A stretch of 38,981 bases of DNA from positions 1 through 38,981 of IMG/VR virus record IMGVR_UViG_3300042508_000227. One strand, given 5' to 3'. The position numbers and the translations under genes were made by a program. The stretch is from a virus. Of the stretch, positions 1 to 38,981 are shown one piece after another; the stretch's first letter is position 1, and each line of letters begins with the position of its first letter. The notes under the pieces were generated by a model. It was not told the origin of the DNA, made no database searches, and saw nothing but the letters and a program-made list of their open reading frames with translations.

Positions 1-34
1 TGCACCCCTGGACTGCACCCCTGGACTGCACCCC
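1..34. repeat. 13-bp tandem repeat at the contig end
   Basis: The first 34 bases are 2.6 perfect copies of the unit TGCACCCCTGGAC. A short tandem repeat exactly at a contig end often marks where an assembler stopped, but it could also be part of a larger natural repeat. No match to the right end of the window was seen, so it does not by itself define a terminal redundancy. Confidence 0.8.
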
Positions 35-66
35 ATGGAAAAATTACAATTCTCCAACTCTTGCCC

Positions 67-95
67 TTGACATGGACATAGACTACTAGTAGGCT
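67..95 (+). promoter_or_regulatory. Putative sigma70-type promoter of the left cassette
   Basis: A perfect -35 hexamer TTGACA (67-72) lies 17 bp upstream of a weak -10 candidate TAGGCT (90-95). This sits about 85 nt before the ATG of the AAA+ gene. The -35 and spacing are good and the -10 is poor (3 of 6), so the call is tentative. It would let host RNA polymerase read the cassette independently of the phage polymerase. Confidence 0.35.
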
Positions 96-178
96 TCCGC
101 CTATGCGGTCCGTCCGCCCCGCCCACGTTGGGAGGGGTGGCCAACCCCGGAACGCACCATACATATAGGAGCCTGCCA

Positions 179-1105
179 ATGTCACCCGCCACCCTGTCGC
201 CCGTTCGCATTGAGTCCACCCCCGCCCCTGCTGTCCATGAGCAGGAGTCCGCGATGCTGCACCCGGCAGCAGATACCACGTTCAGGATGGCGGACGGACT
301 CCGAACCTATCTCGACCGGATCGCCGAGTCCGCGAACGGGGGCAACATTGAACACTTGCGGATTGTCGGCCCGGCCGGATGCGGAAAGACGGAATTGGGT
401 CTACAGATGGCCGCTATGGCGGGCCTGCCAGCGTTCGTGATGGACTGCTCCATCGTGCGTGAGCCCCGCGACTGGTTTGGATCGAGGACCGTCCGAAACG
501 GTGCGGTGCTGTGGCAGGATTCCGCGTTCGTGCGGGCCGTCACCCGTGGCCGTTGCGTCGTCATCCTCGATGAAGCCAACCGGGCAAGTCTGACTGTTGG
601 AAATGCTCTGCTTCCGCTGCTCGATCGTCGCCGTGCCTCACTGGTGGAGGAACGCGGTAGCGTGGTCCGAGTCGGGCCGGGGACCGTGTTCGTCGCCACG
701 ATGAATGAGGGAGCAGCGTATACCGGCACGTCGCCGATGGATGCTGCACTTCGGGATCGTTTCCCCCGCGTGGTGGAAATGACGTATCTCCCTTCCGACG
801 AGGAAACCGCCCTGCTGGTGGAGCGTACCGGAGTGGCTCCGGACGTGGCCGCTCGCCTCGTGGACATCGCCGGACGCACCCGCGATGCCAGCGGAAACGG
901 TGGAACGTTCACCCATCCGCTCTCCACTCGTCAACTGCTCGCCGCCGCTGCGGACTTCCGCATGACCGGCCCGGCGTCGCTCGTGTTCACCGTTGCGAAC
1001 CTGTACCCGTCCGAGGGTGGCAGCGAATCCGAGCGAGCCGGTATCGTGTCCCTGCTCATCGGCAAGTTCGGCCCGCTCACCGTCGCCGTGGAAGGGGGCC
1101 GCTAA
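179..1105 (+). CDS. MoxR/CobS-type AAA+ ATPase
   Basis: A 308-aa P-loop ATPase of the MoxR/AAA_5 kind. These enzymes use ATP to remodel a target, usually with a VWA-domain partner. Visible motifs are Walker A GPAGCGKT (about residues 64-71), Walker B VVILDEAN (about 127-134), a sensor-1 Asn in VATMNEG (about 172-178), an arginine-finger region ALRDRF (about 190-195), and a sensor-2-like STRQLL. The ATG at 179 is preferred to an upstream TTG at 128 because AGGAG (167-171) lies 7 nt before it. The stop overlaps the next start (TAATG), so the VWA gene is translationally coupled. CobS-like cobaltochelatase subunit and defence or counter-defence ATPase are both possible; the ATPase family is clear and the substrate is not. 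Codon use is strongly G/C-ending, unlike the phage core genes. Confidence 0.85.
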   Translation: MSPATLSPVRIESTPAPAVHEQESAMLHPAADTTFRMADGLRTYLDRIAESANGGNIEHLRIVGPAGCGKTELGLQMAAMAGLPAFVMDCSIVREPRDWFGSRTVRNGAVLWQDSAFVRAVTRGRCVVILDEANRASLTVGNALLPLLDRRRASLVEERGSVVRVGPGTVFVATMNEGAAYTGTSPMDAALRDRFPRVVEMTYLPSDEETALLVERTGVAPDVAARLVDIAGRTRDASGNGGTFTHPLSTRQLLAAAADFRMTGPASLVFTVANLYPSEGGSESERAGIVSLLIGKFGPLTVAVEGGR

Positions 1106-2886
1106 TGGGGAAAGCATCATGGCTTGAGAAGGGGACCGCCTACGCTTCGGCGTTAGAGTCCGCCACGGGCAGTCCGTCCGAAATGGTGGGCGACATGCTC
1201 GCCGGCGGCACGATCCAACCGCCGAGGATGGTGGAAGGGGAAGTGATCCGCGAGTGTGCTGGCCCGTTCATCCGCTCCGTCCTGTCCGCAGGTGCCGCCA
1301 CGGTGGCATCATGGACTGGCGAGGCGGTGGAGGCGGTGAATCGGTGGAGTGACAAGGGCACCGCCCTGGCTGTGAACGCGGAACATATCCTTGAACGTGC
1401 CGCGAGGCCGTCAGAGGCGGTGGACTTCGCAACGGGCCGCCTGCTGATCGGTGCCTCGCAGCGTAAATACCTGCGGGCAAGCGAACGCGAGGAGATCATG
1501 GGAGCGACCCTAGCGTATCGGCGTGCGGCCCAGGGCCGCCGCATCACGCGATGGGATGCGACCCGTTACGCTCGCGGACACCTTGCGTCCACCATCGCCA
1601 CAATCCGGGGACGCGAGGCGGTGCTATCCGACTGGCCCGGATGGGCAGGATATTTCAAGGCAGCGGAGAGCGTAGCCGCGACCCCGGCGGAGGCGGACGC
1701 GTTCGTTTCGGACCGGCAGGTACAACCGATCGTGCGTGCCGCGTTCGCTTTGGGGTGGCATGCGTTGAAGCGAACCCCGCTCAACCTGCCGCCGGACGTT
1801 GCCGCGATGGTCGAAGCCGGGAAGCCTCACCTATCGAAAGTTTGGAAGATGGGCGAGCATCTGGCCCGTGCATCGGCATGCATCGAGGCGATGGAAGCGA
1901 CCCTACCGCCAGGGCGGGAGGATCCGGAACCGAAGGCACCCGGAGCCGAGCCGGGATCGGAGCAGATTCCCGAGTCCGAAGCCGAGGACATGATCCCGGA
2001 TACTGACCGCTCGATCGAGGACGTAAAGGTTTCAGTAGAGCCCACGAAGCCAGCCGGGGCGGGACTCGAGGAGGGCAGTACGCGATATTCAGCGATTCGG
2101 GAGCGAGTCCGACCCGGGCGGCTTGGACTCGATCGGATGAAGGCGAAATCCGCTCCGCTGGTCGCCCAACTGAGGCGGCTTGCATGGGAGGGTCGGGACA
2201 CGTTCGACGTGGAACGTGGCCGGGAGCGTGGAGCCCTTGACGAAGGAGCACTGCATCGCTTGGCTCTCGATCATGACCCGCGAGTATTTGAGTCCCACGC
2301 CGACGAGGGACGGCAAGCCGTCGCCGTGTCTCTGCTGGTGGATTGCAGCGGATCCATGCGGTCCCGAACCGACACCGGCACGCGGATCGGGGATGCGAAG
2401 GCCGTAGCGTATGCGTTGCGGCAGGCATTCGCGGATAACCGCCGCGTTCGGATCACCTGCACGGGGCATGACGTGACCTACCGCCACGGACTCCACGTCA
2501 GCCTGTACCCGTGCCCCACCCCGGAGGACATCGCGGGACTCGAGGCGGGCGGAGACAACGCCGACGGGCACGCCATCGCTGCGGTGGCTCGTGAACTGGC
2601 AACGGCACCCGAGCCCGTCCGGCTTCTCGTGCTGCTGGCAGATGGTTACCCGTCCGCGAGGGGATACGGCAGCCTGTCAGCGAGTCAGCACGTCCGCCGA
2701 GTGATCGAGGCAGCGGAGCGGTGCGGGATTCAATTCCTCGCGTTGGGGATTGAAGGATGCCTGAGCCAACGGGTCGCGGAGAGCATGTACGGGCCAGGTC
2801 GCTTCATCAGCATCGGCAACGCACGCCGGGCCGGTCCGCTGCTGGTGCGGAAACTGTCCCGCATGCTGAAGGGCGGTGCAGCATGA
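1105..2886 (+). CDS. CobT-like protein with C-terminal VWA domain
   Basis: A 593-aa protein that is the natural partner of the AAA+ ATPase just upstream. The N-terminal two thirds are mostly helical with no motif I recognise. An acidic, Pro/Glu-rich linker follows (about residues 270-325), as in CobT. The last about 190 residues form a VWA domain with a MIDAS metal site: DCSGS (D413-S417), a DNADG segment (484-488) in the position of the MIDAS Thr loop, and LADGYP (D513). CobT/CobS pairs insert cobalt in B12 synthesis, but MoxR-VWA pairs also act in protein-complex assembly (RavA-ViaA, NorQ-NorD) and in predicted conflict systems. No cobalamin gene is nearby, so cobalt insertion is not favoured. 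It starts 1 nt inside the ATPase stop and ends with an ATGA overlap into the next small gene. Confidence 0.82.
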   Translation: MGKASWLEKGTAYASALESATGSPSEMVGDMLAGGTIQPPRMVEGEVIRECAGPFIRSVLSAGAATVASWTGEAVEAVNRWSDKGTALAVNAEHILERAARPSEAVDFATGRLLIGASQRKYLRASEREEIMGATLAYRRAAQGRRITRWDATRYARGHLASTIATIRGREAVLSDWPGWAGYFKAAESVAATPAEADAFVSDRQVQPIVRAAFALGWHALKRTPLNLPPDVAAMVEAGKPHLSKVWKMGEHLARASACIEAMEATLPPGREDPEPKAPGAEPGSEQIPESEAEDMIPDTDRSIEDVKVSVEPTKPAGAGLEEGSTRYSAIRERVRPGRLGLDRMKAKSAPLVAQLRRLAWEGRDTFDVERGRERGALDEGALHRLALDHDPRVFESHADEGRQAVAVSLLVDCSGSMRSRTDTGTRIGDAKAVAYALRQAFADNRRVRITCTGHDVTYRHGLHVSLYPCPTPEDIAGLEAGGDNADGHAIAAVARELATAPEPVRLLVLLADGYPSARGYGSLSASQHVRRVIEAAERCGIQFLALGIEGCLSQRVAESMYGPGRFISIGNARRAGPLLVRKLSRMLKGGAA

Positions 2887-2978
2887 AAAGCATGATTTAT
2901 GCGGTGGCCGTGGTGGCCGTGTTTGGGATACTTTCCATCCTTTCGCTCATCGCGTCACCCCTAGAACGCCGAAGATAG
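2883..2978 (+). CDS. 31-aa single-pass membrane peptide
   Basis: A short reading frame whose ATG overlaps the stop of the VWA gene (ATGA), implying coupled translation. The product is almost entirely one hydrophobic helix (residues about 4-24, rich in V, A, I, L) and ends in the basic tail PLERRR. Its layout (hydrophobic segment, Ala/Pro-Leu, Leu-Glu-Arg end) matches the 33-aa peptide at 3828-3929, suggesting related roles at the membrane. It is too short for family assignment; support comes from the overlap and the hydrophobicity. Confidence 0.5.
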   Translation: MKSMIYAVAVVAVFGILSILSLIASPLERRR

Positions 2979-2990
2979 TCGGCACCCTCC

Positions 2991-3043
2991 CCCGCTCACG
3001 CGGGGCGAGGCTCAGAGGCCCGGAACGTCCGGACCCCTGAGCC
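2991..3043 (+). promoter_or_regulatory. Tandem G+C-rich hairpins between cassette genes
   Basis: Two stem-loops follow each other: CCCCGC-TCAC-GCGGGG (2991-3006), and a longer imperfect stem pairing GGCTCAG (3009-3015) with CTGAGCC (3037-3043). No U-run follows, so this is not a classical terminator. It sits in the only real gap of the cassette, just before the 171-aa gene, and could tune read-through or mRNA stability. Confidence 0.4.
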
Positions 3044-3103
3044 CCGAGCATGAAGCCGGGACGGGCCGCGTGGCCCGAGGCACTAACGCTAGGAGAACAC
3101 CCG

Positions 3104-3619
3104 ATGCCATTCCAAAGCAGCCCGCACCCCGAGCCCGCCTACGTTCCGTGCGGCCCCGGCTCCGTCGTTTATGAGATCCCCGGCAACCCTGCCCCGAAGG
3201 GATCCCGCTTCGCGTTCGCTCGAGGACCGAAGGAGAACCCGCAGAACGTGTCCGACGTGGTTCTATCCCTGCCTCGTGCGTTCGTGGCGTCGTTCATCGG
3301 TTTCATGGCCGAGGCGGGCACGATTGACCGCGAGCCCACCGAGTCGGAAATGGACGCCATTATGCAGGCAATCGGAAGTATGCTGGTGGACACGCAAGCG
3401 GAAGTCCTCGAGCGAGTCGCGGGGCAACTGATCGACACCCTGAGCGACGGAGACAGGGACGCGGCATTTCGCCGGACCGTGGAGGGCGTCGCCGGTCGCA
3501 TCGTGAGAAAGGCAGTCCGGGAGGGCGAGATGAGTGCCGAGGAGGCCGCGACGCACGCGGAGATGCTCCGAAGGATGCTCGAGGAGCGGGCCAGGGACGA
3601 CGAAGGGAGCGAAGCATGA
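3104..3619 (+). CDS. Hypothetical 171-aa helical protein of the MoxR-VWA cassette
   Basis: Not recognised. The ATG at 3104 is chosen because AGGAG (3091-3095) sits 8 nt upstream; the frame is also open from 3050. The N-terminal 50 residues are Pro/Gly-rich and contain the segment NPAPKGSRFAF. The rest is predicted mainly helical, with an acidic C-terminal half (MSAEEAATHAEMLRRMLEER). No catalytic or metal-binding motif is evident. Its stop overlaps the next start by ATGA, so it belongs to the same transcript as the zinc-ribbon-like and membrane peptides downstream. It could be an adaptor or a target of the ATPase-VWA pair, but that is inference from position only. Confidence 0.6.
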   Translation: MPFQSSPHPEPAYVPCGPGSVVYEIPGNPAPKGSRFAFARGPKENPQNVSDVVLSLPRAFVASFIGFMAEAGTIDREPTESEMDAIMQAIGSMLVDTQAEVLERVAGQLIDTLSDGDRDAAFRRTVEGVAGRIVRKAVREGEMSAEEAATHAEMLRRMLEERARDDEGSEA

Positions 3620-3831
3620 CAACCCCAACCCCCGAGCCATGGCCGAGTCCCGGTCCCCTGTTCGCATCGGTGGACTGGTGCGACGCCTGCGGCGGCCCGC
3701 TTGGGCAGGACCGTATAGCCGTGCAGGCGTGTCCGTGCGATATCGCCACGGTGGACTCGGGCAACCCCGCTACACTGTGCCCCCCATGCGTGGCGGAACT
3801 GTCCGCCATGCTTGGAAGGAGCATCGCATGA
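3616..3831 (+). CDS. Small zinc-ribbon-like protein (71 aa)
   Basis: A 71-aa protein with two Cys pairs that could hold a zinc ion: C22-x2-C25 (CDAC) and C55-x2-C58 (CPPC), with an extra C39-x-C41 between them. The N-terminus is Pro-rich. ATGA overlaps join it to the gene before and the gene after, which is the main evidence that it is expressed. Zinc ribbons of this size often mediate protein or nucleic-acid binding; the specific role is unknown. Confidence 0.55.
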   Translation: MTTPTPEPWPSPGPLFASVDWCDACGGPLGQDRIAVQACPCDIATVDSGNPATLCPPCVAELSAMLGRSIA

Positions 3832-3929
3832 GTCCCCTTCTAGCGATTCTCGCCGGACTCATCCTCGCGTCTGTTCTCGTGCTGATGCTGGCACCGCTCG
3901 CGGCCCTGCTGGAACGCATCGACCAGTAG
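3828..3929 (+). CDS. 33-aa single-pass membrane peptide
   Basis: Last gene of the left cassette. Its ATG overlaps the previous stop (ATGA). The product is nearly all hydrophobic (residues about 3-27, L/A/I/V-rich) and ends LLERIDQ. It resembles the 31-aa peptide at 2883-2978 in size, hydrophobic profile and the Leu-Glu-Arg end, so the two may be diverged copies. An intrinsic terminator begins 32 nt after the stop. No function is assigned. Confidence 0.5.
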   Translation: MSPLLAILAGLILASVLVLMLAPLAALLERIDQ

Positions 3930-3960
3930 CCCCGCTCACCCATCCCATCCCGCCCCTAGC

Positions 3961-4002
3961 CCGCCCGGCGTCGCTCCAGCAGCACGTCGGGCGGTTCTCT
4001 TT
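3961..4002 (+). terminator. Intrinsic terminator of the left cassette
   Basis: CCGCCCG (3961-3967) pairs with CGGGCGG (3988-3994), the stem continues inward through CGT/ACG, and the U-rich tract TTCTCTTT (3995-4002) follows. It lies 32 nt beyond the last cassette stop codon, on the cassette strand. Confidence 0.6.
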
Positions 4003-4004
4003 GG

Positions 4005-4065
4005 GCAGGGCTCAGGCAGGGCTCAGGCAGGGCTCAGGCAGGGCTCAGGCAGGGCTCAGGCAGGG
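4005..4065. repeat. 11-bp tandem repeat array
   Basis: The unit GGCTCAGGCAG repeats with a strict 11-bp period: CTCAG starts at 4011, 4022, 4033, 4044 and 4055, giving five perfect copies before the array decays (CCGAG, then CTCAG at 4078). It lies between the convergent terminators. It has no spacers, so it is not CRISPR. It could be a slippage-prone repeat or a protein-binding array. Confidence 0.85.
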
Positions 4066-4176
4066 CCGAGGACAGGGCTCAGGGCCTCGCCGGAAGGGTC
4101 TACGCGCGCGCAAGGAAGAGAACTCTATATCTCTCTTTCACTCCGCCCGCACGCGCCCGCGATAGGTGGCCGATGC

Positions 4177-4201
4177 AAAAAAGGCTACCACAAGGGTAGC
4201 C
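4177..4201 (-). terminator. Strong intrinsic terminator of the phage late transcript
   Basis: Read on the minus strand, a perfect 7-bp stem GGCTACC/GGTAGCC with a 5-nt loop is followed directly by six Ts (the A-run at 4177-4182). It lies beyond the last minus-strand phage gene (stop at 4459) and faces the cassette terminator at 3961-4002. It would stop both host and phage polymerases before they run antisense into the cassette. Confidence 0.8.
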
Positions 4202-4236
4202 GAAACCGCCGCCAAAGCCAGCCGCAGGTCCGCCCG

Positions 4237-4280
4237 AGGACAGCCGGGGGGTGGCCCAAGGACAGGCTAGGGGGTGGCCA
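4237..4280. repeat. Two imperfect 22-bp direct repeats
   Basis: AGGACAG starts at 4237 and again at 4259, each followed by a G-run and GGTGGCC, giving two roughly 22-bp imperfect copies in a G-rich noncoding stretch. Function unknown. The gene-free region 3930-4458 otherwise holds the terminators and repeats listed separately. Confidence 0.55.
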
Positions 4281-4353
4281 GGGGGGACTTTGGGGCGACT
4301 GAATTATCGTATCCCACTTCAGATTTTTGCACCAAATGGCCGGAGGTCTCTAT

Positions 4354-4449
4354 AAGGCCCTAGGATGCCCCAGGATCCATTCCTAGGTCAACCCATACCT
4401 CGACACCACCCAACCCCTTCAAAGCAATCCAAGGGCATCCTAGGGCCTT
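4354..4449. repeat. 17-bp perfect inverted repeat with 62-nt loop
   Basis: AAGGCCCTAGGATGCCC (4354-4370) is the exact reverse complement of 4433-4449. On the minus strand the stem begins 10 nt after the stop of the last phage gene, so it would form a long stem-loop in the 3' untranslated region of the late mRNA. It has no U-run, so mRNA stabilisation or RNase III-type processing fits better than termination. Confidence 0.75.
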
Positions 4450-4458
4450 CCCCAGGAC

Positions 4459-4587
4459 TCACTTCTTCTTCTTCTTGACCTTCTTGGGCAGGCTCTTGAT
4501 CTTCAGAGTCTCCTTAGCCCACCTCTTGGCAATCCTGGGATGCTGGGAGAACATGTATCGCATCTGGGCCTGTGACTTGAATGGCAT
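4459..4587 (-). CDS. Conserved short basic phage protein (MPFKS...RWAKET type, 42 aa)
   Basis: A 42-aa frame, MPFKSQAQMRYMF followed by HPRIAKRWAKET and a C-terminal Lys run (five Lys in a row). This pattern is a familiar short protein in many tailed phages, where it has no proven function. The Lys-rich tail suggests nucleic-acid or ribosome contact. It starts one base after the preceding gene's stop, as last gene of the leftward phage transcript, and is followed by the 17-bp inverted repeat. Confidence 0.75.
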   Translation of the reverse strand: MPFKSQAQMRYMFSQHPRIAKRWAKETLKIKSLPKKVKKKKK

Positions 4588-4588
4588 G

Positions 4589-4750
4589 TCAGTCCCTGTC
4601 CTTTCCGTTTCCGTTGCGGTGCTTCTTCTTGGGCCAGCCCTTCTTCATAGCTTCGTATGACTCATGGCTGACCGTGGACTTGCTCTTGGATCGGCTGATG
4701 CCGAGCTTCTTACGACGGTTGATGTTGAACAGCAATCCACGCTTCTCCAT
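4589..4750 (-). CDS. Small basic phage protein (53 aa)
   Basis: Lys/Arg-rich 53-aa product beginning MEKRGLLFNINRRKKLG and ending in KKKHRNGNGKDRD. The frame is open further upstream to 4816, but that part lies inside the preceding gene in another frame, so the ATG at 4750, one base beyond that gene's stop, is chosen; a G-rich stretch (GGGGG) precedes it. No domain is recognised. Tight packing between two recognisable short phage genes supports it being real. Confidence 0.6.
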   Translation of the reverse strand: MEKRGLLFNINRRKKLGISRSKSKSTVSHESYEAMKKGWPKKKHRNGNGKDRD

Positions 4751-4751
4751 C

Positions 4752-4979
4752 TCAGCACCCCCAGCGACGTCTAGCCGCAAGTCCACGCTCGCCCTTCCAG
4801 CTTCGGCTACGGGCACAGAAGCTCTTATGGCGAGGATTATTCTTGTCCTTGGTCGGAGCCTTCAGGTTAGACCCCGTGGCTCTGTTGTACTTGGCCCTGC
4901 CCTTGGCTGTCAGCCCAGCCCCTTGGTTAGCTGGAAGCTTCTCTCCACGTCCAATCGACAGGTTTACATGTCGCTTCAT
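4752..4979 (-). CDS. DUF6321-like conserved phage protein
   Basis: 75 aa. The central GLTAKGRAKYNRATGSNLKAP, the RHKSFCARS segment and the C-terminal ARRRWGC correspond to the DUF6321-type proteins found in T4-like and T7-like aquatic phages. The function of the family is not known to me. The protein is very basic with two Cys residues in conserved positions. The start at 4979 has AGGA about 10 nt upstream. It is the first gene after the structured gap 4980-5348, which may hold its promoter. Confidence 0.75.
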   Translation of the reverse strand: MKRHVNLSIGRGEKLPANQGAGLTAKGRAKYNRATGSNLKAPTKDKNNPRHKSFCARSRSWKGERGLAARRRWGC

Positions 4980-5020
4980 CTTTGGATAATCCTGTTTACT
5001 TACCCCTATACAGGCCTATA

Positions 5021-5080
5021 CTAAGGCTTATATAAGGCCTTATAAAGCCCTATAGGCAGGTCCTAAGGATTTACCTAAGG
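5021..5080 (-). promoter_or_regulatory. Palindrome and CTAAGG-rich putative promoter region
   Basis: This A+T-rich segment contains a perfect 14-bp palindrome TATAAGGCCTTATA (5031-5044), a 10-bp palindrome CTTATATAAG (5027-5036), several TATA-like strings and three CTAAGG motifs (5021, 5063, 5075). It lies just upstream (minus strand) of the DUF6321-like gene. The minus-strand strings TATAGGG and TATAGGGGTAAGT resemble a phage RNA polymerase start site. Similar strings (TTATAAGG, CCTTAG, GGTAAGT) occur in the leader of the RNA polymerase gene. The promoter assignment is inference. Confidence 0.35.
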
Positions 5081-5129
5081 ACTACCCCGGCCCCCCCGTA
5101 CACTCAGCCATATCGGGATCCAAAGCACT

Positions 5130-5330
5130 ACACTTATCAACAAGTGTGGCAGGATTGATCCGTCGTTCCAAAACCTCTGGTGGTCCCTGGGGGTCTTACT
5201 AGACTTACCCCCATGCCCGCCTAGCGGGATCTTACCAACAGGCGTTAGTGGCCGGTCGGTTCTTAGATCAAGGGAGATCCAACCAGAGTGGAGATGAATA
5301 GGCCCACCTAGGAATTACCCAGGGTGGGCC
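5130..5330. other. Cluster of stem-loops in a gene-free stretch
   Basis: Three clean stem-loops lie in the 4980-5348 gap: ACACTT/AAGTGT (5130-5147), TGGGGGT/ACCCCCA with a 12-nt loop (5188-5213), and GGCCCACC/GGTGGGCC (5301-5330). The last lies about 20 nt after the stop at 5349 on the minus strand and could attenuate transcription, though no proper U-run follows. The cluster could be a noncoding RNA, an origin or a packaging site; I see no coding frame. Confidence 0.5.
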
Positions 5331-5348
5331 CATAGGAGTCCAATGCCA

Positions 5349-5678
5349 TCAGGATTGTACAAGGTCTCCGAGAATCTGGGAGATAGCCTTTGGATTATCC
5401 TGGACAAAGGCACTGATGGCCATTTCCAGAATCCTGACCTCACGCTCCTTCAGGACATCGTCCAGACCATAAAGGTCAGCGATGGCATGCAGGATCTCAT
5501 GCAACAGGGTGGCCGACAGCTCAGAGCCCTTCAGGGCCGGATGCAGGCGTATGACGGGGTTAGGCCCGGCACTGTATTCACCAAGGACCACCTCATCGGC
5601 CTCGTCGCCAGTAAGGGGTTCGGTCAACACAGGAACCCTAATAGCCCCAATCTTGAGTGTCAGGTTGACAGAACTCAT
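5349..5678 (-). CDS. Small HExxH zincin-like metallopeptidase
   Basis: A 109-aa protein with the zinc-peptidase motif HEILH (H60, E61, H64) in a helix (LLHEILHAIADLYGLD), and downstream acids (E80, E85) that could supply a third ligand. This is the core of ImmA/IrrE- or SprT-like minimal zincins, reduced in size. The N-terminal half is predicted beta-rich. Possible roles are cleavage of a host or virion protein, or a lysis-related activity, since no endolysin is recognised elsewhere. The start ATG overlaps the preceding stop (ATGA). The metal motif is clear and the substrate unknown. Confidence 0.7.
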   Translation of the reverse strand: MSSVNLTLKIGAIRVPVLTEPLTGDEADEVVLGEYSAGPNPVIRLHPALKGSELSATLLHEILHAIADLYGLDDVLKEREVRILEMAISAFVQDNPKAISQILGDLVQS

Positions 5679-5839
5679 GGTGCCTGCGGGGGAACCGGAT
5701 TAGACACATTTGTGGACTTATCACGAAGACCGCTCTTGCCATACGCCCGATTAGCCCCACGGCGAGCTCGGGTGATAGCCAGCATGTTTGACTTCCAGAA
5801 CTTATAGTTCTTCTTTGACTTCTTATCGTCGTATTTCAT
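5675..5839 (-). CDS. Small basic phage protein (54 aa)
   Basis: 54 aa, starting MKYDDKKSKKNYKFWKSN and ending NPVPPQAP. Strongly basic N-terminal half, Pro-rich end, no recognised domain. It overlaps both neighbours by 4 nt (ATGA at 5836-5839 and at 5675-5678), which is good evidence that it is translated as part of the late transcript. Confidence 0.65.
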   Translation of the reverse strand: MKYDDKKSKKNYKFWKSNMLAITRARRGANRAYGKSGLRDKSTNVSNPVPPQAP

Positions 5840-6138
5840 GCCCAGACTCGGTATGGGGTTGCGGGAGGATCAATCACGGGGAGAGACGAAAGGACGCTTT
5901 CTGGAAGTTCTGAGGATGCCCTAAGGTTCGCATGGAACCGAGCATCCGTGACAGGCTCGCCGTCCACCACGATGCGGGTCACCGGGCCGATCCAGCCGAG
6001 GTCAAGCCGGATGCCGTCGTAGTCGATCAGGGTGCCGTCAATGATCTGCCCGTCCACCGTTGGGATCGTGATGCCTGCGGCGAGGAACGCATTCGCCATC
6101 GCGGCCTCGGTGGTGGTGCGTAGGTAGTAGTCGCTCAT
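5836..6138 (-). CDS. Hypothetical protein downstream of the tailspike gene (100 aa)
   Basis: Starts MSDYYLRTTTEAAMANAFL and has a predicted beta-rich middle (VDGQIIDGTLIDYDGIRLDLG). The frame is open to 6240, but the ATG at 6138, one base after the tailspike stop, is preferred. No family was recognised. Its position right behind a receptor-binding-type protein suggests a small tail accessory protein or folding chaperone, but that is inference from context only. Confidence 0.65.
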   Translation of the reverse strand: MSDYYLRTTTEAAMANAFLAAGITIPTVDGQIIDGTLIDYDGIRLDLGWIGPVTRIVVDGEPVTDARFHANLRASSELPESVLSSLPVIDPPATPYRVWA

Positions 6139-6139
6139 G

Positions 6140-7906
6140 TCATGCGCTCCATGCGTCCATTTGCTCGTTTGGCAACCGCGTTGGAAAGTATTTGAAACTG
6201 CGATACCACACCGACCGCAGGTACGCCCCGTCAATTCCATTGAAATGCAATGTTGGCAGGCTTGTCGGGTAGGTCGCGGAATATGTCAGCGTGCCCGATG
6301 TCCCCGCACGACTAATACGATAGTCGCCCTGCTTGTAGCACGAGGACATCTTGAAGAAAGTGTTTTGCGAGATTGCGCCACCGGCAGGAATGAAAGCGTC
6401 TCCACGATTAGTGCTCGCTTGTGTCAAATTCAAAAATGGTCTCGCATCGCTACCACTCAACCCAATGGTAATAGACTGAGGAGCCGTTGAAAATGAGGGG
6501 GCAGTTTGAGATAGAAAGCCAAACATTCGACTGAACCCACTTGCCGCAAACGAAATAGCGGTCTCTTGGAATATCGTACCCTCGGAAAGATTGAACCACG
6601 ACGTATTTGGGGTGATGTAACAGATTTCACCCGTTCGCTGCACGGTGCTTGCGCCCGTAGGGATATACGAAGAGGCAGCGGATGAGGCTTCTAGTTGTGC
6701 GCCCCACACATACAAAGTGTCAGACGTGGCGGGTGCGGTCTGCTTAGAAATGGCGTAGACGTAGATTGCAGTTGTGGCAGCATTCGTTGTAAATGTGACC
6801 TGCACCCGTGTCCAACCTGTGGTCGAATACGAGTAGGCACTTCGTGCTGTCAGTTCACCAGTGAAGCCCGCATACGAATAGATGCGATTGTCGTTTCCCG
6901 CTGTTCCTCTAATCCAATATGAGAAGGTGTATTGGGTGTTTCCTGATACTGAAATCGCTTGAGCAAGCGAGCAGTATGCATTTGCATTGCATACCACCTT
7001 TGTGGCTTTATTTGTTCCCGCAGGATCTAAGAGGTCCGTCGTGTTCTGCGTGTTAGTCGTATTTTGACCGACGATCCAGTTACCAACTCCGTTCATGATT
7101 TCTTCTGAACGTGTTGCAAGGTTCGTGACGCTGCCCTCAATCAGCAGCCCGCGAGGCGCGAGCGTGGAAGGGTCGTAGTCGAAGCGAGGGGCTTGATATT
7201 CCGAGCCAGATGGGCTAACGAAATACGTCGGCTGAGTATTCTCACCCTCAACTGCACGTACTGAATCAAATACCACCGTGACGTTCGTTTGATTTGCGCC
7301 GCTGGCTCCGACTCCTGAACGGAACGTGTTCGTGCCTCCAGCACCGGCGGTAAAGATGATTGTGAGCAAACCTGTCTGTGCAGTTGTGCTAGCGTTGACC
7401 ACAGAACCATTGCGATAGAACGTGTCTGCGCTGATTGATCCGGCAACTGCCAGCACTTGGTTATAGTTGATCGTTCCAGAAATGCTGGTGACATTCACCG
7501 ATGCCGAATACCGAAGGCCTTGTTTCGTCACGAACGTACGAGAAACGTATGCCTGATTAGACGCTGTGACGGCTGTTGTGATGCTGCCAGTTCCGGAATT
7601 GGTGAATGTGCCTCCACCGTTTTGTACCCATCCCGTACCGCTATTAGGTCCAACAAATGCAGAGTTTTGGACAAGGTTGTGATCTGCGCACCGAACCTGC
7701 CCGCTGGAGTTGATGAACGTCGCAGTGCTAGAACGGCTGAACGTGAACAGCGGATCCAGCGATGACATCGTGGTGAAGTCCAGCGACAGCGTGGAGCCGT
7801 CACTACCTCCACGGTACCACTTATAGTGCCTCGGGTTCTGCTCCCGAGTCATAATCATTCGCATTATTGGGTTCATTTGGATCTTTCTTTGGGTCCGTAA
7901 AGTCAC
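6140..7906 (-). CDS. Tailspike-like / carbohydrate-binding tail protein
   Basis: About 580 aa, rich in Thr, Ser, Gly and aromatic residues with predicted beta structure throughout. The segments LSLDFTTMSSLDPLFTFSRS and APRFDYDPSTLAPRGLLIEG are typical of a phage tail and receptor-binding protein group with LamG/carbohydrate-binding-like modules; sequences such as YTFSYWIRG look like a jelly-roll sugar-binding fold. A GTG at 7906 directly follows the terminase stop. An ATG at 7876, preceded by AAAGAAAG, is an equally good start. Position after the large terminase, away from the fibre gene, is unusual for T7 but occurs in related phages. Probable role: host surface recognition. Confidence 0.75.
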   Translation of the reverse strand: MTLRTQRKIQMNPIMRMIMTREQNPRHYKWYRGGSDGSTLSLDFTTMSSLDPLFTFSRSSTATFINSSGQVRCADHNLVQNSAFVGPNSGTGWVQNGGGTFTNSGTGSITTAVTASNQAYVSRTFVTKQGLRYSASVNVTSISGTINYNQVLAVAGSISADTFYRNGSVVNASTTAQTGLLTIIFTAGAGGTNTFRSGVGASGANQTNVTVVFDSVRAVEGENTQPTYFVSPSGSEYQAPRFDYDPSTLAPRGLLIEGSVTNLATRSEEIMNGVGNWIVGQNTTNTQNTTDLLDPAGTNKATKVVCNANAYCSLAQAISVSGNTQYTFSYWIRGTAGNDNRIYSYAGFTGELTARSAYSYSTTGWTRVQVTFTTNAATTAIYVYAISKQTAPATSDTLYVWGAQLEASSAASSYIPTGASTVQRTGEICYITPNTSWFNLSEGTIFQETAISFAASGFSRMFGFLSQTAPSFSTAPQSITIGLSGSDARPFLNLTQASTNRGDAFIPAGGAISQNTFFKMSSCYKQGDYRISRAGTSGTLTYSATYPTSLPTLHFNGIDGAYLRSVWYRSFKYFPTRLPNEQMDAWSA

Positions 7907-9553
7907 TTACATCCAAGTTTTTGGACGGGGCTTTCGCCCAACCACATGCTGCATAAACTTCTTGAGCTCCCGGTCCAAAACGCGGGACCTTCGTTCAACC
8001 ATTTTCTTATCGACATCCTGAGCCATCCGCTCTGTCCAATAACCAACAGACATTGCAAGAGCATCGAGCCGGTCATCGTGAGCCAGGGCGCCCTTGGAGC
8101 GGGTCACACGGCTAAGCTGGTACATGAGCTGGTATTGCAGGGCCTTCTCACTTGGCATGTCTCTGGTGCTCAAGACATCATTCCTGACAACACTGGTGTC
8201 AATAACCAGCCTGTGTTGATTCAGGACCGGCTCCAAAGTATCAATAATCCGACGCTCTTTCTGAATCGAGTGCCGAACCTCCTCGATGGAGCAAGGGTGA
8301 GCCTTGGATAGAACAGGCTTCAGAAGTTCAGTGAACATGCCATCACCGAAGTTAGACTCAATGATGATCTGATTGACCTTCTGCTTCTTTGCGATCTGAG
8401 CCAGAGCCTCTAGGGATTGCGGAGAGTAACCCCCAGGGATTCCCCCGGCGGCCGTCACAAACAACGTCCCATTGAGCATCTTGGTGACCGCGTAGGCCGT
8501 CTCGTCAGTGCCCCTACCCGAAGGGTCAATAGCCATAACGGAGCCGTTATAGGGCACCCAGTCGCCTATAATCGATAGTGGGCGGAAGAAGCGATCCCCG
8601 TTGAACCCCACACAGATCAGATCCCTGTGTGCAAGGTCGGACATAGATCCCCAGACGAGCTTCTCTGGGGCCAACTCGATGTTGGTGTCCATAACAATCA
8701 GGTCGTTGATCTTCAGCGGGAACCTATCGGCATCACTCAGAGAGGTATCCAGCATGAACTGGAGAGCGAACCCAGAGCGTCCAAAGGAGAGCTCGCGCTC
8801 CATGAGCTCCGTCTCATCAAACCGATCTGGATCCACTGGCTGGCCAGACTTGATCTCACGGACCATGGGAGCCAAGCGCTCGCCATAGGCCACCCTCTGC
8901 TTCTCCTCAGGTCCCCTCGCAGGCCAGATCCTGATCTCATACCCACGGTCAGCCAGCAGGTTGTAGATCGAGTTCTCCGTCTGGGGAGTTCCCAGGTAGA
9001 TCACTCGGCCGTTGGGCTTCAGGACCGCATCGAACTCCTTGATGCTTTCCGCCAGCTTCTCCCGCATGGCCTGGGTCATCGAGTTGTTCTGCACCTCGAT
9101 ATCGTCGGCCACGATCAGGTCAGCACGGCTACCGGTGATCTGCGAGGTGATACCCTTGGAGGTAACCGAGGGGGCATGCTGGGCTGGTGCTGGTCCAACG
9201 TCAAAGGAGACCTTGGAGTACCTCTGGTTCTCCTTGGGACGGAGATGGGCCAGGATGGGCATGTCCTCGATCAGTCGCAGAGTGAACGTGCTGAAGTCGT
9301 CTGCACGCTGCTTGCTGGCAGAGACCACCAGGATGTTCTTGGCTGGATCCAGCAGAAGCTGGTGGCAGACAAAGGCACTGGTGACGTAGGACTTTCCAAC
9401 TCCACGGAAGGCTTCCACAACTGCACGGCGTGGCCCGTTCTGAAGATAACGGGCGATGTCGTACTGCACAGGAGTGGGCTTGGGAAGCCCAAGGTGTTTC
9501 CACACCATATGCAGAAAGTTACGGAAGTCCTTTAGCCGTGGATCAAGTTCCAT
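7907..9553 (-). CDS. terL: Terminase large subunit (T7 gp19-like)
   Basis: 548-aa DNA-packaging motor and nuclease. The ATPase half shows the P-loop FRGVGKS (about residues 49-55) and Walker B DLIVADDIE (about 145-153), with the coupling segment YLGTPQTE (about 186-193). The C-terminal RNase H-like nuclease shows the first acidic residue in AIDPSGRGTDE (D343), then IIIESNFGDG (about 397) and DDRLDALAMS near residue 515. Length and motif order match the T7 gp19 family. It overlaps the small-subunit gene by 11 nt. It would dock on the portal encoded at 26260-27834. Confidence 0.95.
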   Translation of the reverse strand: MELDPRLKDFRNFLHMVWKHLGLPKPTPVQYDIARYLQNGPRRAVVEAFRGVGKSYVTSAFVCHQLLLDPAKNILVVSASKQRADDFSTFTLRLIEDMPILAHLRPKENQRYSKVSFDVGPAPAQHAPSVTSKGITSQITGSRADLIVADDIEVQNNSMTQAMREKLAESIKEFDAVLKPNGRVIYLGTPQTENSIYNLLADRGYEIRIWPARGPEEKQRVAYGERLAPMVREIKSGQPVDPDRFDETELMERELSFGRSGFALQFMLDTSLSDADRFPLKINDLIVMDTNIELAPEKLVWGSMSDLAHRDLICVGFNGDRFFRPLSIIGDWVPYNGSVMAIDPSGRGTDETAYAVTKMLNGTLFVTAAGGIPGGYSPQSLEALAQIAKKQKVNQIIIESNFGDGMFTELLKPVLSKAHPCSIEEVRHSIQKERRIIDTLEPVLNQHRLVIDTSVVRNDVLSTRDMPSEKALQYQLMYQLSRVTRSKGALAHDDRLDALAMSVGYWTERMAQDVDKKMVERRSRVLDRELKKFMQHVVGRKPRPKTWM

Positions 9554-9773
9554 ACTTCAGCTCATTGTCCTCTTGGGGATCGAATGGCATAGCTTCATGC
9601 AACTTGAGAATCGGAGACCCGGCCTTAGCTGCAATGTCAATCCCATTGTCTTTGAGGAGCTGCCGGGCTACTCCCAGATCAGCAGCGGTAGCCTTACCTG
9701 CCTTGATCTTCTCAAGCAGATCGGCAATGATCGCTGTGTGCAGCTCCTCAAGAAGCTTCCGCTCATCAGCCAT
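9543..9773 (-). CDS. terS: Terminase small subunit (T7 gp18-like)
   Basis: 76 aa, helical, beginning MADERKLLEELHTAII, immediately upstream of and overlapping terL as gene 18 does gene 19 in T7. The segment KIKAGKATAADLGVARQLLKDNGI is characteristic of phage small terminases or packaging proteins. The ATG at 9773 with GGAG 6 nt upstream is preferred over the TTG at 9785. It is expected to recognise phage DNA and hand it to TerL. Confidence 0.8.
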   Translation of the reverse strand: MADERKLLEELHTAIIADLLEKIKAGKATAADLGVARQLLKDNGIDIAAKAGSPILKLHEAMPFDPQEDNELKYGT

Positions 9774-9774
9774 A

Positions 9775-10101
9775 TTAGGCTCCAAACCAAACGTTCAGGC
9801 CAGTGATGCTAGAGCTAGCGGTGACCTGAACGCGCATGTGGGGGAACAGGGGGACCAGATAATACGCAGAGGTCGTGGTCGAGATCGCGTGGCTGGTGGC
9901 ACCGGCCGAGGTAAGAGTAATGTCAACCCAAGGAGCGGAGGCCGAGAGGCGGCCCTGAACCCTGATGGTTCCGGTTCCGGCGGTGGCAGTGCCCATCTGG
10001 ACAACGCCATCCTCGTCAAAAATGAACGACGGGGTGAACGAGTCGCTGTTGCTAGTTCCGCTGGCAAGACTCAGATTGGAAACGGGATTGGTAACGCGCA
10101 T
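9775..10101 (-). CDS. Beta-rich conserved phage protein (108 aa), possible virion component
   Basis: Begins MRVTNPVSNLSLASGTSNSD; Ser/Thr/Gly-rich with alternating hydrophobics (VQGRLSASAPWVDITLTSAG), suggesting a beta-sandwich. No catalytic motif. Similar-looking small proteins occur between holin and terminase genes of T7-like phages, often as virion or head-decoration candidates. Role inferred from composition and position only. Confidence 0.6.
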   Translation of the reverse strand: MRVTNPVSNLSLASGTSNSDSFTPSFIFDEDGVVQMGTATAGTGTIRVQGRLSASAPWVDITLTSAGATSHAISTTTSAYYLVPLFPHMRVQVTASSSITGLNVWFGA

Positions 10102-10108
10102 GGTGTCC

Positions 10109-10339
10109 TCAGTTGTGAGTGGTGAAGAATTTGGTAAACAGACTGAAGGCAGCCGACACGACCGCCCCGATGATTGCCGAGCTTCCCATAAGGAAAGCCT
10201 TAGAGTGCTCTAGGGACCTGAGCCGCTGGTCATGGTCTTTGATCTGCTCCTCCTGAACCTTCTGAAGAGTGAGGAGAGTGTCCACCTTGCCCTCAAGGCG
10301 TCCCAGGGCCAGAAACAACGCTTCGTCGTGGGTACTCAT
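10109..10339 (-). CDS. Holin-like protein: coiled coil plus one transmembrane helix
   Basis: 76 aa. The N-terminal half is a heptad-like coiled coil (LGRLEGKVDTLLTLQKVQEEQ), and one hydrophobic helix follows (about residues 51-69, GSSAIIGAVVSAAFSLFTKF). This architecture matches XhlA/haemolysin-type and T7 gp17.5-like lysis proteins in position: just upstream of the terminase genes, where T7 has its holin. It overlaps the collar gene by ATGA. It would make the inner-membrane lesion at lysis; a second holin-like gene lies at 25306-25518. Confidence 0.6.
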   Translation of the reverse strand: MSTHDEALFLALGRLEGKVDTLLTLQKVQEEQIKDHDQRLRSLEHSKAFLMGSSAIIGAVVSAAFSLFTKFFTTHN

Positions 10340-10860
10340 GGAGATGGAGCCATCCCACTGAGCCGACTGCGGATGATGTAGTTCAGAACGATCGAAGGCT
10401 GAACGTTGACAGTGTCCACCGCAAAGTTGGTCCCGGTTCCACCGGCTTCATCAATAGCCAAGTCTTCCTGTCCACCGACTGCTCCCAGCACCTTCGAGTC
10501 AATCCCAGAACCAGCAGTGGTCACGCGATTGGCCGATCCGGTCGTGGTGTCCTTACCAATGATGACTCGTCCACGGAGGTCGGGGAGATTGAAGGTAGTT
10601 CCACTGGCAGAGCCGTAGGTGGTCCCGAGGACAGCAAACAAAGGAGCCTCAATATTCCTATTCACCGACTGGCCGTTGCACAACAGCCATCCCGCGGGAG
10701 GGGTTGGACCAGCAAACGGAAATACCACTCCAACAGGGATAGCCTGATCAAGACCCATGTTGGTGTAGGTGGTGTCGAGGGATGCTTGGAGTTCTGTAAG
10801 ATTATTAGAAGTTCGCAGAAGCCCGGTGGTCATAATGGGCTCGATGAAATTCAGAGGCAT
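10336..10860 (-). CDS. Phage tail collar-domain protein
   Basis: 174 aa with a clear Phage_Collar (PF07484-type) domain: IPVGVVFPFAGPTPPAGWLLCNG (about residues 41-63), then YGSASGTTFNLPDLRGRVIIGKD (about 82-104). Such domains occur at the ends of short tail fibres and in microcystin-dependent-like proteins and help bind receptors. AAGGA lies upstream of the start. Encoded next to the tail fibre, so probably a distal fibre or adhesin part. Confidence 0.85.
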   Translation of the reverse strand: MPLNFIEPIMTTGLLRTSNNLTELQASLDTTYTNMGLDQAIPVGVVFPFAGPTPPAGWLLCNGQSVNRNIEAPLFAVLGTTYGSASGTTFNLPDLRGRVIIGKDTTTGSANRVTTAGSGIDSKVLGAVGGQEDLAIDEAGGTGTNFAVDTVNVQPSIVLNYIIRSRLSGMAPSP

Positions 10861-10872
10861 GGTGTTTCCTTT

Positions 10873-12381
10873 TTAGCGGACCCGCTTGATGATTGCCCAG
10901 AAAGCCTGAGAAGACACATTTGGAGATCCGGCGCTTGTGTTGTTGATGGTTACCAGATTGATGCTCTGTCCAGTAGCAGTAACTGCCCCTGCAATAGAGG
11001 TCATGGGCCTGAACAAAAACAGATTTCCTGCAAGGAGGAAGTTATTGATCGGGCTGGCCGTGCTTCCAACCCCCTTCACTTCCGCGGTATACCAATATCC
11101 ACCGGTAGCCCCGGAAGTTGCATAGGCCCACGAGCAACTATAACTGGTAATTCCTGCGCCAGATGCTGGGGGCACTGTGCACAAAATATGCCAAACAGAT
11201 CCAACAGGGCCGTCGAATTCTGAACTGAGCATTGAGATATTTGTGGTGCTGCCCGGCGTGCACGATTCCGCAGTTCTTGCTTGATTTCCAGCCAAAATGA
11301 TGGTTGGGGCCCCAGCAACAGCTGCCAGCGCCGTGTCAACATAATCCTTATTGACAACATTAGTTGCAGCAAAGCCACCACCGGGAGTGTTCAGGGTAGG
11401 GGGGCTAGCAAACACCCCGTTCTGGGTATCAACCTTTGAGTTGAGCGTTGTCTGAAGATTAGTGACTTCTGAAATTGGGTGGGTGTGGGCAGCCGGGGTT
11501 CTGGTGTTCGTGAGTCTTGTATCATCCCCACGAACAACCTGAGAGATGCTTGCATTGGTCGAGGCAGCGGGAACATCCAGATAAGCGGATGATCCAAAAA
11601 TCGGCTTATTGCTGAGCTCATTCCAATCCGTAGAGCCAATGCCACGAGAAACACCAAAGTTTCGGACCGTGAGCGGAAGAGTGGTTGTTGGCTGGAAAGT
11701 GCTGTACAGCGTCAACGTGGTTCCATTGAGCTGATATGCGCTAACTGGGCTCTGAATAACGCCGCCCAAAACAACAATCAACATGTTGACATTGTTGCCA
11801 AGAAGCCCATTGAGAGTCACTTGGGAAGACCAAATGCCAGCAGAGATGTTCGTCCACTGGCCCGTAGTGATCGTGAATTCCCAAGTCTGTGGAGCAGCGC
11901 TGGCGGTTCCATATAGCTGGAGAGACTCGATATAGTTCCTAGTTACCACATCTTGCTGATTGATTGGGTTGGCAACATTGGAAATGCGCAGGCTGTTTGC
12001 ATCAAATGCCCCAGTTGCTGTGTTATAGCCAACGGCGTTTCCACCAGCGTCGGCGGCTTCCTGGCCGATATACAACAGTTGAAGAGCCGACTTATCTAGA
12101 TCAGAGGCAGTAAGAACAGAGCCATCACTAAAATCCACAACTCGACCAGCCACCGTATTCGGGGTCTCTCTTGCCACCTTGATAACATCGGAGTTGATTG
12201 GGGCGGTGGTGAAAGAGAGAGTCAGAGTTCCTGGGTTGGTGAAGCTATATCCAGATGTCTGAAGAATGTTGTTCTTGTAGACCTTGAGGTGCCCCTCTTC
12301 CAGATACCCGTCAATCTGGGTAATTGGGAAAGAATTATTGACCACCGTGGGTCCGGAGAAGACTTGATAAGAGTTTGACAT
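10873..12381 (-). CDS. Tail fibre protein with T7-type N-terminus
   Basis: 502 aa. Residues 1 to about 150 match the T7 gp17 N-terminal tail-attachment domain: NNSFPITQIDGYLEEGHLKVY, then KVARETPNTVAGRVVDFSDGS and LTASDLDKSALQLLYIGQEA. The middle is a Ser/Thr/Asn-rich shaft-like region (AAHTHPISEVTNLQTTLNSK recalls fibre repeats). The C-terminal about 150 residues differ and probably carry host specificity. It attaches to the tail tube proteins and recognises the host. Confidence 0.9.
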   Translation of the reverse strand: MSNSYQVFSGPTVVNNSFPITQIDGYLEEGHLKVYKNNILQTSGYSFTNPGTLTLSFTTAPINSDVIKVARETPNTVAGRVVDFSDGSVLTASDLDKSALQLLYIGQEAADAGGNAVGYNTATGAFDANSLRISNVANPINQQDVVTRNYIESLQLYGTASAAPQTWEFTITTGQWTNISAGIWSSQVTLNGLLGNNVNMLIVVLGGVIQSPVSAYQLNGTTLTLYSTFQPTTTLPLTVRNFGVSRGIGSTDWNELSNKPIFGSSAYLDVPAASTNASISQVVRGDDTRLTNTRTPAAHTHPISEVTNLQTTLNSKVDTQNGVFASPPTLNTPGGGFAATNVVNKDYVDTALAAVAGAPTIILAGNQARTAESCTPGSTTNISMLSSEFDGPVGSVWHILCTVPPASGAGITSYSCSWAYATSGATGGYWYTAEVKGVGSTASPINNFLLAGNLFLFRPMTSIAGAVTATGQSINLVTINNTSAGSPNVSSQAFWAIIKRVR

Positions 12382-12384
12382 GGT

Positions 12385-15300
12385 TTACCTGTTACCGAGA
12401 TCGAGGAGTTCCTGAGCGCTGCGGCCCATCCGCAGGGCCTGCTTATTTGCAAAATCAACTCGAGAGGCCTGATTGAGCTCCGGAGATTCCTTGAGAAGTT
12501 GCTTATATGCAGCCTCACGGTATTTGGAAATCACCGCTCTCACTTCACGAACTCTTGGGGAGTCATAGTCATCGGTTGAGACCGGACTGAGCTTTTGATA
12601 GGCCTTGGATGAAATCAGCCTATTGAGGGAGTCTCTAAGAGACCTGCCCCGAATCTGGATCTTTCCATGAAGTTCCAGCCACCTGTCATAAGCCATCTGA
12701 CCAGAGGCGGTTCGGAAGGAAGTCAGGTCGATTGCCCCACGCGTCTCCTTGGGTGGCGTGAACCCATGGCCAAGAAGATCAAATTCCCTTAGGATTGGGT
12801 CAGGCGTGGCGTCCGTATAAGTAACCGGATTGATTAGGGCCAGGCCGCGGGCACCCCGGCTGGGGGCCTCAATCACATCTCCGAGGATATTCCTCTTCGG
12901 CGCCACATCTTCAGCCAAATATGGAATCTTAGCCTTGACGGCATCCACCATGGTTCGCACATCTCGGAGTACAGGATCTCCGCTAACTGTATATACAGAC
13001 TGGCTGAGGGCGGAGCTAAAGGGAATAAGGGAGGAGACATACTGGTTTGTAAGATTCTGTCCAAATTGTTCGGGGTTGGACAGCGCATTGGTGATGTTAG
13101 TGATGCCGACCAAGTAGGTCTTGTTGGTGATGTTCCTTGCAAGTGCCAGAACAGCCGTGTTCACGACAGCATCTAGGCCCTTCACATTCCTTTCATCGGC
13201 ATACTGCATGCCCTCCCCAATATCAGCAATCAGGCCGATCATGGAGGAGAACGGATCCTCACGCTTGTAGCTGTAATACCTGTTCCCAAGCTTGATGGAG
13301 TATGGCTGCCACCCGGCCTGAATCTTCGCCTCACGCTCTGCCTTGCTCTTGGGACCGCCGCCAGTAATTGCACCGGAGGCTACAGCCATTCCGACAGTTG
13401 CCGTGATCGCGGCACTGAAAGCCAGCCGTCCGGCAGCATCTGCTCTTACAGAAGCATCTGCGTGGTTTAGGGCCTTGCCGTATTCTGCAAAAGCCATTCG
13501 GGCATTTCGAGGAATTCCGAAAACAGATCGCTCAATGGTAAAGTTTAGAAGATTTGTTGGCGTTCGGATGAAGGGGAACAGAAACCGCAGATATGGATTC
13601 TTGGTCACCAGGTTCTGGACTCCGGCCGCAAGGCGGGTTGGAGAAATGAAACCGGGGGCTGAAGGATCCAGCGGGGTGCTGAACGTGGAATATTGGGCCC
13701 GTTCGAGAGCAGACTGAGACATTGCCCCCAATGCGGGGTCCCAGTTTTTCTCATCAGCCATGTACTTGGAAATGAATGATCCCTTTGCAGAAAGGGGAAT
13801 ATCTCCATTCGAAATGGCCTTATCGGCTGCCAGGTTTGCGCGGCGAGCAACAACACTCTCCGCATATGCCTGGCCATCTTGAACGGTGCGGTTGAAAGTA
13901 TCCTCTGCCCACTGCGAGGCTGCCCTGGAATCTCCGTTGAATCGGGACATCCCCTCCACATAGAGATCGGTTTTATAGGAAGCCCGATATTGAAGCTGCT
14001 TGAAGAACTCATCTTCAGTAGCCAGAAGTCGGCTGGGAATATTCAAGGCCTTTCCAACCCAATCCGCAGCCATGCTTCCCGTGGTCTCAGGCTTGAACCC
14101 AAGACCGACTCCAGAGATGGCCCGTCCAGCCATGTCTCTTTCAGAAGTCCCCACTTTGGTCAGAATGTTTTCATCCAACTTGAATGCGGTCCACGCCAAA
14201 CGAACAGCATCCGAAAGTTCCTGTGCCAGATGGATGTATTGCCGAAGGGCAGTTCCGGCAGTTTTCCAATCGTTCCTGACAGAGGCTCCCAAAGCCCTTT
14301 CAAAGGGGAGGTAAACAGCTGTTAAAATGTTGGACGAAATATTGACCGCATGGGTGACGGGACCGGACAAAATGGAGTTCATCCAATACTCGGTAAGAGC
14401 CGCAGTTTTGCCGCGGTATCCCTCAGCAAGCTTGAGAACAGCATCAGCCCCGCCAACTCGGTGAGCCGCCGCAAATCGAACCATTCGAGCACGGACCGCA
14501 TCCTCACCACCAGCCTGTTCAATAACTTGGCGAATGGTATTTGCTCGGGCCTCTGCGGACATTTCAGGAGTGACCGCGGCCGGGGAGGGAATAGCGGCTG
14601 GCTTTGGGGCAGCAGCGGCTGGGCTGGGTGCAGCAGCAGCCGGGCTTGGGACCATTCCAGCCGGGCTGGGAATCGCCTCCCCGGCCTTGGGAATCATGGG
14701 CAAAAATTTGAACTCTCGATCAGGAGTTGGAACAATCCGCATCGAAACCAGAGCCCTAGCAATTTCACGCGACCTCTGCTTGATCTGATGAGCCACGGCC
14801 CTAAGCGCGGTTTCTCCCAAAAGAAATTCGTAGATGTCGTCGGATCCGGCCCCAGATCCCTTGGACGCAAGCTCAAAAAGTCTCTGGGCCCCGCTCGACT
14901 CATACTTACGCATTCCTTGAAGTTCGATCGAGGCTTCCCTAAGCTGCCAGGCGGAATTTTTGCCCGTGCTCATGTTTCGCTGAAGGGTCAGTGGATCAAT
15001 CTCGGGGATATACCTAGCCAGAGATTCTGCCACAGGCTTAGCCGCATCGGCAACACTCTCAAGTCCCAGGGGGGCATCAGCCATGGATGCCCGCTCTTGC
15101 TCCACAATAGTCTTCATGGTCCTAGCGGCATCGGATGAGGAACTGATTCGCTCCAGGTTGAGCGGCATATCCGGAACGCCCCCAGGCTTACCGAGGCCCA
15201 GACTGCCAGGAGGAACCTCTGTAAGGGCCCTAGAAGGCGCTGAAATGGGCCCGGTGGATCCGGGGGTACCAGGGGCTGGGGCGGCCTGCCGAAGCAACGT

Positions 15301-16716
15301 GGGGGTTCCTAGGGCCTTTCCTGAGACCGCTGCCTCAAACCCCGGACCGTGGGCCATAACCTTGTCAAAAGCGTCCTTGACCTCCTTGGAGACGGTCAGG
15401 TCCAGTTCAGAACCAGTGATGTCCCGGTACAGGGAGATCATCCAGTCCGTCATATTCTTGAACAGGCCCTCCAGGCCCTTGGGGGCTTCCCCATCCCGGA
15501 GGTACTTTTGGAATCCCTTGGCGAACTTCTCCTCGGAAGCGACATCCCAGACCCACTGACCGTCCTTCTGGGTCGCACCGGACCACTTGGCGACATCATC
15601 AATGTTGGCATCGGTAATTCCAAAGCGGGCTCCGGCGGGCACGGACTTGTCGAAGAGTTGACGACGGCCGACGTGGGAGATCTCTTCGACGGCCGTGGAG
15701 AAGTCGGGGCTGTTCAGGAAGCCGATGACGCGTCTGCCGTCCTCGGCAAATGCAGCGAAGCCCTTGACTTGAGATCCGGCCTCCTGCTCCAGCGCCTCTC
15801 CACCGGCCTGCTGATAGAGCTTCTGCGCTTCCTCACCACCAGCGATCTTGAGCTTGCTGCGGTCGATGCCCCACTGGTCAATGAGCCAGCTGGCGACATT
15901 GGCCTGGTGGTCCGACAGTCCAGGAACAGCAGCCTTGATCTGGCCCAGCTGTTCGCGGTGGATCTTGAGCTGCTCCCGAGCCATAGCTTCAGCCGGGTCA
16001 GCTCCGATTGAGCGGTTTAGATATCCGGCCCGATATAGACGAATGGAGTTGAAAACTCCTTCGGTAAGACCGCCGATTCCAAGACCCTCAAGTGCATTCT
16101 TTAGCCGTCCGCCAATTTCACTATCATTCGGATCGGCTGCGAGGAATTCCGTAACCGGATCCTTGAGCCCAGCGTGATCCCTCAACAGATTTGACAGGCG
16201 GGCTTCATGTCCGTCAAATACAGCAAAGTCGGCAATAGCTCCGGCCGCAGCCCCCTTCACCATGGACTTAGCACCGATAAGAGCCTTGGCCTTATAGGTA
16301 TTTCCCGCAAGCCGAGCAACAGTGGCAGCTTCATCAACGTAGGAGCCAAGCTTGGCAATTCTGCGTGCCTTTCCGATCTTTCCAGCAATCCCAAGGCCGG
16401 GGACAAATCCGGTCAAGAAGTTGGTAATGCCTTCAGTCACAGCACCAGCCGCCGTCTCTGCTCCGGTAGTAAGGCCGAAATAATCCGGAACCTCATAACC
16501 AAAAGGCGCGGCCGCTAGACCAGAGATGTCTGAAGCAGCGGCCAGAATTCCCTTAGGAATTCCCATAAATGCGTCTGTGGTGTAATCAATGAACGTTGGG
16601 CTGGAAGCGGCAGATTGCTGAACAGTTTCGGTAGCAGACCCCATAGCCTTCTTGGAGGAAGGCTGAGAACCGATCCGATAAAACTCATCAGCGGTGTAAT
16701 TTTGAAAGATACTCAT
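12385..16716 (-). CDS. Large internal virion protein (T7 gp16-like position)
   Basis: 1443 aa, the largest gene, placed like T7 gene 16 between the gp15-like protein and the fibre. Such proteins are ejected into the cell to extend the tail through the envelope. No transglycosylase catalytic motif is seen at the N-terminus, unlike T7 gp16. Residues about 320-450 look like a zincin-type domain of large polyvalent phage proteins, but the metal motif reads EEISH (344-348) instead of HExxH. A Pro/Ala-repeat linker (PSPAAAAPSPAAAAPKPAA, coding positions near 14580-14660) separates it from a helical C-terminal half containing WMNSILSGPVTHAVN. Probably a DNA-ejection channel component. Confidence 0.8.
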   Translation of the reverse strand: MSIFQNYTADEFYRIGSQPSSKKAMGSATETVQQSAASSPTFIDYTTDAFMGIPKGILAAASDISGLAAAPFGYEVPDYFGLTTGAETAAGAVTEGITNFLTGFVPGLGIAGKIGKARRIAKLGSYVDEAATVARLAGNTYKAKALIGAKSMVKGAAAGAIADFAVFDGHEARLSNLLRDHAGLKDPVTEFLAADPNDSEIGGRLKNALEGLGIGGLTEGVFNSIRLYRAGYLNRSIGADPAEAMAREQLKIHREQLGQIKAAVPGLSDHQANVASWLIDQWGIDRSKLKIAGGEEAQKLYQQAGGEALEQEAGSQVKGFAAFAEDGRRVIGFLNSPDFSTAVEEISHVGRRQLFDKSVPAGARFGITDANIDDVAKWSGATQKDGQWVWDVASEEKFAKGFQKYLRDGEAPKGLEGLFKNMTDWMISLYRDITGSELDLTVSKEVKDAFDKVMAHGPGFEAAVSGKALGTPTLLRQAAPAPGTPGSTGPISAPSRALTEVPPGSLGLGKPGGVPDMPLNLERISSSSDAARTMKTIVEQERASMADAPLGLESVADAAKPVAESLARYIPEIDPLTLQRNMSTGKNSAWQLREASIELQGMRKYESSGAQRLFELASKGSGAGSDDIYEFLLGETALRAVAHQIKQRSREIARALVSMRIVPTPDREFKFLPMIPKAGEAIPSPAGMVPSPAAAAPSPAAAAPKPAAIPSPAAVTPEMSAEARANTIRQVIEQAGGEDAVRARMVRFAAAHRVGGADAVLKLAEGYRGKTAALTEYWMNSILSGPVTHAVNISSNILTAVYLPFERALGASVRNDWKTAGTALRQYIHLAQELSDAVRLAWTAFKLDENILTKVGTSERDMAGRAISGVGLGFKPETTGSMAADWVGKALNIPSRLLATEDEFFKQLQYRASYKTDLYVEGMSRFNGDSRAASQWAEDTFNRTVQDGQAYAESVVARRANLAADKAISNGDIPLSAKGSFISKYMADEKNWDPALGAMSQSALERAQYSTFSTPLDPSAPGFISPTRLAAGVQNLVTKNPYLRFLFPFIRTPTNLLNFTIERSVFGIPRNARMAFAEYGKALNHADASVRADAAGRLAFSAAITATVGMAVASGAITGGGPKSKAEREAKIQAGWQPYSIKLGNRYYSYKREDPFSSMIGLIADIGEGMQYADERNVKGLDAVVNTAVLALARNITNKTYLVGITNITNALSNPEQFGQNLTNQYVSSLIPFSSALSQSVYTVSGDPVLRDVRTMVDAVKAKIPYLAEDVAPKRNILGDVIEAPSRGARGLALINPVTYTDATPDPILREFDLLGHGFTPPKETRGAIDLTSFRTASGQMAYDRWLELHGKIQIRGRSLRDSLNRLISSKAYQKLSPVSTDDYDSPRVREVRAVISKYREAAYKQLLKESPELNQASRVDFANKQALRMGRSAQELLDLGNR

Positions 16717-16727
16717 GTATGTATTTC

Positions 16728-19472
16728 TTACTTGAGGGGAAGTCGGATTCGGATGAGACGGGACTGCTCTTTGATCAGATCTTCATAACTGGTGTTGAAG
16801 CCAGCCTCTCCAAGCCGTGGAAGAATCCTTTCAGCAATATATCCCTGAGTTCCATTGCTGTTTCTATATTCCTGGTCATGGAAAGCAAAATCTTCCCGAG
16901 ATCGAAAGAACAGAAACGATGCAGGATCTAGATGAACTGGGTCCATTTTCACCCCATCTCTAGTCTTCATTTGAGACACCTCAGTCGGATCGTACCCAGA
17001 CATAGACTTATAGACCCAGTATTTAGCCGTGGCTGCTCGGTCAAGAATCCTGGGAGCATTTGGATTCTTTGCGTCTGGTGTAAACAGGCCCTCAGGGCGG
17101 ATCTCAAATGCCCGAGCCCGCCCAGCGTCCCCTCCTATAGGAGATGATCCAGAATAACGGAGGTATTCATCCATCGAAAGATTTTTGATCTCGCTCAGGG
17201 CGCTCTTGATGTCGAGCTGGAGAGTGCTCTTGGATTGCTCAAAAGCATCAATAGATTCTGGACCTGGGCTGAGGGCCATGGCCGTATCTGCTTCAGAAAC
17301 TGAAGACATTGCCTTTCCAACATTTGCCTCCTGCTGAGTAAAGGCTCCCTCCCCAAACCACGGCCTAAACTCCGATTTCACGGCGGCCCCCCCGACCGAA
17401 CCGGCGGGGGTGGCAATATCTCCTGGAACAGGGGGAGCGCTGGGAGCCTCAAAGGGGCTCTTGTCGGATTCTGAGACTCGCTTGAGGATGTTCTTTTGAT
17501 TCGCCGTCAGCTTCTTCTCGAAGTCTGGCTTGACCGAATCAATGATATCTGGAAGATTGTTTAGAGCAGCGTCAATCCGGACGTTCGCTGTTCCCGATGT
17601 TTTGGCCGTCTGAGATCGAAGCTGATCCATAATAAGACCCTCAGCTCGCAGGACAAGCTGGCCGTATTCTCCAGAATTCATGTCCTCTTCCACAAATCCA
17701 AGCTGAGCCACAACAAGCTGAGCAGCCCTAGCAGCGTGTGGGCGGAGGCCAGTGGTGATCTCAGTCTCAGAAGTAAGCCTATTTGCCCCCTTCAACTTCT
17801 CTCCGTATTCAGATCGAAGAAAAGCCTTGCGCTTTTCGGTCAATTCTTGGGCCTTAGATTGAATGGCCTGGGAGGCTGCTGTAGGATCATTTCCATACTT
17901 TTGGCGGAATTCCGTGGTGGAGCTGAAGGCCACAACATCCGCAATGACTTCATTCATGGCAGAGTCTCCAATGGCATCCAACTCTCCAACGTAGGAAGGC
18001 TCCATTATCTGGGGCTGAATTCCCGTCCAAACAGTTCCCCCAAGTTGCTTTTGGACATACTCGGAAATTGCCATTCTGGACCTGGCGCCCATGGCCTTAG
18101 CAGAGGTGATCTGCTCTAGGAGCCTTCTAGCCTGGGTTTCACTGATCTGGCCGCTCTCCAAGGCGTTATAAGCACGATTTTCAAGATCAGTTAGGTCATC
18201 GGCAGTGAAAATTTCCCGCTCCATGCGCATAGCCAAGATTGACTGGGCGCTATCCCGCTTTTCCGTATCAGCCTTCTCTCGATCCCTTTTGCCAAAGTTG
18301 ATGATGGACTCCTCCATCCCCGTAATCCGCTCAATGAAATCAGGAGAAAGACGGGCCCAAACATCATCAGAAATGTTCTTGAACTCTGGGCGGATTTCAG
18401 AAATGAGCCTTTGCCGATCCTTGAGACTCATGGCCGTATATTCTTGACCGTTAGACTCCGAAGTCTCGGCACGCTGCTGAATTCTTCCCAGGATGGCCCG
18501 AGAAACTTCCGCAGTAGCGATTGATTCATCTCGACTCTGACGGCTGATAGCCTGATCGTTCCTTGTCTTTTCGGCCTGCTCAATATTCTTGAGTTCTTCA
18601 GCCAGCTGGGCCTGAAATTTTCCACCAAGAGGCCTGCCCGCAATCGGGTTTTCCATTGCGTAGATAACCAGAGATCTGGCCTGGTCATAATTACCCTGGG
18701 CAGTTTCTGCGTGAATCCGGTCACTGTATGCGCCCATAACAACATCATCGCCGGATCCGTAACCCTGATCATAATATTCCGTGACCAGGGCCTTTACAGG
18801 ACCGTCCATAGCTTCTTGGATGTCTTCAGTCCTAACGGCGCTGAGGCTTCGGTACACAGAATCTGAAAGATCAAGAGTTGCCCGTGCCTTGATTTTTTCG
18901 GTCCGAAGCTGAGAGACCTTGGCAGAAATTACCTCATCAATCCGGGCCTTAGCTTCAAGTGCCCCCTTTTGCATGTAATGGCTATTGGATGGGATATTGG
19001 CATCGGTATATGCCTTATCCATGATCTTAGCCAGCTCATTTGGATCTTTTGCGGTTCCGTCCGGATTGAAGGGCTCACTAAGAGTATCGAGTTGAGCATA
19101 TAGATTTGTCTGATACTTATCCCGCATCAGTCGCTGTCCGGCTGTTTCCAAGGCCGACTGATACCGCCAGGGCGCGATTCCGCCCTCCTTTTCAATCCAT
19201 TCGGTGGCCTTGCGTCGAAGGACCATCTCAGAGGGCGCCTCCATTGCCTCAAGCCGCCCAGCCTGCCTCTCACCAGCAACACCCATGGCAACCGCATCGC
19301 TCATGAATCGCTCGAGCTGCGGATTGAGATCCTTCAGGGCCTTGGCAATCTGAAGCTGCCTGGTGACATCCGGCTCAGCCAGGACCGGCCGGTAGTAGAT
19401 ATCAACGGGGGCAGCAGTGGGCTGAACCGTCCGCTGAATGTCAAATTGTGGGTTGATGCGTTCCTTGGCCAT
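16728..19472 (-). CDS. Internal virion protein (T7 gp15-like position)
   Basis: 914 aa, predicted mostly alpha-helical and charged (long runs such as EELKNIEQAEKTRNDQAIS), as expected for the gp15 ejection protein that forms the periplasmic tube with gp14 and gp16. The start at 19472 (MAKERINPQFDIQRT) is chosen because AGGA lies 6 nt upstream and it avoids overlap with the gp14-like gene; an open frame extends to 19511. The C-terminal segment ends in a hydrophobic/basic stretch (LIRIRLPLK). Assigned mainly by size, composition and order. Confidence 0.78.
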   Translation of the reverse strand: MAKERINPQFDIQRTVQPTAAPVDIYYRPVLAEPDVTRQLQIAKALKDLNPQLERFMSDAVAMGVAGERQAGRLEAMEAPSEMVLRRKATEWIEKEGGIAPWRYQSALETAGQRLMRDKYQTNLYAQLDTLSEPFNPDGTAKDPNELAKIMDKAYTDANIPSNSHYMQKGALEAKARIDEVISAKVSQLRTEKIKARATLDLSDSVYRSLSAVRTEDIQEAMDGPVKALVTEYYDQGYGSGDDVVMGAYSDRIHAETAQGNYDQARSLVIYAMENPIAGRPLGGKFQAQLAEELKNIEQAEKTRNDQAISRQSRDESIATAEVSRAILGRIQQRAETSESNGQEYTAMSLKDRQRLISEIRPEFKNISDDVWARLSPDFIERITGMEESIINFGKRDREKADTEKRDSAQSILAMRMEREIFTADDLTDLENRAYNALESGQISETQARRLLEQITSAKAMGARSRMAISEYVQKQLGGTVWTGIQPQIMEPSYVGELDAIGDSAMNEVIADVVAFSSTTEFRQKYGNDPTAASQAIQSKAQELTEKRKAFLRSEYGEKLKGANRLTSETEITTGLRPHAARAAQLVVAQLGFVEEDMNSGEYGQLVLRAEGLIMDQLRSQTAKTSGTANVRIDAALNNLPDIIDSVKPDFEKKLTANQKNILKRVSESDKSPFEAPSAPPVPGDIATPAGSVGGAAVKSEFRPWFGEGAFTQQEANVGKAMSSVSEADTAMALSPGPESIDAFEQSKSTLQLDIKSALSEIKNLSMDEYLRYSGSSPIGGDAGRARAFEIRPEGLFTPDAKNPNAPRILDRAATAKYWVYKSMSGYDPTEVSQMKTRDGVKMDPVHLDPASFLFFRSREDFAFHDQEYRNSNGTQGYIAERILPRLGEAGFNTSYEDLIKEQSRLIRIRLPLK

Positions 19473-19473
19473 G

Positions 19474-20100
19474 TTAGATCCTGAGGGAGGTCTGGAGAGT
19501 CTGCCGATCAAGAGTATTCAAGTACAGGCTGCTATACATACCGGCCAGATTTCCACCGACCTCGAGGCCGGTGGCAATCGCACTGGGATATAAAACAGGC
19601 TTGGGGGTCATGCTGAGAACCCGGCCTTGATACTCGGCCCCCATTCCGCGCTTTGCCTGTTCAAGTTGGAACAGCGATCCGCGCAACTGCTGCTGGGTGG
19701 TCAGCAGGGCGCTTGCCTCACGGCGGTAGTAATCATCCATCAAAGAGTTCACACTAAGACCGGCGACCCCACTTTCCATAGCAGATGTCCGTGCGGTGGC
19801 TCTGGCCTGCTCAGCCTGAGTAGAGATAATGCGCATCTCTTGGGCTGCCTTCTGCTGTTCCTGTTGCTGCCTTAGGCTGATGTCTGCGTACTGGCTCAGA
19901 AGACTCTGTTCGGCAATCTTCTGATTGGCCGCATACATCTGGTTCTGATAGGCAGACTGAGTAGAGGCCGCCTGCTGCTGAGCCACGTACCCATAGATAG
20001 GCGTGGCGATGGCTGAGGTCAGAGCAGTTCCAACAGCAACGTTGGCCACGAGAGCCTGGGTTGCCGTAAGTCCGCCAATAGCGGCTGCAAAGATGCACAT
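19474..20100 (-). CDS. Internal virion protein (T7 gp14-like)
   Basis: 208 aa. The N-terminus has a hydrophobic Ala/Gly-rich segment (about residues 4-40, IGGLTATQALVANVAVGTAL), followed by a Gln-rich helix (QQQEQQKAAQEMRIISTQAE), both typical of gp14-type core proteins that insert in the outer membrane during ejection. Located exactly between the gp13/GNAT-like and gp15-like genes, as in T7. Confidence 0.82.
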   Translation of the reverse strand: MCIFAAAIGGLTATQALVANVAVGTALTSAIATPIYGYVAQQQAASTQSAYQNQMYAANQKIAEQSLLSQYADISLRQQQEQQKAAQEMRIISTQAEQARATARTSAMESGVAGLSVNSLMDDYYRREASALLTTQQQLRGSLFQLEQAKRGMGAEYQGRVLSMTPKPVLYPSAIATGLEVGGNLAGMYSSLYLNTLDRQTLQTSLRI

Positions 20101-20102
20101 GT

Positions 20103-20597
20103 TTATTTGACCCTAATGAATTGATGAAAGAGTTCGCCAGAGATTCCCCTGGGGGCAGTGCCGATGATCCGGAATCCCAGCCACTCAAGCCACTTGAGAT
20201 GAAGGTTGTTCCTGGCATCCACCCAATTCCAAAGAATCGGATGGTCCCTGTGGAGGACATCTACCCACTTCTGGCATTTCTTTAGGAACGAGTATCGGAC
20301 ATCCCTTAGGCCATCGGATCCAAGCATCCAGACGCATCCTACGGGCTGCCCAAGGTCTTTACTGAGGTCTGGATGGGGGCCTACCCCAAACATACCAACA
20401 ATCCTTCCATCGTCCTTGAGAATGGAGTACCGCTGAGGTGAGCTGATATAGCTCTCCAGCAGTGCTGAGTCAGGAGTCATTCCAAGGGCCATGATCTCAC
20501 GGCGGTCTGCCGACCTAAGATTTGGGGTCAGCTGGCCAACGTCAAACATGGTGGCTTCTCTGACTCTGACCTTAGACACGTCGGCTGCGTGAGTCAT
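20103..20597 (-). CDS. gp13-like internal virion/assembly protein with acetyltransferase-like fold
   Basis: 164 aa, resembling the T7 gp13 family (DUF2833-type), whose sequence is GNAT-like: ILKDDGRIVGMFGVGPHPDL corresponds to the beta-strand core of an acetyltransferase, and NLHLKWLEWLGFRIIGTAP to its C-terminal segment (the 'W-x-x-x-LGF' ending). Acetyl transfer is unproven; T7 gp13 is needed for core assembly. The start at 20597 has AAGGA nearby and overlaps the gp12-like gene by 26 nt; MFDVG at 20549 is a possible shorter start. Confidence 0.75.
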   Translation of the reverse strand: MTHAADVSKVRVREATMFDVGQLTPNLRSADRREIMALGMTPDSALLESYISSPQRYSILKDDGRIVGMFGVGPHPDLSKDLGQPVGCVWMLGSDGLRDVRYSFLKKCQKWVDVLHRDHPILWNWVDARNNLHLKWLEWLGFRIIGTAPRGISGELFHQFIRVK

Positions 20598-23064
20598 ATG
20601 TTCCTTCGACCTCTGCGCTGAGGAAATAGGATGGAAGGGGGCTTGAGTTTTGGATCTCTACCACCATCTCCGTATTCTTCCCGTAGACAGGGAACCGATA
20701 CACGCCGGATTCCACTGGAACATCAGCGATAATGGATTGACCAGTCCCAAGAATATTACCAGACCACTGGTATTCGTATTGGGTTCCGCTAAATTCGTGT
20801 GTCACGGTTGTTTTGAAACTCGAGGAATTACTGTAGCTGAGCTGCATGGCCTTGATTTGGAACCGGCCAGATGCCAGGCTAGTCATGCGGCTACCATCGC
20901 TCTGCTTGAGGTATGGCTTAGAGAGCTGATATCGCATGGTGTATTGCTCTCCAATCCACAGAAGAGTCCCAATCCAGTTTCCAGAGACAACCAAGGAGGT
21001 GCCGCTGGCGGATTCCACATTTAGTCCATATCCGCCCTCAACGTTAGTGCCACCAATCTGCATCGCCTGCTTGACCGCATTCATAACCGATCCGATACCG
21101 ACGGTATACGGGAGTGTGATAGTGGTGGTATCCGTGGATGAGTTATAGGAGGCATTTGGAGAGCCACCAGAAGAAGTCGGAATTAGGCCAATCCGCCTAT
21201 CCAGGGCAACAACGAATTGCGAATATGTATCTTTTCGATTCGGCTCAGCTGTGATCTTCTCAAGGAAAAGGCCTTCGGATCCTCTTTGAATGACCACATA
21301 AAGCGTGGAGCCAATCCAAGACATCCCTCGAATAGTTGATCCAGCAAAGTTCCATGTGGACCAAGAAGACTGAATCCGCTCCTGTCCTGAATCGTACCAC
21401 TTGTAAATGAACAGAGATGACAGGTCTCCACCTGACAAAACAACCAAAATATTATCGTGGCTGGACCCGACCATTTCCACAATTTTTCCGTTGATGTATT
21501 TAGGAACGTGGGCGGAAATGTCAGGAGCCAGCAGAATCTCGCTGTCAGATGTGTTGGCAATCATCTGACGCACACCAGTGCAGCCGCCACGATCAAACCC
21601 AAAGAAAATTGCATCTCCAATCACCACGGGACGGGTGGTGTTCAAGCAATCATAGTTTGCCGTTGGGGTTAGAACAACGTTAGTCGATGTCAGAATGGCC
21701 TGGCGTGTTCCAAGGATGAACTGAACTCGATCCGAGAACAGCACCAGCCGATCGCTGAATGGGATTGCGTGGCGGAAAAGAGTGATTGATGGGTGACTGG
21801 AAGAAATGTCAATGGGGTCTGAATCCAAAAGCTTACTAACGCTGGTCCGCCAGAAGTTGAAATAGAGCCCGCTCTCTGAGAGAATGACGCTTTCTCCGGC
21901 TAAAACCCCAAGCCGTCCACGGAAAAGGAAGATGTCAGAGATCTGGCGCCCAACGAATGATGGGGTTGGGTTGCTCACCTCATCTCCAGCAAGACGGTCT
22001 GCCCATTTGGCTCCGCTGTAGTCACGCCCGGTGGGGTATCCGCTTCCAGACCCAGACGGGGTAAGGCCATCAGCCCGCTTGAAGATGAACGTTCCGTCAG
22101 ACTGGCGGATAAGAACGTGAGGCATCGTGGAGTAGTCGTACTTGTACTTTACCCCAGGAGCAACGGTTTCAGCCCAGGTTCCCTCGCCAATGCTGGATCC
22201 GTTCTTGGACTGGAAGGTCAGCCAGTAATCATCCACATCAGTATCTGGAAGACCCTCAACATTGACCTTGAATCCATTGGGGGCAATAGTCGGAAGGTCC
22301 GTAAAAGCCTGAACGCTCCCCTTCACCAAGCCCAGCCCGTTTCCTCCGATGCCGTCAGAAACAGAAATGTTGAAAGCCGAGCTTCGGGTGAGGTGCAGCA
22401 CATACGAACTTCTGGTCGAGGCCCCGCCAGCCGGTGATGTTAGGTTAGCCCTAAGGCGAGCTGCAAGATAGACCCCGTCTGCATGTGAGATATGACTGAA
22501 GGACTCTCCATCTACAGTGTTATTGGATGTGGCATTGCTTTCACTGGTCCAGGTGGAAGTGAAATCACCCTTGATCTCATACCTAGTGTTGTATGCTCCC
22601 TGCTTTACCCAGACAAGGGCCTCATTGGCTGCTGCCGCGCTGGTTGTGGCATCAAGGGCCGGTGTCTTTTCCGTGTTCAGGATGAACGTATAGTCGGCAA
22701 TAGAGACGCACTTGAAGACAGTCTCTGGAGTTCCGGCGATGTCCAGGTAGGTTTCTGCACCGCTGGGGACGATAACAGTTTTCTCAACGCCGTTCAGGTC
22801 AAAGACCTTGATGGAGTTATCCCGGAGGACCACCACATACCGCTCAATCCCATCTCCACGGTCAATCATGTGGACCTTGGCCGGGCCAGCAGATCCATTG
22901 ATGAGCTTGGCAATGTGCTCTGAAGGCGGCCGCTTTCCAAGCCCTTCAACGATCGAGCTGTAGGCGTTCTCTTGAACCTCAGCCTGCCCAGGAAACCGCA
23001 AATTAGGCGGCTGCTGAGAGACTCCATTCAAAAGATTTGGGATCGGGATGTTCAGAAGACTCAT
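20572..23064 (-). CDS. Tail tubular protein B (T7 gp12-like nozzle)
   Basis: 830 aa, similar in length to T7 gp12 (about 794). It begins with the hallmark MSLLNIPIPNLLNGVSQQPP and GQAEVQENAYSSIVEGLGKR. Beta-propeller-like internal repeats include FLFRGRLGVLAGESVILSES. It forms the tail nozzle and binds fibres. ATG 23064 is chosen over 23100 because GAGG lies 5 nt before it and homologues start this way. Adjacent to gp11-like gene. Confidence 0.93.
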   Translation of the reverse strand: MSLLNIPIPNLLNGVSQQPPNLRFPGQAEVQENAYSSIVEGLGKRPPSEHIAKLINGSAGPAKVHMIDRGDGIERYVVVLRDNSIKVFDLNGVEKTVIVPSGAETYLDIAGTPETVFKCVSIADYTFILNTEKTPALDATTSAAAANEALVWVKQGAYNTRYEIKGDFTSTWTSESNATSNNTVDGESFSHISHADGVYLAARLRANLTSPAGGASTRSSYVLHLTRSSAFNISVSDGIGGNGLGLVKGSVQAFTDLPTIAPNGFKVNVEGLPDTDVDDYWLTFQSKNGSSIGEGTWAETVAPGVKYKYDYSTMPHVLIRQSDGTFIFKRADGLTPSGSGSGYPTGRDYSGAKWADRLAGDEVSNPTPSFVGRQISDIFLFRGRLGVLAGESVILSESGLYFNFWRTSVSKLLDSDPIDISSSHPSITLFRHAIPFSDRLVLFSDRVQFILGTRQAILTSTNVVLTPTANYDCLNTTRPVVIGDAIFFGFDRGGCTGVRQMIANTSDSEILLAPDISAHVPKYINGKIVEMVGSSHDNILVVLSGGDLSSLFIYKWYDSGQERIQSSWSTWNFAGSTIRGMSWIGSTLYVVIQRGSEGLFLEKITAEPNRKDTYSQFVVALDRRIGLIPTSSGGSPNASYNSSTDTTTITLPYTVGIGSVMNAVKQAMQIGGTNVEGGYGLNVESASGTSLVVSGNWIGTLLWIGEQYTMRYQLSKPYLKQSDGSRMTSLASGRFQIKAMQLSYSNSSSFKTTVTHEFSGTQYEYQWSGNILGTGQSIIADVPVESGVYRFPVYGKNTEMVVEIQNSSPLPSYFLSAEVEGTYDSRSRRV

Positions 23065-23071
23065 GGATTCC

Positions 23072-23671
23072 TCAGAACTGATAGGGGTAACGCCGGTCAA
23101 TCACTCGCGCAACGTCGTAGTTGTCGAAGATGGTGTAATCTCCGGTCTCACCCTCGAACCGCTTGAGCTGGCTAAGGGCCATAATCTCATCTCGGAGGGT
23201 ATAGGTGTGGTGCTTTTCGGATCCAACAACTCGGTCTTGGAAGATCCGTGCTGCCCGAATCATGATGTAACTGCGGGCGGGCTGGGGAAGGTCATCCCAC
23301 TCCAGGGCCGTGACAATCTTGGCCTTGACTGTCTCCGAGAACTGGTAGGTCTGGTTCTTCTTATCAAACAGCTTGGTGCCTCGGAGAACTACTTCCATAT
23401 CCTGATTATTGGGGTAGTCAATATCACACATGATAATATTGCTCCCCACAACAATCTGGCCAGTAATTGGATCCGGGGTAAGTTCTCGATCCTCATCCGT
23501 GTTGAAGTGCCATCCATGGGATTGGACAGTGAGGCTGACTTCATCCAGAGTCTGCTGGGCCATGGCCACATCAGCAGAGTTGGATCCAGACAGGGTATTG
23601 ACTGGGGCCGAGCCAATGGTGGCCAGCATGATATTCACTGCCTGTAGCTTGGTGGTGGTGGTGAGAGCCAT
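23072..23671 (-). CDS. Tail tubular protein A (T7 gp11-like adaptor)
   Basis: 199 aa, same length class as T7 gp11 (196). The start MALTTTTKLQAVNIMLATIG, the segment SLTVQSHGWHFNTDED and RSYIMIRAARIFQDRVVGS are characteristic of this family. It links the portal to the nozzle. GGAG sits 6 nt before the ATG at 23671; an upstream in-frame start at 23683 is less good. Confidence 0.93.
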   Translation of the reverse strand: MALTTTTKLQAVNIMLATIGSAPVNTLSGSNSADVAMAQQTLDEVSLTVQSHGWHFNTDEDRELTPDPITGQIVVGSNIIMCDIDYPNNQDMEVVLRGTKLFDKKNQTYQFSETVKAKIVTALEWDDLPQPARSYIMIRAARIFQDRVVGSEKHHTYTLRDEIMALSQLKRFEGETGDYTIFDNYDVARVIDRRYPYQF

Positions 23672-23689
23672 GGGTTTCTCCAAAATGGT

Positions 23690-23721
23690 AAAAGGCCTGA
23701 TCCCATTTCTGGGACCAGGCC
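23690..23721 (-). terminator. Intrinsic terminator after the capsid gene (Tphi-like)
   Basis: On the minus strand GGCCTGGTCCC and GGGATCAGGCC form an 11-bp stem (one G-T pair) with a 6-nt loop, followed by TTTT (23690-23693). It starts 28 nt after the capsid stop. This is exactly where T7 carries Tphi, which lets most transcripts stop after gene 10 and a fraction continue into the tail genes. Confidence 0.82.
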
Positions 23722-23748
23722 CTAATCAATTCTCAGTCAAGCCGCGGA

Positions 23749-24840
23749 TCACGAATCGGCAGTACCACAGATGATGCCAGCGCACTCCGGACGGAGGATG
23801 CCATGGCCCATCGCGTACTTGGCGACCATCAGGTTACCCTGAAGGCGGATGTCGTAGTCCGACTCCATCGCCAGATCCATGAGCTTCACCGTGCCGATGG
23901 CCTGCTTCTGGAAGCAAGTGCCCACGACGCGGGTGAAGTTAGCGGTGTAGGTGTTGTTGGAACCAGCGTTCGCCGTCAGGCTCTGACCAAACACAGCCGC
24001 AGCGTTGTTGCTGCGAATCAGCTTGAAGCCAGCGATCTCCGGCAGCTCGGCCATCATGTACGAGCCCGAGGTGGTGCCGAAGTCGCGGTTCAGCAGGGTG
24101 CGGCCATCCGCGCTGTTCACCAGACGGTAGTACGTGGTCGGGGTCACGACGCAGTAACGATCCTCACTGGGAACGTTCTTCACATCGAAAGCCGCGGCCA
24201 TGTCATACAGCTGACCCACGAACTCGTCCGTGGCAGCAACAGCCACGTTACCAGCGCCGCCGTTATAAACAGCGTTGGTGAGCAGGGTGCCAGCTCCGGT
24301 GCCACTCAGGTTCTCAGCCCGAGCAGTGGGAGCGGATCCGCTGAAGGTAGCCGCAGCCAGCACCGAGAGACCCAGGAGGTTACGGTCGAACTGCTTCGCC
24401 AGGGCTCGACCGAGCTCCTGCGAATAGATCGAACGCACATCATAGTGGTTCTTCGCCTCATCGAGCTTGTCGATGAAGGTGGTGGCCAGCAGCAGGTCAT
24501 CCACGTTGATGACCTTCTCAGCGTGCTTGAAAGCCGTGGTGTAGTTCTTCGGCCAGTCCGTACCAGCGCCGTCGTTATCGTGACCCTGTTCGGTCAGGAT
24601 GTCCGTACCGGGCTTGTGGTACTGAGCAGAAGCGATACCGGTCACGGGGAACTGAGCCGACTTGCCACTGGTAATCGTGCGGACCAGGTGCAGGGGCTTC
24701 ATCACAGTCGCGGTCTCGAAGGTCTGAAGGACCTCGCCCGCGAACACCTTCAGGAACAGCGCGTTCTGCGTATCGAACGTGCCGCTCCACGAGCCGGAGC
24801 CATTGCTCTGGCCCATAAAGCTAATACCGGAAACAGCCAT
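23749..24840 (-). CDS. Major capsid protein (T7 gp10-like)
   Basis: 363 aa, within the size of gp10A (345). Segments LFLKVFAGEVLQTFETATVM, HLVRTITSGKSAQFPVTGIA and FKHAEKVINVDDLLLATTFI are typical of the T7-like HK97-fold capsid family. The G+C content and codon use are the most regular of the phage genes, consistent with high expression; this also creates a long antisense open frame that is not a gene. AAGGAACG lies upstream of the ATG. A terminator follows. Confidence 0.95.
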   Translation of the reverse strand: MAVSGISFMGQSNGSGSWSGTFDTQNALFLKVFAGEVLQTFETATVMKPLHLVRTITSGKSAQFPVTGIASAQYHKPGTDILTEQGHDNDGAGTDWPKNYTTAFKHAEKVINVDDLLLATTFIDKLDEAKNHYDVRSIYSQELGRALAKQFDRNLLGLSVLAAATFSGSAPTARAENLSGTGAGTLLTNAVYNGGAGNVAVAATDEFVGQLYDMAAAFDVKNVPSEDRYCVVTPTTYYRLVNSADGRTLLNRDFGTTSGSYMMAELPEIAGFKLIRSNNAAAVFGQSLTANAGSNNTYTANFTRVVGTCFQKQAIGTVKLMDLAMESDYDIRLQGNLMVAKYAMGHGILRPECAGIICGTADS

Positions 24841-24898
24841 TGTTGGCGTTCCTTTCTATGGAGAAAATTGCTTGTGTGTAGGAAACGGTTGGATCGGC
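24841..24898 (-). promoter_or_regulatory. Leader before capsid gene: RBS and possible phage promoter
   Basis: The 58-nt gap upstream of the capsid gene holds AAGGA as ribosome binding site. The minus strand also reads CCATAGAAAGG (24851-24861), which faintly resembles the initiation core of T7-family promoters (compare ATAGGAAAGG in the RNA polymerase leader). T7 has its strongest promoter here. The promoter part is speculative. Confidence 0.3.
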
Positions 24899-25228
24899 TC
24901 AGTCCTGCCTACTGCTGGATCTTCCCGCCGCGGCGGAATCCGGAGGCTGTTGAAGAGCTTGGATCTGTGAAGGGTCTTTGGAACTCTCCCCCTCAGGGGA
25001 GACATAGCCAGCATACCAACCCTCGGGTAGGCTGACTGAATTCTTGGAAAGCTCCCATTCGGAGCCGTTCCAGAAATAGACATGGCCCCGGACATCGGGG
25101 CCAAGTCTTACTAGATCATGGTCGGCCGGGTGGACGAAGACCACTTTTGTGCCACCGCACCCGGTCAGCAAAGCGCTGATAAGTATCACCAGGTAGTTTC
25201 GGTGCATCCTTCGCGCTCGAAGGTTCAT
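24899..25228 (-). CDS. Small lipoprotein, o-spanin candidate
   Basis: 109 aa. An N-terminal basic stretch and hydrophobic helix end in a lipobox, LISALLTGCGG (Cys about residue 19), so the protein should be lipid-modified and exported. The mature part is about 90 aa (HVYFWNGSEWELSKN) and polar. The start ATG 25228 has GGAG 8 nt upstream; ATG 25207 is possible but has poor spacing. It lies out of frame over the end of the 61-aa gene, as Rz1 does in Rz. Function as outer-membrane spanin subunit is inferred from lipobox and context; it is longer than most Rz1 proteins and not Pro-rich throughout. Confidence 0.6.
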   Translation of the reverse strand: MNLRARRMHRNYLVILISALLTGCGGTKVVFVHPADHDLVRLGPDVRGHVYFWNGSEWELSKNSVSLPEGWYAGYVSPEGESSKDPSQIQALQQPPDSAAAGRSSSRQD

Positions 25229-25301
25229 TGGCTTGTCTCCAGACCAGACCGACCATTTCTCGGATGATTGCCGTAAGGGCGGCTGTGATTGCCGTCCACA
25301 T
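25116..25301 (-). CDS. Short protein of the putative lysis cluster (61 aa)
   Basis: 61 aa beginning MWTAITAALTAIIREMVGLV, an amphipathic to hydrophobic helix, followed by a polar Lys/Pro-containing part. It overlaps the lipoprotein gene in another frame by 113 nt and follows the holin-like gene by 4 nt. The nested layout recalls Rz/Rz1, but the protein is short for an inner-membrane spanin. No family recognised. Confidence 0.5.
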   Translation of the reverse strand: MWTAITAALTAIIREMVGLVWRQANEPSSAKDAPKLPGDTYQRFADRVRWHKSGLRPPGRP

Positions 25302-25305
25302 ACGA

Positions 25306-25518
25306 TCAACCCTGCTTCTTGATGCTCATGCGTGCCCCGGTATAGCCCAGGGAAACCAGAGCAACGGTAATAGTGCCAAGGACCTGGGCCCAGATTCCCT
25401 CATTGGGAACCAGACCGGAAGCCTGAACAGCGCCAACGGCAATAGCCGCAAGGCTCATCCAGAACTCAGTGGTCTTGTAACCAGGCTTATTCACGACACT
25501 GTTTTCCGTGTTGTCCAT
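25306..25518 (-). CDS. Holin-like protein with two transmembrane segments
   Basis: 70 aa with two hydrophobic segments (about residues 19-35, FWMSLAAIAVGAVQASG, and 45-60, VLGTITVALVSLGYTGA) and a basic C-terminus. NKPGYKTTEFWMSL is typical of small phage holin-family proteins. GAGG is 7 nt before the start. It lies between scaffold and capsid genes, an unusual place for lysis genes in T7 relatives, beside a lipoprotein and another small protein. Confidence 0.65.
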   Translation of the reverse strand: MDNTENSVVNKPGYKTTEFWMSLAAIAVGAVQASGLVPNEGIWAQVLGTITVALVSLGYTGARMSIKKQG

Positions 25519-25527
25519 AGAGTCACC

Positions 25528-26256
25528 TCAAAGAACGTTGGAATTTGCGAGCTTCTTCTCGACCTCGGCCCGATATGCCGGATCGACCTTGTACTTGGGA
25601 TCGCTCATAGCAGCGACAACTTCAGCCACGCTCTTGAACGCCCCAGAGGCAGTCTTACCAGTTCCCTGCATCAGCTTGGGCTCTGATCGACCGGCGGCGG
25701 CATATCGTGCCTGGAGACCCTTGACCGCGAACATGATCTGATTCATGTCGCCGGTTTCGACTGCGTGGTTATAGGCTGAGACTTCTTCCTTGGACAGATT
25801 CTGGCCCGCCCACTGAACCAGCGACTGATAGTTCTCAGCTCCGCCCACCGCCGAATACACCTGCTGCTCTTCAGCAGCCATGACGGCCTTCTGGCCAGCA
25901 ATGAACTGGTCAACGACAGTCTTTGGATAGCCCATCTTCGAGAGCTCCTTATAGGAGTCCTCGCTGAGAGTACCCTTGCTGAAGAACTCCTGAGAGAACT
26001 TACTCAGCTTCTCAGTAGCAGCAGCCTCGTCAGGCGTGGTCTGAGCTTCGGGTGCTGGCTTGTTCTCAGCGGTGGCAGTCCGATAGGCCTCAACCAATTC
26101 CTGAGGACTCTTGAAGTTCTCGGGGAGCCACTCAGGACGGTCCTGATTCTCCTGCTGGGGAGCATCAGGAGCCTTGGCCTGAATATCACCTTCGGGAACG
26201 GTCTGGCCAGGAGCCAGCGGCCCAGTCTCTTCGGTCTTGACTACGACTTGATCCAT
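25528..26256 (-). CDS. Capsid assembly scaffolding protein (T7 gp9-like)
   Basis: 242 aa, acidic and Gln/Glu/Ala-rich, low in aromatic residues, as in gp9. RPEWLPENFKSPQELVEAYR is the hallmark N-terminal segment of T7-like scaffolds, and KVDPAYRAEVEKKLANSNVL is a typical capsid-binding C-terminus. GGAGG lies 7 nt before the start. It sits between portal and capsid genes, in order. Confidence 0.9.
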   Translation of the reverse strand: MDQVVVKTEETGPLAPGQTVPEGDIQAKAPDAPQQENQDRPEWLPENFKSPQELVEAYRTATAENKPAPEAQTTPDEAAATEKLSKFSQEFFSKGTLSEDSYKELSKMGYPKTVVDQFIAGQKAVMAAEEQQVYSAVGGAENYQSLVQWAGQNLSKEEVSAYNHAVETGDMNQIMFAVKGLQARYAAAGRSEPKLMQGTGKTASGAFKSVAEVVAAMSDPKYKVDPAYRAEVEKKLANSNVL

Positions 26257-26259
26257 GAT

Positions 26260-27834
26260 TTAGCCTCCTTGCGGTGCTGGCATGTTACCAGAAGCCATGA
26301 ACTGCGTTGGGTCGATGTTTCCACTTTCAACCAAACGCCCGGCCTGGTTTACCATGTTCGGCCCAAGCCGGTTGAGGATGGCCGCCTGTTGGGATTGCTG
26401 GGACTCCATGGCCATGGTTTCACTATCCTTGATAAGACCATCGGGATTGATTCCAAGAGCAGCGGCCCGCCGATTCAGATACTCTGGAACATTGATGAAC
26501 CGCATCAAAACATCGGGTCCAAGAGTCTGTTGAATTCCAATCAGGAATGCGTCAAGCTTCTGAAGATCCTGGCCGCGACCGAGGGCATCCACACCAGTAA
26601 TAACGACCGGCTTGATGAATTCCTCGGGAACCTTTGGCAGCTTCTTCTTCCGCTGCATCACCGACATCAGCCGATTGACCAGCGGGATCTGGAACTCCTG
26701 GCTCAGAACGGAGTAAATTCCGCCAAGCTGGCGCTCTACCGCCGCGGTCGTGAGGCGGACCTCCTCGGCGGTAACACGCTCAGCATTGCGAATCGTACTC
26801 TCCGCGAGCAGGAATGCGTAATTGAGACGTTCACGAATGGAACCGATCGTCTGAAACGCAATGCTGAAGTCCGCCTGCTTTTGAATCTGTAGTACCGTAA
26901 CATCGGAAGCCATTCCTTCTCGGATTGCTCCGTTAGGGCTCTTTGCGAGAACATCGGCCTCAGTCATTCCATTAGGATTGACCAAGAACAGGACCTTGGC
27001 TGCCGCGGCGGAACCCTCAACAATCGCCTGGGTCAATGCCTCCAGGCTCTTCAGATCACCGAGGTATTCCTCAACATACCCACGGCCATAGCTTTCACCA
27101 TCCACTCGGTTCATTCGCAGAGCAAACCAGGGAAGGCTGTCTCCACTGTAGCTTCCCATGGAGCTCTCAATGACCTTTCCCTTGATCTCCTGCCAAACAT
27201 CCCACCTACCGTCTTCGCAGTGGCAGATGGCTGTATACAGGTCGCAAGTGTCATCGAGGCTGTAAGAGGGGCCGCTCTCGGCAGCAACAATGGCAAGAGC
27301 ATCCGGTGGGAGCATTGCTGGAGCGACGGTTTCCTTGACCACAATCTTCTGGATCTTGCCCATCGGATCGCGCTTGATCACATACTGATCCAGATGGAAC
27401 ACCCGAAGGCCTTCCTCGGCCATGTAAATAAGGATGTTCCCGCCAACAATCAGATGCTTCAGTGCCTCAAATAGAGCAGGCCGGATGGCCATTGTCTCAA
27501 TTTCCTGCATAACAGACCGCTCGATCGAGGACAGAGTTCGATCAATGTTGGTCCGATATTCAGTAGCGCCGAGAGTTCTAACGGCTTCCTCATCCAAAAC
27601 CAGACGGAAGAATGGCTGGTTCGGGGGGAGGAGAGACATCAAAAGACTGGCCGCCAGGTGGTTCACGCCACGAGCACCCAGCCCCTGAAATGGGGTTGGA
27701 TAGATGGTGACGTGAGAGTGGCCCTCGGGCGGAATGAGGGTAGGCAGGGTCAGGGAAGAGCAGTCCCGAGCTCGCCTAAGGAACGGGTCTCGATCAGATT
27801 CCAGACTGGAGTACAGGGACTGTGCTGATTGCAT
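26260..27834 (-). CDS. Portal protein / head-tail connector (T7 gp8-like)
   Basis: 524 aa, matching T7 gp8 (536). LTLPTLIPPEGHSHVTIYP, FQGLGARGVNHLAASLLMSL and PPNQPFFRLVLDEE are typical of this family, as is RNAERVTAEEVRLTTAAVERQ. It forms the dodecameric ring through which DNA enters and leaves. The ATG at 27834 is chosen because GAGG lies 6 nt upstream; a TTG at 27846 is the alternative. Confidence 0.95.
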   Translation of the reverse strand: MQSAQSLYSSLESDRDPFLRRARDCSSLTLPTLIPPEGHSHVTIYPTPFQGLGARGVNHLAASLLMSLLPPNQPFFRLVLDEEAVRTLGATEYRTNIDRTLSSIERSVMQEIETMAIRPALFEALKHLIVGGNILIYMAEEGLRVFHLDQYVIKRDPMGKIQKIVVKETVAPAMLPPDALAIVAAESGPSYSLDDTCDLYTAICHCEDGRWDVWQEIKGKVIESSMGSYSGDSLPWFALRMNRVDGESYGRGYVEEYLGDLKSLEALTQAIVEGSAAAAKVLFLVNPNGMTEADVLAKSPNGAIREGMASDVTVLQIQKQADFSIAFQTIGSIRERLNYAFLLAESTIRNAERVTAEEVRLTTAAVERQLGGIYSVLSQEFQIPLVNRLMSVMQRKKKLPKVPEEFIKPVVITGVDALGRGQDLQKLDAFLIGIQQTLGPDVLMRFINVPEYLNRRAAALGINPDGLIKDSETMAMESQQSQQAAILNRLGPNMVNQAGRLVESGNIDPTQFMASGNMPAPQGG

Positions 27835-27842
27835 GTTATTCC

Positions 27843-28073
27843 TCAATAGCCAATGCCAGCCCCAGCGCCAGCAAGACCGCCAAGGGGAATGGTCAGAGAA
27901 GACTTACCAGTGCGGGTGCGGGACGCGACCTCCATAGCACTGGCCGCCTGAGACGTGGTAGACGTTGGCACAGCCTGCTTTGCAATCGCCGTGGGCATGG
28001 GAGCCGGAGGAGGAGGCGGCGGGGGCGGAGCCGGGGGAGGCGGGGGAGGAGCGCTGGGCTTGCTAAAGCACAT
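27843..28073 (-). CDS. Proline-rich small protein upstream of the portal (76 aa)
   Basis: MCFSKPSA is followed by a long Pro/Ala run (residues about 9-27) and ends TGKSSLTIPLGGLAGAGAG. Short proteins with this plan (MC-x, poly-Pro, then a '(G/T)(R/K)SSL-IPL' motif) are common directly upstream of portal genes in T7-like phages. Function unknown; likely virion or assembly associated. Confidence 0.7.
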   Translation of the reverse strand: MCFSKPSAPPPPPPAPPPPPPPPAPMPTAIAKQAVPTSTTSQAASAMEVASRTRTGKSSLTIPLGGLAGAGAGIGY

Positions 28074-28266
28074 TGTTGAACCTGCTTTCTGTTTGGCGCT
28101 TGAGCACCTTCTTTAGGAAATCCACAACGGCTCGCTGGCCTGCGTAAAACCAGATGTGGCGATCATTCTCTTCAAGGTGGGGACACCGAGCTGGAAATCG
28201 CTGGTCCAAGTCCTTGACGAGCTCTTCTGAAACTGGCGGGATCGGTCGAAAATCGGGACGTTCCAT
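28063..28266 (-). CDS. Conserved small phage protein (67 aa)
   Basis: MERPDFRPIPPVSEELVKDL, CPHLEENDRHIWFYAGQRAVVDFLKKV: a pattern seen in many aquatic T7-like phages, with unknown function. It overlaps the Pro-rich gene by 11 nt. The start is preceded by GAGGTGACTTT, almost the same leader as the holin-like gene (GAGGTGACTCT). Confidence 0.7.
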   Translation of the reverse strand: MERPDFRPIPPVSEELVKDLDQRFPARCPHLEENDRHIWFYAGQRAVVDFLKKVLKRQTESRFNNVL

Positions 28267-28270
28267 AAAG

Positions 28271-28513
28271 TCACCTCGAAAATAGCTGAGATTGGATGGC
28301 GTGCTTGATCAGATGGTTGGTATCCATATCAAGAACCTTGGCCATTTTGGCAATGGCAGCCAGGCCAATGCTCTTGGCCTGAACTTCTGTAAGGCTTTCC
28401 CCAGTCTGTTCATTGAACATGCGGGCCACATCCGCCCAGGGCCTAAGAGTCCTGCGTGGAATCCCGCTTTCAATATACCTGCTAGAGGGGCGGTGCCCCT
28501 TCTTGCTCTCCAT
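28271..28513 (-). CDS. Small HTH-like protein (80 aa)
   Basis: Basic N-terminus, then helical RPWADVARMFNEQTGESLTEVQAKSIGLAAIAKMAKVL. The spacing resembles a sigma region 4-like HTH of the kind seen in small phage transcription proteins, but the match is loose. The start is 1 nt inside the upstream stop (TGATG). Possible DNA binding, unproven. A second such protein lies at 33413-33619. Confidence 0.55.
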   Translation of the reverse strand: MESKKGHRPSSRYIESGIPRRTLRPWADVARMFNEQTGESLTEVQAKSIGLAAIAKMAKVLDMDTNHLIKHAIQSQLFSR

Positions 28514-28908
28514 CAGAACACCTCAACATTCATCAGCCAAGCAGGCATGTCATTCAGTTCTGCGGGAAGCTGGCCAAGGCTGATCATATGCTCGGTATGC
28601 ATAATGGCAGCAATATTCCAGCGGGCTGCTGCAAGGTGGTCTTCATCCCGCATGCCCATGAGGTACTTATTCATGTGCCTAAGGGCAGAATCATAGTACC
28701 GAGACAGCGGCTGACCCTTCTCCCAGTTGCGGTCTCCGTACTTGACGGCCCCGTTCTCCAGGTGTCGAGCGTCTCGCTGGAGGACAAATGGGCTCATCAG
28801 ATCGAAGCGGCCCTTTCCTTCTCTGGTGTCGCGCTGGCTTCCAGTGTCGAAAGCTTCTCGCTTGCCTGAGTCTTTGACGGATGCGAAGTAGGTGTCGGGG
28901 GTGTCCAT
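28513..28908 (-). CDS. dATP/dGTP diphosphohydrolase-like protein (DUF5664 type)
   Basis: 131 aa. FDTGSQRDTREGKGRFDLMSP, HLENGAVKYGDRNWEKGQPL and EDHLAAARWNIAAIMHTEHM match the phage MazG-related dATP/dGTP diphosphohydrolase family. These all-alpha NTP pyrophosphohydrolases act on deoxynucleotides; the N-x-E/D-D-x-L-A style acids (E/D in EDHLAAARWN) are the likely metal ligands. GAGG lies before the ATG at 28908, and the first 112 nt overlap the exonuclease gene's C-terminal tail in another frame. Probable role: adjusting the dNTP pool for phage DNA synthesis. Confidence 0.8.
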   Translation of the reverse strand: MDTPDTYFASVKDSGKREAFDTGSQRDTREGKGRFDLMSPFVLQRDARHLENGAVKYGDRNWEKGQPLSRYYDSALRHMNKYLMGMRDEDHLAAARWNIAAIMHTEHMISLGQLPAELNDMPAWLMNVEVF

Positions 28909-29639
28909 AGCTTTACCTCGGCTGTCTTGAGATCGTATTCACCGTGACGCAGGATTCTAGAAACGCGGGCCTGAACGAGCGCGTCTTTCTCGGTCAGTCC
29001 TGCTTTGACGAAGGCAGCCACGACGGCTCCCCACGAGCAGTCGTCGTTGAGAATGTTATCGGCCTTCACCGGACCAACTCCAGGACATCCCTTGTAGTTG
29101 TCCGTGGGGTCTCCGATGAGGGTCTGATACAGATGATGCCTGTTGGCTGAGTCCTCGGAGATTTCCGTGAAGACTCCCATGCGGGGATTGTAGTGAAACC
29201 CTGGGATGGTCTTGAAATCTTTGTCCTCAGAAACCATCACATATCGGTGCTTCGGCTTGGGCGTGGTGCCGATGATGCCAATCACATCATCTGCCTCGAG
29301 TGTCGGGAAGGTCTGCGTTCGGTACGTCTGCTCGGCGTAGAGACGAACAGGAGCGTATGCGACTGGCTTTCTGGTGGTAAGCCGATTGGCCTTGTACTCC
29401 TGGAGGATCCGGATCCGAAAGTTATTTGGGGAGCTGAAGCAAAGGGTGAAGTCTTTGGTTCCAACCTTCTCGAGGATGTCGGCCAGAGAGACATCGAACA
29501 TCTGCTTGGCTTCCTGCATATCCGAATGCAGAGTCCACATGTCATTGCCCCAGTCGATGGGCTTCTCAACAGCGGAGACAGTTTGGTAGAGCAGGATGTC
29601 CGCGTCGATCAGGGCGTGCAGTTGCTTCTTCTTGGCCAT
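28797..29639 (-). CDS. 5'-3' exonuclease (T7 gp6-like, FEN/PIN fold)
   Basis: 280 aa, near T7 gp6 (300). Visible metal-binding acids: LIDADILLY (D12/D14), LEADDVIG (E115-D118), VSEDKD (D139/D141), IGDPTDN (D177, D180). The H3TH-like turn follows (CPGVGPVKADNIL, about 185-197). The C-terminal about 35 residues are low-complexity and overlap the next gene. It degrades host DNA and removes RNA primers. It starts 1 nt inside the upstream stop (TAATG). Confidence 0.93.
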   Translation of the reverse strand: MAKKKQLHALIDADILLYQTVSAVEKPIDWGNDMWTLHSDMQEAKQMFDVSLADILEKVGTKDFTLCFSSPNNFRIRILQEYKANRLTTRKPVAYAPVRLYAEQTYRTQTFPTLEADDVIGIIGTTPKPKHRYVMVSEDKDFKTIPGFHYNPRMGVFTEISEDSANRHHLYQTLIGDPTDNYKGCPGVGPVKADNILNDDCSWGAVVAAFVKAGLTEKDALVQARVSRILRHGEYDLKTAEVKLWTPPTPTSHPSKTQASEKLSTLEASATPEKERAASI

Positions 29640-30211
29640 TACAGTCCCAGCTCCTCATCAAGCTTTGCAAGACGATCCATTGGGGAATCCTTGAAGCAGT
29701 CCCAGCCACGCTTTGCCGCCTCAGCCGTTCCGTCTCCAAGTCGGTGCAGCTCGCACAAGCAGCAGTACAGCCGCCTCGCCTCGTCGCGTTGATCCTTTAG
29801 CGTTTCGATGTCCCGCTCCATCTGCTGGTTCCTCATACCGACTGGCTCGCAAGTCATGCAACAGCCCTCCAGCCCTTCCATGATCCGGGCTGCCTTCTCT
29901 CGGGCAGCGTCGCGCTCTAGTGCGATCGTGCGAACCTGCTCCTTCAGTTCCGCGATGTGGGATGCCTCCATCTCACACCTACGCCGTAGCTTCGTGATCT
30001 CCTCAGCCGCTTCTCTTGTGAGCTGTGTGCAACGGTCCCACTCATCGTGATGCACCAGCACAAACCGAACATCCTTGTCTGGGCATGCCCTCCAAACCTG
30101 ATTCAGACGCTGGGCGATGTCTTGCGAAAGACGAAGAGCGGCATCGCTGATGTCCTTCGGTGGATCAAATGTGAATCCATACGGCTCATGCTCATCGCGG
30201 TGGTCGGTCAC
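29639..30211 (-). CDS. Coiled-coil phage protein with a GWDCFKD-type module (190 aa)
   Basis: Starts at a GTG that overlaps the upstream stop (GTGA). Residues about 70-115 form a coiled coil (EEITKLRRRCEMEASHIAEL). The C-terminal portion, DQRDEARRLYCCLCELHRLG followed by AAKRGWDCFKD, repeats the plan of the 72-aa neighbour. Cys pairs (CCMTC, CCLC) could bind metal. No function recognised. The frame is open to 30292 but that part lies inside the upstream gene. Confidence 0.6.
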   Translation of the reverse strand: MTDHRDEHEPYGFTFDPPKDISDAALRLSQDIAQRLNQVWRACPDKDVRFVLVHHDEWDRCTQLTREAAEEITKLRRRCEMEASHIAELKEQVRTIALERDAAREKAARIMEGLEGCCMTCEPVGMRNQQMERDIETLKDQRDEARRLYCCLCELHRLGDGTAEAAKRGWDCFKDSPMDRLAKLDEELGL

Positions 30212-30426
30212 TTGCCGTCCTCCTTGTAGCAATCCCAGCCCCGCCTCTTTGCATAATCTTGCGGATGCTGCACCCGCAGTCCTCCATGCCATTCACAAAC
30301 CATGCGCCGTGCCTCGTCACGCTCTCCGCGCAGCCTCTTGATCTCCTCAATGCCATCCTCAATCGCCTCGTAGTCGGGCATCGGCACCGATGCCGCTCGC
30401 TCCAATCGCTTGATGATGTCGCTCAT
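30208..30426 (-). CDS. Small phage protein with a GWDCYKE module (72 aa)
   Basis: 72 aa: MSDIIKRLERAASVPMPDYE, then EEIKRLRGERDEARRMVCEW, ending AKRRGWDCYKEDGK. The second half parallels the C-terminus of the following 190-aa protein, suggesting duplication. It overlaps both neighbours by 4 nt (ATGA, GTGA). Function unknown. Confidence 0.6.
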   Translation of the reverse strand: MSDIIKRLERAASVPMPDYEAIEDGIEEIKRLRGERDEARRMVCEWHGGLRVQHPQDYAKRRGWDCYKEDGK

Positions 30427-30650
30427 TCCTCAATCCCCCCAGCAGTAACCAACATCTTAGCAGTTTCAACAAGACCAAGGCAGGAGTGAAACGCACCACA
30501 CGAACTGTAGGTCAGGTCCTGAGCGGACTTGGTCTTGGACTGGCTGCCAACAAATACGAACGCGTCGAACCGGGACGCAACAGCAGTCAGTAACTGGTCG
30601 GTTGTGTAGTGGTTGAGAGGCTCTCGGGGATTGAGTGGGTCAAATGCCAT
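30423..30650 (-). CDS. Hypothetical small phage protein (75 aa)
   Basis: Starts MAFDPLNPREPLNHYTTDQL and contains FDAFVFVGSQSKTKSAQDLTY. The ATG at 30650 overlaps the stop of the homing-endonuclease-like gene by 11 nt; the frame is open to 30695. No family recognised. ATGA overlap with the next gene supports expression. Confidence 0.6.
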   Translation of the reverse strand: MAFDPLNPREPLNHYTTDQLLTAVASRFDAFVFVGSQSKTKSAQDLTYSSCGAFHSCLGLVETAKMLVTAGGIEE

Positions 30651-31017
30651 AGTCGATTTTCTTGGCTTGGGTGAGCTCTTTGAGTAGGGCGGCACGCACT
30701 GCCGAATTCTTAGGGAGTGTCCTAAGTGTCAGCATGATATCAGCCTGGTAAGCCTTCTCCAGAAGGAAGGGCCTAATTTGTTGAATAAACTTGATGGCGT
30801 TCAGGCCGTAGATCTCCAGCCGGAATGCAGTACGTGTGTTGGGCTTGGGGCTCTTGAACTTTCTCACATTGCCAGCACCGAAGAACTTCTGAATAGCCCG
30901 TAGGTGGTGTGGATAGCAACTGGTAATGGACAGTGCTTCAGTTTCCCTTTGCATCCTAATGCACCCCTCTCCGTCAACCAGTCCTGCCGTATATGCCAGC
31001 ATTGCTGTCGGACTCAT
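30640..31017 (-). CDS. LAGLIDADG-like homing endonuclease
   Basis: 125 aa with one LAGLIDADG-type motif at the N-terminus: AYTAGLVDGEGCI (about residues 8-20; the first acid of VDGEG is the catalytic type). TEALSITSCYPHHLRAIQKF and RLEIYGLNAIKFIQQIRPFL fit the following beta-strand/helix pattern. A single motif implies it works as a dimer. It stands alone 6 nt after the DNA polymerase stop, not inside an intron. Polymerase genes are classic homing targets, so it may have inserted beside its target. Confidence 0.75.
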   Translation of the reverse strand: MSPTAMLAYTAGLVDGEGCIRMQRETEALSITSCYPHHLRAIQKFFGAGNVRKFKSPKPNTRTAFRLEIYGLNAIKFIQQIRPFLLEKAYQADIMLTLRTLPKNSAVRAALLKELTQAKKIDYGI

Positions 31018-31023
31018 GTGTAC

Positions 31024-32739
31024 TCAGTGGGTCTCTGCCCAGTTGTTGCCAATTTTTGACTCTCCCGCGAGCGGGCATCGGAACCCAAGAAGCACGCCAG
31101 CCTCTGCAATGCACTTCTTGACGATGGTGGCAGCCTCCTCGGCATTCGCCTCGTCAATCTCAAACTGAACTTCGTCATGGATATGTGCCACCTGCTTGAA
31201 GCGCCCGCTCAGGCCAGCGGCGGTGAGCTTGTGGTTCATCAGGATCGTGGCCTGCTTCATGATCACTGCACCAGCAGACTGAAGCAGGGTGTTCAACGCC
31301 GCGTGCTGAGATCGGATGCGGAGCTTCCGTCCATCGAGTCCGTACAGATACCCGCGGGTACAGGCCGCCTCAACGGATGACTTCAGCTTCTTGAGTGCGG
31401 GCACCTTGGCGAGGAACCTGGACTGCATCTCCTTGCCCTCAGCGTAGCCACCACCGATGATTGCTCCGAGCTTGGCCGGACCTGCTCCGTACAGAAAGGC
31501 GTAGATGAAGGACTTCGCATCATTGCGCGTTGGCAGTCCTGCTGCCTTCTGGTTGGCAGTGTGAATGTCACCCTCGAGGAGTTCCTTGGCGAATGCTCCA
31601 TTGTCGTACTTGGCCATGTAATGAGCCAAGCACCTGAGTTCCAGACCAGAGGCATCAACACCAACAAGCACCCGGCCCTTGGGGGCGATGAACAGGGAGC
31701 GGCATTCCTTGCCATAGGGAGAACCGCAGGCAGGAACCTGGGCCATGTTGGGACCGCGGTGCGTGCAGCGTCCTGTGACGGCTCCGTTGTGATTCACGGA
31801 ACCGTAGATCCGCCCACCACGCTCGACTTTGATCCATGCCTCATCCCCTTCAGCAAGCATGCCGATTCGCTTCTGGATCAGCAAGTACATCGAAAGCTTC
31901 TTGGCGATGGGGTACTCGAGCGATCCAAGGACAGCTTCGTCAACCTTGGCCTCACCGGATGGGGTGAAGTCTGTGGGCTTCCATCCCAGATTCCGGAGAG
32001 CAGCAGCGATCTGCTGTCGGCTGGCTGGGTTGAACGGGACCTCCTTGGTCTTGGTCTTCAACTTAATAATGGTCGGGGGGACCTCAGACTGAAGTTCCTT
32101 GATCAGGCGATCCCGCTCACCAGCGAGGGTTGCATAGAGGGATGCCGCAGCAGCGCTGTCGAATGCAAATCCGTTGCGCATCTGGTCAGCGATTGTCTCG
32201 GCAAAGGCATGCTCGAGGACCAATGCCACCTGGCTATCGAGCTTCTCTGTGAGAAGTGAGAAGAGAGCTGTCGTGACTCGGATGTCCTGCTTGCAATACT
32301 CACCGAGGGTGTCGGAATACCTCAACGTATACCAGTCCTCGACCTCTTCCATGGCAGTGCTCTTGGGCATTCCAAGGCGGTGGCCCCATGCCTTGAGAGA
32401 GTGGCTTCCGATCAGATCGGATGGGAAGCCGTCAGTCTGATAGTCATCATCCTTGATGTCGGGAGAGGCAAGACGCGCCATGACCAAGGTATCTCGAACG
32501 CAGCCTCCGGGTCCCTTCCATGTGGGATATAGCTTCTTCAGGACCGGTATATCAAAGGCGATGGCATTGTGTCCAACAACTTCATCTGCCAGTTCCAAAG
32601 CCCTAAGAACTTCCTCAATCTCTTGCTGGCTTACAGCAATCGCTGGCTCGCCACCATTGCGCTGCCAACCAATGCAGATCAGTCTATCCGTCGTATCAAG
32701 CAGACCGTTAGATTCGATGTCGAAGAAAATCCTATCCAT
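31024..32739 (-). CDS. DNA polymerase, family A (T7 gp5-like)
   Basis: 571 aa, shorter than T7 gp5 (704). The 3'-5' exonuclease keeps its acids: FFDIESNG (D7, E9), HNAIAFDIPVL (D63), YCKQDIRVT (D152). Polymerase motifs: A VGVDASGLELR (D362); B RNDAKSFIYAFLYG (R405, K409, Y413); C AHIHDEVQFE (H521, D522, E523). Y413 aligns with E. coli Pol I 762 and T7 Y526, the Tyr type linked to fast virulent phages. The thioredoxin-binding insert of T7 gp5 seems absent, which explains the shorter length, so processivity must come from elsewhere. Confidence 0.95.
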   Translation of the reverse strand: MDRIFFDIESNGLLDTTDRLICIGWQRNGGEPAIAVSQQEIEEVLRALELADEVVGHNAIAFDIPVLKKLYPTWKGPGGCVRDTLVMARLASPDIKDDDYQTDGFPSDLIGSHSLKAWGHRLGMPKSTAMEEVEDWYTLRYSDTLGEYCKQDIRVTTALFSLLTEKLDSQVALVLEHAFAETIADQMRNGFAFDSAAAASLYATLAGERDRLIKELQSEVPPTIIKLKTKTKEVPFNPASRQQIAAALRNLGWKPTDFTPSGEAKVDEAVLGSLEYPIAKKLSMYLLIQKRIGMLAEGDEAWIKVERGGRIYGSVNHNGAVTGRCTHRGPNMAQVPACGSPYGKECRSLFIAPKGRVLVGVDASGLELRCLAHYMAKYDNGAFAKELLEGDIHTANQKAAGLPTRNDAKSFIYAFLYGAGPAKLGAIIGGGYAEGKEMQSRFLAKVPALKKLKSSVEAACTRGYLYGLDGRKLRIRSQHAALNTLLQSAGAVIMKQATILMNHKLTAAGLSGRFKQVAHIHDEVQFEIDEANAEEAATIVKKCIAEAGVLLGFRCPLAGESKIGNNWAETH

Positions 32740-32741
32740 TG

Positions 32742-33002
32742 TTATTGGTCCCGCGCCTCATTCTCTTGGATCTTAGAGTACAACCTAGCATTCATATCCC
32801 TGGCATCTCGGAGATGGCACTCTACCAGATCAAGCCTGGTTCTGAGAAGCAGGGTGCTATTCTGCTCATCAACCAGGCGGGACCTGAGCTCAGCAAGCTC
32901 AGCTTGAATACGGAGTCGTTCGGAAGATAGGCAGGCAACACGATCTTTGAGAGCAGTGATATCGAAGATATCGTCAAGGTTTGTTTCTTCGCTGTCAGAC
33001 AT
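32742..33002 (-). CDS. Small coiled-coil protein (86 aa)
   Basis: Starts MSDSEETNLDDIFDITALKD and continues as a long coiled coil (LSSERLRIQAELAELRSRLV, then LRTRLDLVECHLRDARDMNA). The ATG at 33002 overlaps the preceding gene by 8 nt; the frame is open to 33209 within that gene. It ends 2 nt before the DNA polymerase start. Unknown function; possibly a polymerase or replisome partner by position. Confidence 0.6.
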   Translation of the reverse strand: MSDSEETNLDDIFDITALKDRVACLSSERLRIQAELAELRSRLVDEQNSTLLLRTRLDLVECHLRDARDMNARLYSKIQENEARDQ

Positions 33003-33408
33003 TGGAGGTCTCCTGCACGGTTGGCCAGAAATAGGGGGTTGTTGGATCTTCCGTGTACTTGGCGTAATACACTGGATCTTTACGCTTGAGGTTTGCACGG
33101 TGGGAGGAATGGACACGGTCGTCGCCAAACCATGGAGGCATTGGAGCACCTTCGTCATACAACGGTATGTCCATGGTATTTTTGAATCCGCGGGATACCC
33201 ACTCAGCAATCATAACACGCAGGTAGTTACTTAGGGCCCGCTCATATCCGCGCCACATTCGAGTAGCTGGATGATTGACCCAACCCTTGGACATGCCACT
33301 GAGTGTCCGAAGAATTTGATAGGCCTCGACTCGCTGCTTTCCAAGACGCTTGTTATCGAGGTCGCGTGCAGAGTTTGAAAACGATGGGTGTGGAAGGAAG
33401 GTCTGCAT
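32995..33408 (-). CDS. MSMEG_6728-like / pyrimidine-dimer-glycosylase-related protein
   Basis: 137 aa. MQTFLPHPSFSNSARDLDNK, RLGKQRVEAYQILRTLSG and NHPATRMWRGYERAL match the 'MQTFLPYPDF..LD..RLGKQRVE' family annotated as MSMEG_6728-like and sometimes linked to pyrimidine-dimer DNA glycosylases. Catalysis is not proven for these. Arg, Lys and His residues in the core suggest nucleic-acid contact, so DNA repair or modification is plausible. ATG 33408 lies 4 nt after the upstream stop. Confidence 0.75.
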   Translation of the reverse strand: MQTFLPHPSFSNSARDLDNKRLGKQRVEAYQILRTLSGMSKGWVNHPATRMWRGYERALSNYLRVMIAEWVSRGFKNTMDIPLYDEGAPMPPWFGDDRVHSSHRANLKRKDPVYYAKYTEDPTTPYFWPTVQETSNV

Positions 33409-33412
33409 GGGA

Positions 33413-33619
33413 TCACCGATTGTAACCAAATGCGGTAAGGGCTGCACGCATCTTCCGAAGCGCCCGGCGCTCGAGGTACTTCACCTCATCGGGCTTCATT
33501 CCAATCAGGTCTGCCACCTCAACAAAAGTTCGAATGGGCTTGGAGTGCTTGAGGGGTGGGTATTCGTTTCGGTTTCCATCGGTTGGGCTGAGTGTCGGCA
33601 TTCTGCGAAGGTTTGGCAT
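33413..33619 (-). CDS. Sigma-70 region 4-like HTH protein (68 aa)
   Basis: After a disordered N-terminus, residues about 30-65 read TFVEVADLIGMKPDEVKYLE plus RRALRKMRAAL, the plan of a sigma region 4 helix-turn-helix ending in an 'ERRALRKLR' recognition helix. There is no region 2, so it cannot act as a full sigma factor. It may act as a small DNA-binding regulator or an anti-host-polymerase factor. It lies between the primase/helicase and polymerase gene groups. Confidence 0.7.
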   Translation of the reverse strand: MPNLRRMPTLSPTDGNRNEYPPLKHSKPIRTFVEVADLIGMKPDEVKYLERRALRKMRAALTAFGYNR

Positions 33620-33627
33620 TGTATCTC

Positions 33628-35259
33628 CTAGAAGTCGCTGTCCTCCTCAAACTCTGAGGTAGTCGGCAGCGATGACTCAGTCAATCTACCAGTAGTCCGA
33701 TCGTATTGCAAGGCCGTCGCCAGCCCTGTTTCGCCAGAAAAGCGATTCTTTAGGACACGGACGCAGGTAATGTTCTTGTTCTTTGGATCCTGCTGATTGC
33801 GTTCCAGTCCAATAACCATGTCAGACAGCTGGCCAATGGCGGCAGATCCACGAAGCTGGGCAAGGCTTGTCTGTGCCCCTTCCTCATGGCCCTTGCCTTC
33901 TGGTCGCTTGAGGTGGGAGACAAGTACCATCCCGCAGCCAAGCTCCTCAACAAGGGATCGCATCGCGGTCATAGTGTTGTCGATGAGTCTCCTCTCGTCT
34001 CCTTCGCCCAAGCCTGATACCACGATCGAAAGGTGGTCCAGGAAGATCCAGTTACAGCCCAGGCCACGCACCATGTAGCGAATGCGAGACAGCAGGTTCT
34101 GTGAATCAAGAGAGCCAAAGTGGTCATAAAGGAAGACGCGTCCCGAACCCACAGATTGATCATATGCCGCACGAAGGATCTGTTCATCAATTTTATCTCC
34201 ATTGCCCGTCGCCATGTCGATGTGGAGCGGGCGGTTGCAGGCAATGCCCATGAGTCCCAGCGCCGTGCGCCGAGTCGATTCCTCGAGGGCGATGTATCCG
34301 ATCGTCTGTCCCTGAGCGATAAGCCAGTGCGCCATCTCTCGGCACACGCTGGACTTTCCAATGCCAGACCCTGAGCAGATCGTGACCAGTTCCCGCTGAC
34401 GAAGTCCTAGAGTCATGGAATTCAGCCCGCTCCACGGATACGGAATACTGCTTACCATTGGGCTGGTAATGATCTCATCCCACATCTCATTGCCGGGAAT
34501 GATGCCGTCTGGCCGGAACATCTTTGCATTCCAGATCGCATCAATAGCTTCCTTGCCTCGTCCGGCTACGAGCATTTCATTGCAATCCTTGAGAGGAAGC
34601 GAAGCTATCTTAGCCTTGCCTGGACTCAAGAGCAGGGCACACTCCTGAGCAGCCGCACGGCCTGGCTCGTCACTGTCGAACATGATCACTACCGTCTGGT
34701 AGGACTCAAGCCATTCCAGATTTTCCTTGAACGCCTTGGCTGCGTTGTTCGCCCCGTTGGGAATAGAGACCACTGGCCACTTGTTTCCCTGAAGCTGGCT
34801 AAGGCTGAGGCAATCAATCTCACCCTCAGTAACAACGACCATCTTACCTCCGGTTCGCCAGAGGTTTCTTCCGAATAGACTCATCCTCTTCGAGTCCCCC
34901 AGGATCATGAAATCCTTATTCGGGAATCGAAGCTTCTGAGCAACGGGGCTGCCAGCCTCATCGCAATACGTTGCGACCTGGACAGGCTTGCCGTTGTAGC
35001 TGCTCACTCCATACTTGAAGAGGCGGCAGGTGTCTTCGGAGATCCCACGCTTGGAGAGATCCTGGGGTTCAAAGTCAATGAGTGCTGTTGGCATAGATGG
35101 GGTTGGGGTGATATCGCCCGTGCCGTGCTCATAGCGACGGCATCCAAAGCAGAAGGCATGGCCGTCTGAGAAGCGGGCTAGGTTGTCTCGAGATCCACAC
35201 GCCGGGCACGGCTCGTGCCGGACGAACGAAGAATTTGAAGTGTCAGGTATCCTGGACAT
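33628..35259 (-). CDS. Primase/helicase (T7 gp4-like)
   Basis: 543 aa (T7 gp4A 566). Zinc-binding domain: CPAC (C18, C21) and CFGC (C37, C40). TOPRIM: VVVTEGEIDCLSL (E145) and VIMFDSDEPG (D195, D197). RecA-like DnaB helicase: Walker A SGSGIGKSS (about 296-304), Walker B NWIFLDHLS, and an acidic C-terminus (SEFEEDSDF) that in T7 contacts polymerase. ATG 35259 is chosen; an in-frame TTG at 35274 is less likely. Its first 82 nt overlap the resolvase gene. Confidence 0.95.
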   Translation of the reverse strand: MSRIPDTSNSSFVRHEPCPACGSRDNLARFSDGHAFCFGCRRYEHGTGDITPTPSMPTALIDFEPQDLSKRGISEDTCRLFKYGVSSYNGKPVQVATYCDEAGSPVAQKLRFPNKDFMILGDSKRMSLFGRNLWRTGGKMVVVTEGEIDCLSLSQLQGNKWPVVSIPNGANNAAKAFKENLEWLESYQTVVIMFDSDEPGRAAAQECALLLSPGKAKIASLPLKDCNEMLVAGRGKEAIDAIWNAKMFRPDGIIPGNEMWDEIITSPMVSSIPYPWSGLNSMTLGLRQRELVTICSGSGIGKSSVCREMAHWLIAQGQTIGYIALEESTRRTALGLMGIACNRPLHIDMATGNGDKIDEQILRAAYDQSVGSGRVFLYDHFGSLDSQNLLSRIRYMVRGLGCNWIFLDHLSIVVSGLGEGDERRLIDNTMTAMRSLVEELGCGMVLVSHLKRPEGKGHEEGAQTSLAQLRGSAAIGQLSDMVIGLERNQQDPKNKNITCVRVLKNRFSGETGLATALQYDRTTGRLTESSLPTTSEFEEDSDF

Positions 35260-35636
35260 TTTGGGTTGGCCCAAGCTTTAGAAACAGTCAGATCAACAAT
35301 CAAGCTGTCATCGACCCAAAGAATTCCATTGGATCCATCGAGGACAGACTTGGCGAAGTTATCAACATCAGGTCGAGGAAAGGCAAGCTTTGTGCTTTTC
35401 GGTCTGGTGGCGAAGCATTCGAGAGTGACAGTAATGGGGGTTGTGGCTGGCTGTATCTTACAGTCCTCCACTACCCCGCGAAGCATGTCAGTGAAGGCTT
35501 TCCTCCATTTGACATACTTCGCGGGATAGTACGTTCCCCACCGCCCAACCCGAGGGCGAGGACACGGACACGGATCAATGGGAAGTGTTAGCTTCGTATT
35601 GAGCCGATCAGAGGATGAGGAGCCCGCCTTCGCCAC
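35178..35636 (-). CDS. RusA-like Holliday junction resolvase
   Basis: 152 aa. FPRPDVDNFAKSVLDGSNGILWVDDSLI (given here as PRPDVDN, about 89-95, and WVDDS) carries the RusA acids: D in PDVDN, D in VLD, and the DD in VDDS. This replaces the T7 gp3 endonuclease I found at this place in T7. Start is GTG at 35636, 8 nt after the SSB stop; no earlier ATG keeps the N-terminal strand PIDPCPCPRPRVGRWG. It resolves recombination and replication branches before packaging. Confidence 0.82.
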   Translation of the reverse strand: MAKAGSSSSDRLNTKLTLPIDPCPCPRPRVGRWGTYYPAKYVKWRKAFTDMLRGVVEDCKIQPATTPITVTLECFATRPKSTKLAFPRPDVDNFAKSVLDGSNGILWVDDSLIVDLTVSKAWANPKCPGYLTLQILRSSGTSRARRVDLETT

Positions 35637-35644
35637 GGGCTATC

Positions 35645-36295
35645 TCAAAAGTCGCCGCTCTCGTCATCATCCGTGCTAGACGGAGAGGCAGTCTGAGCCG
35701 ATCCGGTGAACGCGTAGCCATCGTCGTCGGTGGAGAAGCCGAACGAAGTGGCATCCTTGGGTCCATAGGTCTTGAGATCCAGGACCTGAACTCCGCGCGG
35801 ACGCAGAGTAATCCCGAAGCCCAGACTTGCGGTGAACCAAGGATAGACCTCAGCGCTCACTCGGATGATGCTGCCACCACCAATGGGATCCGCATCCTGC
35901 GGAAGGGGGTGGAGCTTGGAATCGAAGAGGGCCGGACGCTGCTCCCACGTCTTGCCACTCTTCGTAGTCACCTTGGCCTTGAGCTTGAAGGTGAAGTCAG
36001 TGAATCCAACTACTTCAGTCTTGGTCTCGGTTTCCTTGTCCCAGTTGGTGGCGGGCTTCCAAGGCTTTGAGCCAGTCTTGAGAGTCTTCTTACCGAGAGA
36101 CTTGGCCTGCTCGGCCAGCATCTCATCGTGGATCTTGCTCAGCTTCTCGATCAGGGGACGGGCATCTGCCTCAGGCAGACGCAGAGTAACGCTGTACACA
36201 CCCTCGGGATTGAACTTCTTATCCGGCTCGTTCAGCTTCGGGAAGATAGCCGTTCCCTTAGGCGTAGTGAAATTGACGGACTGCTTGCTGCTCAT
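35645..36295 (-). CDS. Single-stranded DNA-binding protein (T7 gp2.5-like)
   Basis: 216 aa (T7 gp2.5 232). SKQSVNFTTPKGTAIFPKLN and GVYSVTLRLPEADARPLIEK match the gp2.5-type OB fold; GGGSIIRVSAEVYPWFTASL and GFGITLRPRGVQVLDLKTYG form the later strands. The acidic C-terminal tail (STDDDESGDF) with a terminal Phe is the gp2.5 hallmark that contacts polymerase and helicase. AAGGA lies before the ATG. Directly downstream of the RNA polymerase gene. Confidence 0.92.
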   Translation of the reverse strand: MSSKQSVNFTTPKGTAIFPKLNEPDKKFNPEGVYSVTLRLPEADARPLIEKLSKIHDEMLAEQAKSLGKKTLKTGSKPWKPATNWDKETETKTEVVGFTDFTFKLKAKVTTKSGKTWEQRPALFDSKLHPLPQDADPIGGGSIIRVSAEVYPWFTASLGFGITLRPRGVQVLDLKTYGPKDATSFGFSTDDDGYAFTGSAQTASPSSTDDDESGDF

Positions 36296-36312
36296 TGGGT
36301 TTCCTTTGCTTG

Positions 36313-38694
36313 TTATGCGAAGAAGTAATCGGCCTTCATCAATTCGGCCACGTCCAGAGTTCCCATCTTGGGAGGATCCGGCAGGCTGTAACCTCGGGGG
36401 AGATAGGCCTGCATCTCAGATTGTAGCGTCTTCAAGATTGGCTGGGAAAAGATCTCGGAAGAAACTTGGCGAATTGCTGTTCCCATAACAGCGGCATCGG
36501 CAGGACACACACCGAAGCTGTCATGAATACATGAGAAAGATTCGATGCCGCACGATGCCCCCAGATTTACAGACTTGAGGAGGATGCTGGCGTCAATCGA
36601 GTGGACCACATTGGGACTGATCGCATTGACGTTGCGGGACATTGACAGGTCTTCTCCGTCAACCAGAATTCGATGCTGGCGGAGAACTGATCCGATGGTG
36701 GTCTTCACCACGATTCGGTTCAGCTTCTTGTATCCCTGCTCCACTAGGAATCCTGAGGGTGCACTCCATCGGATCGGTATGCCAGCCTCAACATGAACTC
36801 TGGCACACTTCTTCAGCCAGTCCATGGCACCAACAGCAGCCACGACGATCTCATTGATCGCTTCCCAGATCTTGTCGGTCAGGTAGTTGATATTGATCCA
36901 CAGTCTGTCCTTCTCAAACGGACGGTTGCCGGTAGACCTGGCCTTCTCGAGGTACCACTCTCGAATGTACTGCCTGGATGAGAACCTAGTGAGTCCGTAG
37001 GGCAGGCACATCACGACACGCTTGGTTGTCTTTCGGTCAATTCCAAAAGCCAGCCACTCTTGGTCTGCCTGCGTGCCGGACTCCAGCATCTTCTGAATGA
37101 CGCGGTCCGCAACAGTCCCGTAGATATCCTGAGGAGAATCCGTTGGAACACAGTTGGTGGCCAAGGCTCCAACAGGATCTCTCAGAAGCAGGCTGAAGAT
37201 TTGCAGGCCATTGTTTGATCCATCGAGGTGAATAGGCAGGCTGGATTCAATGCCTGGGTTATCGTGAACCTTGGCCCATTCAATGCAGAACGCCAAAAAG
37301 GACCATGGCTTATCGGCCTTGGTCCAGAACATCTCCGAGAGCGGATCACGTCCAATCTTTAGAATCAGCTTATGGTTTTCTTGGATGAACTGGATGCGCT
37401 CACTGAAGGAGACTTTGTCAAGCCCCCAGCAGTTGGCTCCATGAATAGCAAGCCAGGACATCCCATTGTCATCCACAGGCTTGCCCTTGGCGAAGGTGAG
37501 CAGAGCCCGCTGCCAGTCAGCTCCCTGATTGTTTAGAAATACGGGCTTGGGGTAGACACGGCCCCGGAAGTCCAGTTCTTGGGGAAAGTGGAATGGAACA
37601 GACCCGTACTTATCTGCCAGCCAGATGGTCTTGGAAACGGCAATTCGCTTCGATCGGAGACACTCGTTTTCAAAGTGAGTGCGGGCGGCTTCCTTTCGGT
37701 ATTGCCTGCGGGATTCGGCATTGGTGTCAATATCGACGGGCTTTGATGGGATTGGGATAAGGTCCTTCCCAGGCATGTCTCCGATAATCATGCCAGTATC
37801 CCAAGCATGCTTGATGGCCTCAAGCATAGGCCCATTGATTTTCCAAGCAGTGTTCTGAATATGGTTGACACCCTGATAGACATCAGGCATCGGTACCTTA
37901 TCCAAGGTCTGTAGGTACCTCTTCGAAGTAGCCTTGACCAGAGGACGACGACCAAAGGCAACCCCTAGATATCCCCCGGCCCACACTGAATCCCAATCCT
38001 GGGGAGCGGTGACCATAGGCATGTACACAGGAGCCATGATCTCAGCAGCAGCATGGGACTTGTCAAGCCAGTCCAGGAATTCATCGCTGGCCCGAACCAG
38101 CGTCATGTCCTTGCCCCACATGTTGGTCCGGTTGATGACCTCGATGACCCCGGTGTTCTGCTTCATCAGTTCGATGCACACAAGGCCAAGGGCGACTCGG
38201 TCTCTAGGGGCCCATGCAGGAAGGCTCATCTTGTGCATCCTTGCGGACTTCTTGATGAACCTGGTTCGGGTAAGTTCTCCGGGCTGCTTACTGACCAGCT
38301 TCATCATCTTGGACCACCACCTAGGGTGTTCCTTACGAAGCTTGCGGAACCGCATCTCGTCTTCTAGAAGGCGGCCGATATGAGCAGCGAGGGAGTTGAT
38401 GGTGCGGACAGAAGCAATGCCGTCGATGACGGCACGGCAGGTGATCATCGCAACAATAGGTACTGGAATCTGCTCCATGATGGGCAGAATCCGATGCCTC
38501 CGTCCAGGAGAATTATTGGCCTTGTGAATCCAGTCGGAGACAGCCTTGGTCAGTTCATGAACGGCTCTCTCCAGAACTCGCTGACCTGCGGTGGAGCAGG
38601 ACTCAATCTTTGCTGACCTACACTTCGCCATCCTGGAGCGATAGCGTGATACTCCCAACCGAGCCATCTCTGCCTCAAGGTCGGTCTGCTTCAA
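36313..38694 (-). CDS. Phage single-subunit DNA-directed RNA polymerase (T7 gp1-like)
   Basis: 793 aa, about 90 shorter than T7 RNAP (883), mainly in the N-terminal domain. Catalytic motifs: A SLPIHLDGSNNGLQ (D491, T7 D537); B KTTKRVVMCLPYG (K558, Y566; T7 K631, Y639); C CIHDSFGVCPADA (D725, T7 D812). It ends DYFFA, like the essential FAFA foot. The promoter recognition loop region (about 656-680) differs from T7. A TTG start at 38694 is supported by AGGAG 6 nt upstream and by family-like LEAEMARLG before the next ATG (38667), which also has a GAGG. It drives the leftward middle and late genes. Confidence 0.95.
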   Translation of the reverse strand: MKQTDLEAEMARLGVSRYRSRMAKCRSAKIESCSTAGQRVLERAVHELTKAVSDWIHKANNSPGRRHRILPIMEQIPVPIVAMITCRAVIDGIASVRTINSLAAHIGRLLEDEMRFRKLRKEHPRWWSKMMKLVSKQPGELTRTRFIKKSARMHKMSLPAWAPRDRVALGLVCIELMKQNTGVIEVINRTNMWGKDMTLVRASDEFLDWLDKSHAAAEIMAPVYMPMVTAPQDWDSVWAGGYLGVAFGRRPLVKATSKRYLQTLDKVPMPDVYQGVNHIQNTAWKINGPMLEAIKHAWDTGMIIGDMPGKDLIPIPSKPVDIDTNAESRRQYRKEAARTHFENECLRSKRIAVSKTIWLADKYGSVPFHFPQELDFRGRVYPKPVFLNNQGADWQRALLTFAKGKPVDDNGMSWLAIHGANCWGLDKVSFSERIQFIQENHKLILKIGRDPLSEMFWTKADKPWSFLAFCIEWAKVHDNPGIESSLPIHLDGSNNGLQIFSLLLRDPVGALATNCVPTDSPQDIYGTVADRVIQKMLESGTQADQEWLAFGIDRKTTKRVVMCLPYGLTRFSSRQYIREWYLEKARSTGNRPFEKDRLWININYLTDKIWEAINEIVVAAVGAMDWLKKCARVHVEAGIPIRWSAPSGFLVEQGYKKLNRIVVKTTIGSVLRQHRILVDGEDLSMSRNVNAISPNVVHSIDASILLKSVNLGASCGIESFSCIHDSFGVCPADAAVMGTAIRQVSSEIFSQPILKTLQSEMQAYLPRGYSLPDPPKMGTLDVAELMKADYFFA

Positions 38695-38730
38695 TGGAAG
38701 CTCCTAGGTTAGCTTTGGGTTATCGTGAGG

Positions 38731-38749
38731 TAGCCTAAAGATTAGGCTA
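38731..38749. promoter_or_regulatory. Inverted repeat in the RNA polymerase leader
   Basis: TAGCCTAA-AGA-TTAGGCTA is a perfect 8-bp inverted repeat with a 3-nt centre, about 36 nt upstream of the RNA polymerase start codon. It could be a tight RNA hairpin affecting translation or a DNA operator. Confidence 0.55.
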
Positions 38750-38801
38750 AGGATATCTTACCTACACTTACCTTTCCTATCCATCCTGCTTTAGGTTAGG
38801 T

Positions 38802-38818
38802 CTTAGGAATATTCTAAG
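38802..38818. promoter_or_regulatory. Near-perfect palindrome downstream of the early promoter
   Basis: CTTAGGAATATTCTAAG is a 17-bp palindrome (CTTAG-AATATT-CTAAG with one extra base) lying just after the putative -10 of the host-type promoter. Its position suits an operator or an RNA processing hairpin. Confidence 0.4.
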
Positions 38819-38825
38819 GAGCAAC

Positions 38826-38853
38826 CTTATAAAAGTTTGAAGATTTATGAAAA
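38826..38853 (-). promoter_or_regulatory. Putative host sigma70-type early promoter
   Basis: On the minus strand TTTTCA (38848-38853; 4 of 6 to TTGACA) and TATAAG (38826-38831; 5 of 6) are separated by 16 bp in a markedly A+T-rich segment. It lies about 130 nt upstream of the RNA polymerase start, where T7-like phages use host RNA polymerase. No other gene intervenes. Confidence 0.5.
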
Positions 38854-38912
38854 TACTCAAATTTATTATCGACCGCGTCGTTCAAAGGCGGTTGGTTTTA
38901 GATTTCGTCAGC

Positions 38913-38955
38913 GCGACTAAGGGGCGGCAGAGCGACTAAGGCAGTGCGACTAAGG
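38913..38955. repeat. Three direct copies of GCGACTAAGG at the right end
   Basis: GCGACTAAGG occurs at 38913-38922, 38932-38941 and 38946-38955. The core CTAAGG also occurs at 38747 and 38814, and three times in the gap near 5021-5080. T7 carries arrays of a related heptamer (CCTAAAG) next to its terminal repeats. These copies may mark closeness to a physical end. Confidence 0.7.
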
Positions 38956-38970
38956 TGGACCTGTGGCAGG

Positions 38971-38981
38971 CCCCCCCCCCC
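38971..38981. other. Terminal homopolymer of 11 Cs
   Basis: The window ends in 11 consecutive C residues after GTGGCAGG. A homopolymer at the very end suggests an assembly or tailing artefact, or a region that could not be sequenced through. It is unlikely to be functional as given. Confidence 0.7.

Follow-up and report, generated by a model that had tools for sequence, protein, structure and literature searches.

A six-gene cassette that opposes the gene direction of the phage around it raises the question of whether it is part of that phage, how long it has resided there and what it might do. The cassette genes occupy positions 179-3929 of the IMG/VR record IMGVR_UViG_3300042508_000227, which was studied over positions 1-38,981 (this whole stretch of 38,981 nucleotides is termed the window). 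All six plus-strand open reading frames of the original prediction are present. They are coupled as it claimed, by TAATG at 1103-1107 (AAA/VWA) and by ATGA at 2883, 3616 and 3828, and the only uncoupled step is a 125-nt gap from 2978 to 3104.

Genomic setting of the cassette

The phage genes of the window are T7-like and encode a single-subunit RNA polymerase as well as T7-type functions in replication, packaging and particle structure (primase/helicase, DNA polymerase A, terminase, head-tail adaptor, capsid and tail). On the circular map, the cassette lies in a slot flanked by the terminase large subunit (7907..9553, minus strand; PHROG 38, 5e-117) on one side and the T7-like RNA polymerase (36313..38694, minus strand; PHROG 414, 2e-228) on the other. 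The RNA polymerase gene directly adjoins the cassette and is divergent from it in three assemblies (L027, L112 and L114). The cassette belongs to the T7-like phage of the window because a second contig spans the junction with identical sequence and because the same arrangement recurs in a diverged phage. This phage, G001 (IMG/VR 3300016667_000323; terminase 90% identical), carries all six genes in the same location. These two observations answer the concern over a chimeric contig that was raised with the original prediction. A tyrosine integrase adjoins the slot in G001, and none was found in the window or in two partial contigs. Most terminase relatives stop short of the slot; L017, which extends about 4.9 kb past the terminase, has no AAA or VWA match.

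The AAA and VWA proteins

The first gene (179..1105, plus strand) encodes a CbbQ/NorQ/MoxR-like AAA+ ATPase of 308 aa if read from ATG, with TTG at 128 as a possible alternative start. The protein has Walker A (GPAGCGKT) and Walker B (LDEANR) motifs, and matches AAA_5 (5e-23) and CbbQ_C (7.5e-7) in Pfam as well as PHROG 249 (8.6e-39). Among PDB profiles, it matches NorQ at 2.5e-21, CbbQ at 3e-20 and CobS at 1e-9. The alignment shows that the window protein lacks an N-terminal domain of about 75 aa found in its three relatives. This domain looks winged-helix-like by eye, and a search for a matching solved structure returned none.

The adjacent VWA protein (1105..2886, plus strand; 593 aa) has a helical N-terminal part and an intact MIDAS, DCSGSM, at residue 413. 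It matches CobT_C in Pfam (1.8e-8), and the best fold match of its AlphaFold model (pLDDT 78.8) is NorD in the NorQD complex (9qhd, E 2.4e-9). A profile built from 23 viral VWA proteins retrieved CobT as the best PDB profile (9e-26), with NorD at 4e-22. The NCBIfam CobT equivalog scored 26 bits against a cut-off of 759. Judged by these comparisons, the best matches are NorQ/CbbQ for the AAA protein and CobT/NorD for the VWA protein. The locus combines an AAA core, carrying Walker A and B and a CbbQ/NorQ C-terminal part, with a neighboring VWA protein carrying a DxSxS MIDAS, and remodelling chemistry of the MoxR-VWA type is very probable.

Small membrane peptides and accessory proteins

The third gene encodes TM1, a 31-aa peptide with a single TM segment (2883..2978, plus strand), whose start codon overlaps the VWA stop. 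The small membrane partners that had been predicted are indeed conserved, with a TM peptide of 29-44 aa sharing the same 4-nt overlap with the VWA gene in 4/4 T7-like phages. No such peptide was seen in 30 other AAA-VWA loci having downstream sequence. Across phages, these peptides have position and hydrophobicity in common, and sequence similarity is not clear. The third core protein, U3 (U171; 3104..3619, plus strand), has 171 aa with a small beta part followed by long helices, and a homologue is present in each of the four phages. Run against 10,908 ORFs, a profile made from just the window and G001 proteins retrieved only those of L045 (1.6e-7) and L027 (1.2e-6). Pfam gave nothing above cut-off for U3, with weak matches to DUF1465 and MotA far under it, and the U3 model (pLDDT 71.7) had no Foldseek match.

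Two further genes complete the cassette. A 71-aa zinc-ribbon-like protein of the CxxC...CxxC type (3616..3831, plus strand) has a homologue in G001 with 44% identity and the same cysteines; none was found in L027 or L045. TM2 (3828..3929, plus strand) is a 33-aa single-TM peptide with the motif LAPLAALLER, which also occurs in a 37-aa peptide of G001.

Distribution and age

Four phages (the window, G001, L027 and L045) share a core of AAA, VWA, tiny TM peptide and U3, to which the window and G001 add the zinc-ribbon protein and the second TM peptide. TM peptide and U3 are absent from the other viral AAA-VWA pairs examined. In the tree, the four T7-like AAA proteins form one clade (96/85) nested inside viral AAAs, and the sampled bacterial genomes gave distant matches only, among the matches listed. 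Synonymous divergence (dS) is 1.06-1.46 for AAA, VWA and U3, 1.28 for the terminase and 1.44 for the RNA polymerase, all values being near saturation. The dN/dS ratio is about 0.25 for AAA, 0.39 for VWA and 0.62 for U3, with most core genes at roughly 0.04-0.3. The nesting of the AAA clade among viral sequences, together with a synonymous divergence like that of core genes, indicates that the cassette is a resident phage module and not a recent capture. The original prediction had described a "moron", and in the sense of recent cargo this description is not supported, given four diverged phages with one slot. The difference in base composition on which it also drew holds in the window (GC 65.7% vs 54.3%) but not as a general trait. 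Recent acquisition inferred from GC content was rejected because the contrast is reversed in L027, where the cassette is AT-richer than its own phage.

Among isolated phages, the window VWA protein matches only two gut phage records and that of L027 none. T7-like RNA polymerases were found in a few alphaproteobacterial and planctomycete genomes, and the six bacterial neighborhoods from that search contain no cassette.

Regulatory elements

A candidate host sigma70-type promoter lies at 67..95 on the plus strand (TTGACA at 67-72, 17 nt, TAGGCT). The promoter originally predicted is weak alone and absent from the list of a consensus scan, but each of the four T7-like phages has TTGAC[A/G] 84-112 nt upstream of its AAA start codon, with a TAnnnT/CAnnnT partner 16-17 nt on. 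The original view of the cassette as a self-contained MoxR-VWA transcription unit, with a promoter-like element belonging to it, is supported. The interval that separates the RNA polymerase gene from the contig end contains two operator-like repeats, GGCAnnGCGACTA (38926..38952, plus, i.e., AAA strand). The repeat is also present in G001, L027 and L045, in the same orientation and in this region only, on the RNA-polymerase side. When the window was searched for repeats that could serve as promoters of the phage RNA polymerase, only GC-rich coding matches emerged. The predicted intrinsic terminator corresponds to a strong hairpin 3' of the cassette (3961..3994, plus strand; z -4.9 for 3950-4008), but its tail, UUCUCUUU, is a short and poor T tract, and the element is better termed terminator-like. 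The phage transcripts of the opposite direction have an intrinsic terminator of their own (4177..4201, minus strand; GGCTACC-loop-GGTAGCC, then T6), which is conserved in G001.

Relation to known systems

Viral AAA-VWA pairs have been published as cobST (PMC8651126), as the MoxR-vWA of jumbo phages (PMC7824862) and as p618/p892 of ATV (PMC4124505). The view that the set was not recognizable is only partly right, as it does not extend to the pair itself; what is new here is that the pair sits in a T7-like phage and is accompanied by the membrane peptide and a third protein. In the viral cobST of cyanophages and haloarchaeal viruses (CobS/CobT), which are likewise tailed, the AAA gene also neighbors a VWA gene and the AAA protein falls in PHROG 249, but the present locus differs in its T7-like phage, extra TM peptide and U3, strand opposing the phage genes and host-type promoter element. 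The jumbo-phage chaperone pair is associated with a metallopeptidase, whereas the HExxH motif was sought in the window VWA protein and not found. ATV likewise encodes a MoxR ATPase together with a VWA protein, but, by its published description, this archaeal virus is spindle-shaped and has p618 in the virion. RavA-ViaA is a MoxR-VWA pair linked to a respiratory membrane complex (PMC10585395), but neither protein is among the profile matches listed for the window AAA and VWA. Unlike ternary MoxR-vWA conflict systems (VMAP, iSTAND, FtsH, beta-propeller), the cassette has in U3 a third protein without known signature or effector domain. NorQ-NorD, which acts in cNOR iron insertion, shares a CbbQ/NorQ-type AAA with a VWA partner, NorD being the top fold match, and small membrane proteins in the same cluster. 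NorE and NorF are encoded beside NorQD, whose client is the membrane-bound cNOR (PMC13036017). The present module differs in being phage-borne, in U3, which lacks a known counterpart, and in a VWA protein about 20% identical over the aligned part. No norB or norC is among the annotated phage genes, an annotation that falls short of every small ORF.

Possible functions

We tentatively favor, as the best explanation overall, a phage-resident MoxR-VWA remodelling module that may be aimed at a host membrane complex. That the module is phage-resident and conserved is almost certain, and a host membrane client, engaged early or in lysogeny, is plausible if short of probable. By analogy with NorQ and NorD, the AAA protein would form a hexamer that pulls on the VWA adaptor. 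The TM peptide would anchor the machine at the inner membrane, and U3 could be a client-specific adaptor or effector. Host RNA polymerase might transcribe the cassette, which would place its expression either early in the infection cycle or in a prophage; this timing rests on the -35-like motif. The client might be a host membrane-associated complex remodelled to the benefit of the phage, e.g., a receptor, a route by which rivals enter, or a complex serving respiration or defence. A more doubtful extension is that the cassette represents a distinct class of membrane-tethered phage MoxR-VWA machines with a dedicated third protein, serving an uncultured T7-like lineage in early host takeover or superinfection control.

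Alternative functions would use the same pair differently. A role as a prophage-expressed defence weapon, excluding superinfecting phages or other competitors, is rather unlikely. The integrase adjoining the slot in G001, the promoter-like element, the high dN/dS of VWA and U3, and the prediction of MoxR-vWA conflict systems (PMC7159879) would fit it, but no integrase was found in the other phages searched, an effector domain is absent, bpMoxR stays below cut-off in the window and PADLOC found no match among the window proteins, its sole match being a weak IetA hit to the L027 AAA (1.6e-4, 33 residues). A chaperone maturing tail or head proteins during virion assembly is also unlikely. Such a role is thought to apply to ATV p618/p892 (PMC4124505) and has been proposed for group 2.2 jumbo phages (PMC7824862); here, the cassette opposes the structural genes, has a host-type promoter element and neighbors the RNA polymerase in circular order. 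Moreover, 19 other viral pair loci lack a consistent structural neighbor, and the TM peptide would go unexplained.

An auxiliary metabolic cobaltochelatase (CobS-CobT) that would rely on CobN of the host, an idea put forward for viral cobST (PMC8651126), is improbable despite the CobT_C match and the first rank of CobT for the viral VWA profile. The AAA is far closer to NorQ and CbbQ than to CobS, the CobT equivalog falls far below cut-off, and CobN was not found in the four phage records (2/4 partial). Cobalamin genes are absent around the cassette, as originally noted, and B12 families number zero among those listed for 89 neighbors of viral pairs; TM peptide and U3 would again be left over. 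Host DNA flanking an integrated prophage could account for the GC contrast of the window and the G001 integrase, yet it is highly improbable: four diverged phages share the set and its conserved junction elements, the RNA polymerase adjoins the cassette in three assemblies, dS is core-like, and the matches listed for the bacterial genomes sampled include no close homologue. An assembly chimera, suggested by repeats at the contig ends, can be practically dismissed, since a second contig is identical across the junction and a diverged phage has the same one.

Viral MoxR-VWA pairs are widespread and usually labelled as cobalamin genes on little evidence. The fixed partners, membrane peptide and host-type promoter element of this cassette point away from B12, and its four-gene set is a compact, expressible unit. 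If the module does remodel a host membrane complex, it would constitute a new kind of phage tool for host takeover.

The non-coding gap upstream of U171 (2979..3103, plus strand) has strong RNA secondary structure (z -3.1). An Rfam search of the gap gave no match, and its counterpart in G001 is likewise structured (z -4.7).

Cassette structure and conservation

All six plus-strand genes of the original prediction were found in the window as described; the sequence outside them belongs to a T7-like phage whose genes lie on the minus strand. They encode an AAA+ ATPase (AAA, 179-1105), a VWA protein (1105-2886), a 31-aa TM peptide (2883-2978), a third core protein (U3, 3104-3619), a zinc-ribbon-like CxxC/CxxC protein (3616-3831) and a 33-aa TM peptide (3828-3929). 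The start codons at 1105, 2883, 3616 and 3828 each overlap the stop of the preceding gene, and only U3 is preceded by a gap.

An earlier doubt, that the contig might be chimeric, is settled by two records. From base 6 on and through the junction, the window is matched without a difference by IMG/VR contig 3300042477_000275, which may stem from the same population. Linkage was tested independently with the diverged contig 3300016667_000323 (G001, 40077 bp; terminase 90% and RNA polymerase 78% identical), which carries the same six genes with order and place unchanged. Identity is 70% for AAA, 45% for VWA, 36% for U3 and 44% for the zinc-ribbon protein, and both TM peptides are also encoded.

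The core of the cassette is a conserved operon in four T7-like phages. An AAA-alignment scan yielded 54 viral contigs, with a VWA gene directly 3' of the AAA gene at 35 distinct loci (including one gut phage record), several being near-copies of one another. Two further T7-like phages among them, L027 and L045, both encode AAA, VWA, TM peptide and U3. In all four T7-like phages the first four bases of the TM peptide gene are shared with the end of the VWA gene (ATGA; GTGA in G001), and a hydropathy listing gave no VWA-overlapping TM peptide in the 30 other loci that have downstream sequence. A U3 profile built from the window and G001 only matches L045 (1.6e-7) and L027 (1.2e-6), the reciprocal profile recovers the first two proteins, and no further ORF came near in score (10,908 ORFs, all loci). 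U3 homology is thus low yet real, as profiles from either pair find the other and nothing else comparable.

Expression signals and genomic position

TTGAC[A/G] lies 112 nt upstream of the AAA start in the window, 109 in G001, 101 in L027 and 84 in L045, with a weak -10 at 16-17 nt beyond. Each site is unremarkable taken singly, and the window site is absent from the consensus scan list; we accept a candidate promoter element because the motif recurs in four phages. A strong hairpin with a poor U tract follows the cassette, facing a conserved intrinsic terminator of the minus strand. The gap before U3 (2979-3103) is non-coding and has strong RNA structure (z -3.1), as has the matching gap in G001 (L004 3598-3737, z -4.7); an Rfam search gave no match. 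This RNA may set relative expression. Two more plus-strand units follow the L027 cassette (9200-11052). They have promoters of the TTGACA type, terminators and similar leaders, and make up a series of small genes under host-type promoters.

On the circular map, the cassette lies between terminase (7907-9553, minus strand) and RNA polymerase (36313-38694, minus strand). In L027 and two other assemblies of this phage (L112 and L114; 99.7-99.9% identity), cassette and RNA polymerase gene are directly divergent; in the window, G001 and L045 the cassette is convergent toward the terminase side. All four phages have GGCAnnGCGACTA repeats, placed in the interval that separates the cassette from RNA polymerase or at the corresponding contig end. 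The two sides therefore join on a circular map. Candidate markers of genome ends are seven GGCAGGGCTCA copies just 3' of the hairpin (4004-4083) and, at the left end of the contig (1-39), repeats of TGCACCCCTGGAC. G001 has a tyrosine integrase upstream of its RNA polymerase (L023, about 174-1260), and none was found in the window. A 109-aa protein with an HEILH motif (5349-5678), without a PHROG match at 1e-5, is kept in G001 (81%), and L045 encodes a similar protein.

Origin and divergence

The four T7-like AAAs form a single clade (96/85) inside viral AAAs, with two planctomycete chromosomal AAA-VWA pairs placed outside this grouping. These pairs (L124 7048-10566, L125 7019-10534), the closest bacterial relatives within the sample, have a different AAA N-terminus and are without U3. 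A scan of bacterial genomes found nothing close among the matches listed, the best of which (34%) is itself a virus-like contig. Further sampling, which took in 385 species of alphaproteobacteria, 392 of planctomycetes and 369 others, gave four matches at 1e-25, one being that contig.

Between window and G001, dS (Nei-Gojobori, near saturation) is 1.06-1.46 for AAA, VWA and U3, equal to terminase (1.28) and RNA polymerase (1.44), and these values speak for long co-inheritance with phage core genes. dN/dS exceeds that of terminase and RNA polymerase and increases from AAA to U3, though some structural genes likewise evolve fast; this gradient would fit a variable client-facing side of the machine.

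Possible functions

AAA matches the AAA_5 and CbbQ_C families and, midasin aside, NorQ (2.5e-21) and CbbQ (3.4e-20) foremost among solved structures (CobS 1e-9). In the alignment, the AAA proteins of G001, L027 and L045 carry an additional N-terminal domain that the window protein lacks. The VWA MIDAS is intact in all four T7-like members, and a metallopeptidase motif is absent from their VWA proteins. A VWA profile built on 23 viral sequences hits CobT at 8.8e-26 and NorD at 4.3e-22, and the AlphaFold model (pLDDT 78.8) fits NorD best. A fold search with the U3 model (pLDDT 71.7) gave no match.

Tailed-virus AAA-VWA pairs have been described as cobST (PMC8651126). A B12 reading of this cassette is weak, because the four T7-like phage records, two of them partial, contain no CobN, the families listed for 89 genes neighbouring other viral pairs include none for B12, and the CobT match falls far under the equivalog cut-off. 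Pairs are also described in haloviruses (PMC7911831) and ATV (PMC4124505), and one in jumbo phages was proposed as an assembly chaperone (PMC7824862). Virion assembly may be the function here too, as may superinfection exclusion. In the mechanism proposed for NorQD, the AAA ring twists the VWA protein paired with it at a target in the membrane (PMC13036017). Most likely, the cassette is a membrane-tethered machine remodelling a host membrane complex. The biochemistry is predicted from family membership; a TM peptide would provide the tether, a host membrane complex would be the client, and a host-type promoter would drive expression early in infection or in lysogeny. Other phage pairs (L030, L043, L051, L022) sit among replication and repair genes, including polymerase, RecA or Sak4-like and Cas4-like nuclease genes.
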